This document shows positions 1-64,000 of a DNA stretch of 64,000 bases, piece after piece. This stretch comes from Psychroserpens burtonensis DSM 12212 (GTDB taxonomy: Bacteria; Bacteroidota; Bacteroidia; Flavobacteriales; Flavobacteriaceae), in NCBI RefSeq assembly GCF_000425305.1, contig NZ_AUDE01000012.1, positions 62,001 to 126,000 of the forward strand. Reading direction: 5' to 3'. The notes beneath the pieces were generated by a model. That model saw only the letters and a program-made list of their open reading frames with translations. It was not told the origin of the DNA and did not search any database. The position numbers and the translations under genes were made by a program. Positions within the stretch are counted from its first letter, which is position 1; every line of letters begins with the position of its first letter.

Positions 1-494
1 TTTCCCATACCATCCGTTCCATAGAGTTTCTCCATTTTAGGATTAATAAAACGCCATCCGAATGTTGAATCATACATTTTAGAGTCCCCTCCAAATCCCG
101 TTGATGGTTTTGCGATAACGTATGGTCCGCGTGTCATATTCTCGACACCTCCAGAAATGAATACATCGCCATCCCCAGCTTTAATTGCACGATTAGCGTG
201 TATGATTGCTGACAATCCTGAACTACACAATCTATTAACTGTTTCACCAGGAACCGTGAATGGTAATCCTGCTAATAAGGATGACATTCTCGCCACGTTA
301 CGATTGTCTTCTCCAGCTTGATTAGCACAACCCATAATGACATCATCGTAGGCTTCTTTTGGAATGCTGGGATTACGTTTAACGATTTCTGAAATAACTA
401 ATGCTCCTAAATCGTCTGTTCTAACAGCAGACAATGTGCCTTTGTAACTTCCTATTGGTGTTCTTATTCCGTCTATTATGTATGCTTGTTTCAT
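1..494 (-). CDS. paaJ: Acetyl-CoA acyltransferase / 3-oxoadipyl-CoA thiolase, N-terminal part (cut by window edge)
   Basis: The minus-strand frame starts MKQAYIIDGIRTPIGS and stays open to the left edge, giving about 164 residues. The thiolase nucleophile motif NRLCSSG lies near residue 90, and GGVENMTRGPY follows; both are typical of the PaaJ/PcaF branch. In phenylacetate breakdown this enzyme cleaves 3-oxoadipyl-CoA to succinyl-CoA and acetyl-CoA. The ATG overlaps the TGA of the upstream lipoprotein gene (ATGA), so the two are translationally linked. A general acetyl-CoA acetyltransferase is possible, but the operon context favours paaJ. The C-terminal catalytic His and Cys lie outside the window. 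Confidence 0.9.
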   Translation of the reverse strand, partial: MKQAYIIDGIRTPIGSYKGTLSAVRTDDLGALVISEIVKRNPSIPKEAYDDVIMGCANQAGEDNRNVARMSSLLAGLPFTVPGETVNRLCSSGLSAIIHANRAIKAGDGDVFISGGVENMTRGPYVIAKPSTGFGGDSKMYDSTFGWRFINPKMEKLYGTDGMG

Positions 495-1063
495 AATTCT
501 TTTAATTGTAATTCTTTAATTATCGTTTCTCCTAAAGCAGAATTTTGAGTTGACATATTTGATTTAGACGTTACATATAATTTATTTTTAAAAATAATTT
601 TATTAGTATTTAACTCTTGTAAAAGAATGTAGACAGTAAAATAAAATTTTCTTTCACTCTGATCTCGAATATTTTCCCTAAAAGATCTTTCTTTTCCTAA
701 TAAAACATAACAAACACTATCAAATTTATTTGAATCGAAATTCAATTTATCAAAATCAGTATCAATATCTTCAAAGCTTTCTATTCCTAATGGATAATTC
801 ATATCGGTATCAATAATAAATTTTGACACGAAATCCGGGTTATTTGTTCTTTTGGTAATCTCGTTTGCTAAACTTTCGTAGAAAGATTCAAATTCCTTGT
901 AACCTTTCATATAAAACAAAATTGAATCAAATGATTCAAAACCCTCATTAAAAAACTCATCTGTTTTATTTATCCCAGGATTAAATGAATAATTATTATT
1001 TGAAGATCCACAATTAAAAAACAGAAATAGTAAGCATACTATTATTAAAATCTCTTTCTTCAT
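491..1063 (-). CDS. Small lipoprotein of unknown function
   Basis: The product is about 190 residues and begins MKKEILIIVCLLFLFFNC, a hydrophobic signal with a lipobox Cys at residue 18, so it is probably a lipoprotein. An upstream ATG at 1075 is in frame, but the 1063 start gives the cleaner signal peptide. The mature part is acidic and Asn/Phe-rich, and I do not recognise a domain. It sits between the zinc peptidase gene and paaJ and overlaps the paaJ start by ATGA, so it is transcribed with the phenylacetate operon. Nothing in it suggests an enzymatic role in that pathway. Confidence 0.75.
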   Translation of the reverse strand: MKKEILIIVCLLFLFFNCGSSNNNYSFNPGINKTDEFFNEGFESFDSILFYMKGYKEFESFYESLANEITKRTNNPDFVSKFIIDTDMNYPLGIESFEDIDTDFDKLNFDSNKFDSVCYVLLGKERSFRENIRDQSERKFYFTVYILLQELNTNKIIFKNKLYVTSKSNMSTQNSALGETIIKELQLKEL

Positions 1064-1081
1064 TTTATCAATCATTTAATT

Positions 1082-1936
1082 TCAAAGTGCTGAAAACGTA
1101 TCCCCTTGTCTAATATCTCCACTATTGTAACCTTTCATGAACCACTCCATGCGTTGCTCTGAAGTTCCATGGGTAAAACTATCTGAATTCACATTTCCTC
1201 TAGTTCGTTTTTGAATCGCATCATCACCAACTGCATTGGCTGCGCTCATAGCTTCTTGAATATCTCCAGCCTCTAGGTATTGTTTATTGTAATGCGCCCA
1301 AATTCCTGCATAGAAATCTGCTTGTAATTCTTGAGCAACAGAGAGTCTATTCGCTTCCGTTTTGCTCCCTTGAGATTGTAATTGTCTTACTTTATTTGAT
1401 GTTCCCAAAAGCGTTTGAATATGATGACCAACTTCGTGAGCGGTAACATAGGCGATGGCAAAATCACCACCTTTAGCTCCAAAACGAGTTTGTAACTCAT
1501 CAAAAAACACCAAATCCATATATAATTTTTGACCTGCAGGACAATAAAATGGTCCTGAAGCCGAGCTTGCATTTCCACAACCCGTAGATACCGTATTTGT
1601 GAACAATACCATTTTTGGTTCCTTATAATTACCTAGATTATTTTCTTTAAAAATTTGATTCCAAACGTCTTCAGTATCTGCCAAAACAGTTCCCATGAAG
1701 TCACCCATTAGTTGTTCGTTTTTCGTCAATTCACGAGTTGCAGAAGGTTGTGAAACTTGACTCTTAACAACTTGCTCAACCAAAGGTGCTAGTTGCTGAC
1801 CTGTTTCACCTCCAAAAAGCTGAAGTAGAATTACTACGACTGCGACAACGCCTCCACCAGCAATAACCTTTCCTTTATTACCACCACCACGACGATCTTC
1901 TACATTTCCACTTTTTCTTCTACCTTGCCATTTCAT
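1082..1936 (-). CDS. Neutral zinc metallopeptidase, YpfJ-like
   Basis: The 284-residue protein starts MKWQGRRKSGNVEDRRGGG, a typical start for this family. It has one membrane segment near residues 24-42, and the zinc-binding motif HEVGHH lies near residues 167-172. A downstream QELQADFYAG segment supplies the probable third ligand and ADFY signature. The family (putative neutral zinc metallopeptidase, YpfJ/KPN_02809-type) is widespread but poorly characterised; the peptidase domain probably faces the periplasm. It follows paaI in the same direction after a 43-nt gap. A role in phenylacetate metabolism is not expected. Confidence 0.9.
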   Translation of the reverse strand: MKWQGRRKSGNVEDRRGGGNKGKVIAGGGVVAVVVILLQLFGGETGQQLAPLVEQVVKSQVSQPSATRELTKNEQLMGDFMGTVLADTEDVWNQIFKENNLGNYKEPKMVLFTNTVSTGCGNASSASGPFYCPAGQKLYMDLVFFDELQTRFGAKGGDFAIAYVTAHEVGHHIQTLLGTSNKVRQLQSQGSKTEANRLSVAQELQADFYAGIWAHYNKQYLEAGDIQEAMSAANAVGDDAIQKRTRGNVNSDSFTHGTSEQRMEWFMKGYNSGDIRQGDTFSAL

Positions 1937-1979
1937 AATACGTTCTCTTAACTATGCTTTTAGATATTTGACTGTTTAC

Positions 1980-2399
1980 TTATTCCCAATCTTTTTGAGT
2001 TCTATACACCACACCTTTAAACAGTGCTACTAATTCGTCACCACGTTTTACTTCAATAATATTGAACCCTAGCTTTCTGTTTACTTTTTCTATTACAGAC
2101 TCTGCAATCAAATAATCTCCTTCATCTAAAGCTTCGATATGGTTGATACTTGTTTCAATGGACACTGCAAATTTACCATGTGTATTTGCTGCAAAGCCGA
2201 AAGCGGTATCTGCTAATGAATAACTAATTCCGCCATGAGCTTTATTCATGCTATTGAGCATGTCGCCTCTTATTGTCATTGCGACTTTGCAACGACCAAT
2301 TTCGCATTCTAAAATCTCAATACCCAACCATTGGCTGTAGGCATCTTGTGAAAGCATCTTATGTGGTACTTGTTCTCCTTTCATATTATTATCTGTCAT
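1980..2399 (-). CDS. paaI: Hydroxyphenylacetyl-CoA-type thioesterase PaaI (hotdog fold)
   Basis: This is a 139-residue hotdog-fold protein with the PaaI signature NSMNKAHGGISYSLADTAFG near residues 49-68, including the HGG turn and catalytic-region Asp. In the family it hydrolyses stalled ring-hydroxylated or ring-opened CoA thioesters, so it rescues CoA from dead-end intermediates. It lies directly after paaH. The gap upstream of its ATG is filled by a short dispersed repeat rather than a recognisable control site. Confidence 0.93.
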   Translation of the reverse strand: MTDNNMKGEQVPHKMLSQDAYSQWLGIEILECEIGRCKVAMTIRGDMLNSMNKAHGGISYSLADTAFGFAANTHGKFAVSIETSINHIEALDEGDYLIAESVIEKVNRKLGFNIIEVKRGDELVALFKGVVYRTQKDWE

Positions 2400-2461
2400 T
2401 GCGAGGACAAAGGACTTAGCAATCTCGTATTAAGATTCTTCGCTTTGCTCTGAATGACACT
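2400..2461. repeat. Dispersed palindromic repeat in paaH-paaI gap
   Basis: The gap between paaH and paaI is made up of a repeat-like sequence that starts GCGAGGACAAAGG and ends in a short inverted segment around ATTCTTCGCTTTGCTCTGAAT, then GACA. The same architecture (GCGAGGA... ATTAAGATTC ... GAATGACA) recurs upstream of paaG. This looks like a family of short intergenic repeats, seen by eye. Confidence 0.55.
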
Positions 2462-3619
2462 TTAATTAAAAAATATTTTATTTTCTTTATTCATCTTGCG
2501 TAACAACGGACTACAACGGTATCTATCTTCATGATATTCGTTATATAATTCATCCATTTTAGAAACGCACCAATCCATACCTTTTTCATCTGCCCAAGCC
2601 AACAAACCTTTTGGATAATTAACCCCTTTGGTCATCGCAGTATCTATATCTGCTGCTGACGCTATATTCAAAAACGAAGCATCTGCTGCTTCATTGATAA
2701 GCATTACTAAAACGCGATCAAAGATTTGTAGAGCTAAAGCCTTGTCTTCTATTGGAGCTGGTTTTATAGCGCCTTCTTCATAATCGTAATATCCTTTTCC
2801 TGACTTTCTACCTAAATAACCTGCTTCTGCAAATCGTTTTTGAGTAAATGCTGGCTTATATCGTGGATCAAAATAAAAGGCTGTAAACACCGTTTCTGTT
2901 ACGGTGTAATTCACATCGTTTCCAATAAAATCCATGAGCTCAAATGGTCCCATTCTAAAACCACCTAATGTTTTTAAACTGTGGTCTATTGTTACGAAAT
3001 CTGCTATTCCTTCTTCATAAATACGTAATGCTTCTCCATAAAACGGACGAGCCACACGGTTTACAATAAAGCCAGGTGTATCTTTAGCGACAGCGACTAC
3101 TTTTGTCCAATCTTTAATAGTTTGAATTGACTTTTCTAAAACAGCTTCTGACGTTTGAATCGCTGGAATCACCTCAACCAACTTCATTAAAGGTGCTGGA
3201 TTAAAAAAGTGAATCCCTACACAACGTTCAGGTTTTTGTAAGGATGCTGCTATTGATGCTATTGATAAACTAGAGGTGTTTGATGCGATGATACAATCGT
3301 CAGCCACATAATTTTCTAGCTCTGAAAACACTTTTTGCTTGATATCAAGATTTTCTATAATCGCTTCGATTGTCAAATGTGAATCCCCTAAAGCTTTCAA
3401 ACTATCGACGTATGAAATATTAGATTGGATTCTAATTTTCTCTTCGGAATCGATTCGCCCTTTTTCTATAAGACGAACTAATATCTTTTCTAAAGCAGCT
3501 TTTGCTTTATCCAAAGCAGCTTGATTAGTATCGTATAATTTGACTTTACAACCAGCAGTAGCAGCGACTTGTGCTATACCACTTCCCATTGTTCCTCCTC
3601 CGATAATTCCTACGTTCAT
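2462..3619 (-). CDS. paaH: 3-hydroxyacyl-CoA dehydrogenase (3-hydroxyadipyl-CoA dehydrogenase)
   Basis: The 385-residue protein has an N-terminal Rossmann motif GIIGGGTMGSGIAQ (residues 4-17) for NAD. The catalytic-region HFFNPAPLMKLVEVIP and the family signature DTPGFIVNRVARPF follow. The C-terminal helical 3HCDH domain appears to be present twice, the second part carrying NYPKGLLAWADEKG. It oxidises (3S)-3-hydroxyadipyl-CoA in the lower phenylacetate pathway. It lies between paaG and paaI in the operon. A general beta-oxidation enzyme is the alternative, but context supports PaaH. Confidence 0.93.
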   Translation of the reverse strand: MNVGIIGGGTMGSGIAQVAATAGCKVKLYDTNQAALDKAKAALEKILVRLIEKGRIDSEEKIRIQSNISYVDSLKALGDSHLTIEAIIENLDIKQKVFSELENYVADDCIIASNTSSLSIASIAASLQKPERCVGIHFFNPAPLMKLVEVIPAIQTSEAVLEKSIQTIKDWTKVVAVAKDTPGFIVNRVARPFYGEALRIYEEGIADFVTIDHSLKTLGGFRMGPFELMDFIGNDVNYTVTETVFTAFYFDPRYKPAFTQKRFAEAGYLGRKSGKGYYDYEEGAIKPAPIEDKALALQIFDRVLVMLINEAADASFLNIASAADIDTAMTKGVNYPKGLLAWADEKGMDWCVSKMDELYNEYHEDRYRCSPLLRKMNKENKIFFN

Positions 3620-3633
3620 GCTTTATCTTTTAT

Positions 3634-3662
3634 TGTGGATTCCGCATCAAGTGCGGAATGAC
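3634..3662. repeat. Short palindromic repeat (ATTCCGCA hairpin) in paaG-paaH gap
   Basis: Inverted arms ATTCCGCA and TGCGGAAT are separated by TCAAG and followed by GACA. The hairpin occupies most of the gap between paaG and paaH. It belongs with the repeats found in the neighbouring operon gaps. It lacks a T-run on the minus strand, so it is not a convincing terminator. Confidence 0.55.
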
Positions 3663-3674
3663 AAATCTGTTGAT

Positions 3675-4454
3675 TTATCTTCCTTTAAATTCTGGCTTTC
3701 TTTTCTCTATAAATGCAGCAACACCTTCAGCATAATCTTCTGTACTCGCTGCTTCAATTTGTAATTTAGATTCTAAAGCTAGCTGAGATTCTAAATCATT
3801 TGTCATTGAGTTATTATACAATTCTTTAATGAGACCTAAAGCTTTTGTTGGCATGTTTGCCATTTTCAATGCTAGTTTATTAATAGTGTCTTCAAATTCT
3901 TCGACTGGTACACATTTGTATATCATTCCCATTTTTTCAGCCTGAACTGCTGAAATTTTATCACCTAACATCGCTAAAGCCAATGCTTTTTGAAATCCGA
4001 TTAGACGTGGTAAAAAGAACGTACCTGCACTATCAGGAACTAAACCAATTAAACTAAACGCTTGAATAAAACTCACTTTTTCGTGTGCCACTATAATATC
4101 ACAAGCTAAAGCTATATTTGCTCCTGCTCCAGCTGCTACTCCATTTACTGCTGCGATAACAGGTTTTTTAATAGCTCGTATTCTTGTAATGATTGGGTTA
4201 TAATGCTCTTCAAGTATTTTTTTGAATCCTGGATTTAAGTCTGGATCTGTAACTTCTTTTAAATCTTGACCAGCACAAAACGCTTTTCCGTTTCCAGTAA
4301 GAACGATTGCTCTTACGTCAGCATTCTTTTCACAAGCGTCTAAAGTGTCGTGAAGTAAAAATGCCATTTCACGATTGAAGCTATTGAATACTTCTGGTCT
4401 GTTTAGCCTTATTATGGCTACTTTATTTTCTATTTTTAATTCTATTGAACTCAT
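3675..4454 (-). CDS. paaG: Enoyl-CoA hydratase/isomerase, ring 1,2-epoxyphenylacetyl-CoA isomerase
   Basis: This is a crotonase-fold protein of about 259 residues when started at MSSIELKIEN (4454); the open frame extends 12 codons upstream, but that extension runs into repeat sequence. The oxyanion-hole motifs GNGKAFCAGQDL and AAVNGVAAGAGANIAL are clear, and the C-terminus ends in the expected FIEKRKPEFKGR. In the pathway PaaG converts the ring epoxide of phenylacetyl-CoA to the seven-membered oxepin-CoA and also isomerises a later enoyl-CoA. Order paaD-paaG-paaH is conserved in paa operons. Confidence 0.92.
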   Translation of the reverse strand: MSSIELKIENKVAIIRLNRPEVFNSFNREMAFLLHDTLDACEKNADVRAIVLTGNGKAFCAGQDLKEVTDPDLNPGFKKILEEHYNPIITRIRAIKKPVIAAVNGVAAGAGANIALACDIIVAHEKVSFIQAFSLIGLVPDSAGTFFLPRLIGFQKALALAMLGDKISAVQAEKMGMIYKCVPVEEFEDTINKLALKMANMPTKALGLIKELYNNSMTNDLESQLALESKLQIEAASTEDYAEGVAAFIEKRKPEFKGR

Positions 4455-4469
4455 TACATCTTTATTATT

Positions 4470-4536
4470 TATTGCAAGCACGAAGGCCATTACAGTGTTA
4501 TATTAAGATTCCTGCTTTCGCAAGAATTGGTCACTT
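4470..4536. repeat. Dispersed repeat upstream of paaG
   Basis: The paaD-paaG gap carries a decayed copy of the repeat also found at 2400-2461. It has GCAAGCACGAAGG, then ATTAAGATTC, then an imperfect hairpin ATTCCTGC/GCAAGAAT. It sits just upstream of the chosen paaG start. Confidence 0.5.
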
Positions 4537-5031
4537 TAAACATTTAAAATAATCGAATGGTTCTTGACAATCATCACACTGAAATTGTGCTTTACATGCC
4601 GTTGAACCAAATTGACTTACTAGCCTCGTGTTTTGAGAACCACAATTGGTACACTTAACGATTCGTTTTCCGTTTAGCAAGACATCTATATCTGCTTCGG
4701 CATCTAAAGGCGCTGCTATTCCATAATCTTCTAAGGCTTTTCGACCTCTTGGTGTAATCCAATCCGTAGTCCACGCAGGATGTAAAATCAAATCAATTTC
4801 AGAGTCGTAACCTGCGTCCTTTAGTGCTTTTTTAATATCGTCTCCTATCACATCCATTGCTGGACAACCACTATAGGTTGGCGTAATTTCGACTTTAACG
4901 ATCTCGTTTATAATCACTGCAGAACGCACGACTCCCATATCCATAATAGATAATACTGGGATTTCTGGATCTGAAACCTCTTCCAATATTGGGATTAACT
5001 TTTCGTCTATATTTTGTTCTGTTGATGTCAT
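4531..5031 (-). CDS. paaD: Phenylacetyl-CoA epoxidase complex subunit PaaD
   Basis: The 166-residue protein has an N-terminal DUF59/MIP18-like domain (DPEIPVLSIMDMGVVRS near residues 17-33 and YSGCPAMDVIGDDI near 53-66). A C-terminal zinc-ribbon-like segment carries paired cysteines (CTNCGSQN and CDDCQ). PaaD is thought to help mature the metal centres of the epoxidase rather than act as a catalytic subunit. It lies directly downstream of paaC, as in other paa operons. Confidence 0.93.
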   Translation of the reverse strand: MTSTEQNIDEKLIPILEEVSDPEIPVLSIMDMGVVRSAVIINEIVKVEITPTYSGCPAMDVIGDDIKKALKDAGYDSEIDLILHPAWTTDWITPRGRKALEDYGIAAPLDAEADIDVLLNGKRIVKCTNCGSQNTRLVSQFGSTACKAQFQCDDCQEPFDYFKCLK

Positions 5032-5128
5032 ATGTTTTTAAAACTGAATTTGAAAAGCTTTCTAACTACTGTCGTCTTCAAATTCAACTTCTTTTTTTTT
5101 TAGATTCCTGACTGCGCAGCAATTTGGG

Positions 5129-5881
5129 TTACCATTCCATATTTGGATAGGCGCGTTGCATGTATTGCAATTCACTTAATAAATACCCTAAATGTTCTGT
5201 ATGAACCCCTTCTTTACCACCTTTTTGAAAATATTTTGATTCTGGTATCTCAAGGTCTGCTACCTGTAAAAGGTCATTTACTCGTTTATAATAATTTAAT
5301 TTTAGCTTGGTTACATCGACACCTACGCCTTCTGATACCATAACTTTATCAGCTTCTGTTTGATGAAACAATTCATCTGTATACGTCCATAAATCATTAA
5401 TAGCCTCTTGCATTTTTTGATTACTCTCCTCTGTACCATCACCTAAACGCTTGACCCAATCTGAAGAGAAACGTTCGTGATAACTGACTTCTTTGATGCA
5501 TTTATTTGCAATAGCAGACAACGTTAAATCTGTACTTTTCTGCAACTCAGCAAGGAATGCCAAATGATAGGCGTCAAATAAAAATTGACGACCAATGGTA
5601 TAAGCAAAATTCGTATTAGGTTGTTCTACCAATAATACATTTTTGTACTCGCGCTCTTTTCGCAGCATCGCAATATCATCTTCGGTTCTTTTATCTCCCG
5701 CAATTTTAGCTGCATATTGGAAATAGCTGCGAACTTGTCCGAATAAATCTAATGAGATGTTTGTACAAGCGATATCTGTTTCTAAAGTTGGACCGTGTCC
5801 ACAGAGTTCTCCGAGGCGTTGACCAAGGATTAAGCTGTTATCTGCGATACCAAGAATGTAGTTATATAAGTTTTCTTTCAT
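5129..5881 (-). CDS. paaC: Phenylacetyl-CoA epoxidase structural subunit PaaC
   Basis: The 250-residue ferritin-like helical protein contains GQRLGELCGHGPTLETDIA near residues 20-38 and the FLFDAYHLAFL and KEVSYHERFSSDWV segments typical of PaaC. It pairs with PaaA to form the catalytic core of the ring 1,2-epoxidase but lacks a functional di-iron site in known members. Its ATG overlaps the TGA of the upstream four-helix-bundle reading frame (ATGA), so translation of that frame could feed into paaC. Confidence 0.95.
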   Translation of the reverse strand: MKENLYNYILGIADNSLILGQRLGELCGHGPTLETDIACTNISLDLFGQVRSYFQYAAKIAGDKRTEDDIAMLRKEREYKNVLLVEQPNTNFAYTIGRQFLFDAYHLAFLAELQKSTDLTLSAIANKCIKEVSYHERFSSDWVKRLGDGTEESNQKMQEAINDLWTYTDELFHQTEADKVMVSEGVGVDVTKLKLNYYKRVNDLLQVADLEIPESKYFQKGGKEGVHTEHLGYLLSELQYMQRAYPNMEW

Positions 5882-6285
5882 AAAGTGAAACTGAATTTGA
5901 ATTTGAAGTTGACAAGCGACTCCAAATTGGTTATTCCTAATTTAATATTTTTGATTCGTGTAACCATTATACGAATGAGTTGGTCGTTTTCGTCTTTTAA
6001 TTTTAATAAACTCTCTTCGGAAAATAACTTGGCTTTTGATTGAATATTTAAGTTTCTTTGACTCTCTCTTAATTCTTTTAGCGAGATCCTTAACTTATTT
6101 ATTTTGTCCTTATCTGTTCCTGCTCCTAGCTCTCTGTAATTTAAAGCCAAAGAACAAGATGAACGTATCAATTGCTTTGCTAAATAATCGCCAGCATATG
6201 ACAATGGCTTTTTATCGTATAAATTGATTATATCTGCAGCAAAATCTTAAAGTCATTCTGTTAAGTCAAATGTACTTTCGTTCAT
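5878..6285 (-). pseudogene. Four-helix-bundle (23S IVS-type) protein with two in-frame stops near the N-terminus
   Basis: From an ATG at 6285 the frame reads MNESTFDLTE, then TGA (6255-6253), Leu, TAA (6249-6247), then DFAADIINLYDKKPLSYAG and on without interruption. The downstream part has the family core QLIRSSCSLALNYRE and LKELRESQRNLNIQ, typical of small four-helix-bundle proteins related to 23S intervening-sequence ORFs (TIGR02436-type). An intact member would be about 135 residues. The remaining 108-codon frame could start at TTG (6204), but it would lack the first helix. The 3' end overlaps paaC by ATGA and separates paaB from paaC, where paa operons normally have no gene. Function is unknown. 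Confidence 0.8.
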
Positions 6286-6317
6286 TTTTCTTTTTCAAAT
6301 TCGACTTCAAGTTCATT

Positions 6318-6608
6318 CTACATATGTTTTACGTCGTCTGGCAATTCATAAAAAGTTGGATGGCGATACACTTTATCGTGAGCAGGCTCAAATAATTCGC
6401 CGTTATTATCAGGATTTGAAGCTGTAATATTATTAGATTCTACAACCCAAATACTGACACCTTCACTGCGTCTTGTGTAGACATCACGTGCGTTTTCTAG
6501 AGCCATCTCTGAATCTGCTGCATGAAGACTACCAAAGTGCCTGTGTTCTAATCCGTTTTTACTTCTTACAAAGATTTCCCAGAGTGGCCAGTTTTTTTTA
6601 TTTGACAT
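6318..6608 (-). CDS. paaB: Phenylacetyl-CoA epoxidase subunit PaaB
   Basis: The 96-residue protein starts MSNKKNWPLWEIFVRSKNGLEHRHFGSLHA-like (family signature WPLWEVF...HRHVGSLHA) and continues with the NARDVYTRR segment. PaaB bridges catalytic PaaAC units of the epoxidase. It is full length for the family and sits downstream of paaA as expected. The broken four-helix-bundle gene separates it from paaC. Confidence 0.95.
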   Translation of the reverse strand: MSNKKNWPLWEIFVRSKNGLEHRHFGSLHAADSEMALENARDVYTRRSEGVSIWVVESNNITASNPDNNGELFEPAHDKVYRHPTFYELPDDVKHM

Positions 6609-6688
6609 AACATTAAAATTGAAATCGAGAATGAAATTGAAATCGAAAACCGTTCAGGTCCCTATTCGACTTCAATTTCAAGTCTCTA

Positions 6689-7645
6689 TTATACTGCTTG
6701 TTTTTGTTTTCTTTCTTGTTTCTTTTTGGCATGAGCCATTGCTGCATCACGAATCCATTCGCCTTCTTCCCATGCACCGATTCTAGCTTTCATTCTTTCC
6801 TTGTTGCAAGGTCCATGACCTTTTACAACTTGCCAAAATTCATCCCAGTTAATGTCTCCAAAGTCGTAGCTACCGCGTTCTTCGTTCCATTTTAAATCTG
6901 GATCTGGAATGGTTAATCCTATCAATTCTGCTTGAGGAACTGTTTGATCTATAAACTGTTGGCGTAAATCATCATTTGACTTTCGTTTTAATTTCCATTT
7001 CATGGACTGCTCGGTATGGACAGACTCAGCATCTGTAGGTCCTAACATCATTAAGCTTGGCCACCACCAGCGGTTTAACGCATCTTGAGCCAATTCTTTT
7101 TGCTCAGGGGAACCGTTAGCTAATTTCATCATAATTTCAAAACCTTGACGTTGGTGAAAACTTTCTTCTTTACACACACGAATCATTGCTCTCGCATAAG
7201 GTCCATAAGAGGTGTTGCATAAGGGCACCTGATTAATAATGGCTGCACCATCTACCAGCCAACCAACGGCTCCCATATCTGCCCAAGTGACTGTCGGATA
7301 ATTGAAGATACTTGAATATTTAGCTTTTCCAGTGTGCAATTGCTCGTACATTTCATCGCGTGAAATACCTAACGTTTCAGTAGCTGAATATAAGTATAAA
7401 CCGTGTCCAGCTTCATCTTGTACTTTTGCTAAGAGCGCCACTTTACGTCTTAAAGAAGGTGCTCTTGTAATCCAATTACCTTCTGGAAGCATACCTACGA
7501 TTTCAGAATGCGCATGTTGCGACATCTGACGAATATGCGTTTTACGATACTTTTCTGGCATCCAATCTTTAGGTTCGATTTTTTCGTCTCTTGCGATACG
7601 TTCATCAAACTGCCTTTCTAAACTTCTAATTTGTTCTTCACTCAT
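6689..7645 (-). CDS. paaA: Phenylacetyl-CoA epoxidase catalytic subunit PaaA
   Basis: The chosen start [20 protein letters not shown] (7645) matches the family; the open frame runs 12 codons further upstream. The ferritin-like fold carries the di-iron ligand segments [45 protein letters not shown] and [14 protein letters not shown]. It inserts one oxygen atom across the phenylacetyl-CoA ring to give the 1,2-epoxide, using electrons from PaaE. The C-terminus is Lys/Gln-rich. The 257-bp gap upstream to paaE contains dispersed repeats. Confidence 0.96.
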
Positions 7646-7712
7646 GTTTTTAGCTTTTAGCTGTTGGCTTTTAGGCCACAAGCGAGTTAATTTTTCTTTT
7701 TTACTATCCCAA

Positions 7713-7731
7713 CCCTTTCCAAAAGAAAGGG
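7713..7731. repeat. CCCTTTCC palindromic repeat
   Basis: A short near-palindrome CCCTTTCCAAAAGAAAGGG lies upstream of paaA. Similar sequences occur at 8989-9006 and 47156-47174, always between genes. Confidence 0.5.
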
Positions 7732-7812
7732 CTTTTGTAATTATTTTTAGCTTTAAAAATCAGTCTTAAATAATAGTCACTGATTTCTTATTTTGCTCTT
7801 ACTCGATTGACA

Positions 7813-7893
7813 ACCGCGTTAAGGATGGAGCAATTGTTGGAGCTCATCTTTGATAGCGACTTGCGAGAGCCTGACCCTTTCGGGTAACGCCCA
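7813..7893. repeat. Dispersed intergenic repeat between paaE and paaA
   Basis: The stretch begins GCGTTAAGGATGGAGCAAT, continues GGAGCTCATC and ends CCTGACCCTTTCGGGTAACG. A related start, GCGTTAAGAATGGAG followed by GAAGCTCC, is found at 56,332. It is non-coding and lies within the operon gap. I cannot tell whether it affects readthrough. Confidence 0.45.
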
Positions 7894-7902
7894 ATTATTA
7901 TT

Positions 7903-8976
7903 TTAAACGTCGAAATCGACGACGACTTTATCTGCCGTAGGCACGGCTTGACAGCTTAACACCAAATTTTGCGCGACTTCTTTTTCATCTAATGCATAAT
8001 TAATTTTCATTTCTACTGATCCTCCAATCACACGGCATTTACAGGTGCTACAAACTCCGCCTTTACACGCAAATGGCAAATCTGCTCCAGCGCCTAAAGC
8101 TGCATCTAAAATATTATCATATTCTTTTGTCATCGTGAATGAAAATTCTTTTCCACCATCAACGATCGTAACTTCTACGCCTTCTACTTTTTGTTGTGCT
8201 AAACGTTCTGCACGTTTAATATCTTCTTCTGAAAGTCCAGTGACAAACAACTCAAAATGAACTAATTCTTTGGACAAGCCTTGGTTAATTAAATACGCAC
8301 TTATATAGTTTACCATTTTCTCTGGTCCACAAAGGAATACCTCACTTGTGTCTGGAATATCTATAAATGTTTTTGTCAGAACACCCATTTTATCATCATC
8401 AAAACGACCGTTAAACAATTCTATATCTCGACGTTCTTTGGTTAAAAAGTAGTAGATTTCGAATCTTCCGAAATATTTGTTTCTTAGTTGTTCTAGTTCT
8501 TCTTTAAAGATAATGGATTTAGCTGTCTTATTGACATAAAATAACTTACATGTTGAATTTGGCTCTGCTTTAAGATGCGTTTTAACCATAGATAGCACTG
8601 GAGTGATACCGCTTCCTGCCGCAAAAAATAGATAATTTTTAGCATCTTTTGGTTTAACTGAGACACCGAAATTACCACTAGGAGACATAACTTCCAGGTC
8701 GTCTCCAGCTCTCAATTCTTCGTTTATATAGGTCGAAAACTTTCCACCAGGGATGAGTTTAACAGCAACCTGCCATTTATTCTCAATAGGACTTGAACAT
8801 AATGAATAAGAACGACGCACATCCTCATTATTAATATCTACTTTTAAGGTCAAATGTTGCCCTTGTCTAAATTTAAATGCGTCTTGCAAGTGCAGTGGGA
8901 CCTCAAAAGTTACTACTGATGTATCTTCTGTCTCCTTATAAATATCTGCAACTCTTAAGTTGTAAAATTCTGCCAT
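7903..8976 (-). CDS. paaE: Phenylacetyl-CoA epoxidase reductase subunit PaaE
   Basis: The 357-residue protein has an N-terminal FAD-binding ferredoxin-reductase domain (RRSYSLCSSP near residue 54) and an NAD(P)-binding part (AAGSGITPVLSMVK near 119). A C-terminal plant-type 2Fe-2S domain carries CKGGVCSTCKCRV plus a distal Cys in LVLSCQAVP. It passes electrons from NADPH to the PaaA di-iron site. It is the first structural gene after the regulator, with a perfect inverted repeat and a -7 box upstream. In many proteobacterial operons paaE follows paaD; here it leads. Confidence 0.95.
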   Translation of the reverse strand: MAEFYNLRVADIYKETEDTSVVTFEVPLHLQDAFKFRQGQHLTLKVDINNEDVRRSYSLCSSPIENKWQVAVKLIPGGKFSTYINEELRAGDDLEVMSPSGNFGVSVKPKDAKNYLFFAAGSGITPVLSMVKTHLKAEPNSTCKLFYVNKTAKSIIFKEELEQLRNKYFGRFEIYYFLTKERRDIELFNGRFDDDKMGVLTKTFIDIPDTSEVFLCGPEKMVNYISAYLINQGLSKELVHFELFVTGLSEEDIKRAERLAQQKVEGVEVTIVDGGKEFSFTMTKEYDNILDAALGAGADLPFACKGGVCSTCKCRVIGGSVEMKINYALDEKEVAQNLVLSCQAVPTADKVVVDFDV

Positions 8977-8988
8977 TGCTATCCTTAA

Positions 8989-9006
8989 CCCTTTCCAGAG
9001 GAAAGG
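8989..9006. repeat. CCCTTTCC palindromic repeat upstream of paaE
   Basis: The sequence CCCTTTCCAGAGGAAAGG is the second of three copies of this short palindrome in the window. It lies in the 5' leader between the operator and the paaE start. Confidence 0.45.
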
Positions 9007-9062
9007 AAATTATTACGTTAAACTTTATTAAAACCTATCAGGCTTTCAAAACCTTACAGATT

Positions 9063-9082
9063 AAACTAACAACTGTTAGTTT
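9063..9082. promoter_or_regulatory. Perfect inverted repeat, probable TetR-family operator for the paa operon
   Basis: Arms AAACTAACA and TGTTAGTTT flank a 2-bp centre (AC), giving a perfect 9-bp-arm palindrome. It lies between the TetR-type regulator gene and paaE, six bases downstream of a TAnnTTTG box on the minus strand. This position would let a bound repressor block transcription start. Assignment to this regulator is inference from adjacency. Confidence 0.7.
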
Positions 9083-9088
9083 GGAGAA

Positions 9089-9096
9089 CAAAGATA
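9089..9096 (-). promoter_or_regulatory. Bacteroidota -7 box (TATCTTTG) for paaE
   Basis: The minus strand reads TATCTTTG, an exact match to the TAnnTTTG -7 consensus of Bacteroidota sigma factor. No clear TTTG -33 element is visible at 19-21 bp upstream. It would start a leader of about 110 nt containing the operator. Confidence 0.5.
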
Positions 9097-9113
9097 CAAA
9101 ATTTAAATCTTAA

Positions 9114-9683
9114 TTAATTGTTAATTCCGTCAATGAGAACTTGACTCAATCCATTAGCTAAATCGTTGGCGTTAAGATCTTCTTTTTTTGGAATCCATAA
9201 ATACAACGACCGTAAAGTGGTTAGCATTGAAAACATGATGATTTCGGGATTACTATTTTTAATTTCTGAAGCAGTAATACCTGTTTTTATAATCTTAAGA
9301 AAATTAGCTTCATATTCATTTCTAAGTTTAAGGTAGTATTCTAAATGGTCTTCTAGGTGCATCCAGTCATTATTTAAAGACGCCATACCGCTAGTGTTAT
9401 GAGATGTGATATCAACATGTAAGCTTACGATTTTTTTAAGTTTATCAATATTAGATTCTTCTGAACTGATAATTATATCCATTCCATTAGTGAATTCTTC
9501 AGCTATACATATGATAATGACTTTAAGTATGTCTTGTTTCGAGTTGATATGATTATAAAGACTAGCTGCTTTCATCCCCATTGCAGTTGCCAAATCACGC
9601 ATGGTCACGGCACTGTAACCTTTCTCTTTAAAAAGTTTAGCAGCAGTATTTATAATTTCGTCTTTACGTGTTTCAGGTTTCAT
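9114..9683 (-). CDS. TetR/AcrR-family regulator, probable phenylacetate operon repressor
   Basis: The start MKPETRKDEIINTAAKLF (9683) is chosen; the open frame extends 13 codons upstream. The N-terminal helix-turn-helix (GYSAVTMRDLATAMGMKAASLYNHINSKQD, residues about 21-50) is typical TetR. The C-terminal ligand domain is divergent. It is transcribed in the same direction as the paa genes and lies next to a perfect palindrome, so it probably senses phenylacetyl-CoA or a later intermediate, as the unrelated-in-detail TetR regulator PaaR does elsewhere. The effector is inference. Confidence 0.85.
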   Translation of the reverse strand: MKPETRKDEIINTAAKLFKEKGYSAVTMRDLATAMGMKAASLYNHINSKQDILKVIIICIAEEFTNGMDIIISSEESNIDKLKKIVSLHVDITSHNTSGMASLNNDWMHLEDHLEYYLKLRNEYEANFLKIIKTGITASEIKNSNPEIIMFSMLTTLRSLYLWIPKKEDLNANDLANGLSQVLIDGINN

Positions 9684-9800
9684 TGGCGCTAAGATACATA
9701 TTCGGCTTAAACTATATCTCAATCAAAACACGACATATTAAAAGGCGATTTTTAATTCATAACTTTGCACTGTTTTAAAGTTAAATCATCTTAATATTCT

Positions 9801-11546
9801 ATGAATACTCAAATAGAAACCAATCCTTTAATTGACAGATTACCACCTCACTTAAAGCAATTTATTAAACCTCAAAACTACGATGATTACTCCCCAATAA
9901 ATCAGGCAGTTTGGCGTTATGTGATGCGCAAAAACGTGTCTTACTTACGCGAATTTGCTCACCATTCATATGCAAAAGGATTACACAAAACTGGAATTTC
10001 TGTTGACACCATCCCGAGTATGTATGGCATGAATCGTATTTTAAAAGATATTGGCTGGGCTGCAGTTGCTGTGGATGGTTTTATACCTCCTAATGCATTT
10101 ATGGAGTTTCAAGCCTACAAAGTATTAGTCATTGCTTCGGAAATGCGACAACTAGAAAATATTGAATACACACCAGCTCCAGATATTATTCATGAGGCTG
10201 CAGGTCACGCCCCAATAATTGCAAATCCAGATTATGCAGAATACTTAAGACGTTTTGGAGAAATTGGCGCGAAAGCCATCTTATCATCACATGATAATGC
10301 TATGTATGAAGCTGTAAGATCCCTTTCTATTTTGAAAGAATCTGCTGATTCCAGAAATGAGGAGATTGAAAAAGCTGAAGATGTCGTTAACGAACTTCAA
10401 AACAAAAAAGTGCCGCTTTCTGAAATGGCAAAAATCAGAAACTTACACTGGTGGACTGTTGAGTACGGATTAATTGGCACCATTGAAAATCCAAAAATTT
10501 ATGGTGCAGGATTATTGTCTTCTATTGGTGAAAGCAAATGGTGTATGACCAAAAATGTGGAAAAACGGCTGTATAGTAGTGATGCTGCAGACATAGAATT
10601 TGACATCACTAAACCGCAGCCTCAACTTTTCGTAACTCCTGATTTCGCCTATTTAATGGAAGTTCTTGAGGAGTTCTCTAGCACTATGGCACTTAGAAAA
10701 GGTGGATTTAGAGGCTTACAAAAACTTATTGATTCTCAAAAAATTGGAAGTATTGAGCTCAATACTGGTTTACAAATTTCTGGTGTATTTACCCAAATGA
10801 TAACTGATGAAGACAATAATGTTGTCTTTTTTAAAACCCAAGGGCCTACTGCTTTAGCCAATAGAGACAAAGAACTTATTGGCCATGGTAAAGACGCTAA
10901 TATAAATGGATTTAGTTCTCCTATTGGCAAACTTAAAGGGATTAGTCTAGCCATTGAAGACATGCGACCACGAGATCTAAAAGCTTATAATTTTTACGAC
11001 GGAAAACGCATCTCTATAGAATATGAGAGCGGCATTACTATTGAAGGCTTAAATGTTACTGGAATTAGAAATGTCTTTGGCAAATTAATCCTTATCGAAT
11101 TTGAAGATTGTACTGTTACCTATAAAAAGCATAAATTATTTTCTCCCGAAGACGGCACTTTTAAACTAGCTGTTGGCTCCTCTATTACTTCTGCTTTTGC
11201 TGGTGCTGCAGATTATAGATCATTTGATAACTTATATCATGTTTCAGAAACAAAAACAACTAAACTTGATAAAAATAAAACGATACTTGAATTGGAATTA
11301 CTCTATAAAAAAGTGAGGTCTCTAAGAGATTCAACATACACCGCTAAAGATCTAAAAGTTATTTTCAGTACATTATCAACGAATCATCAGGAAGATTGGC
11401 TTTTAGCTATAGAGCTGTATGAATTGACAAATAATTTCGACAATAGACTGAGTGAAGATATTTTAAGTTATTTAAACAAAATGAAGATTAAAAAACCTAA
11501 AATAGCTCACTTAATTGATAATGGATTAGAATTAATTACTATATAA
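9801..11546 (+). CDS. phhA: Aromatic amino acid hydroxylase (phenylalanine 4-monooxygenase), long form
   Basis: The 581-residue protein contains the biopterin-dependent hydroxylase core with iron ligands in DIIHEAAGHAPII (residues about 127-139) and a Glu in WWTVEYGLIG. It converts phenylalanine to tyrosine with tetrahydropterin. The core occupies roughly residues 30-320; the remaining 260 residues are an extra C-terminal region absent from the roughly 260-300-residue proteobacterial PhhA, starting around the AFRGLQKL-like helix and ending in a helical segment. It is divergently oriented from the phenylacetate regulator. The long form is common in Bacteroidota. Confidence 0.9.
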   Translation: MNTQIETNPLIDRLPPHLKQFIKPQNYDDYSPINQAVWRYVMRKNVSYLREFAHHSYAKGLHKTGISVDTIPSMYGMNRILKDIGWAAVAVDGFIPPNAFMEFQAYKVLVIASEMRQLENIEYTPAPDIIHEAAGHAPIIANPDYAEYLRRFGEIGAKAILSSHDNAMYEAVRSLSILKESADSRNEEIEKAEDVVNELQNKKVPLSEMAKIRNLHWWTVEYGLIGTIENPKIYGAGLLSSIGESKWCMTKNVEKRLYSSDAADIEFDITKPQPQLFVTPDFAYLMEVLEEFSSTMALRKGGFRGLQKLIDSQKIGSIELNTGLQISGVFTQMITDEDNNVVFFKTQGPTALANRDKELIGHGKDANINGFSSPIGKLKGISLAIEDMRPRDLKAYNFYDGKRISIEYESGITIEGLNVTGIRNVFGKLILIEFEDCTVTYKKHKLFSPEDGTFKLAVGSSITSAFAGAADYRSFDNLYHVSETKTTKLDKNKTILELELLYKKVRSLRDSTYTAKDLKVIFSTLSTNHQEDWLLAIELYELTNNFDNRLSEDILSYLNKMKIKKPKIAHLIDNGLELITI

Positions 11547-11556
11547 AACTTTAACT

Positions 11557-11865
11557 ATGGGATTTTTAAATTTTATTTTTGGCAGGAAAAAACGTCAAGT
11601 ACAAGAATACTTAAATAATGGAGCAATTATATTAGATGTAAGAACACAACGCGAATGGGATAATGGACATATTAATAACTCTGTTCATATTCCTTTAAAT
11701 GAATTGAATACTCGCGTAAAGGAAGTAAAAGCATTAAACAAACCTTTAGTAGTCTGTTGCGCAAGTGGCGTTCGTTCCAATAAAGCCGCTAAATTCTTAA
11801 ACCTCAAAGCTATTGACGCTATTAATGGTGGCGGCTGGGTTAATCTAGAAAAAAATATAAATTGA
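11557..11865 (+). CDS. Rhodanese-like sulfurtransferase domain protein
   Basis: The 102-residue single-domain rhodanese has the active-site loop CCASGVRS (second Cys catalytic) and an N-terminal LDVRTQREWDNGHI motif. It begins with a short hydrophobic MGFLNFIFGRKKR stretch. It follows the hydroxylase gene by 10 nt, so the pair is likely co-transcribed. Physiological sulfur acceptor is unknown. Confidence 0.9.
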   Translation: MGFLNFIFGRKKRQVQEYLNNGAIILDVRTQREWDNGHINNSVHIPLNELNTRVKEVKALNKPLVVCCASGVRSNKAAKFLNLKAIDAINGGGWVNLEKNIN

Positions 11866-11892
11866 AATGAGATTCGCAGCTCTACATATTGT

Positions 11893-11921
11893 GTGACTTC
11901 GACTGGGCTCAGCACGACATT
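11893..11921. repeat. Dispersed repeat (CTTCGACT type)
   Basis: The sequence contains CTTCGACTGGGCTCAGCACG. Related copies at 18,873 and 53,343 share CTTCGACTGCGCTCA. All three lie between genes. Confidence 0.5.
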
Positions 11922-11946
11922 TTGGATACATTATGTATTAGCAGAA

Positions 11947-12571
11947 TCACTTCTTTAGACTCGGTAGGTTTTTAAGCTGATCAATATTGCGCACTAGGTT
12001 TTGACTATATTCTAAAGTCCAACCCATAGTATTGGTAAGAATATAAAATTTAGACAGTTCGCTAATTAGTCTGTTTTGTGCGTTTGATTTTAAATCTGAA
12101 ACTTCAATTTTTTTCATTAGTGATGTATTCACTGTTTTTTTTATGTCATTATAATCTTTAGCTTCAAATTAATTTAGAAAATCGGCTTGAATGTCATAAT
12201 ATTCAAAATCTGGACTAATTGTAATGTCTTCTTTTGGAAAACTTATAATACGAAGTGTTTTGGCTAATTCATCAACTTCATACGCAATCAAGCTTAAATC
12301 ATAACTAACGGTCACATCTGCATTTACGATTACAATAGCTCTTTTCTTGGCTTCTCATAGATCACCAAAAACTGCTTTTGCAGTTTTTATAAGTAAAAAC
12401 CTCACTAAAATGACCTTCTGTAACTACTAACTTCCCAACGTTCTTAATCTGCTCTTGAATGAGTGCTGTATTTTCTAGAAGTGACATTCTATCTTCTTTT
12501 TTATCTCCACAATATTTAAATGCAAAGAGTACAACTAGAGTAATAATGACACCAAAAAGCGTTTTTCTCAT
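11947..12571 (-). pseudogene. DUF4230-family lipoprotein-like gene, broken by a frameshift and two stops
   Basis: The reading frame starts MRKTLFGVIITLVVLFAFKY at 12571, with one hydrophobic N-terminal segment and then LIQEQIKNVGKLVVTEGHFSE. An extra A in an A-run near 12,384-12,388 shifts the frame. In the restored frame the protein continues KTAKAVFGDL, TGA (12357-12355), then AIVIVNADVTVSYDLS, PDFEYYDIQADFLN, TAA (12171-12169), then FEAKDYNDIKKTVN to a stop at 11947. The arrangement matches DUF4230 proteins of flavobacteria end to end (about 207 codons). Three lesions mean it is inactive. Confidence 0.85.
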
Positions 12572-12584
12572 GTGCTAATCTACA

Positions 12585-12631
12585 TAAAAAAAACATTAGT
12601 TTTCTTCGATGCACGAAACCTAACTAATGTT
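12585..12631 (-). terminator. Terminator after gldC
   Basis: Ten-base arms AACATTAGTT and AACTAATGTT flank a loop with a nested hairpin. On the minus strand the stem is followed by a run of eight T. It ends the gldB-gldC transcript before the DUF4230 remnant. Confidence 0.75.
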
Positions 12632-12713
12632 TGTTATTTCATTGAAATTGAGACAAAACTAACAGTTTTCAAACTGCTTCATATGATCTCAACTTTATAT
12701 TAAGTTTAAATTA

Positions 12714-13049
12714 TTAATCCTTTTTAAGTTCCAATTTCTCAGCAAAATAGTCGCAGAAATCTTTCATAGTTGCCGTCATCTTATCATCTTGAGTAGCTCT
12801 TTGAAAGGTATTACTCATTTCAACTAGTGTTTGATGAAAAAATTGTTTCATTTCGTCAACAGGCATGTCTTTAGTCCACAAATCAATACGAAGGGTTTCC
12901 TTAGCGTTCCCATCCCAAACAGCAAGCATCATTGCTTTTGCCTCTTCGTTTGAGATACCGCCATCTTCTGCGGTCCAATGTAATTTTTCTGGAACTTTAT
13001 TTTCGTCAAGTTCTATATTGAGTTCTATTTTGGATGTGTGATTTGCCAT
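12714..13049 (-). CDS. gldC: Gliding motility protein GldC
   Basis: The 111-residue soluble protein has the GldC features SKIELNIELDENKVPEKLHW near the N-terminus and KAMMLAVWDGNAKETLRIDL, DMPVDEMKQF. Its start codon overlaps the gldB stop (TAATG), the usual gldB-gldC arrangement. In Flavobacterium johnsoniae GldC is an accessory gliding protein of unclear biochemical role. A terminator follows. Confidence 0.93.
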   Translation of the reverse strand: MANHTSKIELNIELDENKVPEKLHWTAEDGGISNEEAKAMMLAVWDGNAKETLRIDLWTKDMPVDEMKQFFHQTLVEMSNTFQRATQDDKMTATMKDFCDYFAEKLELKKD

Positions 13050-14023
13050 TATTTGGAGGGTTTGTAATTTGATTTATTAAAGATATCTATTGCTTCGGTT
13101 TGCAACATTTCGTTAAGAGAAACCTTGTTATTTTTCATATATGATCTCACAATTTGCCAACCTATATATTGGCCAAGTCGTCCTGGAGTTTCGTTATCTA
13201 ATGCTAAAAAGAATTTTGAAAAAGGTGCATCTGCTATAAAACGCGCTGGTAAAGAACTATCGGTATTGTAAAGCATTTCATTTTCTACAAATTCTGTCCA
13301 AATCATATCTTCATAAAAGTTGGCGAATTCCAATTGCTCTTTTGAGTAACCGATTTTTTCAGCATCAGTTTTAAATGGAATGACTTTATCTTTGAAATAC
13401 AGCTGTTTTCCGAAGAAAATCATCTCGTCTAAAAATGTCTTTCTTTGAGATTGAAAAATTTGTTTCTCTGCATATGCTTTTGCCAAATCGACGACTACTT
13501 GTGATGGCTCCAAGTTTTGAGTAATATATTTAGGGAAATTTCCATAAAATTTATGATCTTGACCTAAATAATTATCAAGCGAAATAAGAACTATAGTATC
13601 TGTGACAATGACTTTATCTCTATAAGAAACATTATTTGTCAAGGTAATTATACGAGGTTCGGTAAAGGATACGTTGTAATATTTTAAATGCTGAAATAAC
13701 CTATTGATTTCATTTTTGATTGTTGAAAAGTCTTTAAATTTTTTACTTGCTTCGTCTAACAACTCATTTTGCAAGGTATCACTCATTTGAGCTATAAAAA
13801 TTGAATCAGGAACATGATTTGAGAACATGAATGGATATACCTTTTTAAGCTGACCTAAATCCTCTGGTTTAGCCTCAGCGAAAGCACGATCAAATCGCTC
13901 AATATTAAAATGTGTATCAATTTTTGCGATTTCGTTCTCTAAGGCTTCATCATTTTTACAACTAAAAAAAGCCGCTAGAACAAAAACAAATAGTGTTATT
14001 TTTCTCATGTACTTAGATTTCAA
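13049..14023 (-). CDS. gldB: Gliding motility lipoprotein GldB
   Basis: The 324-residue protein starts MKSKYMRKITLFVFVLAAFF followed by lipobox SCKND, so it is a lipoprotein. The mature part has IERFDRAFAEAKPEDL, the GldB domain and the conserved LGQYIGWQIVRSYM near the C-terminus, resembling DUF2268-like peptidase folds. GldB is required for gliding in F. johnsoniae. It is co-transcribed with gldC and divergent from nadE. Confidence 0.93.
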   Translation of the reverse strand: MKSKYMRKITLFVFVLAAFFSCKNDEALENEIAKIDTHFNIERFDRAFAEAKPEDLGQLKKVYPFMFSNHVPDSIFIAQMSDTLQNELLDEASKKFKDFSTIKNEINRLFQHLKYYNVSFTEPRIITLTNNVSYRDKVIVTDTIVLISLDNYLGQDHKFYGNFPKYITQNLEPSQVVVDLAKAYAEKQIFQSQRKTFLDEMIFFGKQLYFKDKVIPFKTDAEKIGYSKEQLEFANFYEDMIWTEFVENEMLYNTDSSLPARFIADAPFSKFFLALDNETPGRLGQYIGWQIVRSYMKNNKVSLNEMLQTEAIDIFNKSNYKPSK

Positions 14024-14124
14024 AATCTTAATAAAAGTAAATATGTTTTACTAACTGATTTTTGAGTTTATCTTATTATTTTTGTAAAGCAAAGGTACTC
14101 TTCTTAAAATAAAAACTCAATAAA

Positions 14125-14913
14125 ATGCAAACAGAAAAAGTTGTTGAACATATTGTAAATTGGCTTAAAGATTATGCTACAAAAGCTGGTGCGAATGGAT
14201 TTGTTATAGGTATATCTGGAGGAATTGATTCTGCTGTCACGTCCACCCTGTGTGCCAAAACAGGATTAAAGATTCTATGCATTGAAATGCCAATTCATCA
14301 AGCCCAAAGTCACGTCAGTAGAGCACAAGAACATATTTCTCAATTAAAAGAGCGTTTTTCTAACGTAAAAAGCACTAAAACAGACCTGACACCTGTTTTT
14401 GAAGAATTTAAAACAGAAGTCTCTTTAGACGGCGAACAGGCTGCAGTAGATATGGCATTAGCTAACACAAGAGCTCGATTAAGGATGACCACCTTGTATT
14501 ATCATGCTGGAGTCTTAGGGCTATTAGTCGCTGGAACTGGAAATAAAGTTGAAGATTTTGGTGTGGGTTTTTACACGAAGTATGGAGATGGTGGCGTTGA
14601 TTTGAGTCCTATTGCCGATCTTATGAAATCTGAAGTGTACCAAATAGGAGAACACCTTAAGGTACCAGAATCAATTATAAAAGCTACACCAAGTGACGGT
14701 TTATTTGGAGATGCTAGAAGTGATGAGGATCAAATTGGTGCTTCTTATCCAGAACTAGAATGGGCAATGAACATGAAAGAAGAGGGGAAAACTGAAAATG
14801 CTTTTGAAGGACGACAAAAAGAAGTATTTCGAATATTCACCAATTATAATCGCTCAAATACTCACAAAATGGTAGCAATACCAGTTTGTGAAATTCCTAA
14901 CAATTTAAAATAA
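14125..14913 (+). CDS. nadE: Ammonia-dependent NAD+ synthetase
   Basis: The 262-residue protein carries the PP-loop SGGIDSA (residues about 33-39) that binds ATP, and GTGNKVEDFGVGFYTKYGDG plus DLSPIADLMKSEVYQIG typical of NadE. There is no N-terminal nitrilase domain, so ammonia rather than glutamine is the expected donor. It lies between gldB and the response regulator, a conserved flavobacterial neighbourhood in my recollection. Confidence 0.95.
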   Translation: MQTEKVVEHIVNWLKDYATKAGANGFVIGISGGIDSAVTSTLCAKTGLKILCIEMPIHQAQSHVSRAQEHISQLKERFSNVKSTKTDLTPVFEEFKTEVSLDGEQAAVDMALANTRARLRMTTLYYHAGVLGLLVAGTGNKVEDFGVGFYTKYGDGGVDLSPIADLMKSEVYQIGEHLKVPESIIKATPSDGLFGDARSDEDQIGASYPELEWAMNMKEEGKTENAFEGRQKEVFRIFTNYNRSNTHKMVAIPVCEIPNNLK

Positions 14914-15046
14914 TCGCTGAGATAATCATACAAAAACCGAACTATGTTGAAATTTTTAGTAGCTTTGTAGTGAAAATTTCCACATTCTTGAATTTATTTA
15001 ACAAGTTCTGGCTCATTATTTTAACTAACTAATTTAAATATGTATT

Positions 15047-15676
15047 ATGATTAAGGTATTAGTGGTTGATAACCATCCTATCGTAACTACTGGCTTTCAA
15101 TTATTATTTGATAATCATGAAGACATTCAAGTAGTGGGAACTGCTGGAAGTGGTGTTGAGATTTTTGAGTTTGTAAGACGTCATGAAGTTGATGTTATTG
15201 TCTCAGAAATTGAGCTCCCAGAGCTCAATGGGATTACCGCGCTTAGAGCTATTAAGAAAGAGCATGGCAAGATTAACATTATTATGTTTAGCTACCATCC
15301 CGAAGAAATCTATGCTATAAGCACTATAAAAGCTGGAGCATCCGGATATGTATCAAAATCTGAATCTACAGATGTCATCATAAAAGCAATAAAGACTGCT
15401 TACAGTGGAGGAATTCATCTAAGCGATAAGATGTCTAAACATTTAAACTATAATGACACAAAACAGTCTAAAACTAGAATTTACAAACGCTTATCAACTC
15501 GCGAAGTAGAAGTCCTAAAGTTATTATCATCTGGCAAAAAAAATAAAGAGATTGCTCTAGAGCTTGACATTAACGAGAAAACAGTAAGTACTTATAAAGC
15601 AAGACTTTTTAAGAAACTTAATGTCACAAATCTTATTGATTTAGTAAATCAAGGCAAACACATGGATATTACTTAA
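15047..15676 (+). CDS. LuxR/NarL-type response regulator with altered phosphorylation site
   Basis: The 209-residue protein has a receiver domain (residues 1-120) and a LuxR-type helix-turn-helix (about 145-205; LSTREVEVLKLLSSGKKNKEIALEL). The phosphoacceptor position is Glu54 (VSEIELPELNG), where Asp is expected, and the acidic pocket reads DN (D8-N9) instead of DD or DE. The conserved Ser and Lys of the switch (MFSYH, YVSKSES) are kept. This suggests an output locked in one state or independent of phosphorylation. Its 3' end overlaps the convergent dnaG by four bases. Confidence 0.9.
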   Translation: MIKVLVVDNHPIVTTGFQLLFDNHEDIQVVGTAGSGVEIFEFVRRHEVDVIVSEIELPELNGITALRAIKKEHGKINIIMFSYHPEEIYAISTIKAGASGYVSKSESTDVIIKAIKTAYSGGIHLSDKMSKHLNYNDTKQSKTRIYKRLSTREVEVLKLLSSGKKNKEIALELDINEKTVSTYKARLFKKLNVTNLIDLVNQGKHMDIT

Positions 15677-17646
15677 ACTTTACCTCCAACAACTTTTCCA
15701 AGTTTTCTAGATAGTAACATTTTTAAGCCTAGATAATCCTTAACATCCTCTAATATATTTCTGGAGTTCGCATCCTCTCGCAAGGTGTCATTTTGATATT
15801 CTAATACTTTTTTATCAATCAAATAACAACGCAATGTCAAAATTGTTTGTGTTACTAACTGCGCAATTGAATGTTGTTTTGCCTTCGGAATGATATGATT
15901 ACGCTCCCAATCATGCAATGTGTAACGTTCATCATTCATTAATATCGTAGTCACATCATTAGCCAATTCCTGATCTAGTCTATTTACGAAATTCTGTATT
16001 GAAAATTCAGGTTCTTGATGCAGCGTATCTATAATTGTTTGATATAACGTCTTAAAGATAGGATTTGAAAACTGCATCTCGTCTTCTTGCAAATCAAGAT
16101 ATATCTTTTCAAAAACTTTAGCATTTTGGATTACTGGTTCTAATTGCAATTCACCATCGTCTGATTCTTTTAAAACTAAGTCTTCAAAATCCTCTACCTC
16201 TGTACCATAGAGTAATAAGATTTCAATTATTTTACGTTCTAATTCATATTGCAAATCTACTTTTTGCGCTTTAGGCTCTGATTTTACAACTTGAAATGCG
16301 TTTTGTTTTTGCTCATTCTTATGGCTTTTATTAGCTTCTTGAACATCTTTTTTATTTATTTGAGCTAAGGTCGTAAACAGCACGTCTTCTCTAATATCCA
16401 TAATACGCGAGCATTCTTGGATATAAATTTCCTTTTTTATTTGGTCAGGAATTTTAGAGATACTATTTACAATATCTCTGATAGTCTCTGCTTTTTTTAT
16501 TGGGTCGTTATTAGCTTCTTTTATTAATAAAGAGGCTTTAAATTGAATAAAATCTTTAGAGTTGTCCTTGAGATACGCTGTTAATTCTTCAAGCGTATTT
16601 TGTTTTGCAAAACTATCTGGATCTTCACCTTCCGGAAAACCACAGACTTTCACGTTCATTCCTTGCTCTAGAATTAAATCTATACCTCGTATTGAGGCTC
16701 TAATTCCTGCTGCGTCACCATCAAAAAGTACTGTGATATTATTTGTCAATCTATTTACAAGTCTTATCTGCTCAGAAGATAACGCAGTACCAGAAGATGC
16801 TACAGTATTTTTAATTCCTGTTTGATGAAATTGAATGACATCCGTATAGCCTTCAACTAAATAACAATTATCTTCTTTAGCTATCGCTTGTTTTGCATGG
16901 TAAATCCCATAGAGTATTTTGCTTTTGTGGTACACTTCACTCTCTGGAGAGTTCATGTACTTAGCAGCCTTTTTATCTACTTTTAAAATACGCCCTCCAA
17001 AACCTAGAATACGACCACTCATACTATGAATAGGAAACATAACACGACCTTTAAAACGATCAAATTTCTTATCTGGCTTGACTATTGTTAATCCTGTTTT
17101 TTCAAGAAACTCAATTTGATACCCTTGCTTTAAAGCTTCATCTGTAAAGCCTTGCCACTCATCTAATGAATATCCTAGATTAAACTGTTTAATGGTTTCG
17201 TTTGTAAATCCACGTTCTTTAAAATAGCTTAAACCAATCGCTTGACCTTGATCTGTTTTAAATAGGATACGCTCAAAATATTGCTTAGCATATTCATTAA
17301 CCAAATACAAACTCTCTCTTTCATCAGCTTCTTGCTTTTGCTCATCGGTTTGTTCGGTTTCTTCTATGTCAATATTATATTTTTTAGCGAGATATTTTAT
17401 AGCTTCAGGATATGTAAAATGCTCATGCTCCATTATAAATGTGACTGCATTTCCTCCTTTTCCGCTGGAAAAGTCTTTCCAAATTTGCTTTACAGGAGAC
17501 ACCATAAAGCTTGGTGAACGCTCATCACTAAATGGACTCAAACCTTTAAAGTTACTTCCTGACTTCTTCAACTGAACAAAATCACCAATAACCTCTTCAA
17601 CGCGAGCGGTTTCAAATACTTGTTCTATGGAGGATTTTGATATCAA
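15673..17646 (-). CDS. dnaG: DNA primase
   Basis: The 657-residue protein has the CHC2-like N-terminal domain (1-100), the TOPRIM core (EGYTDVIQFHQTG near 265 and DGDAAGIRA near 312), then a divergent helicase-binding region. It makes RNA primers at the replication fork. The zinc-ribbon ligands expected in the first domain are replaced by Ser37, Ser40, Asp58 and Ser61 (GLSPFSDERSPSF and IWKDFSSGKGG). The fold motifs around them are kept, so the domain probably folds without zinc. This change may be general in Flavobacteriaceae. Confidence 0.95.
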   Translation of the reverse strand: MISKSSIEQVFETARVEEVIGDFVQLKKSGSNFKGLSPFSDERSPSFMVSPVKQIWKDFSSGKGGNAVTFIMEHEHFTYPEAIKYLAKKYNIDIEETEQTDEQKQEADERESLYLVNEYAKQYFERILFKTDQGQAIGLSYFKERGFTNETIKQFNLGYSLDEWQGFTDEALKQGYQIEFLEKTGLTIVKPDKKFDRFKGRVMFPIHSMSGRILGFGGRILKVDKKAAKYMNSPESEVYHKSKILYGIYHAKQAIAKEDNCYLVEGYTDVIQFHQTGIKNTVASSGTALSSEQIRLVNRLTNNITVLFDGDAAGIRASIRGIDLILEQGMNVKVCGFPEGEDPDSFAKQNTLEELTAYLKDNSKDFIQFKASLLIKEANNDPIKKAETIRDIVNSISKIPDQIKKEIYIQECSRIMDIREDVLFTTLAQINKKDVQEANKSHKNEQKQNAFQVVKSEPKAQKVDLQYELERKIIEILLLYGTEVEDFEDLVLKESDDGELQLEPVIQNAKVFEKIYLDLQEDEMQFSNPIFKTLYQTIIDTLHQEPEFSIQNFVNRLDQELANDVTTILMNDERYTLHDWERNHIIPKAKQHSIAQLVTQTILTLRCYLIDKKVLEYQNDTLREDANSRNILEDVKDYLGLKMLLSRKLGKVVGGKV

Positions 17647-17693
17647 TTTTAAAGATAATAGTGAACTTCAAATTTAAGCTATTATATGCTAAC

Positions 17694-17727
17694 AAAAAAG
17701 CACCCTTCGTTTTATAAAAGGTGCTTT
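17694..17727 (-). terminator. Terminator between outer-membrane gene and dnaG
   Basis: Arms AAAGCACC and GGTGCTTT form a stem followed on the minus strand by a T-run. It ends the transcript of the outer-membrane protein gene before dnaG. Confidence 0.75.
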
Positions 17728-17745
17728 AAATCGTGTTTTAATAGA

Positions 17746-18822
17746 CTAGTCCAAATCAAATCTAAACCCTAGAGATAGGTTATGCTGATCAAATGTTTGG
17801 TTTTCAAATACAGGGTTTAAATCATATTTCGCATATATACCTAAGCCTCCATAACCCACATAAGCACTTACACCGTAAACAAAAGGTGTCGCATTATAAT
17901 TACGTCTTATTTTTTGCTTTACGCGATTTCCATCTTCTTTGAAACGCAACTTTTGTTGCGTACCAATATTAAAACCTGCGTATCCACCAATCCCTACTTT
18001 AAAGTGATTCTCGGCACTGTATCTAAAGTAATTCTTACGTTCTATTTTTTTTGATGGCCCAAACTCAAAGTGTATGGGTACAACGAGATTTGTTATTCTA
18101 AATTCCACATCACTTAACTCACTGGGAAAAGCTTCCAAATTCGTTATATTTCCATCTTGAACAAAATATTGATCATTTTTAGGTGTTAATTTATTCCATT
18201 GAAGAGAGACACCATATTTTAATCGTACTGCATTAGACTCCTTTAATAGTCGTGTTTTCCATGCGACGCCTAACTCTATAAATCCAGAACCCATGAAAGA
18301 GTATTCATCACCAATTTTTTGACCATCACCAATAGCATTATTAAACCCCGCTGCAAACACTAAATCACTGGTGGTACGTTTATCATAAACTCTTGATTTA
18401 TTTTTTGGATTAATATTGATTCCTGTAAATTTTTCGAAGCTAAACCCAAACTGCACAGTCTCATCGGAATACCCATCATCATTTCGTTCTAATAGAGCAA
18501 TTTTATTATCAAGAATTGCCATACGATTCTCAATATTTAGAGCTCGTTTTTTAGCTGCTTCTTTTTTTAGTATTTCAGCGTCATCCTTAGTTATGCCGCC
18601 AACATCTAGTCTTCTATTAATGTTTTCTACTTCAGCCTTTAAAAATTCGCGTTCTTCGTTTTCGATAGTTTTTTTTAGCTCGATTAATCTGTCGATTTCT
18701 AAACCATTTTCTCTAAATGGCATATTATTTCCCGTAGAGTCTTGTTGTGTTTCTTGTGCATTCACATTACTTACAATTAAGCATAGGGTGAGTAGCACTA
18801 AAGGTTTTGTGATCGTATTCAT
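17746..18822 (-). CDS. Outer-membrane beta-barrel protein, unknown function
   Basis: The 358-residue protein has a cleavable signal (MNTITKPLVLLTLCLIVSNVNAQ). A charged helical region (residues about 40-110, coiled-coil-like, Glu/Lys-rich) precedes a region of alternating hydrophobic beta strands ending in LSLGFRFDLD, typical of a barrel end. It is the third gene after an ECF sigma factor and an anti-sigma-like protein and may be part of the envelope regulon. No family name can be given. Confidence 0.75.
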   Translation of the reverse strand: MNTITKPLVLLTLCLIVSNVNAQETQQDSTGNNMPFRENGLEIDRLIELKKTIENEEREFLKAEVENINRRLDVGGITKDDAEILKKEAAKKRALNIENRMAILDNKIALLERNDDGYSDETVQFGFSFEKFTGININPKNKSRVYDKRTTSDLVFAAGFNNAIGDGQKIGDEYSFMGSGFIELGVAWKTRLLKESNAVRLKYGVSLQWNKLTPKNDQYFVQDGNITNLEAFPSELSDVEFRITNLVVPIHFEFGPSKKIERKNYFRYSAENHFKVGIGGYAGFNIGTQQKLRFKEDGNRVKQKIRRNYNATPFVYGVSAYVGYGGLGIYAKYDLNPVFENQTFDQHNLSLGFRFDLD

Positions 18823-18872
18823 AGTGTTTGTTTTAGTTACCGAATTATTCGGAATGGATTGATGATAAATTT

Positions 18873-18900
18873 CACTTCGACTGCGCTCAGTGACTACTTG
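18873..18900. repeat. Dispersed repeat (CTTCGACT type)
   Basis: The gap between the outer-membrane gene and the anti-sigma-like gene contains CACTTCGACTGCGCTCAGTG, a copy of the repeat at 11,893 and 53,343. Confidence 0.5.
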
Positions 18901-18905
18901 GAATT

Positions 18906-19724
18906 TTAGTTGTTACGCTCAGCAACTGCTGTTATGACCGATTTGTAACCTGATTTTAAGCCTTCAAACACTCTAGTTCTAAACGATTGTTCCAGATCAT
19001 CTTCAACGTCTTGAAGTAAAGCATCTGCATCTACTGTTCGCGAAGTTTTATTATATATTCGCTCTCTTAAAATAGCTCTTTCTGCCTGTTTTAATAGATT
19101 TTCAATTTCGGCATCTGTAATAGCTCCGTTTTTAATTTTCAGGTTTTTAATTTGATTGACAACCTCAACCGCTTTGACCTCTTCAAAGGTTAATGTACTC
19201 ACAGCCGTTTGTTCTAATTTATTAGTATTTGAATTTATAATCGCTACAGCTTTTTTTGTTTCATTTAATTCAATTAACTTCCCTTTTATTGATTTCTCAA
19301 TTTTAGTTTCTGTTTTATTATTAGTGGACTGATTAGATATTGTCGCTAACTTAGGTTCGTCTTTGATTGATGGTTTAATTTGTTTCTGCTTTTTATTCTC
19401 TTCGGAAATTTCAGCAACAACTTCCTTTTTAACAGCTTCATTACTATCATTTGCCTCTGCCTTAATTTGAGATGCTTTGATGTTGGTTTCGACTACTGTT
19501 GGTTCTACTAGTTGATTTTCCGAAGCATTAAACAGTATATTAGTAACGAAAAGAATTCCAATAATACTCGCGGCAATACCGATATAAAAGATAAAGCCTC
19601 GTTCACTGTTTTTATTGCTGGTATAAAGATCTGTAGACAATTTATCCCAAGCATCACTTGATGGCTGTAGTGTTCTCTTCTCTAACTTATCTTTTATGTT
19701 CTCTTCAAACTTAACTGGTGCCAT
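18906..19724 (-). CDS. Anti-sigma-factor-like membrane protein
   Basis: The 272-residue protein has an N-terminal cytoplasmic region with LQPSSDAWDKL, then one membrane segment (FIFYIGIAASIIGILFVTNILF, residues about 45-66), then a long Lys/Glu/Asn-rich periplasmic part. The topology and the LxPSxxAWxxL motif are typical of flavobacterial proteins encoded directly after ECF sigma factors. It overlaps the sigma-factor gene by 14 nt. A regulatory role on that sigma factor is inference from position. Confidence 0.75.
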   Translation of the reverse strand: MAPVKFEENIKDKLEKRTLQPSSDAWDKLSTDLYTSNKNSERGFIFYIGIAASIIGILFVTNILFNASENQLVEPTVVETNIKASQIKAEANDSNEAVKKEVVAEISEENKKQKQIKPSIKDEPKLATISNQSTNNKTETKIEKSIKGKLIELNETKKAVAIINSNTNKLEQTAVSTLTFEEVKAVEVVNQIKNLKIKNGAITDAEIENLLKQAERAILRERIYNKTSRTVDADALLQDVEDDLEQSFRTRVFEGLKSGYKSVITAVAERNN

Positions 19725-20280
19725 AACTTGTTGTATTTATGTCCTTAATTTTTTTCTGAAGCATTTGTCGTGCTTTAAATAATTGTGATTTAGAGGTGCC
19801 TTGAGAAATACTCAAAATATCTGCTATTTCTTGATGTTTATAGCCTTCAATTGCATGCATGACAAATACCATTTTATAACCTTCTGGAAGCTCATCAATA
19901 AATTGCTGAATTTGAGCAACTTCTATTTGCGAATCTATGTTGTTACTGCAATGATCTTGATGAATTGTTTCATCTTCAACCGAAAACTCTACATGCTTTT
20001 CTTGCCTTAAAAAAGAAATAGATTCTCTTACCATTATGCGTCTTAACCAACCTTCAAAACTACCTTCGTTTTTAAAACTCTTAAGATTTGTAAACGCTTT
20101 AAAAAACGCTTTTAACATCACAGACTCTGCATTTTGTATGTCCTTTATATAATAACGACATATACTAAGCATTTTTGGTGCATGAATTTCAAACAATGTG
20201 TGTTGAGCGTCACGCTTGCCTTTTGCTGCTCTTTTAATGAGCGTCGTATTATTTTTATGATGTAATTGAATTACTTTCAA
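19711..20280 (-). CDS. ECF-type RNA polymerase sigma factor
   Basis: The 189-residue protein has sigma region 2 (ICRYYIKDIQNAESVMLKAF, about residues 45-65, and SFEGWLRRIMVRESI) and region 4 (LPEGYKMVFVMHAIEGYKHQEIADIL, about 133-160, then SQGTSKSQLFKARQML). It would direct transcription of an unknown regulon. It is the first gene of a three-gene operon with an anti-sigma-like protein and an outer-membrane protein. Confidence 0.92.
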   Translation of the reverse strand: MKVIQLHHKNNTTLIKRAAKGKRDAQHTLFEIHAPKMLSICRYYIKDIQNAESVMLKAFFKAFTNLKSFKNEGSFEGWLRRIMVRESISFLRQEKHVEFSVEDETIHQDHCSNNIDSQIEVAQIQQFIDELPEGYKMVFVMHAIEGYKHQEIADILSISQGTSKSQLFKARQMLQKKIKDINTTSYGTS

Positions 20281-20403
20281 AATGACTTTCGTTTGGTCTT
20301 CTATTTATAAAGACGCGATTTTTATTATAATGGTTGCCTGAAGATAAAAATATTTTTTTGTAGACGGTAAATTATATATATTTATGTACTCTAAAAAACT
20401 GTA

Positions 20404-21903
20404 ATGAAAAAACTTTTGATTCTTGTAATAACTGCCCTGCTCGCTTTGAACTGCTCAAAAAATGATGATTCTAATAATAGCCAAGAGCTTAGTAACTCAA
20501 ATAAAATACTAAGTTTTATTGTAGTAGACGAAGATGAAACTTTCACAGGTACAATTAACGAAACATCTAAATCTATAACAATAATTACAAATGATGTAGA
20601 TTTATCCTCATTATTGATAGCGAACATCGAAATATCACCTAATGCTACAATATCTCCATCACCAAGTACACCAAGAAATTTTAGTAATCCAGTAACCTAT
20701 ACTGTTACTGCGGAAAACGGAGACCAGACCACTTATGAGGCTATTGTAATAAGTGGAGACAATAAAATACTAACGTTTAGTTTTTCAATTGATGATGTAA
20801 TTTATGATTCTGAAATTAATCATACTACCAAAACGATAGCTATCGAAACAACTGGTTTAGAATTAAACCCTTCTATAATTCCGAATATTACAATTTCTCC
20901 ATTGGCTACCATATCACCAGATATAAGTATAGCTCAAAATTTTAATACTGATATTTCGTATACAGTTACATCCGAGAGTAATGAAGAGGCAGTTTACAAC
21001 ATTGAAATCACGAATACATCTCTTTCTAATGAGAAAAAAATTCTAAGCTTTCAGTTTATTGAAGATGGAGTTACTTTTGATGGAGTAATTGATCACGATG
21101 CACTAACAATTAATATAGAGTCCTATAAACAAATAACTAATATTTCACCAGTTACAACTATTTCAGAAAATGCGACTATTTCGCCAGATATTGACGAAAT
21201 ACAAGATTTTAGAAATGATATCACCTACACAATTACTGCTCAAGACGGAACATCTAATACCTATACAGTTTTCACCGTAGGCTATAGTATATCTAGCATG
21301 AATAGTGCAGCAAATACTTCTGACTTGATTACAAAATATTACACCAAAGCTACACCATACATAAGATGTCAATATGTTGATCCAACACTTCCAAATTCTC
21401 AATTATATCTTGAGAACGACGTGAATAGCTATGAAATGAGTACAACTGACTTTACTAGTACTGTAGGTAGTACATTTGGACAAACCTTTACTAGGTTTTA
21501 TATTGATTTGCCAGATAACATTGTAACTGCAAATGATTATAAACTGCGTTTCAAAGTGGATGGAATTTTAAAAGCGGAAAGCGATTTTATGATAGATATT
21601 TTAAGTGAGAATGTTCCAGATATATTTTCATCTAATCAATCTACATACAGTTATCAAGATACTTTAACGCTAACCGGAGAAAACTTAACCCCTGGATTAC
21701 GTATTGCCACTAGTAATGGTAGTATTTACCAGTACAATTCATCAAATGTAGATTTAAATTCTCAATCTACTCAATTAACCATTGAGTTAGATAACAATAG
21801 TAATATGTTCCCATCTTTTTATGGCGACCCTCCATTTAATACAGCAGTCATGTTATTTGCTAATGGTCGTTATGGAGAAACTATTTGGGTAACATTTGAC
21901 TAG
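20404..21903 (+). CDS. Lipoprotein with three tandem Ig-like/DUF5018-like repeats
   Basis: The 499-residue protein starts MKKLLILVITALLALNCSKN, with lipobox Cys at residue 17. Three repeats of about 90 residues follow (about 28-117, 118-211, 212-291). Each has a KILSF or KILTF opening, NATISP or LATISP in the middle and a VTYTVTAENG or ITYTITAQDG close. Such repeats resemble the DUF5018-like domains of Bacteroidota surface lipoproteins. The C-terminal 200 residues are beta-rich without a recognised family. It is a stand-alone gene, convergent with the prenyl synthase gene. Confidence 0.8.
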   Translation: MKKLLILVITALLALNCSKNDDSNNSQELSNSNKILSFIVVDEDETFTGTINETSKSITIITNDVDLSSLLIANIEISPNATISPSPSTPRNFSNPVTYTVTAENGDQTTYEAIVISGDNKILTFSFSIDDVIYDSEINHTTKTIAIETTGLELNPSIIPNITISPLATISPDISIAQNFNTDISYTVTSESNEEAVYNIEITNTSLSNEKKILSFQFIEDGVTFDGVIDHDALTINIESYKQITNISPVTTISENATISPDIDEIQDFRNDITYTITAQDGTSNTYTVFTVGYSISSMNSAANTSDLITKYYTKATPYIRCQYVDPTLPNSQLYLENDVNSYEMSTTDFTSTVGSTFGQTFTRFYIDLPDNIVTANDYKLRFKVDGILKAESDFMIDILSENVPDIFSSNQSTYSYQDTLTLTGENLTPGLRIATSNGSIYQYNSSNVDLNSQSTQLTIELDNNSNMFPSFYGDPPFNTAVMLFANGRYGETIWVTFD

Positions 21904-21919
21904 ATAATAAAACCGTTTT

Positions 21920-22897
21920 CTATTTTTTTCTATCAATAACATAATTCACCATTAATTCTAATGATGATTTGTATTGAGACTCTGGATATGTTTGTAATAT
22001 TTCTAAAGCTTGCCCTTGAAATTGCTTCATTTTATTGACTGCGTAATCAAGTCCGTTGTGGTCTTTCACAAAATTAATAACCTCCTTAACCCTCTTTTTA
22101 TCTTTATTATGGTTCTTAATTGAATTGATCAACCAAGATTTTTCCTTTTTAGAGCAATTATTAATCACATAAATCAAAGGCAGTGTCATTTTTTGTTCTT
22201 TAATATCTATCCCTGTAGGCTTACCGATTGCTTCATTTCCATAATCAAAAAGATCATCTTTGATTTGAAATGCCATTCCAATGAGTTCTCCAAATTTCCT
22301 CATGGACTCTATATGATCAGAATTTGGTTTTACAGATGCCGCACCTAAACTACAACACGCAGCAATAAGTGTTGCTGTTTTTTGTCTGATGATTTCGTAA
22401 TAGATATCCTCTGTAATGTCTAACTGTCTCGCTTTTTCAATTTGCAATAACTCTCCTTCGCTCATTTCACGGACAGCGACAGATATAATCTTTAATAAAT
22501 CAAAATCATTATTATCTATGGATAGTAACAAACCTTTAGACAACAAAAAATCACCGATAAGAACTGCAATTTTATTTTTCCATAGTGCATTAATTGAGAA
22601 AAAGCCTCTCCTACGATTACTATCATCAACAACATCATCATGAACTAGGGTTGCTGTATGAATTAACTCAATAACCGAAGCACCTCTGTAAGTACGTTCA
22701 TTAACTTGACCGTTATCAACCATTTTGGCTACTAAAAACACAAACATTGGTCGCATTTGTTTCCCTTTCCGGTTTACGATATAGTGCGTTATACGGTTTA
22801 ATAAAGCAACTTTACTTGACATAGAAAGGAGAAACTTTTGCTCGAAGAGTTCCATCTCGTATGCTATGGGCTGTTTTATCTGTTCAGTAATTTTCAT
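21920..22897 (-). CDS. Polyprenyl diphosphate synthase
   Basis: The 325-residue protein has both Asp-rich motifs of trans-prenyl synthases, LVHDDVVDDSNRRRG (residues about 92-106) and FQIKDDLFDYG (about 207-217). It elongates allylic diphosphates, probably to the side chain of menaquinone (octaprenyl-type synthase, ispB-like). Product chain length cannot be read from the sequence. It is followed by a convergent lipoprotein gene and preceded by an 800-bp gene-poor gap. Confidence 0.93.
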   Translation of the reverse strand: MKITEQIKQPIAYEMELFEQKFLLSMSSKVALLNRITHYIVNRKGKQMRPMFVFLVAKMVDNGQVNERTYRGASVIELIHTATLVHDDVVDDSNRRRGFFSINALWKNKIAVLIGDFLLSKGLLLSIDNNDFDLLKIISVAVREMSEGELLQIEKARQLDITEDIYYEIIRQKTATLIAACCSLGAASVKPNSDHIESMRKFGELIGMAFQIKDDLFDYGNEAIGKPTGIDIKEQKMTLPLIYVINNCSKKEKSWLINSIKNHNKDKKRVKEVINFVKDHNGLDYAVNKMKQFQGQALEILQTYPESQYKSSLELMVNYVIDRKK

Positions 22898-23638
22898 ACT
22901 TGCTTAGTCTATATCTCTAAATTCCTTACTATTTAACTTCATCCAAATCTTAATAAAGGGATCACTCTCTGCCTAGGCGTTTGACATTTTAAAAACAATA
23001 GGTTCTATTATTTGGTTAGTAATCTTCAAGTATAGCTACTTTTTTTGTTGATTTCACAAAATTACTAATTAAGTACTAAAGGCTTTGAATATGCAGCGAT
23101 AATTAGTAAAAACTTATGAATATGGGACTTCTCTCCTATTTCCCCTTATACTTGCTAAGCGAAAATACTTAAAACGGGTGTATAAGAACTAAAACGGTAA
23201 ACTATTAATCCTTTAGTCCACTATTAGAATTGAAATAACTATAGGTTTGGTGACATTCTTTGTAGAGGATACTGAAATAAGCACAGAGGCAAATATTATT
23301 ACTAATGCAGCAGAGTAAACTAACTTTATAACTGATAATTTTAGAAGTAAAAACAAATACATAATCCCCTATATAATGCATTATTAGTACAAAAGCCAAC
23401 TTGAAAAAATTCCGTTGAAACCTTTACCTTAACTGCAGCAGAAAGATCTTTGACTTGCTTGCTAAATTAGCTACTTAAATATAGAACTAACCGAACACAA
23501 CAAGATCTAGAATGTACTTAGAAAAGGTATTGTAAAAGAAAGCAGTAAAGATTCGCCTATACTTGAAAGCGGTGGTTCTATTATCAAGATTAAAATAGAA
23601 AGAGGATGTCTACCTCTGTTGTTTGCTAAAGTCTAGCA
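22898..23638. other. Gene-poor 740-bp stretch, possible decayed coding sequence
   Basis: No convincing open frame spans this stretch. A 64-codon minus-strand frame (23,205-23,399) has no start context or recognisable domain. On the plus strand short runs that read like protein (for example KESSKDSPILESGGSIIKIK near 23,540-23,600, and RIEITIGLVTFFVEDTEIST near 23,225) are broken by many stops. This fits an old pseudogene, but I cannot name the parent. Confidence 0.35.
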
Positions 23639-23692
23639 CTTCGCTTATTCCTAAAAAAGCAACCATAATTGATTTTTTAGGAATAAGCGAAG
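23639..23692. terminator. Perfect 20-bp inverted repeat at the rlmN 3' end, probable terminator
   Basis: Arms CTTCGCTTATTCCTAAAAAA and TTTTTTAGGAATAAGCGAAG are exact inverses around a 14-base loop. The structure begins eight bases after the rlmN stop codon. The arm ends in a T6 run, but there is no T-run outside the stem, and the stem is unusually long and AT-rich for a terminator. Confidence 0.6.
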
Positions 23693-23699
23693 AGACTAT

Positions 23700-24740
23700 T
23701 TATGCTTTATTAGCCAATTGCCCACAAGCCGCATCAATATCCTTTCCACGCGATCGTCTCACGGTTACCGTAATATTATTAGCTTCTAGCATATCGACAT
23801 ACATGTCAATTGCTTTTGAACTTGCTTGCTGAAATTCGCCGTCATCAATAGGATTATATTCTATTAAATTAACTTTACTAGGCGCAAATTTGCAGAATTT
23901 AATCAAGGCTTCTACATCATTTTTGGTATCATTAATCCCATCCCAAACTATGTATTCATAAGTAATACGGTTTTTAGTTTTCTCATACCAATACTCTAAA
24001 GCTTCTCTTAAATCTGCTAACGGAAATGTTGCATTAAAGGGCATAATAGATGTTCTAATCTCATCAATAGCAGAATGTAAAGACACTGCAAGTTTAAACT
24101 TCACCTCATCATCAGCCATTTTCTTTATCATCTTAGGAACTCCAGATGTTGATACTACAATACGCTTTGGTGACATTGCTAGACCTTCAGGTGATGTGAT
24201 TTTATCAATCGCCTTGAGGACGTTATTATAATTCATGAGTGGTTCTCCCATACCCATAAATACGATATTAGAAAGTGGCCTGTTGTGATACAATCTACTT
24301 TCCTTATCTATAACAACGACTTGATCATATATTTCATCTGGATTAAGATTTCGCATTCGTTTTAATCTTGATGTTGCGCAAAATCTACAATCTAAACTAC
24401 AACCAACTTGACTAGAAACACATGCCGTAGTGCGGTTTTTAGCAGGAATTAAGACAGACTCTACAATTAAACCATCATGCAATCGTACTGCGTTTTTAAT
24501 GGTCCCATCGTTACTCTTCTGTATTTGATCTACTTTAATATGATTAATAACAAAGTTGCTCTTAAGCATTTCTCTGGTTTCTTTAGAAACGTTGGTCATG
24601 TCTTCGAAGGAATGAGCACCTTTACTCCATAACCATTCATAAACTTGATTTCCACGAAACGCTTGATCTCCTTCTATGACAAAAAAGTCTCTTAATTGTT
24701 CTTTTGTTAATGCTCGTATGTCTTTCTTTTTAATATCCAT
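23700..24740 (-). CDS. rlmN: Dual-specificity 23S rRNA/tRNA methyltransferase RlmN (radical SAM)
   Basis: About 346 residues from MDIKKKDIRALTKEQL (24740); an upstream start 7 codons earlier is less likely. The radical SAM cluster motif is CSLDCRFCATS, and the mechanistic cysteines include QVGC and the C-terminal DIDAACGQL. It methylates C2 of adenosine 2503 in 23S rRNA and A37 in some tRNAs. A terminator separates queA from it upstream, and a long inverted repeat follows. Confidence 0.95.
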   Translation of the reverse strand: MDIKKKDIRALTKEQLRDFFVIEGDQAFRGNQVYEWLWSKGAHSFEDMTNVSKETREMLKSNFVINHIKVDQIQKSNDGTIKNAVRLHDGLIVESVLIPAKNRTTACVSSQVGCSLDCRFCATSRLKRMRNLNPDEIYDQVVVIDKESRLYHNRPLSNIVFMGMGEPLMNYNNVLKAIDKITSPEGLAMSPKRIVVSTSGVPKMIKKMADDEVKFKLAVSLHSAIDEIRTSIMPFNATFPLADLREALEYWYEKTKNRITYEYIVWDGINDTKNDVEALIKFCKFAPSKVNLIEYNPIDDGEFQQASSKAIDMYVDMLEANNITVTVRRSRGKDIDAACGQLANKA

Positions 24741-24813
24741 ATGTGTTGCAAAAGTAATCAAACCTTTTTTTCTGTTTAAGATTTAACATTAAAGTTTAAA
24801 ATTTCCGAAGCAT

Positions 24814-24841
24814 AAAAAAAGCCTTACTGTTACATAAGGCT
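24814..24841 (-). terminator. Terminator after queA
   Basis: Arms AGCCTTA and TAAGGCT with a T-run on the minus strand, 25 bases after the queA stop. Confidence 0.75.
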
Positions 24842-24865
24842 CTATTTATAATTATAAGTAATCTA

Positions 24866-25915
24866 TTAAATAATCAACATCGCATCACCATAGGTGTAAA
24901 AACGATATTTTTCTTTAACTGCTTCTTCGTAAGCCCTTTTCATAAAATCATGACCTGCAAATGCAGACACCATCATTAATAACGTAGATTTTGGTGTATG
25001 AAAATTAGTAATCATACTATTCGCTATACTAAACTCATAAGGAGGGAAAATAAATTTATTGGTCCATCCTGTAAATTCATTTAATGTTCCACTAGAGGAT
25101 ACACAACTTTCTACAGCACGCATAGCAGTAGTACCTACAGCACACACACGTCTTTTTTCAGCAATACCTTTATTAATGATATCTGTAGCCGGTTTTGTAA
25201 CGTAAATTTCTTCACTATCCATTTTATGCTTAGACAAATCCTCAACCTCAACTGGGTTAAAAGTACCTAAACCAACATGAAGTGTCACTTCTGGTAACTC
25301 AACTCCTTTAATTTCTAAACGCTTAAGTAAATGCTTTGAAAAGTGCAAACCTGCAGTTGGTGCTGCTACAGCTCCTTCATTTTTAGCAAAAATAGTTTGA
25401 TAACGCTCTGCATCTTCTGGTTCTACTTCCCTTTGAATATATTTTGGTAGTGGTGTTTCACCGAGTTCGGTTAATTTTCTTCTAAATTCATGGTAAGACC
25501 CGTCATACAAGAAACGTAATGTTCTTCCTCTAGAGGTTGTATTATCAATAACTTCGGCCACCAAAGTTTCATCTTCACCAAAGTATAATTTATTACCAAT
25601 TCTTATTTTACGTGCTGGATCCACTAAAACATCCCAAAGGCGCTGTTCTTCATTTAATTCTCTTAATAAGAAAACTTCAATTCTCGCTCCTGTTTTTTCT
25701 TTGTTACCGTATAGACGAGCTGGAAACACTTTCGTGTTGTTCAAAATCATGACATCTCCTTCATCAAAATAATCGATGACATCTTTAAATAGCTTGTGCT
25801 CGATAGTTTGATTTTTTCTATCCAAAACCATTAGTCTAGACTCGTCTCTAATATCTGACGGACGTTCAGCTAATAATTCATCTGGAAGATCAAAATGGAA
25901 GTGTGATAATTTCAT
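24866..25915 (-). CDS. queA: S-adenosylmethionine:tRNA ribosyltransferase-isomerase
   Basis: The 349-residue protein has the QueA landmarks [19 protein letters not shown] at the N-terminus, [17 protein letters not shown], and [18 protein letters not shown] plus [11 protein letters not shown]. It transfers the ribosyl part of SAM to preQ1 in tRNA to make epoxyqueuosine. It is full length. It has its own 5' gap and a terminator downstream. Confidence 0.96.
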
Positions 25916-26075
25916 AAGTTATTGTTTAATTATTTTTAGGTCTTATACAATTTTGCCAAATAAACATCGCATCAAATTGAAATACTTATATCTCTGAATA
26001 ATTACGGCAAATACATTTTTTTCAAGTTGCAAATATACAATCTCAACATAGGCCTTGTCAAGTAAAACGCAGTAT

Positions 26076-27302
26076 TTATTTAGAAAATTTGAAACCAAGG
26101 GTTTTTAAGTCGTCCCAAAACGTTGGATATGATTTAGAAACCACCCTGTAATCTTCAATAATTACATCTGTTTTTAAGGCTAATGGAGCAAATGCCATCG
26201 CCATTCTATGGTCGTTATACGTAGCAATAGCAACGTTTTTATTCAAGGTTACTGTTTTATGAAGCGTTAACGTATCTTCTGTAATATCAATTGTTGCTCC
26301 TAATTTTTGCAATTCATTTTGAAGCGCAACTAAACGGTCTGTTTCTTTAATTTTTAATGTATGTAAACCTGTAAGATGACACTTTAAACCCAAACCTAAA
26401 CATGTAACGGCAATAGTTTGAGCAATATCTGGTGAGTTATTAAGTTGAAATTCTACTGTATTGCTTTTAGAATCCTCCACTTTTTTAAGTAATATAGAAT
26501 CACCTCCAAAGACTGTTTTCACACCAAATGCTATATAAATATGTGCTAGTACAGAGTCGCCTTGTAACGATTCTTCTTTGTAAGACGTCAACTTTACTTC
26601 TGTTCCAATTGGACTTAAAGCCACTATGCTATAAAAATAAGATGCCGAAGACCAATCTGATTCTACGGTAAGACTTTCTGTTTTAAGAGCATCCTTTTTT
26701 GAATTGACCTTTATTACTTGATTTTCAAAGGTTGTTTGTATCCCAACTTGGTTTAATAAGTCAAGTGTCATATTTATATACGGAATCGAAGTGATTTTAC
26801 CTTCTAAGGTTAATTCTAGTCCGTTTTCTAAACGAGAGGCAATTAATAATAATGCTGAAATATACTGACTACTCACATTAGCCTTTAAAGTTACTTTATG
26901 CTTAGTAAGTTTTTTACCTTGAATCCTAATAGGCGGACAACCATAAGCCTCTGTATAAGAAATTTCTGCACCTAATTGATGTAAAGCGTCAACCAAAATT
27001 TCTATTGGTCGTTCTTTCATACGACTGGAACCAGTAAGCGCAACATTCCTGCCTTCTTTACTTGCAAAATAAGCTGTTAGAAAACGCATTGCAGTTCCTG
27101 CATGATGAATATCTAAAGTAGTTTCTTTAGAAGTTAAAGCCTTTTGCATCACTATTGAATCATCAGAGTTTGAGACGTTATTAATCTTTAATTCTGGATA
27201 TAATGCTTGTAGTAGCAACAATCTATTAGACTCACTTTTTGATCCCGTGATCGTGATGTTTGATTGCTCTTTAATTACAGATTTGTGAAGTTGTATTGTC
27301 AT
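26076..27302 (-). CDS. aroA: 3-phosphoshikimate 1-carboxyvinyltransferase (EPSP synthase)
   Basis: The start MTIQLHKSVI (27302) gives 408 residues; the frame extends nine codons upstream through a terminator hairpin. Motifs include ITGSKSESNRLLLLQAL (residues about 17-33), LDIHHAGTAMRFLTAYF and the C-terminal ATYNDHRMAMAFAPLAL. It makes EPSP for chorismate. It is separated from the other aromatic genes at 36-40 kb. The short leader is occupied by the upstream terminator's T-run. Confidence 0.95.
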   Translation of the reverse strand: MTIQLHKSVIKEQSNITITGSKSESNRLLLLQALYPELKINNVSNSDDSIVMQKALTSKETTLDIHHAGTAMRFLTAYFASKEGRNVALTGSSRMKERPIEILVDALHQLGAEISYTEAYGCPPIRIQGKKLTKHKVTLKANVSSQYISALLLIASRLENGLELTLEGKITSIPYINMTLDLLNQVGIQTTFENQVIKVNSKKDALKTESLTVESDWSSASYFYSIVALSPIGTEVKLTSYKEESLQGDSVLAHIYIAFGVKTVFGGDSILLKKVEDSKSNTVEFQLNNSPDIAQTIAVTCLGLGLKCHLTGLHTLKIKETDRLVALQNELQKLGATIDITEDTLTLHKTVTLNKNVAIATYNDHRMAMAFAPLALKTDVIIEDYRVVSKSYPTFWDDLKTLGFKFSK

Positions 27303-27331
27303 AAAAAAAATACTTGCTCGTTTTGGCAAGT
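27303..27331 (-). terminator. Terminator abutting the aroA start codon
   Basis: Arms ACTTGC and GCAAGT around an 8-base loop are followed on the minus strand by ATTTTTTTT and then directly by the aroA ATG. The structure would end the DUF3857-MazG transcript. Confidence 0.55.
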
Positions 27332-27351
27332 GGATAACTAGAGCGGAAGTT

Positions 27352-27678
27352 TTATTTTAATTTATCGTTATTGTGATGTCTGTCGTGGTCTCGTTTAGTT
27401 TTCAAATCCAATTTTTTATCGAAAGCACTTTGCAAATCAATACCTGTTTGATTTGCCAAACACAAAACTACAAAAACCACATCTGCTAACTCTTCTCCTA
27501 AGTCCTTATTTTTATCACTTTCTTTTTCGCTTTGCTCACCATATCGCCTTGCAATTATTCTTGCCACTTCACCAACCTCCTCTGTAAGTTGAGCCATATT
27601 AGTAAGCTCATTAAAATACCGTACACCATGTTCTTTAATCCATGAGTCAACTTCTAATTGTGCATTTTTGATATCCAT
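27352..27678 (-). CDS. MazG-like nucleotide pyrophosphohydrolase
   Basis: The 108-residue all-alpha protein has the Glu/Asp metal-binding pattern QLTEEVGEVARIIARRYGE (residues about 30-48) and DLGEELADVVFVVLCLAN (about 59-76). It probably hydrolyses aberrant or non-canonical NTPs or dNTPs. Its start is one base after the stop of the DUF3857 gene, so it is in that operon. The C-terminus is His/Asp-rich. Confidence 0.9.
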   Translation of the reverse strand: MDIKNAQLEVDSWIKEHGVRYFNELTNMAQLTEEVGEVARIIARRYGEQSEKESDKNKDLGEELADVVFVVLCLANQTGIDLQSAFDKKLDLKTKRDHDRHHNNDKLK

Positions 27679-27679
27679 T

Positions 27680-29695
27680 TTAAATCTTTTTAAGTACTAT
27701 CTTTTCACTTTCTTTTTCCATGGCTTGAGCAAAAAACTGTTTAAAAAACGTATAATTCTCAGGAAGTATTAACGAGGCGTTAATATTTAACTCTACATTA
27801 ACTTGAAGAAAACGTCCATTCTGATTCACTAAATATTTAAATTCACCTGTCTTATTTGCAAAATCTAGAGCTTGATTTTCTGGCAAATATTCAACATCAT
27901 AACCTTCAGGAAGCATAATATTAATCATGTATTTATCAGACATTGGGTACATTAAATCAATTGGTAATTTTCGTTCGTCTTGCTTAAATGGATTTTCTTG
28001 AGTATTCAAAAAGAGTAACGGAGAAAAGTACAGTTTATCGCCTATCTCTTCAAGTGCATTATCCATTGTATACTCGTAAGTGATTTTAATGGGCTCTAAT
28101 AAGCTATCCTCTCCTTCAACCTCCAAATTAGAAATAAGTACTTCACCTTTATCCTTTTCTAAAACCTTTATATAAGCTTCAGTACTTAAATCTGCATAAT
28201 TATCTCTATAACTTTTGGCGATATAATCAAACTTTTGCGACCTTACTTTTCCTTCCGCAGATAAATCTGAATTTATTTTAATATTCAAGCCTGTGATATC
28301 TCTAGATACTTTGCGTGGTGTCAAATCAATCCATGTAGAGCTACCATTTTCTCTAATCACCCTTCCTTGCCAATTTAAATCTCTTATAGGTAATGTATTA
28401 AAGGTCGCATTATCTCCTGTTGCATCTAATAACGACATGATGTCTTCATCTTCAACAAAACAAATAACATAGTTAAAACCATCTCTTGTAGGAAATAATG
28501 GAATCCCGTGACTCTTTGTACTAATCAATACGGGGTTTGCTATAATCCCTGCATATCTCAGCATTGATACTAACATTAAATTAATATCGCCTACATTACC
28601 AACCCCTTCTTTATAAGCTTTTCTAACACCAGCATCTGTTGAATAACCATAGAAGCCATTCCATTTAACCTTAACTTTTACATAATTATAAATAGCAAAA
28701 GCTTTTTGAGCATTACTCTCAAGATTAGCAGTTAAAGCATCTATCTCATCTTCATAATAACCAGATCTATCTAATTGTTCTCCAAAATCATCAGACTTAT
28801 AAATAGTTTTAGTTACTGCGTCCCATGAGCTTGATAAATTTTCATAAGGTTCATTAGGATATTTAATTGCTGTTAATTCTAATTTTAATTTAGCTTGATA
28901 GTTACCTAAATTATCTACAAAAGGCTCGTCTTTTAAAGCGGGTATATCTGTTTCATTGACTTTTATTACATTTTCGTTAATTGTAAATTGAGATACAGAT
29001 GTATCTGAATTTCTACTACCCAAACTACCATTAGAAATGCTTGTATTGGTTATAGATTCGGACTTTGTAGACGATGACTCCTCAATTTTTGGCAGATATG
29101 TAGTTTGAGGGTTCAAGACCTTATTATAAATAAAATACTCGGGTGTTTTTACTAAAACTTCTAAGACATTAATTGGGATGGTATATTGCAATTCCAAATC
29201 GTCTATTGCTAAAAATGGTGAAGATATCTCATATGTAAATTCCACAATACAGCCCTCTTTTATATTAGGCATTGTAAATGATTTCACCTTCCAAAATTTA
29301 TTTAATTCCTCATCAAAAACACCATCACTTTTAAGCTTATCGTCTTTTACTTTACCATCTACCAAATTATAGGTGTAGGCCTTAAGCTTATATAATTTTT
29401 CGCTTTCAGAATTCATCTTATCATACAACCTAACCTTCTTGGTAGCCCAACTAAAACCTTCTTTATTGTAAATTTTGATACGTTGATGAATGGTTCTAAC
29501 CTGAGTAAAACCGTCACCTTTACGATAATCAAATCGCACACTTTCCCTTTTAAATAAGAGAGCAGCATTCGCTGTTGGATCTTTAGGATGTACTTTTTCT
29601 GCCAATTCCTCCTTTGATACCTTGCCAAATTTAAAGTTCTGAGCTTGTAAATTACATACTATTAGCAATACAACTGCTATAATGATGGCTTTCAT
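27680..29695 (-). CDS. DUF3857 and transglutaminase-like domain protein
   Basis: The 671-residue exported protein (signal MKAIIIAVVLLIVCNLQAQ) has a DUF3857 domain (about 50-220), then a transglutaminase-like core (about 310-420) where AFAIYNYVKVKVKWNGFYGY lies. The usual catalytic Cys position near GVGNVGDINLMLVSML reads Gly, so peptidase or transglutaminase activity is doubtful; the following His region is SHGIPLFPTRDGFNYV. A DUF3858-like beta domain ends the protein. It is the second member of a tandem pair. Confidence 0.85.
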   Translation of the reverse strand: MKAIIIAVVLLIVCNLQAQNFKFGKVSKEELAEKVHPKDPTANAALLFKRESVRFDYRKGDGFTQVRTIHQRIKIYNKEGFSWATKKVRLYDKMNSESEKLYKLKAYTYNLVDGKVKDDKLKSDGVFDEELNKFWKVKSFTMPNIKEGCIVEFTYEISSPFLAIDDLELQYTIPINVLEVLVKTPEYFIYNKVLNPQTTYLPKIEESSSTKSESITNTSISNGSLGSRNSDTSVSQFTINENVIKVNETDIPALKDEPFVDNLGNYQAKLKLELTAIKYPNEPYENLSSSWDAVTKTIYKSDDFGEQLDRSGYYEDEIDALTANLESNAQKAFAIYNYVKVKVKWNGFYGYSTDAGVRKAYKEGVGNVGDINLMLVSMLRYAGIIANPVLISTKSHGIPLFPTRDGFNYVICFVEDEDIMSLLDATGDNATFNTLPIRDLNWQGRVIRENGSSTWIDLTPRKVSRDITGLNIKINSDLSAEGKVRSQKFDYIAKSYRDNYADLSTEAYIKVLEKDKGEVLISNLEVEGEDSLLEPIKITYEYTMDNALEEIGDKLYFSPLLFLNTQENPFKQDERKLPIDLMYPMSDKYMINIMLPEGYDVEYLPENQALDFANKTGEFKYLVNQNGRFLQVNVELNINASLILPENYTFFKQFFAQAMEKESEKIVLKKI

Positions 29696-29698
29696 AGT

Positions 29699-31603
29699 TT
29701 ATGTTTTAGAAATCAATACCATTTTAGATTTATCATGTTTAACCATTGTTGACATGAAGGTCCTAAAATCGTCGTACGCTTCTTTTGCGTAAAAGCCTTT
29801 GTTTAAAATTTGTGTTCGCCTGTATAATAATTTACTGTCTGATAATTTTTCAATAGAAAACGAATAACTCCCAAATTTATTAGAGATATCAACTGCGTTT
29901 GGCATGGCTTCAATATCAAAGTTTGCATCTATAGTAATGATAAATTCATCTACATCTTTGTACCCTCTTTCTACTTCAAAATCTAAAGTTCTCTTTTTAT
30001 ATCGCGTAGGAATTCGAGTTACTCTATTAAAGGCATTAGGCTGAAACAGTAAACGCTTACCACTTTTTATAGCAAAACTAGAAGAAGACACACTTACGTC
30101 CTCAATAAAAACAACACGATCTTTATCATTTGTGAATTTTATATTTTCTACGGAAAGGTTATTTATATAATCCCAATAGCCTTTAAAATGTAATTCTTGT
30201 TCTCGTAATGATTTATTTTGATTCCCTTCATGAAGCGCATATTGATAACCTTGAGTTTTAATCGTTACATCTGCTGAAATTGATCCATCCGAAGCAATAG
30301 TTATCATTGCATTTGTAGATTGCAAATTATCTTTTGTAGCATACACCGTTGTATGTATAATTTCACCTCCCTCTGGAGTAATCAATAAAGCATCTCTATC
30401 ATCTGTAAAACCAGCGGTAAAACCAAATGGATTTGTTTGGCTGGTGCATTCTAACCAAATATCTTTAGTCTCATTTGGTATGCATAATACTGCGTGGTTA
30501 CCCTCAGTAGCAGAAAATTCATTATCAAAACTGGTAATAGCTTTACCTCCATAAATAACTGCATAATAAGACGTTACACCTACCTCATCCAAAAGCGCTT
30601 TTGTATAATTAGACAAACCTTTACAATCAGCATAACCTAGGCGTTCTACATCTCCAGCCAGCATAGGTTTCCATCCTCCAATACCCACTTGTACGCTTAT
30701 ATAACGGGTTTTATTTTGCATGTAATTATAAACAATCTTTGCTTTCTCAGCATCTGTAGTTGCATCTTTAGCCAAGGCTTTAACTTCTTCTTTTATGATT
30801 TCTGGTATAACTTCTGTACCTGTTAACAGCTCGTCATACATCCATTTACCAAAATCTTGCCAGTTATTATTTAGACCTTTAACGCCTTCCATTTCAAAAT
30901 CTACTAGTGCTGCTCTTACCATGGGTGCGTAGCTTTTAAAAGACGGACTATAAGCTTCTGGTTTTATCGACTTTAGATTTTGAGCAGAATAATGGAACTC
31001 ACTATGAGTTTCAATAGCATAGCCATCAAGGTTGATTGCTTTAATCTTAACTTCTGTATCTGAGTTATTAATAATTTTATATTCTGAGTTTTCTGTGCTG
31101 ACATAAAAACCTCCAATAGGTCTCCAAGATGGAACGAAAGCTGTACTTCTATAATTTACCTGAGTTTCTATAACAATAGTATATGGATAATTTGTTGGTG
31201 TGTAATTCAAATACTTTACTCGATTATCTGAGTAAAGCGTCCCACCACTTACAGCACTTGCATCTTCAAAATCTTTTTCTCTATATTTCTTAATCTCCTC
31301 ACCATTGCTATCGTAGATTCTGGCTTCTAAGTTTTTAATCTTTCTATTGTCATCATACCCTACAACAGCACCTTGATCTGAAAGGCCATTTTCATTATAT
31401 ACTGTCACAATACGTTTATTGCTATATAAAAAATCATTGAAAGACTCAACCTCAATAAGTGTATTGTCATACCTAACAACTGCGTTAGCCTTAACTCTTA
31501 ATTGAATAGGAATTGTAGATGATTTAAGTAGTTCTTCATCTTGGGCATTTGTAGTGGTTGATAGTACTATTGCAAACAATATTACAGAGAGTTTTAAGGG
31601 CAT
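29699..31603 (-). CDS. DUF3857 and transglutaminase domain protein
   Basis: The 634-residue secreted protein (signal ending ATTNA or similar near residue 20) carries DUF3857 and a transglutaminase-like core with ERLGYADCKGLSNYTKALL, where Cys is in the catalytic place, followed by EGNHAVLCIP with the His. It differs from the downstream paralogue in keeping these residues. The paralogue starts three bases after its stop. Role unknown; family members are periplasmic or outer-membrane associated. Confidence 0.87.
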   Translation of the reverse strand: MPLKLSVILFAIVLSTTTNAQDEELLKSSTIPIQLRVKANAVVRYDNTLIEVESFNDFLYSNKRIVTVYNENGLSDQGAVVGYDDNRKIKNLEARIYDSNGEEIKKYREKDFEDASAVSGGTLYSDNRVKYLNYTPTNYPYTIVIETQVNYRSTAFVPSWRPIGGFYVSTENSEYKIINNSDTEVKIKAINLDGYAIETHSEFHYSAQNLKSIKPEAYSPSFKSYAPMVRAALVDFEMEGVKGLNNNWQDFGKWMYDELLTGTEVIPEIIKEEVKALAKDATTDAEKAKIVYNYMQNKTRYISVQVGIGGWKPMLAGDVERLGYADCKGLSNYTKALLDEVGVTSYYAVIYGGKAITSFDNEFSATEGNHAVLCIPNETKDIWLECTSQTNPFGFTAGFTDDRDALLITPEGGEIIHTTVYATKDNLQSTNAMITIASDGSISADVTIKTQGYQYALHEGNQNKSLREQELHFKGYWDYINNLSVENIKFTNDKDRVVFIEDVSVSSSSFAIKSGKRLLFQPNAFNRVTRIPTRYKKRTLDFEVERGYKDVDEFIITIDANFDIEAMPNAVDISNKFGSYSFSIEKLSDSKLLYRRTQILNKGFYAKEAYDDFRTFMSTMVKHDKSKMVLISKT

Positions 31604-31697
31604 AAAAAGCGTTTAAGTTCAGGTCGTTACCAAATATAGAAAATATACTTTAACAGTACGTGCGGAAAACCGTAAAGTCATCATAATTAATTAGCAG

Positions 31698-32210
31698 TCA
31701 GCTTTTATTTAAAAAAAAATGTATCAATAAAATGATACCACATGGTATTGCTATGTATTGAATCTCACTCAAAATGACTCTAACGCCCCATTCTGACAAA
31801 AACTTCTCAACTCCAATTGGCGACACTTTTATCTCCCTAAAAGGAAAGAAATATCGAGCATTATCAAAAGGGATTAAAAAACCCACACCTTCTCCTCCAC
31901 TGGTCATGGCATCTAATACCCCATGAGAAATAGTTGATAAAAATAAAACAACAGTAAAAATAAATGGCCTAGATTTTCCGAACAAAAAAGTAAGTAATCC
32001 AGTCCATAATAAAGCAAACAAAATAGAATGAGTAAAGCCTCGATGGCCTAAAGGATGTAAATAATCTATACCAAATAAAAATCCTAGAACGTCCAAATCT
32101 GGCAGTACAGAAGACCCAATGGCTAGAAAAACTAACAACTTACTAGATTTAGAATCTACAACTTTCGCAACGGTATAAGCCACTAAGCTGTGTCCAAAAA
32201 TTGATGCCAT
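31698..32210 (-). CDS. YdjM/LexA-regulated-type membrane-bound metal-dependent hydrolase
   Basis: The 170-residue membrane protein has the family motif GHSLVAYTVAK at the start and PLGHRGFTHSILFALLWTG (about residues 51-69), with His residues for metal binding, then LSTISHGVLDAMTSGGEG. It has four or five hydrophobic segments. Its start overlaps the dtd stop by one base. Substrate is unknown. Confidence 0.88.
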   Translation of the reverse strand: MASIFGHSLVAYTVAKVVDSKSSKLLVFLAIGSSVLPDLDVLGFLFGIDYLHPLGHRGFTHSILFALLWTGLLTFLFGKSRPFIFTVVLFLSTISHGVLDAMTSGGEGVGFLIPFDNARYFFPFREIKVSPIGVEKFLSEWGVRVILSEIQYIAIPCGIILLIHFFLNKS

Positions 32211-32662
32211 TACGCCTTATCCTTAGTGTCAATTATGATGGTAACAGGACCATCGTTGAGCATTTCCACTTTCATGTCTGCCCCAAATTGACCCGTTTGC
32301 ACTTTTTTACTTAAATCTATTTCTAATTGTTGTACAAAGGCTTCATATAGAGGAATAGCTAAATCTGGTTTAGCTGCGTGAATATAACTTGGTCGGTTTC
32401 CTTTTTTTGTACTCGCATGAAGTGTGAATTGACTCACAACAATAGCATCACCTTGGGTTTGAAGCAATGATGTATTCATAACACCATCATTATCTGAAAA
32501 AATACGAAGATTCGAAATTTTATTAGATAGCCATTTGATATCCTCTTGAGAATCATCACTAACAATCCCAAGAAGCACCAATATACCTGAATTGATATTC
32601 GCTACTTTTTGTCCGCCAATAGTTACTGAAGCTTTTAATACGCGCTGAATGACTGCTTTCAA
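32210..32662 (-). CDS. dtd: D-aminoacyl-tRNA deacylase
   Basis: The 150-residue protein has MKAVIQRVLKASVTI at the start, the SQFTLHA motif (about residues 78-84) and NDGPVTIIID at the C-terminus, all diagnostic for DTD. It removes D-amino acids (and glycine) from tRNA. It lies between rsgA and the membrane hydrolase gene. Confidence 0.96.
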   Translation of the reverse strand: MKAVIQRVLKASVTIGGQKVANINSGILVLLGIVSDDSQEDIKWLSNKISNLRIFSDNDGVMNTSLLQTQGDAIVVSQFTLHASTKKGNRPSYIHAAKPDLAIPLYEAFVQQLEIDLSKKVQTGQFGADMKVEMLNDGPVTIIIDTKDKA

Positions 32663-32729
32663 AATAATTAAGATTTAAAATTCAATATTCAGATGTACTG
32701 CAAATCAAATACCGCTTGCTATATACTAG

Positions 32730-33680
32730 TTACTTTTCTTCCCAATTATCAGTCCTATAGTGCTCGTCTTCACCTTCTAAAATTTTAAGATAGCTACGAT
32801 ATCTAGAATATGAAATCTCATCGTCCTCTAATGCGTCTTTCACTGCACATTTAGGCTCTTCTACGTGAAGACAATTATTGAATTTGCAGTGTTGTTTAAG
32901 TTTAAAAAATTCTGGAAAGTAATCAGCGACTTCTTCCTTATCTATATCCACAATACCAAAACCTTTAATCCCTGGTGTGTCAATAATTTTAGCATCAAAA
33001 CTCAAGTCAAACATTTCTGCAAAGGTTGTCGTATGCTGCCCTTGACTGTGTTGAGAGGAAATGGCTTTCGTTTTTAAATCTAATCCAGGTTCAATGGCAT
33101 TAACCAGTGTTGATTTTCCAACACCAGAGTGGCCAGCAAACATGCTTACCTTGTCTATCATTAATGCTTTGACCTTATCTATGTTTTTTCCTGTTTCCGC
33201 AGAAATACCAATGCATTCATATCCTACCTTTCTATATACATGAGCTAAATATTTCACCTCATCTAAAGTCTCTTGACTATACGTATCTACTTTATTAAAA
33301 AGCAATACTGTTTTTACATGATAAGCTTCTGCAGTAACCAAAAAACGGTCTATAAAACTTGTGAAAGTTGGCGGATTATCAATGGTAATTAACAAAAACA
33401 CTTGATCTACATTGGATGCAATAATGTGAGTTTGTTTGGATAGATTAACCGATTTACGAACAATATAATTAGAACGGTCATGAATCTTGTGGATCACGCC
33501 TGTTACATCATCATTATTGGTCTCCAATTCAAAATCCACAATATCACCAACCGCAATGGGATTCGTACTTTTAATACCTTTTAATCGGAATTTACCTTTG
33601 ATTCTGCATTGATAAGTAGCACCAAGATTAGTTTTCACGGTGTACCAGCTTCCTGTAGATTTATAAACGAGTCCTGTCAT
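32730..33680 (-). CDS. rsgA: Ribosome small subunit-dependent GTPase RsgA
   Basis: The 316-residue protein has an N-terminal OB domain, then the circularly permuted GTPase with LLFNKVDTY (G4), GHSGVGKSTLVNAI (G1) and IIDTPGIKGFG (G3). A C-terminal zinc-binding part has CKFNNCLHVEEPKCAV. It helps late 30S subunit maturation. A hairpin terminator separates it from the gene at 33,768. Confidence 0.96.
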   Translation of the reverse strand: MTGLVYKSTGSWYTVKTNLGATYQCRIKGKFRLKGIKSTNPIAVGDIVDFELETNNDDVTGVIHKIHDRSNYIVRKSVNLSKQTHIIASNVDQVFLLITIDNPPTFTSFIDRFLVTAEAYHVKTVLLFNKVDTYSQETLDEVKYLAHVYRKVGYECIGISAETGKNIDKVKALMIDKVSMFAGHSGVGKSTLVNAIEPGLDLKTKAISSQHSQGQHTTTFAEMFDLSFDAKIIDTPGIKGFGIVDIDKEEVADYFPEFFKLKQHCKFNNCLHVEEPKCAVKDALEDDEISYSRYRSYLKILEGEDEHYRTDNWEEK

Positions 33681-33717
33681 TAAAACAAAGATGCTAATAA
33701 TTAGCGTTTAAAACAAT

Positions 33718-33744
33718 AAAAAAAAGGCCATCACTTGATGGTCT
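33718..33744 (-). terminator. Terminator after the 553-residue protein gene
   Basis: A short stem around CCATCACTTGATGG with a T-run on the minus strand, just after the stop at 33768. Confidence 0.65.
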
Positions 33745-33767
33745 TTAATTCTATGTAAATTAAAATG

Positions 33768-35429
33768 TTAGTTTATGATCATACGACCTAACTTATCTTC
33801 AGATTTTCTTGAAGAGTAAATAAGATACTCTTTGTTGCTTTTTATATAATAAACTCCTGGTCTCAAGATTAATTGATCTTCTTGTAATTCTTCTGGGTCA
33901 ATTCTAGTGATATCGCCATTAACTTTATTAAAAGTGAAGGCTGTTGGTATTGCTTTGTTGTAGTTTCCTAATTTTTTAATCTCTTCAATATCTGTAATAC
34001 CTATATTTTTTTTGTTGTCATTAAAAACAACTGTAAGCTCCCCATTGGTGTAAATTGGAATAGCTCCTAAATACTCTGGTCCTTTTCCTAAAACCGCCAA
34101 AGGGATTGCAATACCTACTCCTACTGAAAAATTAGAACCATTTGAAAACCCATACATACCAATTGACATAGTGGTAAAGCTTGCTCTTTGGTCCTTGGCA
34201 ATGACATTTGCCCATTCTACAGACCCATCAGCATTTAATGATGTCACAATAATTTCATTGGTGAAAAATGTGATAGGAGTGAAACTAATACCAAGACCTC
34301 CAATACCAATACCTGAAGAACTCCCAATGATTGATTGTCTATATTCTGCAAGAAAAATTAAACCTCCATTTTCTTTTTCAATTAAACTATGCGTCGAATA
34401 GAAAGGTAGTATATCCTTATTCTTTTTAGCTCTGCGCTCTCCAATGAGTTTAACTTTCGTGTCAAAATCAAAAATATTAAATTTCAAGTTAGTGACTTCG
34501 TTTGAAGAGCCGTCTATAGTTGCTGAATAAATACCTTTTAATTTCCAATTTGCTTTTCCGCGCTTATTAACACTAGAATAAAAACCAACTAAATTGAGTG
34601 TATTATTTGCGGTCATTAACATTTCACAATTAATAACTTCTTTCCCTGTAAAGTCTATTTTAATAACTTCTTTATTATAGCTACTAGCTCCTTTAAAGGC
34701 ATGAACTTCAAATTTTTCAATATTCTTTTTTGCTTTTCTATCTCTATAACTTTCATTAATTACAAGAAAGATATCGTCTTCCTGAGTGATATCAAAATCT
34801 GAAATTGTAAATTCTAAATCCTTTCTATCTTCAAATGATACTTTTTCTAAATGCGATGTAACGATGTCTAAATTTTCATTAATAAGCTTAATTTCATATT
34901 GCATGATTTCCTCTTTATCAAATAGAGATGCATGCATTATTAAAAGTTTATCTAGATTAGGTGAGTATTTAAAATAGAAAGCACCTTTCTCTCTGTTTTT
35001 AGTAACCTTGGTTGAAAATAACTTTTTAGTGTTTGTTGTTAACTTTCCATCTTTAGAGATTTCTACAGCCAACAAATTATTAACTTTATTTTTTCTATCA
35101 TAAACGCTACCAATAATATAAATTCTATTATTTAAAACAGCGATTTCTTCAAAGTTTGGTTCTTTATCAATAAAATCATCCATTTCAATTTCATTAACAG
35201 AAATTAAATCCATGTCTACAGAACTAAACACTTTAATATAAAAGTTTTTCCCTTTGGTTGCTAAGGTGTAAATTTTACCATTAGTCTCTCCAGCTATTTT
35301 AACAATTTTTTCTTTGTCGGCCTCAATTTCTTTTCCGTGAGTAATTGTAATTGGCCCTAATTGTCCTTGAGCATTTACCGTAGTATAAGACACTAATATC
35401 AGTAAAATAAATGTAATTCTTTTAAGCAT
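33768..35429 (-). CDS. Secreted protein of unknown function
   Basis: The 553-residue protein has a signal peptide (MLKRITFILLILVSYTTVNAQ). The rest is beta-rich with many short strands. No catalytic motif is clear. A Gly-rich hydrophobic stretch (GSSSGIGIGGLGISFTPITF and MYGFSNGSNFSVGVGIAIPLAVLG) lies near residues 370-450. It may belong to a Bacteroidota-specific family of hypothetical proteins. It is a single gene with its own terminator. Confidence 0.75.
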   Translation of the reverse strand: MLKRITFILLILVSYTTVNAQGQLGPITITHGKEIEADKEKIVKIAGETNGKIYTLATKGKNFYIKVFSSVDMDLISVNEIEMDDFIDKEPNFEEIAVLNNRIYIIGSVYDRKNKVNNLLAVEISKDGKLTTNTKKLFSTKVTKNREKGAFYFKYSPNLDKLLIMHASLFDKEEIMQYEIKLINENLDIVTSHLEKVSFEDRKDLEFTISDFDITQEDDIFLVINESYRDRKAKKNIEKFEVHAFKGASSYNKEVIKIDFTGKEVINCEMLMTANNTLNLVGFYSSVNKRGKANWKLKGIYSATIDGSSNEVTNLKFNIFDFDTKVKLIGERRAKKNKDILPFYSTHSLIEKENGGLIFLAEYRQSIIGSSSGIGIGGLGISFTPITFFTNEIIVTSLNADGSVEWANVIAKDQRASFTTMSIGMYGFSNGSNFSVGVGIAIPLAVLGKGPEYLGAIPIYTNGELTVVFNDNKKNIGITDIEEIKKLGNYNKAIPTAFTFNKVNGDITRIDPEELQEDQLILRPGVYYIKSNKEYLIYSSRKSEDKLGRMIIN

Positions 35430-35516
35430 ATAATCTAGATATTGAATTTGAAAGAGAATTCTTTCACGAACAAAAATATACTTTTTATTGACTTTTTAGT
35501 TTAGATTGACAGTAAT

Positions 35517-36182
35517 CTACATTCTAATTACTCTTTTAGCAGCAATTCGAACCCCATTAGAAGACACACTAATAATATAAATTCCAGATGATGGACTTGA
35601 TAAATCAACAATAATATTAGACCTGAGCTTTCCTTCTGTTCCATTTAAAAGAATACGCCCTGTTATATCTGCTCCCATTATATTTACTTCAGAAACATCT
35701 TCTAAAAGCTTAATTTTAAAGATACCATCCTTTGATGGGTTTGGGTAGAGTTTAATGATTTCAGACTCGATTTTTCGCACTGAAGCGTCTTGAATAGCAC
35801 TTACACCACGACGTCCACACCCACATATAAGATAACAACTAACGGTAGTGCAACTTATTGCTCCTGTATGCGCATAAATTAATACTGAATCTAACTCCTC
35901 ATAGCTATCAAAAACCATATCAATTGTCGTTAGCTCACCTACTAAAACTTCTTTGGTCTTGTAACCTAAATAAGAAAACTGTAAGATATCTGTAGGATTG
36001 GCCTCAATCAAAAATTTTCCATCGTCATTTGAAGATGTTCCTGTTTTTGAGTTTTTAATAGTAATATGAGCTAAAGGTAATTGACCTAAATCATCTGAAA
36101 CTGCACCTTTAATGAGGGCCTGAGCAGATGTTCCTAATGCGATTAATACTGCACATAACACCAGTAATGTTAATTTCATCAT
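35517..36182 (-). CDS. Secreted protein with carboxypeptidase-like regulatory domain and type IX sorting tail
   Basis: The 221-residue protein has a signal peptide (MMKLTLLVLCAVLIALGTSAQ). A CarboxypepD_reg-like beta domain follows (residues about 24-95; LAHITIKNSKTGTSSNDDGKF). A Cys-rich segment (CTTVSCYLICGCGRRG) precedes a C-terminal type A sorting domain with LYPNPSKDGIFKIKL and GIYIISVSSNGVRIAAKRVIRM. It is therefore exported by the type IX secretion system. No catalytic domain is present. Confidence 0.87.
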   Translation of the reverse strand: MMKLTLLVLCAVLIALGTSAQALIKGAVSDDLGQLPLAHITIKNSKTGTSSNDDGKFLIEANPTDILQFSYLGYKTKEVLVGELTTIDMVFDSYEELDSVLIYAHTGAISCTTVSCYLICGCGRRGVSAIQDASVRKIESEIIKLYPNPSKDGIFKIKLLEDVSEVNIMGADITGRILLNGTEGKLRSNIIVDLSSPSSGIYIISVSSNGVRIAAKRVIRM

Positions 36183-36274
36183 ATGAGTTTTAAATTATGA
36201 ATCAAACCTAGATGAAATCTAGAATTTATAAAACCAATAGTGAGTAAAACATACTTTTGGGTGAGTATAACGCA

Positions 36275-36300
36275 TAAAAAAGCCTCAAGTTAATGAGGCT
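36275..36300 (-). terminator. Terminator after the aromatic amino acid operon
   Basis: Arms AGCCTCA and TGAGGCT flank AGTTAA with a T-run on the minus strand, 22 bases after the stop of the DAHP synthase gene. Confidence 0.75.
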
Positions 36301-36321
36301 CTAAAATTTATGGATAAAGGA

Positions 36322-37404
36322 CTAACCGTTGATGACTTTTTCTTGATGGTTAATGGACTCTTGATGAATTGCTTTAAACATGCGTAAAATAAATTCTTCA
36401 CTCAGTCCTTTTTCATCACCATGTAAAACCATTTTACCTAAAATCTCATTCCATCGCTTGCTCTGCAACACTGCAACATTTTTTTGTTTTTTAAGTCCGC
36501 CAATACCATCGGCAACCTTCATTCGTTTGCCTAATAATTCTATGATTTGATTATCAACCACATCAATTTGAGCTCTTAAATTATCGAGATCTTTATTAAA
36601 CGCTGCTTCAGGATCTGATTCTTTTCTAATTTTCAAATCGTCCATGATACGAATTAATGTCTTTGGTGTTACTTGCTGAGCAGCATCACTCCAAGCGTTA
36701 TCTGGGTCAAAATGAGTTTCTATCATTAAACCGTCAAAATTAAGATCTAATGCCGTTTGAGATACATCAAAAATCATATCTCTCTTACCAGTAATATGCG
36801 ATGGATCATTGATTAATGGTAAATCTGGAAATTTATTTTGAAACTCAATAGCTATTTGCCATTCAGGAATATTTCTATACTTCGTTTTCTCATAAGTAGA
36901 GAACCCTCTGTGAATTGCTCCTAAATTTTTAATTCCTGCAGTATATAACCTTTCAATACCACCTAACCATAAAGCTAAATCTGGATTTACTGGATTTTTC
37001 ACTAATACTATTTTATCTGTCCCTTTAAGAGCATCTGCAATTTCTTGCATTATAAAAGGACTCACTGTAGAACGCGCACCAATCCATAATAAATCAATAT
37101 CATGCTCTAGAGCTAATTCTACATGGTTTCTATTGGCCACTTCTGTACAGGTTTTCATCCCTGTTTCTGCTTTTACTTTTTGTAACCATTTTAAACCTAA
37201 AGCACCAACACCTTCAAAATTGCCTGGACGTGTTCTTGGTTTCCAGATACCTGCTCTAAAATAATTAACGTCTGTATCCTTAAGCTCATGCGCTATTTTT
37301 AAAACTTGTTCTTCAGTCTCTGCACTGCACGGTCCTGCAATAACTAGTGGATGATCTAATCCTAGATTATCTAACCATGTTCTCATTTCTTTTTTATTTT
37401 CCAT
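36322..37404 (-). CDS. Bifunctional DAHP synthase / chorismate mutase
   Basis: The 360-residue protein has a type Ib-like DAHP synthase domain (residues about 1-260; VIAGPCSAETEEQVL near 21-35, FRAGIWKPRTRPGNFEG, ALWLGGIERLY, NDPSHITGKR). A C-terminal AroQ chorismate mutase domain follows (about 270-355; NLRAQIDVVDNQIIELLGKRM). It condenses PEP with erythrose 4-phosphate and also rearranges chorismate to prephenate. It is the last gene of the operon with pheA, an aminotransferase and tyrA. Confidence 0.94.
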   Translation of the reverse strand: MENKKEMRTWLDNLGLDHPLVIAGPCSAETEEQVLKIAHELKDTDVNYFRAGIWKPRTRPGNFEGVGALGLKWLQKVKAETGMKTCTEVANRNHVELALEHDIDLLWIGARSTVSPFIMQEIADALKGTDKIVLVKNPVNPDLALWLGGIERLYTAGIKNLGAIHRGFSTYEKTKYRNIPEWQIAIEFQNKFPDLPLINDPSHITGKRDMIFDVSQTALDLNFDGLMIETHFDPDNAWSDAAQQVTPKTLIRIMDDLKIRKESDPEAAFNKDLDNLRAQIDVVDNQIIELLGKRMKVADGIGGLKKQKNVAVLQSKRWNEILGKMVLHGDEKGLSEEFILRMFKAIHQESINHQEKVING

Positions 37405-37482
37405 TGCATTTGATCTTTTGGTTCTGTTTCCCTAAGAAAACAAAGTCAATTTAATTTTATTTCTACGTCGTGTTATTATCTT

Positions 37483-38334
37483 TTAAACCAATCCTTTTAA
37501 AATATCTTTGATATGGTTTGTGTTTTTCATTTCATTATAAATGGCATCAAAATCTTCTGCTTCCATCAATGCTTTAAAATGCTTTAAATTATTAATGTAT
37601 TCATCTAATGTTTCAATAACATTCTCTCTGTTTTGCTTAAATATTGGTGTCCACATTGCTGGTGAACTTTTTGCCAATCGCACTGTACTTTCAAAACCAC
37701 TTCCTGCCATATCAAAAATATCGCGCTCATTTCTCTCTTTATCTATCACTGTTTTACCTAACATAAATGAGCTAATATGTGATAAATGAGACACATAAGC
37801 AATATGCTTATCATGAGCTTCAGGATTCATATAACGTATCCGCATACCTAAGTCTCTAAAAAGCTGTAAAGCTTTCTCTTGAAGTTTAAATGTTGTCTTT
37901 TCTACCTCGCAAATGATATTTGTTTTCTTATCAAATAAATGTGCAATAGCCGCTTTTGGACCAGAAAACTCAGTTCCTGCAATGGGATGTGTTGCTAAAA
38001 AATGACGTCGGTTTTTATGATTTTCAACAGACTTACAAACTGGGAACTTTGTAGAACCAACATCAATAACTAGAGTTTGCTCGCCTATCCTATCTAAAAC
38101 CTTCGGCAACTCTATAACCGCTTTATCCACAGGAATTGAAAGTATGACCAAGTCTGCATTATACAAATCATCATAAGTTGCTTTTTCATCAATTAAATTG
38201 AGATTTAAAGCCTCATCAAGATGACTCTCATTAGAATCAATACCAAAGATTTTAGCACCTACATAATTAGACTTAATGTCTATTGCTAAACTTCCGCCAA
38301 TTAATCCAATACCAATGATGTATATGTTATTCAT
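37483..38334 (-). CDS. tyrA: Prephenate dehydrogenase
   Basis: The 283-residue protein has the NAD-binding motif IIGIGLIGGSLAIDI (residues about 5-19), HFLATHPIAGTEFSGPKAA (about 110-128) with the catalytic His, and AYVSHLSHISSFMLG. It converts prephenate to 4-hydroxyphenylpyruvate for tyrosine. It is single-domain without an ACT domain. It is between the aminotransferase and the DAHP synthase genes. Confidence 0.94.
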   Translation of the reverse strand: MNNIYIIGIGLIGGSLAIDIKSNYVGAKIFGIDSNESHLDEALNLNLIDEKATYDDLYNADLVILSIPVDKAVIELPKVLDRIGEQTLVIDVGSTKFPVCKSVENHKNRRHFLATHPIAGTEFSGPKAAIAHLFDKKTNIICEVEKTTFKLQEKALQLFRDLGMRIRYMNPEAHDKHIAYVSHLSHISSFMLGKTVIDKERNERDIFDMAGSGFESTVRLAKSSPAMWTPIFKQNRENVIETLDEYINNLKHFKALMEAEDFDAIYNEMKNTNHIKDILKGLV

Positions 38335-38406
38335 ATCTAAATTTCGTTTCTACGGAAATATTATAATTCAGGAGTTGCTATTCTTCCGAAGAAAAATAAA
38401 TAGTTT

Positions 38407-39552
38407 CTATGTTAACCTTTCTAGTGCTTCTTCTAATTGATCTATGGAAGCACATAATGAAATTCTTATATAGCCTTTCCCGTTACTCCCAAAAATGGTC
38501 CCTGGTGTTATAAAAATTGACTTTTCTTTTAATATCAAATCAATATATGCTTCTGCTTCTATGTGCTCTGGAAACTTAGCCCAAACAAACAATCCTGTTG
38601 CACCTTTATTGTAAGTGCAATTCAATGCCTCTGCAATTTTCCAGACGATTTTACGACGTTGCTCATATACACTATTCAAACTTGTGAACCACATGTCTGA
38701 ACATTTTAAGGCTTCTATAGCTCCTTTTTGAATTCCTAAAAACATCCCAGAATCCATATTACTCTTTACACGTAATACAGCATCTATATAATCATGTCTT
38801 CCCAGCAACATGCCTACTCGCCATCCAGCCATATTAAAAGTTTTACTCAAAGAGTTTAACTCTAAACAGACCTCTTTTGCATCCTTATACTTTAAAATAC
38901 TCCTAGGAAAGCGATTAAGGACAAAACTGTAAGGATTATCATTAACTATTAGAATATTATAGCGTTTGCCAAACTGTATTAATTCTTCAAATAATTTAGC
39001 AGATCCATTCTCTCCAGTTGGCATATGCGGATAATTTACCCACATAATTTTCACGTTTTCAACACCTCTTTTTGCTAAAGACACCAAATCTGGACACCAA
39101 TTAGACTCTGCTTTTAAGTCATAAAAAACGGGAACTGCTCCAACTAAATTAGTTACTGATTTATACGTTGGATAACCAGGGTTTGGAATCAAAACCTCGT
39201 CACCTACATTTAAAAACGCCATTGATATATGTAAAATTCCTTCTTTACTTCCCATAAGAGGAAGTACTTCGGTATGCGCACTTATAGATACTTGGAAATG
39301 TGTTTTATAAAAATCCGCAATGGCTTCTCTCAATTCAGGAATCCCTTGGTAGCTTTGATATTTGTGCGCTGCATCGTCTTCAAAAGTTTCTACAAGTGCA
39401 TTGAGTACTGCTTCTGGAGGATCCATATCTGGACTTCCAATCCCCAAATTGATAATTGGCTTGCCTTGAGACATGAGCAGACGCACTTCTCTCAATTTCT
39501 TCGAAAAGTAGTATTCTTCTACATTTTGTAAACGTTTAGCAACTTGTATCAT
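38407..39552 (-). CDS. Class I/II aminotransferase of the aromatic operon
   Basis: The 381-residue PLP-dependent enzyme has the Lys motif ELNSLSKTFNMAGWRVGM (about residues 222-239), INLGIGSPDMDPP at the start and NDNPYSF. Its start overlaps the pheA stop by four bases. In context it probably transaminates phenylpyruvate, hydroxyphenylpyruvate or prephenate; LL-diaminopimelate-type or aspartate aminotransferase activity is the alternative. Confidence 0.9.
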   Translation of the reverse strand: MIQVAKRLQNVEEYYFSKKLREVRLLMSQGKPIINLGIGSPDMDPPEAVLNALVETFEDDAAHKYQSYQGIPELREAIADFYKTHFQVSISAHTEVLPLMGSKEGILHISMAFLNVGDEVLIPNPGYPTYKSVTNLVGAVPVFYDLKAESNWCPDLVSLAKRGVENVKIMWVNYPHMPTGENGSAKLFEELIQFGKRYNILIVNDNPYSFVLNRFPRSILKYKDAKEVCLELNSLSKTFNMAGWRVGMLLGRHDYIDAVLRVKSNMDSGMFLGIQKGAIEALKCSDMWFTSLNSVYEQRRKIVWKIAEALNCTYNKGATGLFVWAKFPEHIEAEAYIDLILKEKSIFITPGTIFGSNGKGYIRISLCASIDQLEEALERLT

Positions 39553-40376
39553 AGTCTCGCATTTTTATATTCTCCCAAAACTTTGAAGTCTTGCGTCATA
39601 ATTTTCAAAATTGATTTGGCTTTATCATAGTCTTTATAAGACTCAAAAGTTATATCGACGAAAAAGGCATATTTCCAAGGGGTTTCTATTTTAGGAAGTG
39701 ATTGAATCTTGGTTAAATTTAACTTACAATCACTCAATACATTTAAAATAGCCGCTAAACTTCCTCTTTTATGCTCTAATTCAAATTTTATAGAGGCCTT
39801 ATTAATTTTATTTTCGGGTATTTCAGAATTTTTAGTCTTGACAACAAAGAAACGTGTTTCGTTATGTTTGATTGTTTGAATACTCTCACAAAGTATCTCA
39901 AGATCGAATAATTGGGATGCCATACGTGATGCAATAGCGGCAATATTTCTAGTTTTATTATTCTGAATCCTCTGTGCTACTTGAGCGGTATCTATATCCT
40001 CTATTAATTTGATGTGTGGATACTGCTTAAAAAACACCTTACACTGCAATAAAGCCATAGGATGCGAGTAGACCTCTTTAATATCCTCTATAGTTTGATC
40101 AGGCCATGCCATTAAATGATGTTGGATATCTAAATAATGTTCTCCTACAATATACAAATCATGTGTATCTATGAGTGCATAATTTGGAATAATGGATCCT
40201 GCTATAGAATTCTCGATTGCCATTATGGCTGCATCACTTTTACCATTTAAAACACTATCAATTACAGCATCAAACGTCATACACTCATCCACTAAGATAG
40301 TCTCGTCAAAATAGTGTTGAGACACAATGTGATGAAAAGAACCCTTCACTCCTTGTATGGCTACTTTTTTAATCAA
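39549..40376 (-). CDS. pheA: Prephenate dehydratase
   Basis: The 275-residue protein begins MIKKVAIQGVKGSFHH and has AIMAIENSIAGSIIPNY (residues about 53-69) and the catalytic TRF motif in HNETRFFVVK (about 180-189). An ACT domain with KRGSLAAILNVLSDCKLNL follows (about 203-221). It converts prephenate to phenylpyruvate; the ACT domain should give feedback control by phenylalanine. It is the first gene of the aromatic operon and follows a leader peptide and an attenuator. No chorismate mutase is fused here; that activity is on the DAHP synthase. Confidence 0.94.
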   Translation of the reverse strand: MIKKVAIQGVKGSFHHIVSQHYFDETILVDECMTFDAVIDSVLNGKSDAAIMAIENSIAGSIIPNYALIDTHDLYIVGEHYLDIQHHLMAWPDQTIEDIKEVYSHPMALLQCKVFFKQYPHIKLIEDIDTAQVAQRIQNNKTRNIAAIASRMASQLFDLEILCESIQTIKHNETRFFVVKTKNSEIPENKINKASIKFELEHKRGSLAAILNVLSDCKLNLTKIQSLPKIETPWKYAFFVDITFESYKDYDKAKSILKIMTQDFKVLGEYKNARL

Positions 40377-40404
40377 TCTCTTTTAAATTTTCAAATAATT
40401 ATAT

Positions 40405-40431
40405 AAAAAAAGTCCCGATTTTCATCGAGAC
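40405..40431 (-). terminator. Attenuator terminator upstream of pheA
   Basis: On the minus strand GTCTCGAT, loop GAAA, ATCGGGAC form an 8-pair stem (one G-T pair) followed by seven T. It lies 28 bases after the leader-peptide stop and 29 bases before the pheA start, so it controls readthrough into the operon. Confidence 0.8.
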
Positions 40432-40456
40432 TCATATTAAATTTATTTCTAATAAA

Positions 40457-40534
40457 TTATACATACGAGGTCTCTATCTTTTCGTTAAAAAAGAAATAAA
40501 ACCAGTTATGATATGTATGATTTGTTGTATTCAT
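40457..40534 (-). CDS. Leader peptide of the aromatic amino acid operon (WFYFFF)
   Basis: A 25-codon minus-strand frame from ATG 40534 to TAA 40457 encodes MNTTNHTYHNWFYFFFNEKI then ETSYV. It holds four Phe, three Tyr and one Trp, with WFYFFF together. A segment near its 3' end, ATAGAGAC, can pair in 7 of 8 positions with the 5' arm of the terminator (GTCTCGAT), giving a competing antiterminator. Stalling at Phe/Tyr codons should expose that pairing and let pheA be transcribed. It is classical attenuation by analogy with enterobacterial pheL. Confidence 0.8.
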   Translation of the reverse strand: MNTTNHTYHNWFYFFFNEKIETSYV

Positions 40535-40707
40535 TTGTGTTACTAATAAAAACAGGCACCTTTATTAAGATGCTAATGTACTTATATTTTTAAGAAATTA
40601 AAATTGTAAAACTATTTTTTTAGATTTTACGTTTCATAATTAAAGAATTCATAAATTAAACTATCTCATTAGCAATAATTAGTATTTTTGAATAAATAAA
40701 TTTATAT

Positions 40708-41601
40708 ATGTCTATTGAGGTTGAAAACATTTCAAAAGTTTATGGCGCGCAAAAAGCACTAAACAACATTTCATTTTCTGTAAATACTGGTGAAATTGTG
40801 GGTTTTTTAGGGCCTAATGGCGCAGGAAAGTCTACGCTTATGAAAATCCTGACGACTTATATTGACGCCACGCAAGGCATGGCTAAAGTCGGTGGATTTG
40901 ATGTACAAGCACATAAACAGGATGTACAGAAAAATGTAGGTTACTTACCAGAACATAACCCTTTATATCTAGAGATGTATGTTAAAGAATACCTCACATT
41001 TAATGCTGGCATTTATAAAACGCCTAAAACTAGAATAAATGACGTTATTGAGCTCACTGGTTTAACACCTGAGGCTCATAAAAAAATAGGCCAGTTATCA
41101 AAAGGCTACAGACAGCGTGTCGGTCTGGCTAATGCTTTACTTCACGATCCATCTGTTTTAATTTTAGATGAACCTACAACAGGATTAGATCCAAATCAAT
41201 TGGTAGATATTAGACATTTGATTAAGAATATAGGCAAAGACAAAACCGTGTTTTTGTCAACGCATATTATGCAAGAGGTTGAAGCCATTTGTGATCGTGT
41301 GATCATTATTAATAAGGGTGAAATCGTTGCCGACAAAAAACTTAAAGACTTGCGTAATGAGAAGGAACAAACAGTCATTGTAGAGTTTGATTATCGTGTT
41401 GAAGAGGCTTTTCTAATTAAGCTACCTAATGCGAAAACCGTGACAAATACGCATGATTTCACTTATGAAATTACATTTTCTACTGGACAAGACATGCGTT
41501 CTTATGTGTTCGATTTTGCACACGATAATAAACTAAAAATTCTTCAGTTGAATCAAAAAAACGCGAGTTTAGAAACTTTATTTAGGGAATTGACGAGTTG
41601 A
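40708..41601 (+). CDS. gldA: Gliding motility ABC transporter ATPase GldA
   Basis: The 297-residue ATPase has Walker A GPNGAGKST (residues about 35-43), the signature LSKGYRQRVG and Walker B VLILDEPTTGLD (about 150-161). The C-terminal 80 residues match the GldA type. With membrane subunits GldF and GldG it forms the gliding ABC transporter in F. johnsoniae; those genes are not beside it here. A -7-like TATTTTTG is at 40,683-40,690. A decayed DUF6584 gene follows. Confidence 0.88.
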   Translation: MSIEVENISKVYGAQKALNNISFSVNTGEIVGFLGPNGAGKSTLMKILTTYIDATQGMAKVGGFDVQAHKQDVQKNVGYLPEHNPLYLEMYVKEYLTFNAGIYKTPKTRINDVIELTGLTPEAHKKIGQLSKGYRQRVGLANALLHDPSVLILDEPTTGLDPNQLVDIRHLIKNIGKDKTVFLSTHIMQEVEAICDRVIIINKGEIVADKKLKDLRNEKEQTVIVEFDYRVEEAFLIKLPNAKTVTNTHDFTYEITFSTGQDMRSYVFDFAHDNKLKILQLNQKNASLETLFRELTS

Positions 41602-41628
41602 AAGTTATGATCCACTTCAGAAAATATC

Positions 41629-42152
41629 ATGAATTTAAAAAGAAAGTTAGATCACATCGACTCTGAAATTAAAAACGGAATAAATTAAAAGCAACAAATA
41701 GGTTGCGCAACCTAATTCAATAAAACCCAAACGACACTCAGCTAAATAATAAACGTGCTGAATTATATTATGAAAGCGGGTTTTTAGATGCTGCCGGAAA
41801 ACATTGGGTTTTGTTCCAACCTACTAATGACGGAATTAAAAAATGGGTCGAAATTTATGATAAATCGGTAAATTATTCTGGCCACCAAATTTTAAAGGAC
41901 ATAACTTTTCGAGGAGATGAATCTAAACTTTCTGAATTTGCTAAAAAGAAATTGCCAGAACTAGAATCTCATAGCAAAATAACAACACATCATATTCGCA
42001 AATTCAGACCTAAAGGCAACAACTCTAAAAATCAAAAACACAGGCAAACAATTAATGATAAATTAATAGGATATGGAATATTTGGAATGCTTGTGATAGT
42101 CCTTATTCTAATTTTAGTTCGATTTATAACGGTTATTGATTGGGTTTTTTAA
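41629..42152 (+). pseudogene. DUF6584-family gene with a frameshift and an in-frame stop
   Basis: From ATG 41629 the frame reads MNLKRKLDHIDSEIKNGIN then TAA. Deleting one T near 41,683-41,686 (TTT to TT) explains this: the shifted frame gives LKATNRLRNLIQ, TAA (41721-41723), then NPNDTQLNNKRAELYYESGF, AAGKHWVLFQPT and an open frame to 42152. The restored protein has the DUF6584-type layout, with a C-terminal membrane segment (YGIFGMLVIVLILILVRFI). Two lesions make it inactive. The surviving 113-codon part starts at TTG 41811. Confidence 0.82.
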
Positions 42153-42210
42153 CCATTACTACTTCTAGATTCCTACCTTATTAAAGTAAATTCGAAACAA
42201 ATCACAGGAA

Positions 42211-42963
42211 TTAATCTTCAAAAATAAGTGCACCAGTATAAAACTGTTCGACATCAACAACCAAAGGAGTATTCACAACAATCACATCGCCTGTGCTCCT
42301 AATTTCGCCTGTTAGCGATTGCTGTGCATTTATAATCAGGTCGTTGCTACTGCGTTGAAAGAGATCAACACTCTGCGCTATTAAAAGACGCCCTTCAAAA
42401 CGCGCATCACCAGAATAATATCCTAAAAATAGGTTGTCAACTTCCCCACTTATAAAAACAGATGATAAGTTATTAACGATTACACTAAGCGTATTGCAAT
42501 CAATTTCTAATATAAAATTACCATTTGTATTCACCGTATCTTCTTCAGTAAAATCCTCAGAAATCAAAACCAAACTAGAATAATTTAAAACGCCTTGGCT
42601 ACTCACATTTCCACCTGAGCCATTTCTAATTTCGGTAAGATTAGGTGCACTGACAAATACTTTTGTAATTCCATACTCGCGCGTCAAGTTACACGCATTA
42701 TTATTGATCAATTTTAAACGACCCTCTTCTACTTTAACCTCAATATCCTCCATTAAATATTCCCCAGTTTGGACAGTTACTTTTTGAATTGGAGCGTCAA
42801 TTAATATTAACTCTATGCGAGGAAAAACAGTAACCTCAGTAAATACCTCAACGTCATAATCTCTTTGAATGACATCACCAGCATTTTGAAAACAATCTGG
42901 CACATTCTCTCCATTACAAGACAATAGAACGATTGCAAACATTATGTACACTATTTTTTTCAT
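42211..42963 (-). CDS. Head GIN domain (DUF2807) lipoprotein
   Basis: The 250-residue protein has a signal with lipobox (MKKIVYIMFAIVLLSCNGEN). The beta-helical repeats that follow match the DUF2807 head GIN domain. Bacteroidota have many of these; role unknown. It overlaps the upstream gene stop by ATGA, so the two are co-translated. Confidence 0.87.
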   Translation of the reverse strand: MKKIVYIMFAIVLLSCNGENVPDCFQNAGDVIQRDYDVEVFTEVTVFPRIELILIDAPIQKVTVQTGEYLMEDIEVKVEEGRLKLINNNACNLTREYGITKVFVSAPNLTEIRNGSGGNVSSQGVLNYSSLVLISEDFTEEDTVNTNGNFILEIDCNTLSVIVNNLSSVFISGEVDNLFLGYYSGDARFEGRLLIAQSVDLFQRSSNDLIINAQQSLTGEIRSTGDVIVVNTPLVVDVEQFYTGALIFED

Positions 42964-44057
42964 AACCTAACTCCTATTCCAAATTCAACTGCTTCTGCTT
43001 TTGCACCATGAGATTTAAGCGTTATCGCACCAAATATCTTATCACCAAAATAACGTTTTAAACCAATTCTATTATAAACGCGTCCTTCAAAATCATAAGG
43101 GTAATACACGTAATATCCCAATTGGGTTATAAATGACATTTTATTAATAAATAACTCGTGACCTACAAAAACACCAACACGTTTCCAATCTTCATCACCC
43201 GTAATATCAAACTCTGGAAAGGCAACAGAATAATACGTAATCAACTCTTCCAAGAATTTTGAAAAGAATACATCTGCACCAAATTGGATGGCACTTTTTC
43301 TATTTAATCGCTTGTCTGCATAGGCAGATATGATATAAAAGGGGTATTGTCCAATACCAATCACATCACTTTCATTAACTCCACTTCTAAAAGCAAAATT
43401 ATATTTTATGTTTTCTTTATATTTTTTTTCTTCGGAAAATGGAATATATTCGGGTTCGTTCTCATAATTAAACAAATAATTAGCGCCAACGTTAAATACA
43501 AACGTATTTGTGGACGTATTTGGTGCTCTAAAGTTGGCATTAGAATAATGGATGACTGAAATACCTGCTTGTAATCCTAAACCTTTAAAGATATTCTCTT
43601 TTCTATAATTAAGCATTAAGTAGGTGGAACTCATCAAATCTGAACCATAAGCATTGTTCAAAAAGTTAGTATTCTTATCATAAGGATTCGTGGTGTAAGC
43701 AATCCCTTGTCCTATTCTAAAGTTAAGATTACGATTTAAAAAATAAAAATTATAATGTGCATACAAGCTGTAATTTTCACCTAAATTTTTATTTTTCATA
43801 TCCTGATAGATGAATGAAAAACCCCAATCTGGGTAGTTATATCTACTTTCCCAGTCTTTAAATCCGTATGTTTTCTTATTGTAACTTAATATCAATCCGG
43901 TAGGATGATCTGTTATTAAATGAGAAATATCTGAATTGTGCTCTAAGATTGTTCCGTAGAATACATTCGCATCTAAAGTAAAGAGATTAGGATCTTCTTC
44001 TTGAGCAAAAGCAGGCGCACAAAACACACAGAATAGGTAGGCTAAAAAACGATTCAT
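42960..44057 (-). CDS. Outer-membrane acyloxyacyl hydrolase / PagL-like (lipid A 3-O-deacylase family)
   Basis: The start MNRFLAYLFCVFCAPAFAQ (44057) gives a clean signal peptide; the frame extends 20 codons upstream. The mature protein is a barrel with aromatic strands. ISVIHYSNANFRAPNTSTN has the His and Ser expected of the PagL/acyloxyacyl hydrolase catalytic region, and the C-terminus ends in an outer-membrane-type EFGIGVRL. The family removes acyl chains from lipid A. The assignment rests on the HxSNA pattern. Confidence 0.75.
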   Translation of the reverse strand: MNRFLAYLFCVFCAPAFAQEEDPNLFTLDANVFYGTILEHNSDISHLITDHPTGLILSYNKKTYGFKDWESRYNYPDWGFSFIYQDMKNKNLGENYSLYAHYNFYFLNRNLNFRIGQGIAYTTNPYDKNTNFLNNAYGSDLMSSTYLMLNYRKENIFKGLGLQAGISVIHYSNANFRAPNTSTNTFVFNVGANYLFNYENEPEYIPFSEEKKYKENIKYNFAFRSGVNESDVIGIGQYPFYIISAYADKRLNRKSAIQFGADVFFSKFLEELITYYSVAFPEFDITGDEDWKRVGVFVGHELFINKMSFITQLGYYVYYPYDFEGRVYNRIGLKRYFGDKIFGAITLKSHGAKAEAVEFGIGVRL

Positions 44058-44154
44058 AAATCTAGTTAGAGCGTAAAAGTATGTAATTAATTTCAACGCT
44101 TTAAACTCTATACGCAAAAAACAAAATTTGAGTTTTAAATTATAATAGATTCAC

Positions 44155-45171
44155 CTAAATACACTTTTTCAGAACAGTTTCATAATTACAAGATATTTCA
44201 GTTTTAAAAATAGGGGCTAAAAATTTAGACAATTGCCCAAACTCAATTAAAAAAGCATCGTGACCATGAATCGAGTTAATTTCATTTATGGTGACATTAT
44301 CTTTAATTAATTTTAAATCCACATAGGTTTCCCAGTTCTCATCCGCTTTAAAAAAGAGATCACTATTGATGGTTACAATATGAATATTTGAACTAATTCT
44401 TGATGCCACAGCACTAAACGAAGATCGACCTCTAGTAATATCAACAGTTCTTAATACTTGGTTGAGCAGCTTATATGCCGAAACATTAAAACGTTCATTC
44501 AATATCTTACCATGGTGATTAAGCCAGCTCTCCACATTAAAAATTGTATTTGTGTTTTCACTTCTTCGAAATTTGCTCGTCAAAGACTCTGGCGTGCGAT
44601 ATAAGGTCATCGCATGCATTCTTGCATCTACTAATGGTTCTCTTGAATTGTTTAACAAAGCATCTTGGATATGACAATTCGCAATTAACCAATCTGTAGA
44701 TTTCCAATCTGTAGCAATTGGGACCAGATTATGTATCAAATCCGGCTCTAAAGCTGCTAATTCCCATGCAATCGCACCTCCAACAGAACCACCAATAACA
44801 GCAAAAAGTTCATGAATTTTTAATAAACTAAGACCTTCCGCAAAGATTCTAGCAATATCTCTAGCGGTGAAATCTTTATAGTTTTCAATGCGATTGCTTT
44901 GGTTTTCATCATATCCATTTCCTGGAATATTGAACGCTAAAACCGTGTAAACATTTGTATTTATACATTTATTTTTACCAATTAGATCATTCCACCAACC
45001 CTTTTTTCCGCAGACATTAGAATTACCCGTTAAGGCATGATTAACCATTACTATTGGTGCATCATACAGAGGTCGCCCAAATATTTGATACGACAAATTG
45101 ATGGCTTGTGATTGGCCATTTTCAGTAAAGAAATTAGGAATCACAATATATTTTAAGGATAGCATACGCAT
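44155..45171 (-). CDS. metX: Homoserine O-acyltransferase-like alpha/beta hydrolase
   Basis: The 338-residue protein has NHALTGNSNVCG (oxyanion loop), the nucleophile elbow VIGGSVGGAIAWELA and a C-terminal SIHGHDAFLIEF with the catalytic His. These are the MetX hallmarks. It activates homoserine by acylation for methionine synthesis. Its start is five bases after the metY stop, so both are under the SAM-I riboswitch. Whether acetyl or succinyl is transferred cannot be told. The first Met may be M3 (MLSLKY). Confidence 0.9.
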   Translation of the reverse strand: MRMLSLKYIVIPNFFTENGQSQAINLSYQIFGRPLYDAPIVMVNHALTGNSNVCGKKGWWNDLIGKNKCINTNVYTVLAFNIPGNGYDENQSNRIENYKDFTARDIARIFAEGLSLLKIHELFAVIGGSVGGAIAWELAALEPDLIHNLVPIATDWKSTDWLIANCHIQDALLNNSREPLVDARMHAMTLYRTPESLTSKFRRSENTNTIFNVESWLNHHGKILNERFNVSAYKLLNQVLRTVDITRGRSSFSAVASRISSNIHIVTINSDLFFKADENWETYVDLKLIKDNVTINEINSIHGHDAFLIEFGQLSKFLAPIFKTEISCNYETVLKKCI

Positions 45172-45176
45172 AATTT

Positions 45177-46469
45177 TTAGGCTAAAAGTGCTTGTTTAAC
45201 TGCTATAAAAGCATTTTTCAAATCGGCTTTCAAATCATCAATATTTTCGATACCAACAGACAGACGAATTAAATCTTTAGTAACACCTGTCGCTTCTTGC
45301 GCTTCATTACTTAATTGCTGGTGTGTTGTGCTCGCTGGATGAATAATTAATGATTTGGTATCACCAATATTTGCCAATAATGAAAATAATTTAGTTGTAT
45401 CTGCTACTTTTTTAGCAGATTCATATCCACCTTCAACCCCAAAAGTCACAATCCCACTTTGTCCATTTGGCAAATATTTTTTAGCTAAATCTTTATATTT
45501 ACTGGTCGCTAACCCTGGATAATTTACCCAGCTCACTTCTGGTTGTTCTTGTAACCATTTTGCTAATTCTAAAGCATTTTCACTATGCTTTTTAATACGC
45601 AATTCTAAAGTTTCTAAACCTTGAATAATTTGAAAAGCATTAAACGGACTCAAAGCTCCTCCATAATCACGCAATCCTTCAATTCTAATTTTTGCTATAA
45701 ATGCCGCCGGACCAATAGTTTCACTATACACTAATCCGTGATATCCAGCCGATGGCTCAGTGAATTCTGGGAATTTCCCGTTAGTCCAATCAAAAGTTCC
45801 TGCATCGACGATAATTCCGCCTAAAGAAGTACCATTACCATTAATGTATTTTGTTAAGGAATGTATGACGATGTTAGCGCCATATTCAATTGGATTTAAT
45901 AGATAAGGAGTTGCTACTGTGTTATCGACGATCAATGGCACTTTATGTGCTTTAGCTTCTTTAGAAATTGCTTCAATATCTAAGACATCTAATTTTGGGT
46001 TTCCTAAAGACTCAACAAAAAAAGCTCTGGTATTTCCTTGAGCTGCTCTCTCAAAATTTTCAGGATTTGAAGGATCCACAAATGTTGTTGTGATACCATG
46101 TCGTGGTAAGGTAACACTCAATAGGTTGTAAGTTCCTCCATACAAACTACTTGATGCAACAATATGATCTCCAGCTTTTAAAAGCGTTAATAGTGTTGTT
46201 GAAATAGCGGCTGTACCTGATGCAGTTGCGACCGCTGCAATCCCACCTTCAAGGGCTGCGAGACGTTGTTCTAAGACATCGTTGGTTGGGTTATTTAAAC
46301 GTGTGTAGATAAATCCTGGAACAGATAAATTAAATCGTCCTGCTGCATCATCTGAATCGTCAAACACATAAGCTGTAGTTTGATAAATTGGGACCGCTCG
46401 TGTTCCTCCATTTTTACTAACGTCGTGTCCTGCGTGCAACGCTTTGGTTGCGAATTTTTGTGTACTCAT
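45177..46469 (-). CDS. metY: O-acetylhomoserine sulfhydrylase
   Basis: The 430-residue PLP enzyme has the Lys motif VIHSLTKYINGNGTSLGG and the family start KFATKALHAGHDV, LEGGIAAVATASGTAAI and HPASTTHQQL. It makes homocysteine from O-acetylhomoserine and sulfide. It is the first gene behind the SAM-I riboswitch and is followed by metX. Confidence 0.95.
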   Translation of the reverse strand: MSTQKFATKALHAGHDVSKNGGTRAVPIYQTTAYVFDDSDDAAGRFNLSVPGFIYTRLNNPTNDVLEQRLAALEGGIAAVATASGTAAISTTLLTLLKAGDHIVASSSLYGGTYNLLSVTLPRHGITTTFVDPSNPENFERAAQGNTRAFFVESLGNPKLDVLDIEAISKEAKAHKVPLIVDNTVATPYLLNPIEYGANIVIHSLTKYINGNGTSLGGIIVDAGTFDWTNGKFPEFTEPSAGYHGLVYSETIGPAAFIAKIRIEGLRDYGGALSPFNAFQIIQGLETLELRIKKHSENALELAKWLQEQPEVSWVNYPGLATSKYKDLAKKYLPNGQSGIVTFGVEGGYESAKKVADTTKLFSLLANIGDTKSLIIHPASTTHQQLSNEAQEATGVTKDLIRLSVGIENIDDLKADLKNAFIAVKQALLA

Positions 46470-46583
46470 TTTTCTAAGTTTTCGAGTTAAAATATATTAA
46501 TTCAAAAGTCAAATAAGCCTCACTTGCCCTGAACATAGTCTAAGGATGAAGCATACTTAATAGAAAAATGTTATAAGAAAAAA

Positions 46584-46605
46584 GTAATTACAGATAAGTA
46601 ATTAC
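46584..46605 (-). terminator. Intrinsic terminator of the SAM-I riboswitch leader
   Basis: Arms GTAATTAC twice (self-inverse) around TTATCT, followed by six T on the minus strand. The loop TTATCT can pair with AGATAA in the 3' strand of riboswitch stem P1 (46,618-46,613), giving a competing pairing in the absence of SAM. Confidence 0.7.
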
Positions 46606-46611
46606 AGTTTG

Positions 46612-46730
46612 GTTATCTATCTAGCATCGATTTATGAATCGAACAACTGAGTAGAATTTAGCACCTTCTTAATAAAATTAAGGGTTGCTAAGGTTTCAAA
46701 GGGTCTAATCCCTCCACCTTTCTTGATAAC
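46612..46730 (-). promoter_or_regulatory. SAM-I (S-box) riboswitch upstream of metY
   Basis: On the minus strand the leader reads GTTATCAAGAAAGGTGGAGG, then GATTAGACCCTTTGAAACC, TTAGCAACCCT, AAGGTGCTAAATTCTAC and closes with GATAACC. These are the S-box core elements in order (P1 GTTATC/GATAAC, GAAACC, GCAACC, GGTGCTAA). SAM binding should favour the terminator and shut off metY-metX. Confidence 0.93.
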
Positions 46731-46760
46731 ATTTCAATACATGTTTGAACTTTGTTGGGT

Positions 46761-46793
46761 CAAAGATTGCAAAAAATATAGTTATAATCCAAA
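46761..46793 (-). promoter_or_regulatory. Possible promoter of the metY leader
   Basis: A TTTG element (46,793-46,790) is followed after 21 bases by AATCTTTG (46,768-46,761), one mismatch from TAnnTTTG. Transcription would begin about 25 bases before the riboswitch. Other AT-rich alternatives exist. Confidence 0.35.
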
Positions 46794-46990
46794 TTAAATA
46801 GAGTAATTTTCTGTTTAACTATCATTTAACCTATTTAAACAGAAAATTTTTCTGTTATATTTAATTATTACAATATTATATTCTGAAATATTAAAATTGG
46901 AGATTTTTGCTTTTAAAATAAAAGTCCGTTCTAAAATTCTATTAACATCCAATTAACTTGTAATCGGTTTTCTAGTTTCAATAATAACTG

Positions 46991-46998
46991 TACTTTTG
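46991..46998 (+). promoter_or_regulatory. -7 box (TACTTTTG) of metK
   Basis: An exact TAnnTTTG match lies 13 bases upstream of the probable SAM-II aptamer. A good -33 partner is not obvious. Confidence 0.5.
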
Positions 46999-47011
46999 TA
47001 ACCAGTTATTA

Positions 47012-47088
47012 GGGAGGAAAAATTTGTTCTGATTGCAACCTCTGACACTAAAATACATTTAGTGTTATAAAAATGCTAAAGCAGTTAG
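47012..47088 (+). promoter_or_regulatory. Probable SAM-II riboswitch upstream of metK
   Basis: The 5' strand GGAGG (47,013-47,017) pairs with CCTCT (47,039-47,043). The loop has TTCTGATTGCAA, followed by P1, then a hairpin (ACACTAAA/TTTAGTGT) in the connecting region, then AAAAATGCTAAAGCAG. CTG pairs with CAG and GCA with TGC, making the H-type pseudoknot expected for SAM-II. The TTGCAA next to P1 and the GCTAAA tail match the SAM-II pattern I know. The extra hairpin is an insertion. It lies about 120 bases before the metK start, further than usual. Confidence 0.65.
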
Positions 47089-47155
47089 TTTTCAACTTCT
47101 CTAGCGACCAAGCAATCTCAAAATTCCTCACCAAGAATTGTCAAAACAATTCTAA

Positions 47156-47174
47156 CCTCTCCAAAGGAAAGGTG
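47156..47174. repeat. CCTCTCC palindromic repeat between riboswitch and metK
   Basis: CCTCTCCAAAGGAAAGGTG is the third copy of the short CTTTCC/GGAAAG palindrome. It lies in the metK leader and may have lengthened the riboswitch-gene spacing. Confidence 0.4.
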
Positions 47175-47207
47175 AAAAAATGAAGTTCAATAAATTTAAA
47201 AATTTAT

Positions 47208-48461
47208 ATGTCATATTTATTTACTTCGGAAAGTGTCTCTGAAGGCCATCCAGATAAAGTAGCAGATCAAATTAGCGATGCTTTAATTGATCATTTTTTA
47301 GCTTTTGATAGCGAATCAAAAGTAGCTTGTGAAACCTTAGTTACTACTGGTCAAGTTGTTTTGGCTGGTGAGGTAAAATCGAACGCCTATTTAGATGTTC
47401 AAAAAATTGCACGTGATACCATTAACAAAATTGGCTACACAAAAAGCGAATATATGTTTGACGGGAACTCATGTGGTGTGTTTTCGGCAATCCATGAACA
47501 ATCTGAAGATATCAATCGTGGTGTTGACAGAGCTAGTAAAGAGGAGCAAGGTGCAGGTGACCAAGGAATGATGTTTGGTTATGCAACTCGCGAAACTGAC
47601 AACTACATGCCTTTAGCATTAGACTTATCTCATAGGATTTTAAAAGAACTCGCCGATTTGAGACGAGAAAATAAAGATATTACCTATATACGTCCAGACT
47701 CTAAAAGTCAAGTAACTATTGAGTATAGTGATGATAATATACCGCAACGTATTGATGCTATAGTTGTGTCTACACAGCATGATGATTTTGATGAAGACGA
47801 AGTGATGTTAACTAAAATTAGAAAAGATATCGTTTCTATTTTAATCCCAAGAGTGGTTGCTAAATTGCCAGAGCATATTCAAGCCTTATTTAATGACCAA
47901 ATCACGTATCATATTAATCCAACAGGGAAATTTGTAATTGGAGGACCTCATGGAGATACAGGCTTAACAGGACGAAAAATTATTGTAGATACCTATGGCG
48001 GAAAAGGTGGTCATGGTGGTGGTGCTTTCTCAGGAAAAGACCCAAGTAAAGTAGATAGAAGTGCTGCTTATGCTACGAGACATATTGCAAAAAACATGGT
48101 GGCAGCCGGTATTTGTGACGAATTATTAGTTCAAGTCAGTTATGCAATTGGTGTCGTAGAACCAACGTCCATTTATGTAGATACTTATGGCACTTGTCCA
48201 TTTAATATTACAGACGGAGAGATTGCTTCAAAAATCAGAGGTATTTTTGATATGCGACCAGCAGCTATTGAAGAGCGTTTAAAATTACGCCAGCCAATGT
48301 ATAGTGAAACTGCAGCTTATGGTCACATGGGAAGAAAAAATGAAACTGTAAGCAAAACATTTTCTCAACCTAATGGAGATGATTTAACGATGGATGTAGA
48401 ATTATTTACATGGGAAAAATTGGATTATGTAGATAAGGTCAAAAAAGCGTTTGATTTATAA
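47208..48461 (+). CDS. metK: S-adenosylmethionine synthetase
   Basis: The 417-residue protein has [15 protein letters not shown] (residues about 8-22), [12 protein letters not shown] and [20 protein letters not shown]. It makes SAM from methionine and ATP. Its last 34 codons recur, diverged, at 53,141-53,242. It is divergent from metY-metX, and the SAM-responsive leader upstream closes a feedback loop. Confidence 0.97.
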
Positions 48462-48484
48462 AGATTATAAGCTATTAATATTGA

Positions 48485-48517
48485 AGCCTCTAAATTAAAT
48501 ATTTAGAGGTTTTTTTA
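48485..48517 (+). terminator. Terminator after metK
   Basis: Arms CCTCTAAAT and ATTTAGAGG with a T7 run. A similar CCTCTAAA/TTTAGAGG hairpin ends one of the DUF6705-like genes at 52,454, so this terminator may have come with the island. Confidence 0.8.
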
Positions 48518-48577
48518 TTTTTAGAGAATTTATATATGATATCCAAACCATAAATTTTAACATTTATATTCTCAAAT

Positions 48578-48595
48578 ATACGTAGATCTACGTAT
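48578..48595. promoter_or_regulatory. Perfect 18-bp palindrome upstream of the island operon
   Basis: ATACGTAGATCTACGTAT equals its own reverse complement. It abuts the TTGA of a possible -33 element (48,595-48,598), 19 bases before GACTTTTG (48,618-48,625). This is the usual place for an activator. No regulator gene is next to it. Confidence 0.6.
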
Positions 48596-48654
48596 TGACT
48601 TCTTCATAATTAAAGATGACTTTTGTTTCAACTAAATTATTAAACCTAAAATTT

Positions 48655-48747
48655 ATGAAACAAAAAGATAAACACCATTTTAGAATTGTTGTAATGCTTC
48701 TAGGAATTTTAACTTGCTTTATTAGTTGTCAAAAAGATGACTTTTAA
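48655..48747 (+). pseudogene. Detached lipoprotein signal of the JAMM-like island protein (in-frame stop)
   Basis: The frame MKQKDKHHFRIVVMLLGILT then CFISCQKDDF ends in TAA (48,745-48,747). It contains a hydrophobic segment and a lipobox Cys. It is in frame with the following 528-codon reading frame across EDLSDDIQFTLKKS, so one gene was split by a single stop codon. Confidence 0.75.
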
Positions 48748-48789
48748 GAAGATTTAAGCGATGACATACAATTTACACTTAAAAAATCG

Positions 48790-50376
48790 ATGAATGTAAA
48801 TATTAGCAACAACTTTATACTTTCAGAAAAATTAAAGACGATTACTAAGATATCAAAATTAGACAATCCTAATATGGATGCAAGAGACGTATATAACGCT
48901 CAATTTGATTTTAATGTAGATACAGATATTGCTAACTATATTGAATATGGCTCTTATCATTCTTATACTTTTCCAATTATTCGTAACATTGATAATGGTT
49001 TGATAGAAAACTTATTATTAAGTCTACAGCAGGATGACACGTACAGAGCGTTTTTAATCACTTACGATTTGACCGATAACGAAAGAGAACAAGTTCAAAA
49101 TGGTATTGAAATTGATTTAGAAGGAAAAATAACCGCATCTATACTGGACGACGAAAATTGGGTAAATGATAACTTTATTGCAAGAGATAATATTGGTGGT
49201 GATGGTTCTGGTTGTGTAGAGTTTGTAACAACCACTGGAAATTTTTGCGAAAACGAAGAAGGAGAAAAAATACGTGATAATGGCCAGTTAGGTAATGGTT
49301 GTTCTCAAAATTGGACTACCGAAACCGTAACAAACCTTGTTGTAGATGCAAATTGCCTCTCTGGTGGAGGACCTAATAATGGAACAGACAACGGGAACAA
49401 CAATGGAACAGATACAGGAACAGACTCGGATAATGGAAGTGGTGGAGGCGGTGGCTCAGGTACAGGTAATGGTGACCCAAACAATACTGACGATTGTCAA
49501 CCAACTATTGACAATCCATGTCCTGATGATATGACAGTAATTATTACTCCTAAGCCACAAAACACAAAAACTACCCATCAAAAAAATTGTGAGGAACTCA
49601 ATAAATTGACTTCTCCTCCTGCTTATAATATGCCAAATCCATTTTTGGATGATAATCATCCTGGCAATGCTAGTAGTTTAAATACAAATCCACGCCTAGC
49701 AATTCTCAACTCAGACCAATCACTAAATAATAGTGTAGAAACGGGTTTTAGTTTAAGAAATGATGGCAACTTCCCACAACATGGACCTTTTGCAAAGCAT
49801 GTTTCTGCAAATAATCAAACACATGGCGTAGACTTTCCTTTACATCCAAATCAATATGGTACTGTTCATACTCACCCCTTTAATACCACCAACAAAAAAT
49901 GGATCCCAATGTTTTCTCTTGATGATATATACTCTGTACTTCAAATACGAAACCTTTATACTTCTAGTCCATTTTTAAATAGTAATAATCCTAATGGTGA
50001 TGCTCTATTTGTATCTGTGTTGATTGCATATCAAGGAGATGCGCCTAAAACCTATGCTATTAAAGTTGATGATATTACTAAATTTCAGAATTTACAGGCT
50101 GTATATAATGATATGAACGATGCTAATGGTGACGGTATAGATGAGTACAGAGAAATGAACCAACAATTAGAAGATTTATATATAGAAAACGCAAATGATT
50201 CGTCTGGCACAGAAGCGCAGTATCAAAAGGTTTTACTTAAATTTATATCAGACCTAGATATTGGCGCATCTTTATACCAAATGGAACAAACAAATGAAGG
50301 CACTTCTCAGGTTCAAGAAACTTGGAAGAAATTAGACATAGGCCTTACTGATAATGTTATTGATTCACAATGTTAA
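48790..50376 (+). CDS. Island protein with linker and JAMM-like C-terminal motif
   Basis: The 528-residue frame starts at MNVNISNNF; the true gene probably began at 48655 before the stop at 48745. Residues about 1-190 form a beta-rich N-terminal region with paired Cys. A Gly/Asn/Thr/Asp-rich linker covers about 195-235. The C-terminal part has Glu317, HTHP at 360-363 and SLDD at 376-379, an order like the JAMM/MPN metalloprotease motif (E...HxHP...SxxD). The gap between HxH and S is 13 residues instead of the usual 7, so activity is unproven. It heads a cluster with four paralogous lipoproteins. Confidence 0.75.
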   Translation: MNVNISNNFILSEKLKTITKISKLDNPNMDARDVYNAQFDFNVDTDIANYIEYGSYHSYTFPIIRNIDNGLIENLLLSLQQDDTYRAFLITYDLTDNEREQVQNGIEIDLEGKITASILDDENWVNDNFIARDNIGGDGSGCVEFVTTTGNFCENEEGEKIRDNGQLGNGCSQNWTTETVTNLVVDANCLSGGGPNNGTDNGNNNGTDTGTDSDNGSGGGGGSGTGNGDPNNTDDCQPTIDNPCPDDMTVIITPKPQNTKTTHQKNCEELNKLTSPPAYNMPNPFLDDNHPGNASSLNTNPRLAILNSDQSLNNSVETGFSLRNDGNFPQHGPFAKHVSANNQTHGVDFPLHPNQYGTVHTHPFNTTNKKWIPMFSLDDIYSVLQIRNLYTSSPFLNSNNPNGDALFVSVLIAYQGDAPKTYAIKVDDITKFQNLQAVYNDMNDANGDGIDEYREMNQQLEDLYIENANDSSGTEAQYQKVLLKFISDLDIGASLYQMEQTNEGTSQVQETWKKLDIGLTDNVIDSQC

Positions 50377-50398
50377 ATTTTAAAAAATAATTATAATT

Positions 50399-50998
50399 AT
50401 GAAATACTTAATATATACGATACTGTTATTTATATCTATCCTTTCTTGTAAAGCTCAATCTCCAATTGTAGATATAGACGCTCCAAGGTCTAGCACAATT
50501 GATGGTGCTTATTTTAAAGACATCAATAATGAATTTAATAAGTTTACTGGAACATGGTTTTTTACTGAAGGTTCAACATCAATAACTTTTGAAATAAAAA
50601 AAGTAGAGATGATTTTTAATGGCACAGATTATGAAGACAAATTAGTTGGTGAATATAAATATGTTAGTAATGGACTGATTGTTGTTAACACTTTGGCTAA
50701 TATTTATAATCAGAATAGTGCTCAAAATAATATTAATGGAAGACGCCTTATTGAAAATGACCAATCTATAATTTGTAACGATTGCTCTCCAAATGAACGG
50801 AGAGTTGAATTGACATTTTATGATAGAGATAGATTATATTTATCTCCTTCAATTATACTAAGATATTTATTTAATGAAACTAATCCTGAGAAAATGACTG
50901 CAACATTATATCTGAAGAGCAGTTCCCTTTTGCCATATGAAGGCGCACCTACTTCACCACGTGTACCTTATGGTACTTATTTAATGGAGAAACAATAA
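50399..50998 (+). CDS. DUF6705-like lipoprotein, copy 1
   Basis: The 199-residue protein has a signal with lipobox (MKYLIYTILLFISILSCKAQ). The body has YFKDINNEFNKFTGTWFF, GEYKY, the CNDCSPNERR motif and the common end PRVPYGTYLMEKQ. It is the most diverged of four tandem paralogues and follows the JAMM-like gene by 22 bases. Function unknown. Confidence 0.85.
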   Translation: MKYLIYTILLFISILSCKAQSPIVDIDAPRSSTIDGAYFKDINNEFNKFTGTWFFTEGSTSITFEIKKVEMIFNGTDYEDKLVGEYKYVSNGLIVVNTLANIYNQNSAQNNINGRRLIENDQSIICNDCSPNERRVELTFYDRDRLYLSPSIILRYLFNETNPEKMTATLYLKSSSLLPYEGAPTSPRVPYGTYLMEKQ

Positions 50999-51011
50999 AA
51001 ATAAGATTATC

Positions 51012-51062
51012 AAAACCAACCAAAAACTAAAATACTATTTAGTTTTTGGTTGGTTTTTTTTC
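51012..51062 (+). terminator. Strong terminator after DUF6705-like copy 1
   Basis: Perfect 17-bp arms (ACCAACCAAAAACTAAA and its inverse) around ATACTA, followed by T8. It should separate the JAMM-copy 1 unit from the other copies. Confidence 0.85.
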
Positions 51063-51097
51063 TTATACAGAGCTTTTATGTTTTCTGAAATTTAATT

Positions 51098-51700
51098 ATG
51101 AAAAACTTATTTTTTACAATATCAGTATTACTTTTAGCTTTATCATGTAAAGCACAAAGCCCAGTTTTAGCTTTAGACACATATTATCACGAAATACCTG
51201 ACGGAGCATACGTCAAAGATCTAAATAACGAATTAAATAAATTTGTTGGCACATGGCTGTTTACTAATGGTACAACTTCATTTACTTTAGTTTTACAAAA
51301 ACATGAGCAAACGTTCAATGATGATTATTATCAAGACTATTTAGTTGGAGAGTATGCCTATGTAGGTAATGGGTTAACAATAGTAAATACAATACCTACC
51401 TTAAACAACACCCAACTTAGTTTGGATGATAGAAACATTGGAGGGAGATATGTAGTCAAAGGACCAGACCATAATTGTACTGACTGCTTAGCTAATGAAA
51501 GACGAATTGATTTATATTTTTCAGACCCAAATCGAGAATATCTATCTACAGGCATTGTTCTTCGTTATTTAGTCAATGAAAATAATCCAGAAAAAATTAC
51601 TTCGACTATTTATGTTGTTGGCAATGTGATGTTACCTTACGAAGGTGCTTCGTCTTCACCTAGTGTGCCTTATGGCACTTATTTGATGGAGAAACAATAA
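51098..51700 (+). CDS. DUF6705-like lipoprotein, copy 2
   Basis: The 200-residue lipoprotein (MKNLFFTISVLLLALSCKAQ) is the close sister of copy 4; the 66 bases around and after the start codon are identical. Shared motifs include YVKDLNNELNKFVGTW, GEYAYVGNGLTIVNTIP, CTDCLANERR and PSVPYGTYLMEKQ. The central part varies between copies. A weak hairpin and T-run follow. Confidence 0.85.
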   Translation: MKNLFFTISVLLLALSCKAQSPVLALDTYYHEIPDGAYVKDLNNELNKFVGTWLFTNGTTSFTLVLQKHEQTFNDDYYQDYLVGEYAYVGNGLTIVNTIPTLNNTQLSLDDRNIGGRYVVKGPDHNCTDCLANERRIDLYFSDPNREYLSTGIVLRYLVNENNPEKITSTIYVVGNVMLPYEGASSSPSVPYGTYLMEKQ

Positions 51701-51720
51701 GTAATTTATATTAATACTCT

Positions 51721-51752
51721 AAAAACCTCTAAATTTTAATTTGAAGGTTTTT
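51721..51752 (+). terminator. Weak terminator after copy 2
   Basis: AACCT and AGGTT plus AAATT/AATTT arms with a T6 run; two internal mismatches. Confidence 0.5.
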
Positions 51753-51776
51753 TGTTTTGCATAGAGTTCTTATACT
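51743..51776 (+). repeat. Direct repeat in DUF6705-like intergenic gaps, first copy
   Basis: A 29-base segment (GGTTTTTTGTTTTGCATAGA continuing to GTTCTTATA) is repeated at 52,473-52,502. Each copy joins a terminator to the start of the next paralogue, so the repeating unit of the array includes the gap. Confidence 0.7.
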
Positions 51777-51791
51777 AGTTGACATCTAATT

Positions 51792-52427
51792 ATGAAAAAC
51801 TTATTTTTTGCCATATTATTCTTACTGCTCGCATTATCATGTAAAGCGCAAAGTCCAATTTTATCTTTGGACACTTATGAACATCAGATACCAGATAATG
51901 CTTATGTTAAAGATTTAAATAACGAATTGAACAAATTTGCTGGCACATGGATTTTTAGCCAAAATAACATAACATTTACAATAACTTTACAAAAACAAGA
52001 ACAAACTTTCAATGGTGATTATTATGAAGATTATATCATTGGAGAATATGCCTATTTGATTAATACTTTAGAGATAATAAATACACTATCTTCTCTACAG
52101 GAAGCAAATGCAACGAATAATTCGCAAACTAATGAGAATATAATCGTATATTTAAATATTAGAAATATTGGTGGCAGGTATTTAGAAAACGGACAAGATT
52201 CTGGTTGTAATGATTGCTCAGAAAACGAAAGAGTTTTGGAATTATATTTAGTTGATCCAGATCGAAAGTATCTATCAACTTCATTAATTTTACGTTATTT
52301 AGTTAATGAAAATAATCCTGAAAAAATGACTGCAACAATTCGTGCAAGAACTGGAGTTGCAGTTCCTATAGATGGCTTCACCTCACCTCGTGTGCCATAT
52401 GGCACTTATTTAATGGAGAAACAATAA
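51792..52427 (+). CDS. DUF6705-like lipoprotein, copy 3
   Basis: The 211-residue lipoprotein (MKNLFFAILFLLLALSCKAQ) has a 10-15-residue insertion (around ATNNSQTNENIIVYLNI) and CNDCSENERV instead of NERR. The end is again PRVPYGTYLMEKQ. It is flanked by hairpins. Confidence 0.85.
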   Translation: MKNLFFAILFLLLALSCKAQSPILSLDTYEHQIPDNAYVKDLNNELNKFAGTWIFSQNNITFTITLQKQEQTFNGDYYEDYIIGEYAYLINTLEIINTLSSLQEANATNNSQTNENIIVYLNIRNIGGRYLENGQDSGCNDCSENERVLELYLVDPDRKYLSTSLILRYLVNENNPEKMTATIRARTGVAVPIDGFTSPRVPYGTYLMEKQ

Positions 52428-52450
52428 ATAAATATTAATTAGAAATTTCA

Positions 52451-52481
52451 AAACCTCTAAATTTTATTTTAGAGGTTTTTT
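52451..52481 (+). terminator. Terminator after copy 3
   Basis: Arms CCTCTAAA and TTTAGAGG with a T6 run, like the metK terminator. Confidence 0.7.
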
Positions 52482-52502
52482 GTTTTGCATAGAGTTCTTA
52501 TA
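52473..52502 (+). repeat. Direct repeat in DUF6705-like intergenic gaps, second copy
   Basis: This is the second copy of the 29-base gap segment described at 51,743. Confidence 0.7.
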
Positions 52503-52519
52503 TTAGTTCACATATAATT

Positions 52520-53119
52520 ATGAAAAACTTATTTTTTACAATATCAGTATTACTTTTAGCTTTATCATGTAAAGCACAAAGTCCAATAGTTCCATTAGAC
52601 ACTTATATTCACGAAATAGCAGATAATTCTTATGTAAAAGATATAGACAATGAATTAAATAAATTTATTGGCACATGGGTTTTTAGTGATGGGAATTCTT
52701 CTTTTACTTTAGTGTTACAAAAGCAAATACAAACCTTTAACGATGATTATTACGAAGATTATATGATTGGAGAATACTCATACAGCATAAATGGACTTAC
52801 AGTTGTTAATACAATCCCATTACTTAATAGTACAAATTTAAATCTGCAAAGAAATATTGGTGGTAGATATGTTGTCAAGGGAGCAGACCATAATTGTCCA
52901 GCCTGCCTACCTAACGAAAGACGAATTGACATGTATTTTTCAGATCCAAACCGAAAATATTTATCAACAGGACTAGTGTTACGTTATTTAGTTAATCAAA
53001 GTAACCCAGAAAAAATCACTGCAACCATTTACGTTGTTGGTAATGTAATGCTACCTTATGAAGGTGCTTCATCTTCACCTCGTGTCCCTTATGGTACTTA
53101 TTTAATGGAGAAGCAGTAA
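52520..53119 (+). CDS. DUF6705-like lipoprotein, copy 4
   Basis: The 199-residue lipoprotein shares the 5' 66 bases exactly with copy 2 and has CPACLPNERR and PRVPYGTYLMEKQ. It is the last gene of the island; the metK 3' fragment begins 22 bases later. Confidence 0.85.
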   Translation: MKNLFFTISVLLLALSCKAQSPIVPLDTYIHEIADNSYVKDIDNELNKFIGTWVFSDGNSSFTLVLQKQIQTFNDDYYEDYMIGEYSYSINGLTVVNTIPLLNSTNLNLQRNIGGRYVVKGADHNCPACLPNERRIDMYFSDPNRKYLSTGLVLRYLVNQSNPEKITATIYVVGNVMLPYEGASSSPRVPYGTYLMEKQ

Positions 53120-53140
53120 GTAAAATTTGGTAACCCATTA

Positions 53141-53242
53141 TTTAATCAACTTAGCTGTGAACCAATTACCCTCGAAGTAGAATTGTTTACATGGGAGAAA
53201 TTGGATTATGTGGATAAGGTGAAAGCTGCTTTTGATTTGTAA
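53141..53242 (+). pseudogene. metK: metK 3'-end fragment (right boundary of the island)
   Basis: The frame [20 protein letters not shown] then [13 protein letters not shown] and TAA lines up without gaps with the metK end at 48,360-48,461 ([33 protein letters not shown]). The last 69 bases are about 85 percent identical by eye. Only the last 34 codons are present. This is a displaced or imported metK end. Confidence 0.88.
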
Positions 53243-53483
53243 ATAAATCAAAAATCTAAACGATATAAGTAGGTTGTCTAAAAAAGACAGCCTCCTGTCA
53301 TTTTAAGGCCAGTGCAAAAAATTAAAAAATGGATTACTAGTGCATTTCGACTGCGCTCAATGTGACACACGACTCATAAATTGACTTTTTATATATCCAC
53401 TTTTAAAAAAAACACGATTCTACGCAACCTTTTAATAAAATCACCATCTTTAGTATACAACTCTATATTTAAATCAATTGTCT
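53243..53483. other. Non-coding gap after the metK fragment
   Basis: No gene is seen. A CTTCGACT-type dispersed repeat lies at 53,343-53,366. A short hairpin (GTCT...AAGAC) near 53,277-53,290 lacks a convincing T-run. The rest is AT-rich. Confidence 0.5.
53343..53366. repeat. Dispersed repeat (CTTCGACT type)
   Basis: TTTCGACTGCGCTCAATGTG followed by AC; copy of the repeat at 11,893 and 18,873. It lies about 100 bases beyond the island boundary. Confidence 0.5.
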
Positions 53484-55250
53484 ATGAAAATTTTCAAGTT
53501 CGTTTTATTAGTCTCGTTGGTATTTTGCGCAGCCTCTTGCAACAAAGATGACAGTCCTAGTAATACTCAAAATCAAGATCCGAACCCAGACCCAATAGCA
53601 TTTGCTCAAAATTTTGGGAGTGAAATTTCTAGAACATTTTTAGGCACTGTTGTAGACACTAACAATAATCCTATTGAAAATGTAATGATTAGCATTGGAA
53701 GCTCAACTGCAAGTACAGATCCAAATGGTGTATTCATAATTAATAATGCCACGGTTAACGAACGTTTTGGATATGTAAAAGCTGAAAGAGCTGGTTTCAT
53801 TCATGCATCAAGCGCAGTTGTACCAAGTGAAGGTACAAATAAGGTTCGCATTACCATGTTAGCAGAAACTAGTGCTGGCACAACCTCAAGCGGGACTCAA
53901 GAAACCATCAATTTACAAAACGGAGCATCTGTAGCTCTTGAAGGTGATTATATAAAACCAGATGGTTCCTCATACTCTGGCAGTGTGAATGTCATTATGC
54001 ACCATTTAGATCCTGCTGATGAAAATATGCAAGATCAAATGCCAGGAATGCTCTATGCTGCCAACGCTCAAAATGAAGCGCGTATGCTCCAAACGTTTGG
54101 AATGTTGGCTGTTGAGTTGAGAGGTGATAATGGTGAAGATTTGAACTTAGCTGAAGGTTCTAGCGCAGAAATCACTATGCCTTTAGATCCAAGTCTCATA
54201 GCAATTGCGCCAAGCTCCATACCGCTTTGGTATTTTGATGAAGTTAACGGGTATTGGATTGAAGATGGTGAAGCAACTTTAGTTGGGAATGCATATGTAG
54301 GAAACGTGTCTCACTTTTCATTTTGGAATTGCGATGTACCTGCTGACTATATCGATTTTTGTGTTACTGTAAATGATAGTGTAGGAAATCCACTAGCTAA
54401 CGCTTATGTTGCGTTAACTAGCAGCAATTTTGGGACAGGCTATGGTTATACCAACGAAAACGGAGAAACTTGCGGATTGGTTCCAGCCAACGAAACTTTA
54501 GAAATTAATGTCTATTCTTATGATTTGTGTGGCGGAAGTCCGATTTACACCAATACCGTTGGCCCTTTTACTGAAAATACAAGCATCAATGTTACCATCC
54601 AAGAAAACCCCGACCTTATTTCTGAAACTGTGATAGGAACTTTTAATGATTGTGATGGTAACGCGATTACAGATGGCTATGTTCGTTTAAGATATGGTAA
54701 TGAGTATTTCACAGATCTTGTTACTAATGGAGATTTTGAGATTAACCTTATTAGGTGTGATGTCGATAATACATTCACATTAAAAGCGAGTGACTATGTT
54801 AACATCCAAGAAACAGACTCTTTAAGCTATACATTTACAACGCCATTAACTAATTTAGGCACCATTCAATCTTGTAATACTATTGAGGAGTTTATCACGT
54901 ATCAAGTAAATGACCACCCTCCTATCTCCTACAACTTCAATATTCAAAGTGGACTTGACGGCAACTACCTAACCGTTTCTTATACTTCTGAAAACCAAGA
55001 AAGTTACTTCAATTTTTATATAGATGCTTTTAATGGAGCTAACACGTATACCAATGGCTATTTGAATTTCTTTGATGAGAACTTTGATAGCACCACCTTA
55101 GAATCTCAATTTATAGGAACCTCTAACGTCACTTATCTTGGCGACGTTGATAATTATATAGATATCAACTTTACGGGTGTTATTACAGATTTCAATAGCT
55201 CAGATGAGACACCAATTTCTGGGACTATGCATGTTTTAAGAGATTATTAG
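53484..55250 (+). CDS. Lipoprotein with carboxypeptidase-like regulatory domain, CILP-like
   Basis: The start MKIFKFVLLVSLVFCAASCN (53484) gives a lipobox Cys near residue 19. A CarboxypepD_reg-like beta-sandwich lies at about 50-125. It is followed by a region resembling the CILP/thrombospondin-linked fold (SVNVIMHHLDPADENMQDQM, IPLWYFDEVNGYWIEDGEA, NVSHFSFWNCD). Further Ig-like or regulatory repeats follow (residues about 290-400). No catalytic site is visible; it is probably a surface-exposed lipoprotein. Confidence 0.8.
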   Translation: MKIFKFVLLVSLVFCAASCNKDDSPSNTQNQDPNPDPIAFAQNFGSEISRTFLGTVVDTNNNPIENVMISIGSSTASTDPNGVFIINNATVNERFGYVKAERAGFIHASSAVVPSEGTNKVRITMLAETSAGTTSSGTQETINLQNGASVALEGDYIKPDGSSYSGSVNVIMHHLDPADENMQDQMPGMLYAANAQNEARMLQTFGMLAVELRGDNGEDLNLAEGSSAEITMPLDPSLIAIAPSSIPLWYFDEVNGYWIEDGEATLVGNAYVGNVSHFSFWNCDVPADYIDFCVTVNDSVGNPLANAYVALTSSNFGTGYGYTNENGETCGLVPANETLEINVYSYDLCGGSPIYTNTVGPFTENTSINVTIQENPDLISETVIGTFNDCDGNAITDGYVRLRYGNEYFTDLVTNGDFEINLIRCDVDNTFTLKASDYVNIQETDSLSYTFTTPLTNLGTIQSCNTIEEFITYQVNDHPPISYNFNIQSGLDGNYLTVSYTSENQESYFNFYIDAFNGANTYTNGYLNFFDENFDSTTLESQFIGTSNVTYLGDVDNYIDINFTGVITDFNSSDETPISGTMHVLRDY

Positions 55251-55267
55251 ATCTACAATTTTCAAGT

Positions 55268-55304
55268 AAAAAGCCTTCTCAGTTTAATTGAGAAGGCTTT
55301 TTTT
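55268..55304. terminator. Bidirectional terminator between convergent genes
   Basis: Arms AAAAAGCCTTCTCA and TGAGAAGGCTTTTT (TTTAA loop side) with T-runs in both directions, between the lipoprotein gene and the first GLPGLI gene. Confidence 0.85.
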
Positions 55305-55326
55305 CTTCGGAAATTGGATAAAATAA

Positions 55327-56184
55327 TTATCCACGTCTACCACCCATACGTTGAGATCTAAATTCTTTCATTTTCTCAACAAGCGTAGCTTGGTAATCTT
55401 TCTTATTAATTTCTTTTCCTTTATCTGGTGCCTCTATTTCAATAGTTTCTTCTGGATTGATGACCAATTTAGAACATAACATTGTGGTATCTCCTGCACT
55501 TACTTCTAAAATTAATCCTGGAAGCCCCCAATATTCTGATGGTCCATGACTCACAGGTATTTGTGGCGAATACCACGCTTCTACCTCGGTCATTGCAATT
55601 TCTGGCTCTATTGTTTCTCCAGTAGCAGTATTAGCAGCTGGAGCACTATTAGGCCAAGAAAAAGAATACCATGTCAATTCATCTGTCGGTATAGATGCTG
55701 TGGCTTTAAAACACATGTAACTTCCTATTTGCTTGCTTTCTGATCCTAATTTCCAATCTATAGGTTGTAGGCTATCTTTTACTAAAAAACGTTTGCCATA
55801 AAACTCCTGATCTTGAATTTGTGTATTGGTCTTTACATTCTTGTATTGATCTCCTGCTGCAAAGTTTTTCCCCCAAGAATCTGTTGCCCCAGACATCGCA
55901 TCTAGCTTTTCCTCTTCCGTAAAGTAAGATTCTGACTTATTAAATGTAAGCGTATATGTTTTTTCTAGTCGATTTTTTAATTGTGCCTTCATGGCCTTCT
56001 TTTGTTCTTCACTCATTCTTGCTCCCCAAGCCCCAAAGTCTATAGAAGATTTCGCCATGTAAACGGCCTGGCCTTGAAATTCTTTAGCATCTTGCGGATT
56101 GTTTGAATTGGTGCTTGTACTTGGATTAATAATCATTAATCCTATGAAAAACAAGGCTGTAAATGTGGTAAGTATAAATTTCAT
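55327..56184 (-). CDS. GLPGLI-family protein 1
   Basis: The 285-residue exported protein (signal MKFILTTFTALFFIGLMI) has the family hallmark WGLPGLILEV with CSKLVINP after it and the FTEEEKLDAM region. Its family is defined by this motif and is often found with TonB-dependent receptors. The C-terminus ends MGGRRG. A TAGATTTG promoter box lies 29 bases upstream of the start. Function unknown. Confidence 0.9.
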   Translation of the reverse strand: MKFILTTFTALFFIGLMIINPSTSTNSNNPQDAKEFQGQAVYMAKSSIDFGAWGARMSEEQKKAMKAQLKNRLEKTYTLTFNKSESYFTEEEKLDAMSGATDSWGKNFAAGDQYKNVKTNTQIQDQEFYGKRFLVKDSLQPIDWKLGSESKQIGSYMCFKATASIPTDELTWYSFSWPNSAPAANTATGETIEPEIAMTEVEAWYSPQIPVSHGPSEYWGLPGLILEVSAGDTTMLCSKLVINPEETIEIEAPDKGKEINKKDYQATLVEKMKEFRSQRMGGRRG

Positions 56185-56212
56185 AATTGCAAATAACAGT
56201 TAGTTTGTCTAA

Positions 56213-56220
56213 CAAATCTA
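56213..56220 (-). promoter_or_regulatory. -7 box (TAGATTTG) of GLPGLI gene 1
   Basis: Exact TAnnTTTG on the minus strand, in the same context (TTTAATnTTTATATAGATTTG-like, AT-rich) as at 60,225. The start codon is about 29 bases downstream. Confidence 0.55.
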
Positions 56221-56293
56221 TATAAATATTAAACATTACTAGTGGTTTTATTATAAAATTAACAGCTTAAGGATGTCATAGGCTCTTAATAAA

Positions 56294-56326
56294 AAAGGCC
56301 TTCTTTATATGTAAGTAGGCCTTTTT
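56294..56326. terminator. Terminator-like hairpin upstream of GLPGLI gene 1
   Basis: Nine-base arms AAAAAGGCC and GGCCTTTTT. It ends the transcript of the TonB-type gene (stop 56484) on the minus strand. Confidence 0.65.
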
Positions 56327-56331
56327 ATCTT

Positions 56332-56395
56332 TGCGTTAAGAATGGAGTCTTTGATGAAGCTCCCCAAAGAGAGGGACTGCCGAGACATTTATATT
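56332..56395. repeat. Dispersed intergenic repeat (GCGTTAAG type)
   Basis: GCGTTAAGAATGGAG with GAAGCTCC and GAGGGACTGCC; related to the repeat at 7,813. Confidence 0.4.
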
Positions 56396-56483
56396 CATGA
56401 GTTCAATACTATAAAATATAAAACAACGAATAAAACCTGCCCCTTTGTAGTTTTAAACTAAAAAGGATAACATCCAATATATA

Positions 56484-59252
56484 TTACAAGGTATAGATCA
56501 CTCTAAAGGTCACAAAACGCGGTTGAATAAACGTTTCTGAATTAAATACTGAAATATTACCTGCACTGTTATTTATTCTAGCATCAACATCTAATAGGTT
56601 AGATGCTCTCACTTCATATTCCCAATTGGCATCTTTATCTTTTCTATACGCTAAACTCGCATCCCAAGTTTGAAAAGATTGTGAAGGTCTAACACCATCA
56701 GCTTGATTGGTATAGGTGAAATCTGTTCTAAAGGTTATCGATTTCCAGATATAAGCATCAAATTCAATTGAAGGTGAATTTGTTACGAATCGTGTTGACG
56801 TTGTCCCTTGATCATTACTGTTAATAGAATAATCGTATCGTATGCTCACATTTGGTGCATCTCTAAAATTTGTACGTAATTCTGGAGAATACGTTTGACT
56901 AAAGTTTTCACTTACTGTTCGTCTATTTTGAACAAATTGATTTCTTTTAAAGTAGGAGAAACGCACAGCCATTCGTGCTCTAATTTTTTTAAAAGTACGT
57001 TCTACACGTCCAAATACATTTGCAGATTCATCTGCAAAATTAGAATTAAAAAATGAACTGGTTTGAATCACATTATCAAAATTTGTTAAACTTCTAATTT
57101 GATCGATATTTTTACTATAATTCGCAATAGCAACCACATTCGTATAATTAAAAAGATTAAAACTAAAATATCTCAAACTCAAATTATGTGATAATGAATT
57201 TTGTAATTCTGCATTACCAAAGCTAATATTATTAAAACTGTTTAACACCAATCCTTCAGCCAAACTATTAACATCAGTAAAAGAGTTACTCATATTATAT
57301 CTAAACGTTAACGTCTCACTTTTTTTAAATTGAATTAATGTTTCAAATTCTGGCAAAACTCTAAAGAAATTGTCTTTAAATTCAGTTCCAAATTGCGTGT
57401 TCTTATTTCCGTAAGAGTGTAAAGATAGTCCTGGAGTAATTGTAAATTTTCCAGTTTTAAGTCTGTATTTAAATCCTAAATACACATCACTAAAGTTATA
57501 CTCAGTATCGTTTTCATTTCTCAAAAGAGTACCTTCTCCATCTGTCAATGCTGCAACTGGATCAAATACAGAACCGTTATCTAAAAACTGAAATATATTA
57601 GAATTAAATCTTTGGTTACTTAAAATGGTACCTAAGGTTATATTAATATTACTCTTATTATTTAAGATATAATAGTAATCTAATTTGGCATCTAATTGAT
57701 TCGTTTTGATACGTCTCTCTTGGTTCAGGTTATATCCAAATTGATCTCTGTCAAAACCTAAAGCTAAAGCAGTATTGTCAAAGGCGTCTGGATCATCAAG
57801 CGCATCATCTGGATTAACTGGATTGTTATTATTAGTTGGGTCATTACCTAATAGAGCATTGTAGAACGGATCCTCGTCTCTTATTAAATGCTGCGCTTCA
57901 AGTGCAAAAATATTTTTTTCATCTAGCGTGTAGTAGTAATTGAAATTTTGATTGATACTAAACGGTTTTACTTCGTTAAATTGACTGGTACTTCCAACTA
58001 CCGATGACAAGATATCCTGTCGCTCTGAATCTGAAGAAATTCTACCCAAAAGATCGTAATCTAATTGATTATTAAAGTTTGGCTTGTAAGATGCGCTTAA
58101 TTTTGCTAATCCTTGATTAGTGGCTTCTCTTCCAGTTTGCACGGTCTCTTCATCAGGAATACCCAAATCAGAATTTATATATCTCACAAAACTTTCTTCA
58201 CGAGTTCTTAAACGACTGCTATTATAAATTAAAAAGCCACTAAAGTCTAGGTTTTTTTGTGGTGCATAACTAAAGTTACCTGCACCCAATTTTGTTACAA
58301 TCTCTTGGGCATTCCCAATATTGGTTAGGCCTCCAAGACCGTTATCTCCTAAGTTAATACTTGTTCCACTCCCTTGGCTTGGACGTCTAAAACCGCCTCC
58401 AAAATTTCTAATATCTCGATTGGTCAAAGCCACTTCCCCAATATTATTCATGTCACCAATAACGTTAATACTGTATTTAGGACTGTAATAAAACAGTTTA
58501 GGTTGCACAAGGTATAAATCATCTGTATCTGCCACTCCAGCCCCTAATGTAACGTCTCCAAACCAAAAACTCTCTTTTCCTTCTTTTAGTTTGATATTAA
58601 TAGCAACATTATCTTGATTATTAGTGACACCTCTTAATTGACCAACTTCAGAATAATTTCGTAACACCTGAATTTTATCAACCGCATTTGAAGGAATATT
58701 TTTAGTCGCTAATTTTGTATCGCCATCAAAGAAATCTTTCCCATTGACCATAAGTTTATTTACGACTTTACCTTCGACTTCTATTTGTCCGTCGGCATTA
58801 ATCTCAACACCTGGCAATTTCTTGAGGACGTCTTCTAGCTTTCGTTCAGAGCCATCCTTAAATGAATCGGCATTATAGATTAATGTATCACCTTTTATGG
58901 TCACAGGCATTTCATAAGTAAGCTCTACCGCTGCCAGAGCATTGTCATTTTGGAGCGTAAAATCTTTAGTAATGTCTGCTTCTTTAGTTGAAATCGTTTG
59001 AGAAACGGTTTTCATTCCAATATAACTCACTTGTACGGTATACGTTGTGTTTTTGTCTAAATTGAGTTTAAAAAAACCCTTTTCATTGGTAATGGCATAC
59101 GATGCCATCGCTTTGGTTTCTTTATTGATAGCAATTACGTTTGCCAATTCTAAAGGTGCTCCAATACTATCTTTCACGACACCTTTTGCGGTAACTTGAG
59201 CACTAGAAACGCCTGCTATTAAAAGCATTAAAACAACTAATAATTTTTTCAT
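56484..59252 (-). CDS. TonB-dependent-receptor-like outer-membrane protein
   Basis: The 922-residue protein has a signal peptide (MKKLLVVLMLLIAGVSSAQ), a CarboxypepD_reg-like domain (about 20-100), a plug-like part with LEDVLKKLPGVEINADGQIE (about 140-160), and a long beta-barrel C-terminal region (outer-membrane protein beta-barrel family). It is flanked by GLPGLI genes on both sides, a common pairing. Substrate is not known. Confidence 0.88.
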   Translation of the reverse strand: MKKLLVVLMLLIAGVSSAQVTAKGVVKDSIGAPLELANVIAINKETKAMASYAITNEKGFFKLNLDKNTTYTVQVSYIGMKTVSQTISTKEADITKDFTLQNDNALAAVELTYEMPVTIKGDTLIYNADSFKDGSERKLEDVLKKLPGVEINADGQIEVEGKVVNKLMVNGKDFFDGDTKLATKNIPSNAVDKIQVLRNYSEVGQLRGVTNNQDNVAINIKLKEGKESFWFGDVTLGAGVADTDDLYLVQPKLFYYSPKYSINVIGDMNNIGEVALTNRDIRNFGGGFRRPSQGSGTSINLGDNGLGGLTNIGNAQEIVTKLGAGNFSYAPQKNLDFSGFLIYNSSRLRTREESFVRYINSDLGIPDEETVQTGREATNQGLAKLSASYKPNFNNQLDYDLLGRISSDSERQDILSSVVGSTSQFNEVKPFSINQNFNYYYTLDEKNIFALEAQHLIRDEDPFYNALLGNDPTNNNNPVNPDDALDDPDAFDNTALALGFDRDQFGYNLNQERRIKTNQLDAKLDYYYILNNKSNINITLGTILSNQRFNSNIFQFLDNGSVFDPVAALTDGEGTLLRNENDTEYNFSDVYLGFKYRLKTGKFTITPGLSLHSYGNKNTQFGTEFKDNFFRVLPEFETLIQFKKSETLTFRYNMSNSFTDVNSLAEGLVLNSFNNISFGNAELQNSLSHNLSLRYFSFNLFNYTNVVAIANYSKNIDQIRSLTNFDNVIQTSSFFNSNFADESANVFGRVERTFKKIRARMAVRFSYFKRNQFVQNRRTVSENFSQTYSPELRTNFRDAPNVSIRYDYSINSNDQGTTSTRFVTNSPSIEFDAYIWKSITFRTDFTYTNQADGVRPSQSFQTWDASLAYRKDKDANWEYEVRASNLLDVDARINNSAGNISVFNSETFIQPRFVTFRVIYTL

Positions 59253-59312
59253 TTGATTGGTTTTTGTTCCTATTTTATTTTCGGAATAATAAAAACGATT
59301 TTGGTTAGTAAT

Positions 59313-60197
59313 TTAATTTCTTCGACCGCCTCGACCACCATACATTTCTCTCATCTCGGCAATCTTATCTTTCATGATTTGGTTATACTCCTCACGAGTA
59401 ACAATGTCTCCTTTTTCTGGTCTATCTATCGCTTCTCTTTCTTGAGGGTTCATTACAATTTTGGTACACAACATGACTGTTTTATCTGCCGTTACTTCAA
59501 GAATTAATCCTGGGAGTCCGTGATATTCTCCTGGACCTGTACTCACTGGTATTTGCGGCGTATACCATGCAGTAACAACTACAAATTTTGGCACTTCTAA
59601 TTCATCAAAAGGATCGTCTGATTCTTTTTTTGTGGAGTCTGCCTTTTCTTCGCCTTCCTTCTTTTCATCATTACCTCTATTTCTTCTTCGCATGCTCATA
59701 AAGTCCATGTCATCAACAGGCTTAATTGTAGTAGCCTTGAAACACGTATACTGTCCAATTTGTTTGGTTTCGCTTCCAAGCTTCCAATCTAAGCTTGATA
59801 AAGAATCTTTTACTAGAAATTGTTTGCCAAAGAATTCTTGTTCTTGTAAAATCAAAAATTCTTTCACATTTTTGTATTGCGGTCCACCAGTGAAGCTGCT
59901 CATCATTCCTCCCCAACGACTATTATTAGATCCTGGTGCAGCCAATTTTTCTTCTTCTTTATAGGTAGATTCACTTCTATTGAAGTTAAGCACGTAAGTT
60001 TTCTCTAACATACTTTTCATTCGATCTGCAATTTGCTTTTTTCGTTGCTCACTCATTTGATCTCCTCCCCAACCACTCATATCCATAGATGTTTTGGTTT
60101 GATAAATAGCTTGACCTTGAAAGTCTTGAGCACTTACTTGTAGTGATAGAAACAATAGTAATAGAATGATAGAAAACTTAGGCAAAGGTAGTTGCAT
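59313..60197 (-). CDS. GLPGLI-family protein 2
   Basis: Start at MQLPLPKFSIILLLLFLSLQ (60197) is chosen because a -7 box lies at 60,225-60,232, inside the longer open frame that begins at 60248. The protein has the hallmark HGLPGLILEV with CTKIVMNP and a Lys/Glu/Asp-rich segment (RRRNRGNDEKKEGEEK) not seen in the other two. It is the upstream neighbour of the TonB-type gene (60-bp gap). Confidence 0.87.
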   Translation of the reverse strand: MQLPLPKFSIILLLLFLSLQVSAQDFQGQAIYQTKTSMDMSGWGGDQMSEQRKKQIADRMKSMLEKTYVLNFNRSESTYKEEEKLAAPGSNNSRWGGMMSSFTGGPQYKNVKEFLILQEQEFFGKQFLVKDSLSSLDWKLGSETKQIGQYTCFKATTIKPVDDMDFMSMRRRNRGNDEKKEGEEKADSTKKESDDPFDELEVPKFVVVTAWYTPQIPVSTGPGEYHGLPGLILEVTADKTVMLCTKIVMNPQEREAIDRPEKGDIVTREEYNQIMKDKIAEMREMYGGRGGRRN

Positions 60198-60224
60198 TTT
60201 GTAGTTGTTGAAATTCATGTTGAG

Positions 60225-60232
60225 CAAATCTA
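60225..60232 (-). promoter_or_regulatory. -7 box (TAGATTTG) of GLPGLI gene 2
   Basis: Exact TAnnTTTG on the minus strand with the same flanking AT-rich segment as at 56,213. It supports the shorter start of the gene. Confidence 0.55.
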
Positions 60233-60371
60233 TATAAAGATTAAACAATTGCGTTGTCTTTATAATAACATTAACGCTGCATTTTCGCTTAAACGCAATA
60301 TTAATACAACGACTAGGACAAGAAAAACACCAAAATGTTTAAACCTCAATTGTTAAACTTTTCTTAATAAA

Positions 60372-61220
60372 TTAACCTCCAATTCTAATTTCTATACGCT
60401 CTCCATCCCCTCTTCCATTAGGTCTAAATCGCTCTTGCATGTCTTTCATCTTCTTTATCAAGATCGCATCAAATTCTTCTTGGGTCACTTCTTTACCTTT
60501 TGTAGGTTCTATAATTTCATTAGACTTTTTGGGATTAATAATAATCTTACTGCAAATTATAGTTTGACTACCATCATTAGTTTCAAGAATTAATCCAGGA
60601 AGTCCATGATATCCAGCTGGACCTGCACTTACCGGAATTTGTGGTGTGTACCAAGCCGTAATAGTAATGGTTTTCATTGGCGCCTCTTTGTCTACTTTTT
60701 CATGTGAGTCTTCATCTTTATCTATTGTAAAACCGCTCTTAACCTCTTCAACTTCCCTGGTCATAGTGGCTTTAAAACATGTGTATTCCCCAATATTTTT
60801 TGTGTCAGATTCTAAAGTCCATTCATGTTCTTTCAAACCACCTTTAACTAAAAAAAGCTTACTAAACGTTTCTCTCATGTTCGTGTTACGTTTCTCTTTT
60901 AGGTTTTTATATAACACATCAGATCCTCCTGCACCTATTATTGTCATTTGCATTCCTTGTGGATTTGGAGCACCAAGTGATTCTTCTTCTATGTAAACAG
61001 ACTCTTCTTTATTAAACGTAAGGATGTGCGTTTTTTCAAATTGCTTTTTCAACATTTCCATCACCTGCTCTTGCATTCCTGAATACATCTGTGTGCTATC
61101 TAACTTAACATCTATTTGTCGTTTAGACTTATATGTTGCTTCACCTATAAATTCTTGAGCGTTGATTGTTCCGCAGAGCAGAAATATGGACACGATAATT
61201 AATTTCACGAGTACTTTCAT
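60372..61220 (-). CDS. GLPGLI-family protein 3
   Basis: The 282-residue protein (signal MKVLVKLIIVSIFLLCGTIN) has HGLPGLILET and CSKIIINP, as well as EAMYKSKRQIDVKLD-like start and VYIEEESLG. It is the first GLPGLI gene in the minus-strand series 60,372-61,220. No shared TAGATTTG box was seen upstream. Confidence 0.9.
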   Translation of the reverse strand: MKVLVKLIIVSIFLLCGTINAQEFIGEATYKSKRQIDVKLDSTQMYSGMQEQVMEMLKKQFEKTHILTFNKEESVYIEEESLGAPNPQGMQMTIIGAGGSDVLYKNLKEKRNTNMRETFSKLFLVKGGLKEHEWTLESDTKNIGEYTCFKATMTREVEEVKSGFTIDKDEDSHEKVDKEAPMKTITITAWYTPQIPVSAGPAGYHGLPGLILETNDGSQTIICSKIIINPKKSNEIIEPTKGKEVTQEEFDAILIKKMKDMQERFRPNGRGDGERIEIRIGG

Positions 61221-61309
61221 TTGTTTGAATGTATTTAAATGTTGATTTTATAGAAAATGAGCTCTAGAAACAAAGGTTCATTAAGTGTTTTTCAAAGCTC
61301 ATTTAATGA

Positions 61310-61681
61310 CTACTCTTTATTGTTATAATATGTAATTGCTGCTTTTCTAATTTTATTTATACGCTTCAAAAAAGCATCTTTATCATTTGAATTTCCCGTC
61401 ACACGATAGGACACTTTTTTTGTAACACCTTCTGATATTTTTTCCCCGTTACACGTAATTTCAAAAGAGATCTCTTCATCGCCTTCGACTTCATTTAATA
61501 TGCTCTTGATGTCTTTCATATCAAAAGTAGTCTTAACTTCTTCTGCCGAGTCTACTGTTACCGAAACACTCAAATTTGTGATTTTAATGTTTTCTGTGGT
61601 CACCTTTCCTTCTAAATTTTGAGCTTGACTAAACGTAACTGTTGCAATTAAAAGTCCTAAAAATGTAAATACTGTTTTCAT
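61310..61681 (-). CDS. Small secreted protein of unknown function
   Basis: The 123-residue protein has a signal peptide (MKTVFTFLGLLIATVTFSQA). The mature part has many Thr/Val/Lys strands and ends in a basic helix (LKRINKIRKAAITYYNNKE). It is divergent from the histidine kinase gene, with three GTTAAC sites between them. No family is recognised. Confidence 0.7.
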   Translation of the reverse strand: MKTVFTFLGLLIATVTFSQAQNLEGKVTTENIKITNLSVSVTVDSAEEVKTTFDMKDIKSILNEVEGDEEISFEITCNGEKISEGVTKKVSYRVTGNSNDKDAFLKRINKIRKAAITYYNNKE

Positions 61682-61739
61682 GATGTTTTATTTTGTGATT
61701 AATACACTACAAATATAATTCTGCCTTACATAGATTATA

Positions 61740-61765
61740 GTTAACCAATGTTAACGTGTGTTAAC
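61740..61765. promoter_or_regulatory. Three phased GTTAAC sites between a secreted-protein gene and the kinase operon
   Basis: GTTAAC occurs at 61,740, 61,750 and 61,760, exactly 10 bp apart. OmpR-type regulators bind such phased repeats, and the operon starts with a kinase followed by an OmpR-type regulator. Confidence 0.6.
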
Positions 61766-61804
61766 CGATTAGCTTTTAAAGGTTTTAACATTTACTTTTG
61801 GAAT

Positions 61805-63367
61805 ATGAACGATACTAAATACAGATCTATACTATATGTTATTGTCATTGTAATACTGTCTACAATAGGGATTCAAGCCTACTGGAATTACAAAAACTAT
61901 TTATCTAGTAAACAGCAACTTGTCAATGATGTACAAACAAGTTTAGATAAAGCGGTGGATGACTATTATGCTAATTTGGCCGAAAATAGCACCATTGGTT
62001 TTAGCTTTCAAGGTATGAATCAAAAAGACTTCCTTAAGAATGGTAGATTTGATAGTATCATGAGCTCTATCACTGAATCTGACACCGATGGGTTTAGTGG
62101 TATTGATTCTATTAACCCAAGTTTATTGAATGGTGTTTCTGTAGTTAAAGGACCAAAGGCTGACTCTATTATTAGTCAAATGCAATTAAACGCTACTGTC
62201 GATTTTAAGGATTCGCCTTCAAATCGTATTACAAATATTAATGTAGATACGCTTTCCATAGCTTCTACAAATAAAGACACCCTATTTTCAGATAAAAGTT
62301 TAAGACAGTTTACATCTAAGATTATAATATCGATGAAAACAGATTCTTTATCGCTAAAAGGCATTGATACGTTATTACAATCTGAACTTCTCAGAAAGGA
62401 TATAGGTATTAATTATACGATCAAATATAAAGATCCTTCAACCGATATTGATTATTATAACGCGGTTGAAAAAGACATAGAATTTATAGATTCGGTTCAA
62501 TTAAAATCATTTTTAAGCACCTCTTCTAAATCGGCATTACTACCCAAAAACAGTGAATTAAGCATCTTATTTAATACTATTTCAAATGATGTCTTCAAAC
62601 GCATCATTTGGGGAATCGTCATTTCAACACTTTTAGTTTTATCTGTCATTAGTTGTCTTTTCTATCTTTTACAGATAATAAAACGTCAAAAACAACTAGC
62701 AGAAGTTAAAAATGATCTTATTAGTAATATTACGCATGAGTTCAAAACACCTATTGCTACTATTGGTGTTGCTTTGGAGAGTCTTCAGAATTTCAATATG
62801 ATTGACAACAAAGAGAAAGCGAAAACCTATTTAGAGATGTCAAGATCTCAATTATCAAAATTAAATACTATGGTTGAAAAGTTGTTGGAGACTGCTTCTC
62901 TAAATAGTGATAATTTAGAACTCAATTTTGATACTTATAATATTTCCGAAGTGATTACCACAATCACAGAGAAACATAAATTTAATGATCAAAAAAAAAT
63001 GATATCTCATGACATTGAAGCTGCTGTTTTTGCACATGTAGATATTTTTCATTTTGAAAATGCCATTAATAATATTCTTGATAATGCTTGTAAATATGGT
63101 GGCAACACCATACATATTATTCTAAAACAGACTGTGAATCATATAGACATCTCAATTTCTGATAACGGATCATCGTTAACAAAGGTAGACAAAGACCGAA
63201 TTTTCGAAAAGTTTTATCGTGTACCAAAAGGAAACACGCATGACGTTAAAGGGTTTGGAATTGGCTTGTATTATGCTAATGAAATTATTAAAAAGCACAA
63301 TGGATCGATTGATCTTGATCTCAAAAAACAACTAACAACTTTTAAAATCCAACTGTCAAATGTCTAA
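61805..63367 (+). CDS. Sensor histidine kinase
   Basis: The start MNDTKYRSILYVIVIVILST (61805) gives a first membrane segment at about 8-26; an upstream open frame of 19 codons is ignored. A periplasmic domain spans about 27-265, then a second membrane segment (IIWGIVISTLLVLSVISCLF). The H-box is SNITHEFKTPIATIG, the N-box NAINNILDNACKYGG and the G-box FGIGLYYANEI. It overlaps the response regulator start by eight bases. Confidence 0.93.
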   Translation: MNDTKYRSILYVIVIVILSTIGIQAYWNYKNYLSSKQQLVNDVQTSLDKAVDDYYANLAENSTIGFSFQGMNQKDFLKNGRFDSIMSSITESDTDGFSGIDSINPSLLNGVSVVKGPKADSIISQMQLNATVDFKDSPSNRITNINVDTLSIASTNKDTLFSDKSLRQFTSKIIISMKTDSLSLKGIDTLLQSELLRKDIGINYTIKYKDPSTDIDYYNAVEKDIEFIDSVQLKSFLSTSSKSALLPKNSELSILFNTISNDVFKRIIWGIVISTLLVLSVISCLFYLLQIIKRQKQLAEVKNDLISNITHEFKTPIATIGVALESLQNFNMIDNKEKAKTYLEMSRSQLSKLNTMVEKLLETASLNSDNLELNFDTYNISEVITTITEKHKFNDQKKMISHDIEAAVFAHVDIFHFENAINNILDNACKYGGNTIHIILKQTVNHIDISISDNGSSLTKVDKDRIFEKFYRVPKGNTHDVKGFGIGLYYANEIIKKHNGSIDLDLKKQLTTFKIQLSNV

Positions 63368-64000
63368 AACTACTATTTTGCTTGCAGAAGACGAGCCAGC
63401 ATTAGGACAGATTATCAAGGAAAGCTTAGAGACTAGAGACTTTCATGTTTTGCTTTGTGAGAATGGAAACATCGCTTTTGAGACCTATAAAAAACAAGCT
63501 CCAAAAATTTTAGTCCTAGATGTCATGATGCCAAAAAAAGATGGCTTTACACTTGCTAAGGAGATCAGAGCAATTGATGATAGTATTCCTATAATTTTTT
63601 TAACAGCAAAGTCACAAACTAGAGATGTGGTTGAAGGTTTTAATATTGGTGGTAACGACTATCTCAAAAAGCCGTTTAGTATGGAAGAACTTATTGTAAG
63701 AATCAATAATTTACTCAACCGCACACAAGTCCAAAAAACAGCTGATATTATAAAAGTAGGGCATTACACATTTAATTTTCCTAAGCAAATATTATATTTT
63801 GAGTCTAATGAACAACCCTTAACACACCGAGAATCACATTTATTATATCACTTGGTACAAAACAAAAATAAAGTACTTGATCGCTCACTTATACTCAATA
63901 AACTGTGGGGAACAGATGATTTTTTTACGGCGCGAAGCATGGATGTCTTTATCACCAAACTGAGAAAGAAACTTAAAAAAGACGATAGCATACAAATTAT
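63360..64000 (+). CDS. OmpR-type response regulator (cut by window edge)
   Basis: About 213 residues are present from MSKTTILLAEDEPALGQIIK. The receiver domain has LAEDEPA and the phosphoacceptor Asp in VLDVMMPKKDG, with Lys in DYLKKPFS. A winged-helix DNA-binding domain follows (TLTHRESHLLYHLV-like, RSMDVFITKLRKKLKKD). It is cut off just before the end of the domain. Confidence 0.93.
   Translation, partial: MSKTTILLAEDEPALGQIIKESLETRDFHVLLCENGNIAFETYKKQAPKILVLDVMMPKKDGFTLAKEIRAIDDSIPIIFLTAKSQTRDVVEGFNIGGNDYLKKPFSMEELIVRINNLLNRTQVQKTADIIKVGHYTFNFPKQILYFESNEQPLTHRESHLLYHLVQNKNKVLDRSLILNKLWGTDDFFTARSMDVFITKLRKKLKKDDSIQI

Follow-up and report, generated by a model that had tools for sequence, protein, structure and literature searches.

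How did a second, diverged 3' end of metK come to lie behind a cluster of other genes downstream of the intact gene? This question is raised by a 64-kb stretch of the Psychroserpens burtonensis genome, hereafter called the window. The first-pass annotation of the window had read the arrangement as one element that had inserted at the end of metK, either bringing a metK tail with it or pushing one aside. We compared the locus with 22 other genomes of the genus and with the family at large; that insertion interpretation is partly supported.

A second metK 3' end in the window

The last 34 codons of metK (48360-48461) had been described as recurring at 53141-53242, immediately behind the cluster. 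Alignment confirmed an in-frame, ungapped and diverged repeat with 76 of 102 nt and 23 of 33 residues (69.7%) identical, and the second copy does begin only 22 nt past the final cluster gene (52520-53119). The features of the locus are as follows.

47208-48461, + strand: metK, methionine adenosyltransferase, intact, the anchor gene (TIGR01034, 507.9 bits)
48360-48461, + strand: left copy, the metK 3' end with its final 34 codons (alignment)
48462-48654: spacer with the metK terminator (a weaker T-like sequence, see below) together with the upstream sequence of the JAMM gene (local alignment)
48579-48594: 16-nt perfect palindrome ahead of the JAMM gene (sequence inspection)
48655-48747, + strand: ORF encoding the lipoprotein signal peptide of the JAMM protein, closed by an in-frame TAA (translation)
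48790-50376, + strand: body of the JAMM-like protein, 528 aa, HTHP motif at 49867-49878
50399-50998, + strand: D1, DUF6705 lipoprotein (PF20448, 137.6 bits)
51098-51700, + strand: D2, DUF6705 lipoprotein (PF20448, 136.7 bits)
51701-51791: D2-D3 spacer with the metK terminator sequence T (match at 51743-51774)
51792-52427, + strand: D3, DUF6705 lipoprotein (PF20448, 124.4 bits)
52428-52519: D3-D4 spacer with T (match at 52471-52502)
52520-53119, + strand: D4, DUF6705 lipoprotein (PF20448, 132.9 bits)
53141-53242, + strand: stranded 34-codon tail of metK, with a foreign-like part up to about nt 45 and a sister-species-like part from about nt 57
53243-53477: spacer that follows the stranded tail and does not resemble the clade's metK terminator spacers
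53478-55250, + strand: CarboxypepD_reg lipoprotein, the conserved right neighbour (Pfam and conservation in the genus)

The insert measures 4.7 kb and holds five main ORFs with a few small overlapping ones. Its GC content is 30.7%, against 33.4% for the window, and 1 of 238 sliding stretches of the same length, possibly one overlapping the insert, was equally low. No tRNA or tmRNA gene was found in the window.

When the whole genome (3.98 Mb) was searched with a 40-aa metK tail, two matches were obtained, metK itself (E 5e-23) and the stranded copy (E 7.7e-11). As the sole match besides metK, the stranded tail is not a chance resemblance, which a shuffle test also ruled out. No other trace of a second metK was seen in this genome, and full-length metK is single-copy in all 23 genomes of the genus. 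Identity of the fragment to its own metK is uneven, at 86% over the last 69 nt and 56% over nt 1-39. The same 39 nt match the best other species at 29 positions, the maximum in 20,000 shuffles being 23; homology therefore extends to the first codon of the fragment, and its 5' part is no plain copy of the genome's own metK. Seven of the 21 codons that precede the stop are altered, six of them silently, so that the fragment resembles a tail that diverged within a working metK.

Stranded tails are rare. No second metK end was found in the 22 other genomes of the genus, 21 of which lack the cluster; the insertion reading thus met no relative that has two metK ends without the cargo, and the count stands at 1 of 23. 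In the family (397 genomes, 378 with any tail match), second matches occurred in two further genomes, G061 and G307. The G061 match is 34% identical and contains stops, and was set aside, leaving stranded tails in P. burtonensis and G307 only. We also examined 80 metK loci from named genomes, including flanks of as much as 10 kb, and found one tail apiece and no DUF6705 or JAMM match. An extra tail-like match in 60 family stretches (E 0.29, 16 residues) was dismissed.

Apparent mosaic structure of the stranded tail

The fragment is 97% identical over nt 40-99 to G018, a sister species in the clade of the resident metK, whereas the resident metK tail reaches 87% to the sister species. The 5' part is closest to G013, G011 and G019. 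On these affinities the stranded tail looks like a mosaic: foreign-like in its 5' part, closest to the sister species in its 3' part. A permutation test of 19 outside species against G018 gave p values of 0.0004 to 0.19, below 0.05 in 13 and not in the other 6; these tests have 15 to 26 informative sites each and are mutually non-independent. No donor of the fragment was found among the 397 family genomes, which include two other members of the genus; the best matches there reach 86-87% over about 70 nt locally and 77% over all 102 nt. Within the genus the best match over 99 nt is G018 (82%).

The resident metK is clade-like over its whole length, and a foreign stretch was looked for in it and is absent. 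Its tail carries six private changes, a number reached in 143 of 396 windows and hence no outlier, and its clade affinity is no outlier either in a comparison with two outside species. A tree of the metK tails had been proposed for telling which copy belongs with the host. Neither copy is simply that: metK fits its clade throughout, and nt 40-99 of the fragment are nearer to the sister species.

A similar relic in another genus

In G307, a species of another genus, a stranded metK tail is likewise present, and the genes behind it are of the same TonB-like and Porph_ging kinds. Its two tails share 82 identical nt, 22 of them past the stop; the 36 nt before this stretch differ at 5 positions, and homology ends beyond. 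One homologous and one illegitimate junction could leave such an identical stretch behind a foreign-like segment. The relics of P. burtonensis and G307 start at most 9 nt apart, and in both the affinity switches at the same Phe-Thr-Trp codons, foreign-like before and host-like after. Their left flanks are unrelated (p 0.23). In P. burtonensis the fragment occurs only in linkage with metK, there being no copy elsewhere in the genome; in G307 the stranded tail and intact metK lie on separate contigs and may or may not be linked, the assembled insert running out at the edges of C52 and C54.

An insertion hotspot behind metK

In this genus small gene modules land at the metK 3' junction. Scoring the interval between metK and the conserved downstream genes, we found extra genes in 8 of the 23 genomes and none in 15. 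The same insertion point therefore takes different cargo in relatives, as had been anticipated, which supports insertion at the metK 3' end. A JAMM-like lipoprotein with DUF6705 occurs in two genomes and a MoxR-vWA-beta-propeller cassette in three. Among 12 genomes searched, close MoxR homologues were found only in G018, G015 and G008, each directly after metK. Four genes of the G018 cassette match bpX4, bpMoxR, bpX2 and bpX3, and one G008 gene matches both bpX0 and bpX1. MoxR-vWA-beta-propeller ternary systems are described, in the available text, as predicted conflict systems (PMC7159879); the metK site thus also takes a predicted conflict system, as an alternative cargo that is absent from the window.

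The empty site reads metK, T and a gene of 266/270 aa in G018 and G015, and the occupied site of G009 reads metK, T, JAMM, DUF6705, T and a gene of 264 aa. The stranded tail lies 235 nt from the right neighbour; in G006, which has no insert, a similar 217 nt separate metK from that gene. The right neighbour groups with G018, G010, G008 and G013 (99% SH-aLRT), apart from G009 and G006. The second gene after the stranded tail (55327-56184) is clade-like, whereas the neighbouring gene at 56484-59252 groups with G012 (99% SH-aLRT) and not with the metK clade, which indicates that homologous exchange is active at the locus. Nothing relevant was found in the open-licence literature on metK as an insertion hotspot or in connection with an integrase, attB or a genomic island, nor on orphan immunity in Bacteroidetes or flavobacterial polymorphic toxins.

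The metK terminator sequence, T, was sought as a 32-nt pattern with at most 3 mismatches in the 23 whole genomes. All five matches fall at the metK locus: two in the window, one after the G009 DUF6705 gene, and one apiece in G018 and G015, behind metK. T copies thus occupy two of the three spacers between D genes, and the D1-D2 spacer is weakly alike (z 1.4 to 5.5). The spacer after metK itself (48462-48654) aligned locally to the metK spacers of four relatives with z of 6.6 to 9.6, although in one of the four comparisons, that with G006, the best shuffle outscored the real alignment. The spacer behind the stranded tail differs from the clade's metK terminator, so that the right flank of the fragment is not plainly an old metK flank. 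A short stretch of this spacer (53243-53477) recurs elsewhere in the genome. Copies of the metK terminator in the DUF6705 spacers point to several landings; together with the mosaic tail they speak against the one element of the first-pass annotation.

A putative effector-partner module

The JAMM-like body and its signal peptide share a frame with an in-frame stop between them, and the G009 homologue is a single open frame; the putative effector is broken here by a stop codon. The body matched no NCBIfam family and gave one sub-threshold match in Pfam (E 0.15). The JAMM/MPN metallopeptidase motif consists of a metal-binding HxH followed by S-x2-D. Both histidines of the HxH in the JAMM-like C-terminus are invariant in 9 of 9 sequences. 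By eye, the serine and aspartate of S-x2-D are present in seven of them, including the window; one has threonine for serine, and one lacks the motif. A structure model (pLDDT 65.9) frequently matched Prp8 Jab1/MPN domains and an Rpn11 homologue, at E of about 0.05 or worse and alongside unrelated chains.

D1 to D4 match PF20448 at 124 to 138 bits, against a gathering cut-off of 24.4. The DUF6705 model is beta-rich (pLDDT 86.1), with small beta-barrels as its best matches, none of them significant. A single weak PADLOC match of D4 to a defence family (E 0.007) was judged noise, and no paper on DUF6705 was found in the open-licence literature. Neither the JAMM body against plasmids nor D2 against phages, the two combinations searched, gave a match. 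D2 and D4 are 80.7% and 82.9% identical in nt to the G009 DUF6705 gene and 79.0% to each other. These three form one group without internal resolution, and D1 and D3 branch outside. Plain duplication of D2 and D4 is disfavoured since each is nearer to the G009 gene than to the other; nearness to a foreign homologue over an array mate serves as a criterion against it in the available text on Vibrio arrays (PMC5361080). From the gene content we infer that the cargo is an effector-partner module. The JAMM-like lipoprotein and DUF6705, both of no known function, are likely a functional pair, in which the DUF6705 lipoproteins may possibly be immunity proteins.

Search for recombinases

The first-pass annotation saw no integrase in the cluster, and profile searches agree, as none of the five main ORFs matched one. 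With Pfam, none was found in the G009 JAMM protein, the G009 264-aa gene, one G008 gene, eight further cargo proteins or the readable ends of the G307 insert. A crude integrase motif run over the ORFs of 34 stretches gave one match, an 853-aa MoxR-cassette protein of G018, its G008 homologue being bpX0/bpX1. In 60 family genomes the three ORFs next to metK on its downstream side all lacked this motif, and no recombinase was among the matches listed (25 of 60 families) when Pfam was run on 57 of 119 post-metK ORFs. The metK tail had no match in phages. Viral contigs held no stranded tail: each of their 10 matching stretches belongs to a long metK gene, aligned over 370 or more of the 417 residues. 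Among plasmids, four Bacteroidales records matched over 98-100% of the 40-aa query; two of these are annotated as metK, one record is without annotation, and one has no feature there.

How modules may land behind metK

The reading that we judge just about probable is that modules land by metK-anchored recombination in which one junction is illegitimate, and thereby displace the earlier metK 3' junction. Incoming DNA of a related species would recombine homologously in metK on one side and join illegitimately on the other, placing the module directly behind metK and shoving the previous 3' junction downstream. A junction within the terminator would strand a terminator copy (DUF6705 spacers; G009), and one within the coding end a metK tail (53141-53242; G307). 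Putative DUF6705 partners would accumulate as the effector is replaced or broken. Against this reading, the homologous junction itself is not seen, the resident metK having no foreign stretch, and a random illegitimate junction does not predict the common switch codons of relics in two genera.

Those codons, and the starts of the two relics within 9 nt, are better news for the main rival, a site-specific element of the e14/icd type that attached at the 3' end of metK, made the gene whole again with the tail copy it carried and later lost its integrase. A direct repeat of a gene end flanks the insert on both sides as in e14/icd, and the right copy, foreign-like 5' and native-like 3', shows part of the reciprocal pattern. 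We nevertheless hold this rival to be fairly unlikely: the cargo examined has no integrase, stranded metK tails were not seen in phages or viral contigs, and the left flanks of the two relics are unrelated. The 3' parts in G307 are identical where a foreign attP arm should differ, and the G009 right-hand repeat sits behind the stop codon, outside the tail, which speaks against a fixed crossover. In E. coli, e14 in icd leaves a copy of the tail, icdC, beyond the insert; this copy is 165 bp long and altered at 12 nt (PMC11148124). As far as the available text goes, the likeness lies in an intact gene on the left, the insert, and a diverged in-frame 3'-end copy on the right; the differences are that e14 has a putative integrase gene, intE, and none was found here, that the present insert is 4.7 kb of other genes, and that a sister species with the same kind of cargo has its repeats at another position.

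Whole-allele exchange between two relatives, one with the cassette and one free of it, in which an imprecise joint at the D4 end stranded the tail, would account for a fragment-to-neighbour stretch that resembles the uninserted junction (235 nt; 217 nt in G006), for a right neighbour that groups with G018, G010, G008 and G013 rather than G009 or G006, and for a fragment 5' part nearest G013, G011 and G019. It is improbable, given that nt 40-99 are nearest G018 of the resident clade (97%), that 55327-56184 is clade-like, and that the TTTAATCAA-like microhomology at the joint was spotted by eye. Local rearrangement, in which a tandem duplication of metK or of its 3' part was followed by the origin or arrival of the cluster between the two copies and by decay of the second to a tail, fits the in-frame fragment with the same stop and the tandem DUF6705 copies. 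It is very unlikely and already disfavoured: nt 1-39 of the fragment are 56% identical to its own metK and agree with other species at as many as 29 positions, differences in the conserved part are mostly silent, a second metK is otherwise traceless, and D2 and D4 do not pair against the G009 gene.

The metK-anchored reading has a precedent in Vibrio T6SS immunity-gene arrays, for which homology-facilitated illegitimate recombination was proposed in 2017, with no integrase evidence in the available text (PMC5361080). There too a module lands behind a conserved upstream anchor and older partner genes are displaced downstream; a displaced 3' end is described as well. Two traits of an array built by sequential displacement are seen here: D2 and D4 are not mutually closest, and remnants of old junctions, the T copies, lie between D genes, with the metK tail after D4. 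The present anchor differs in being an unrelated housekeeping gene, metK, outside any secretion system; what became stranded is the tail and the terminator of the anchor itself, different modules use one site, and immunity is putative.

We also put forward, as a bolder and doubtful proposal, that the modules are mobile without their own recombinase by carrying a piece of metK (about 32-34 codons) or the terminator as a homology arm. Each landing would re-mix the arm with the host tail, giving the same-codon mosaic in two genera, and the JAMM lipoprotein would form, with DUF6705, a new surface effector-partner family using this route. Such an arm would serve behind any relative's metK. How small modules move between species without integrases or transposases is a standing question; here one housekeeping gene is apparently the landing mark, and the stranded tail and terminators form a readable landing record, which makes the homology-anchored model testable by strain comparison.

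Upstream of the JAMM gene, a sequence related to the palindrome at 48579-48594 was noted by eye before the G009 JAMM homologue as well, and the stretch around the palindrome also matches contig C9 of the same genome.

Second metK 3′ end and insertion hotspot

The first-pass annotation had the last 34 codons of metK recurring in frame, ungapped but diverged, beyond a cluster unlike its flanks. This repeat is real: the second 3′ end (the stranded tail) agrees with metK at 76 of 102 nt (23 of 33 residues), without gaps.

47208-48461, metK
53141-53242, stranded metK tail

A 40-aa metK tail query matched only metK and this copy in the P. burtonensis genome. Full metK is present once in each of the 23 genus genomes, and an extra metK end occurs in P. 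burtonensis only. A lax tblastn search (E up to 1) of downstream stretches mostly of about 18 kb (about 4 kb for G013) found no other second metK tail in the 22 other genus genomes or in 11 further genomes. The closest named metK records among the matches listed came from Flavobacteriaceae (87-89%), in one scan that perhaps left out the own and very near genomes.

When ORFs of at least 60 aa were considered, metK was directly followed in 15 of the 23 genus genomes by a homologue of the genes to the right of the insert (CarboxypepD_reg lipoprotein, Porph_ging or TonB-like protein), and extra genes were found behind metK in eight. The cargo consists of JAMM-like and DUF6705 genes in P. burtonensis and G009, a MoxR cassette in G018, G015 and G008, a 264-270 aa gene in G018, G015, G009 and G011, a 173-aa gene in part resembling the right neighbour in G007, and a peptidase M28 gene in G020. 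Four genes of the G018 cassette match bpX4, bpMoxR, bpX2 and bpX3, and one gene of the G008 cassette, the second of the two cassettes scanned, matches both bpX0 and bpX1. Of the 12 genomes searched, 3 hold close homologues of the MoxR gene, all of them at this site.

The MoxR-vWA-beta-propeller cassettes lie at L037:10742-18526 in G018, on L051 in G015 and on L061 in G008, and elsewhere these three genomes hold only distant relatives of the MoxR gene. Systems of this type are presented in PMC7159879 as conflict systems showing no conventional effector.

Relics of metK and its terminator

Quick trees (18 to 27 rows each) place the window metK, as well as the gene at 55327-56184, in the clade of G018, G015, G009 and G006. 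We defined T as the sequence behind the metK of this clade (terminator plus about 20 nt) and searched the 23 genomes with a 32-nt pattern allowing up to three mismatches. The five matches lie after the second and third of the four DUF6705 genes of the window (D1-D4), after the DUF6705 gene of G009, and after metK in G018 and G015. The resident metK spacers of P. burtonensis, G009 and G006 contain T versions that are alignable yet fall outside this pattern. At z 1.4 to 5.5 the D1-D2 spacer has a weak likeness to T; the one behind the stranded tail is not T-like (z -1.4 to 0.6). G009 and G018/G015 form an occupied/empty pair, with T-like sequence flanking the G009 insert on both sides.

The stranded tail itself looks like a mosaic. 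Over nucleotides 40-99 it shares 97% identity with the metK tail of G018, the sister species, with which the resident metK shares 87%; nucleotides 1-39 show 59% identity to G018 and 72-74% to G013, G011 and G019. Maximum chi-square tests with permuted sites against 19 outside species gave p values from 0.0004 to 0.19, below 0.05 in 13 of the 19, these tests sharing sites and being non-independent. The resident metK is clade-like evenly along its length, and no sampled metK fits the fragment well across its full length.

A metK-tail match was present in 378 of 397 family genomes, and two matches were present in two genomes besides P. burtonensis, G061 and G307. The second match of G061 (34%, with stops) was dropped. 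G307, from another genus, has an intact metK on one contig and a stranded tail on another.

L267:4036-4153 (contig C52), resident metK end of G307
L266:1888-2005 (contig C54), stranded metK tail of G307

Downstream of the C54 relic lie TonB-like and Porph_ging genes, which matches the order seen in the genus of the window. The two G307 tails are identical over 82 nt, from the Phe-Thr-Trp codons past the stop to +22 nt; the preceding 36 nt match at 31 positions, and homology stops beyond.

Origin of the relics

One homologous and one illegitimate junction could leave such metK relics. This accounts well for the G307 sequences: the host would have supplied both 82-nt copies, and the donor the foreign-like 36 nt. 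It also fits the presence of T on both sides of the G009 insert. Such a process, homology-facilitated illegitimate recombination, has been described for three naturally competent species and has also been reported for conjugation in E. coli (PMC3240628); PMC5361080 proposes it for Vibrio immunity-gene arrays. An integrative element of the e14/icd type, inserted at the metK 3′ end, stays a serious rival because the window and G307 relics share their boundaries: they start at most 9 nt apart and switch at the same Phe-Thr-Trp codons. The sequences to the left of the two relics are unrelated (p 0.23). No integrase was found in the cargo examined; the G307 insert, only partly assembled, may still hold one. 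The spacer after the window fragment is not well explained by either model. The metK 3′ side is a real insertion hotspot with readable relics. This agrees in part with the earlier proposal of an insertion at the metK end, but several homology-anchored landings are more likely than a single integrase element.

Two neighbouring genes group differently from metK: the first right neighbour (53478-55250) groups with G018, G010, G008 and G013, and the TonB-like outer membrane protein gene at 56484-59252 with G012 (99% SH-aLRT), outside the metK clade. The latter grouping points to an exchange of alleles in this genome. Homologous exchange therefore extends into the flank.

JAMM-like protein and DUF6705 cargo

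The insert starts with a gene for a 528-aa JAMM-like protein.

48655-48747, ORF for a lipoprotein signal peptide, in frame upstream of the 528-aa protein and closed by TAA
48790-50376, body of the 528-aa JAMM-like protein

In the G009 homologue, signal peptide and body form a single open frame. Split by the in-frame stop (48655-48790), the putative window effector may be inactive while its four DUF6705 partners remain. These four lipoproteins follow the 528-aa gene and score 124-138 bits (cut-off 24.4). In a tree of 21 DUF6705 proteins, D1-D4 group with the gene at the G009 metK locus (96/98), separate from other DUF6705 genes of the same genome.

Over its C-terminal part, the 528-aa protein can be aligned with eight others, both HxH histidines being invariant (9/9). 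The structural model of the protein has a middling pLDDT of 65.9. Its PDB matches repeatedly include Prp8 Jab1/MPN domains and an Rpn11 homologue, none significant and with unrelated chains alongside. A DUF6705 gene lies immediately 3′ of the JAMM-like gene in all nine cases, five of which came from fetched DUF6705 neighbourhoods and were hence pre-selected for this neighbour. A genus search with the 528-aa protein gave six other matches: the JAMM-like end with a DUF6705 neighbour in G009 (metK locus), G016 and G004, and the front part only, without this neighbour, in G015, G009 (contig C2) and G008. DUF6705 genes also occur without a JAMM neighbour, for example four consecutive ones in G008. 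We infer that the JAMM-like protein and DUF6705 form a putative effector-partner module.

Contig C1 of P. burtonensis (L241:3737-13448) carries two more sets of JAMM lipoprotein and DUF6705 genes, one with an interrupted DUF6705 copy. A perfect 16-nt palindrome lies upstream of the JAMM gene (48579-48594), in a stretch that also has two matches on contig C9 of P. burtonensis.
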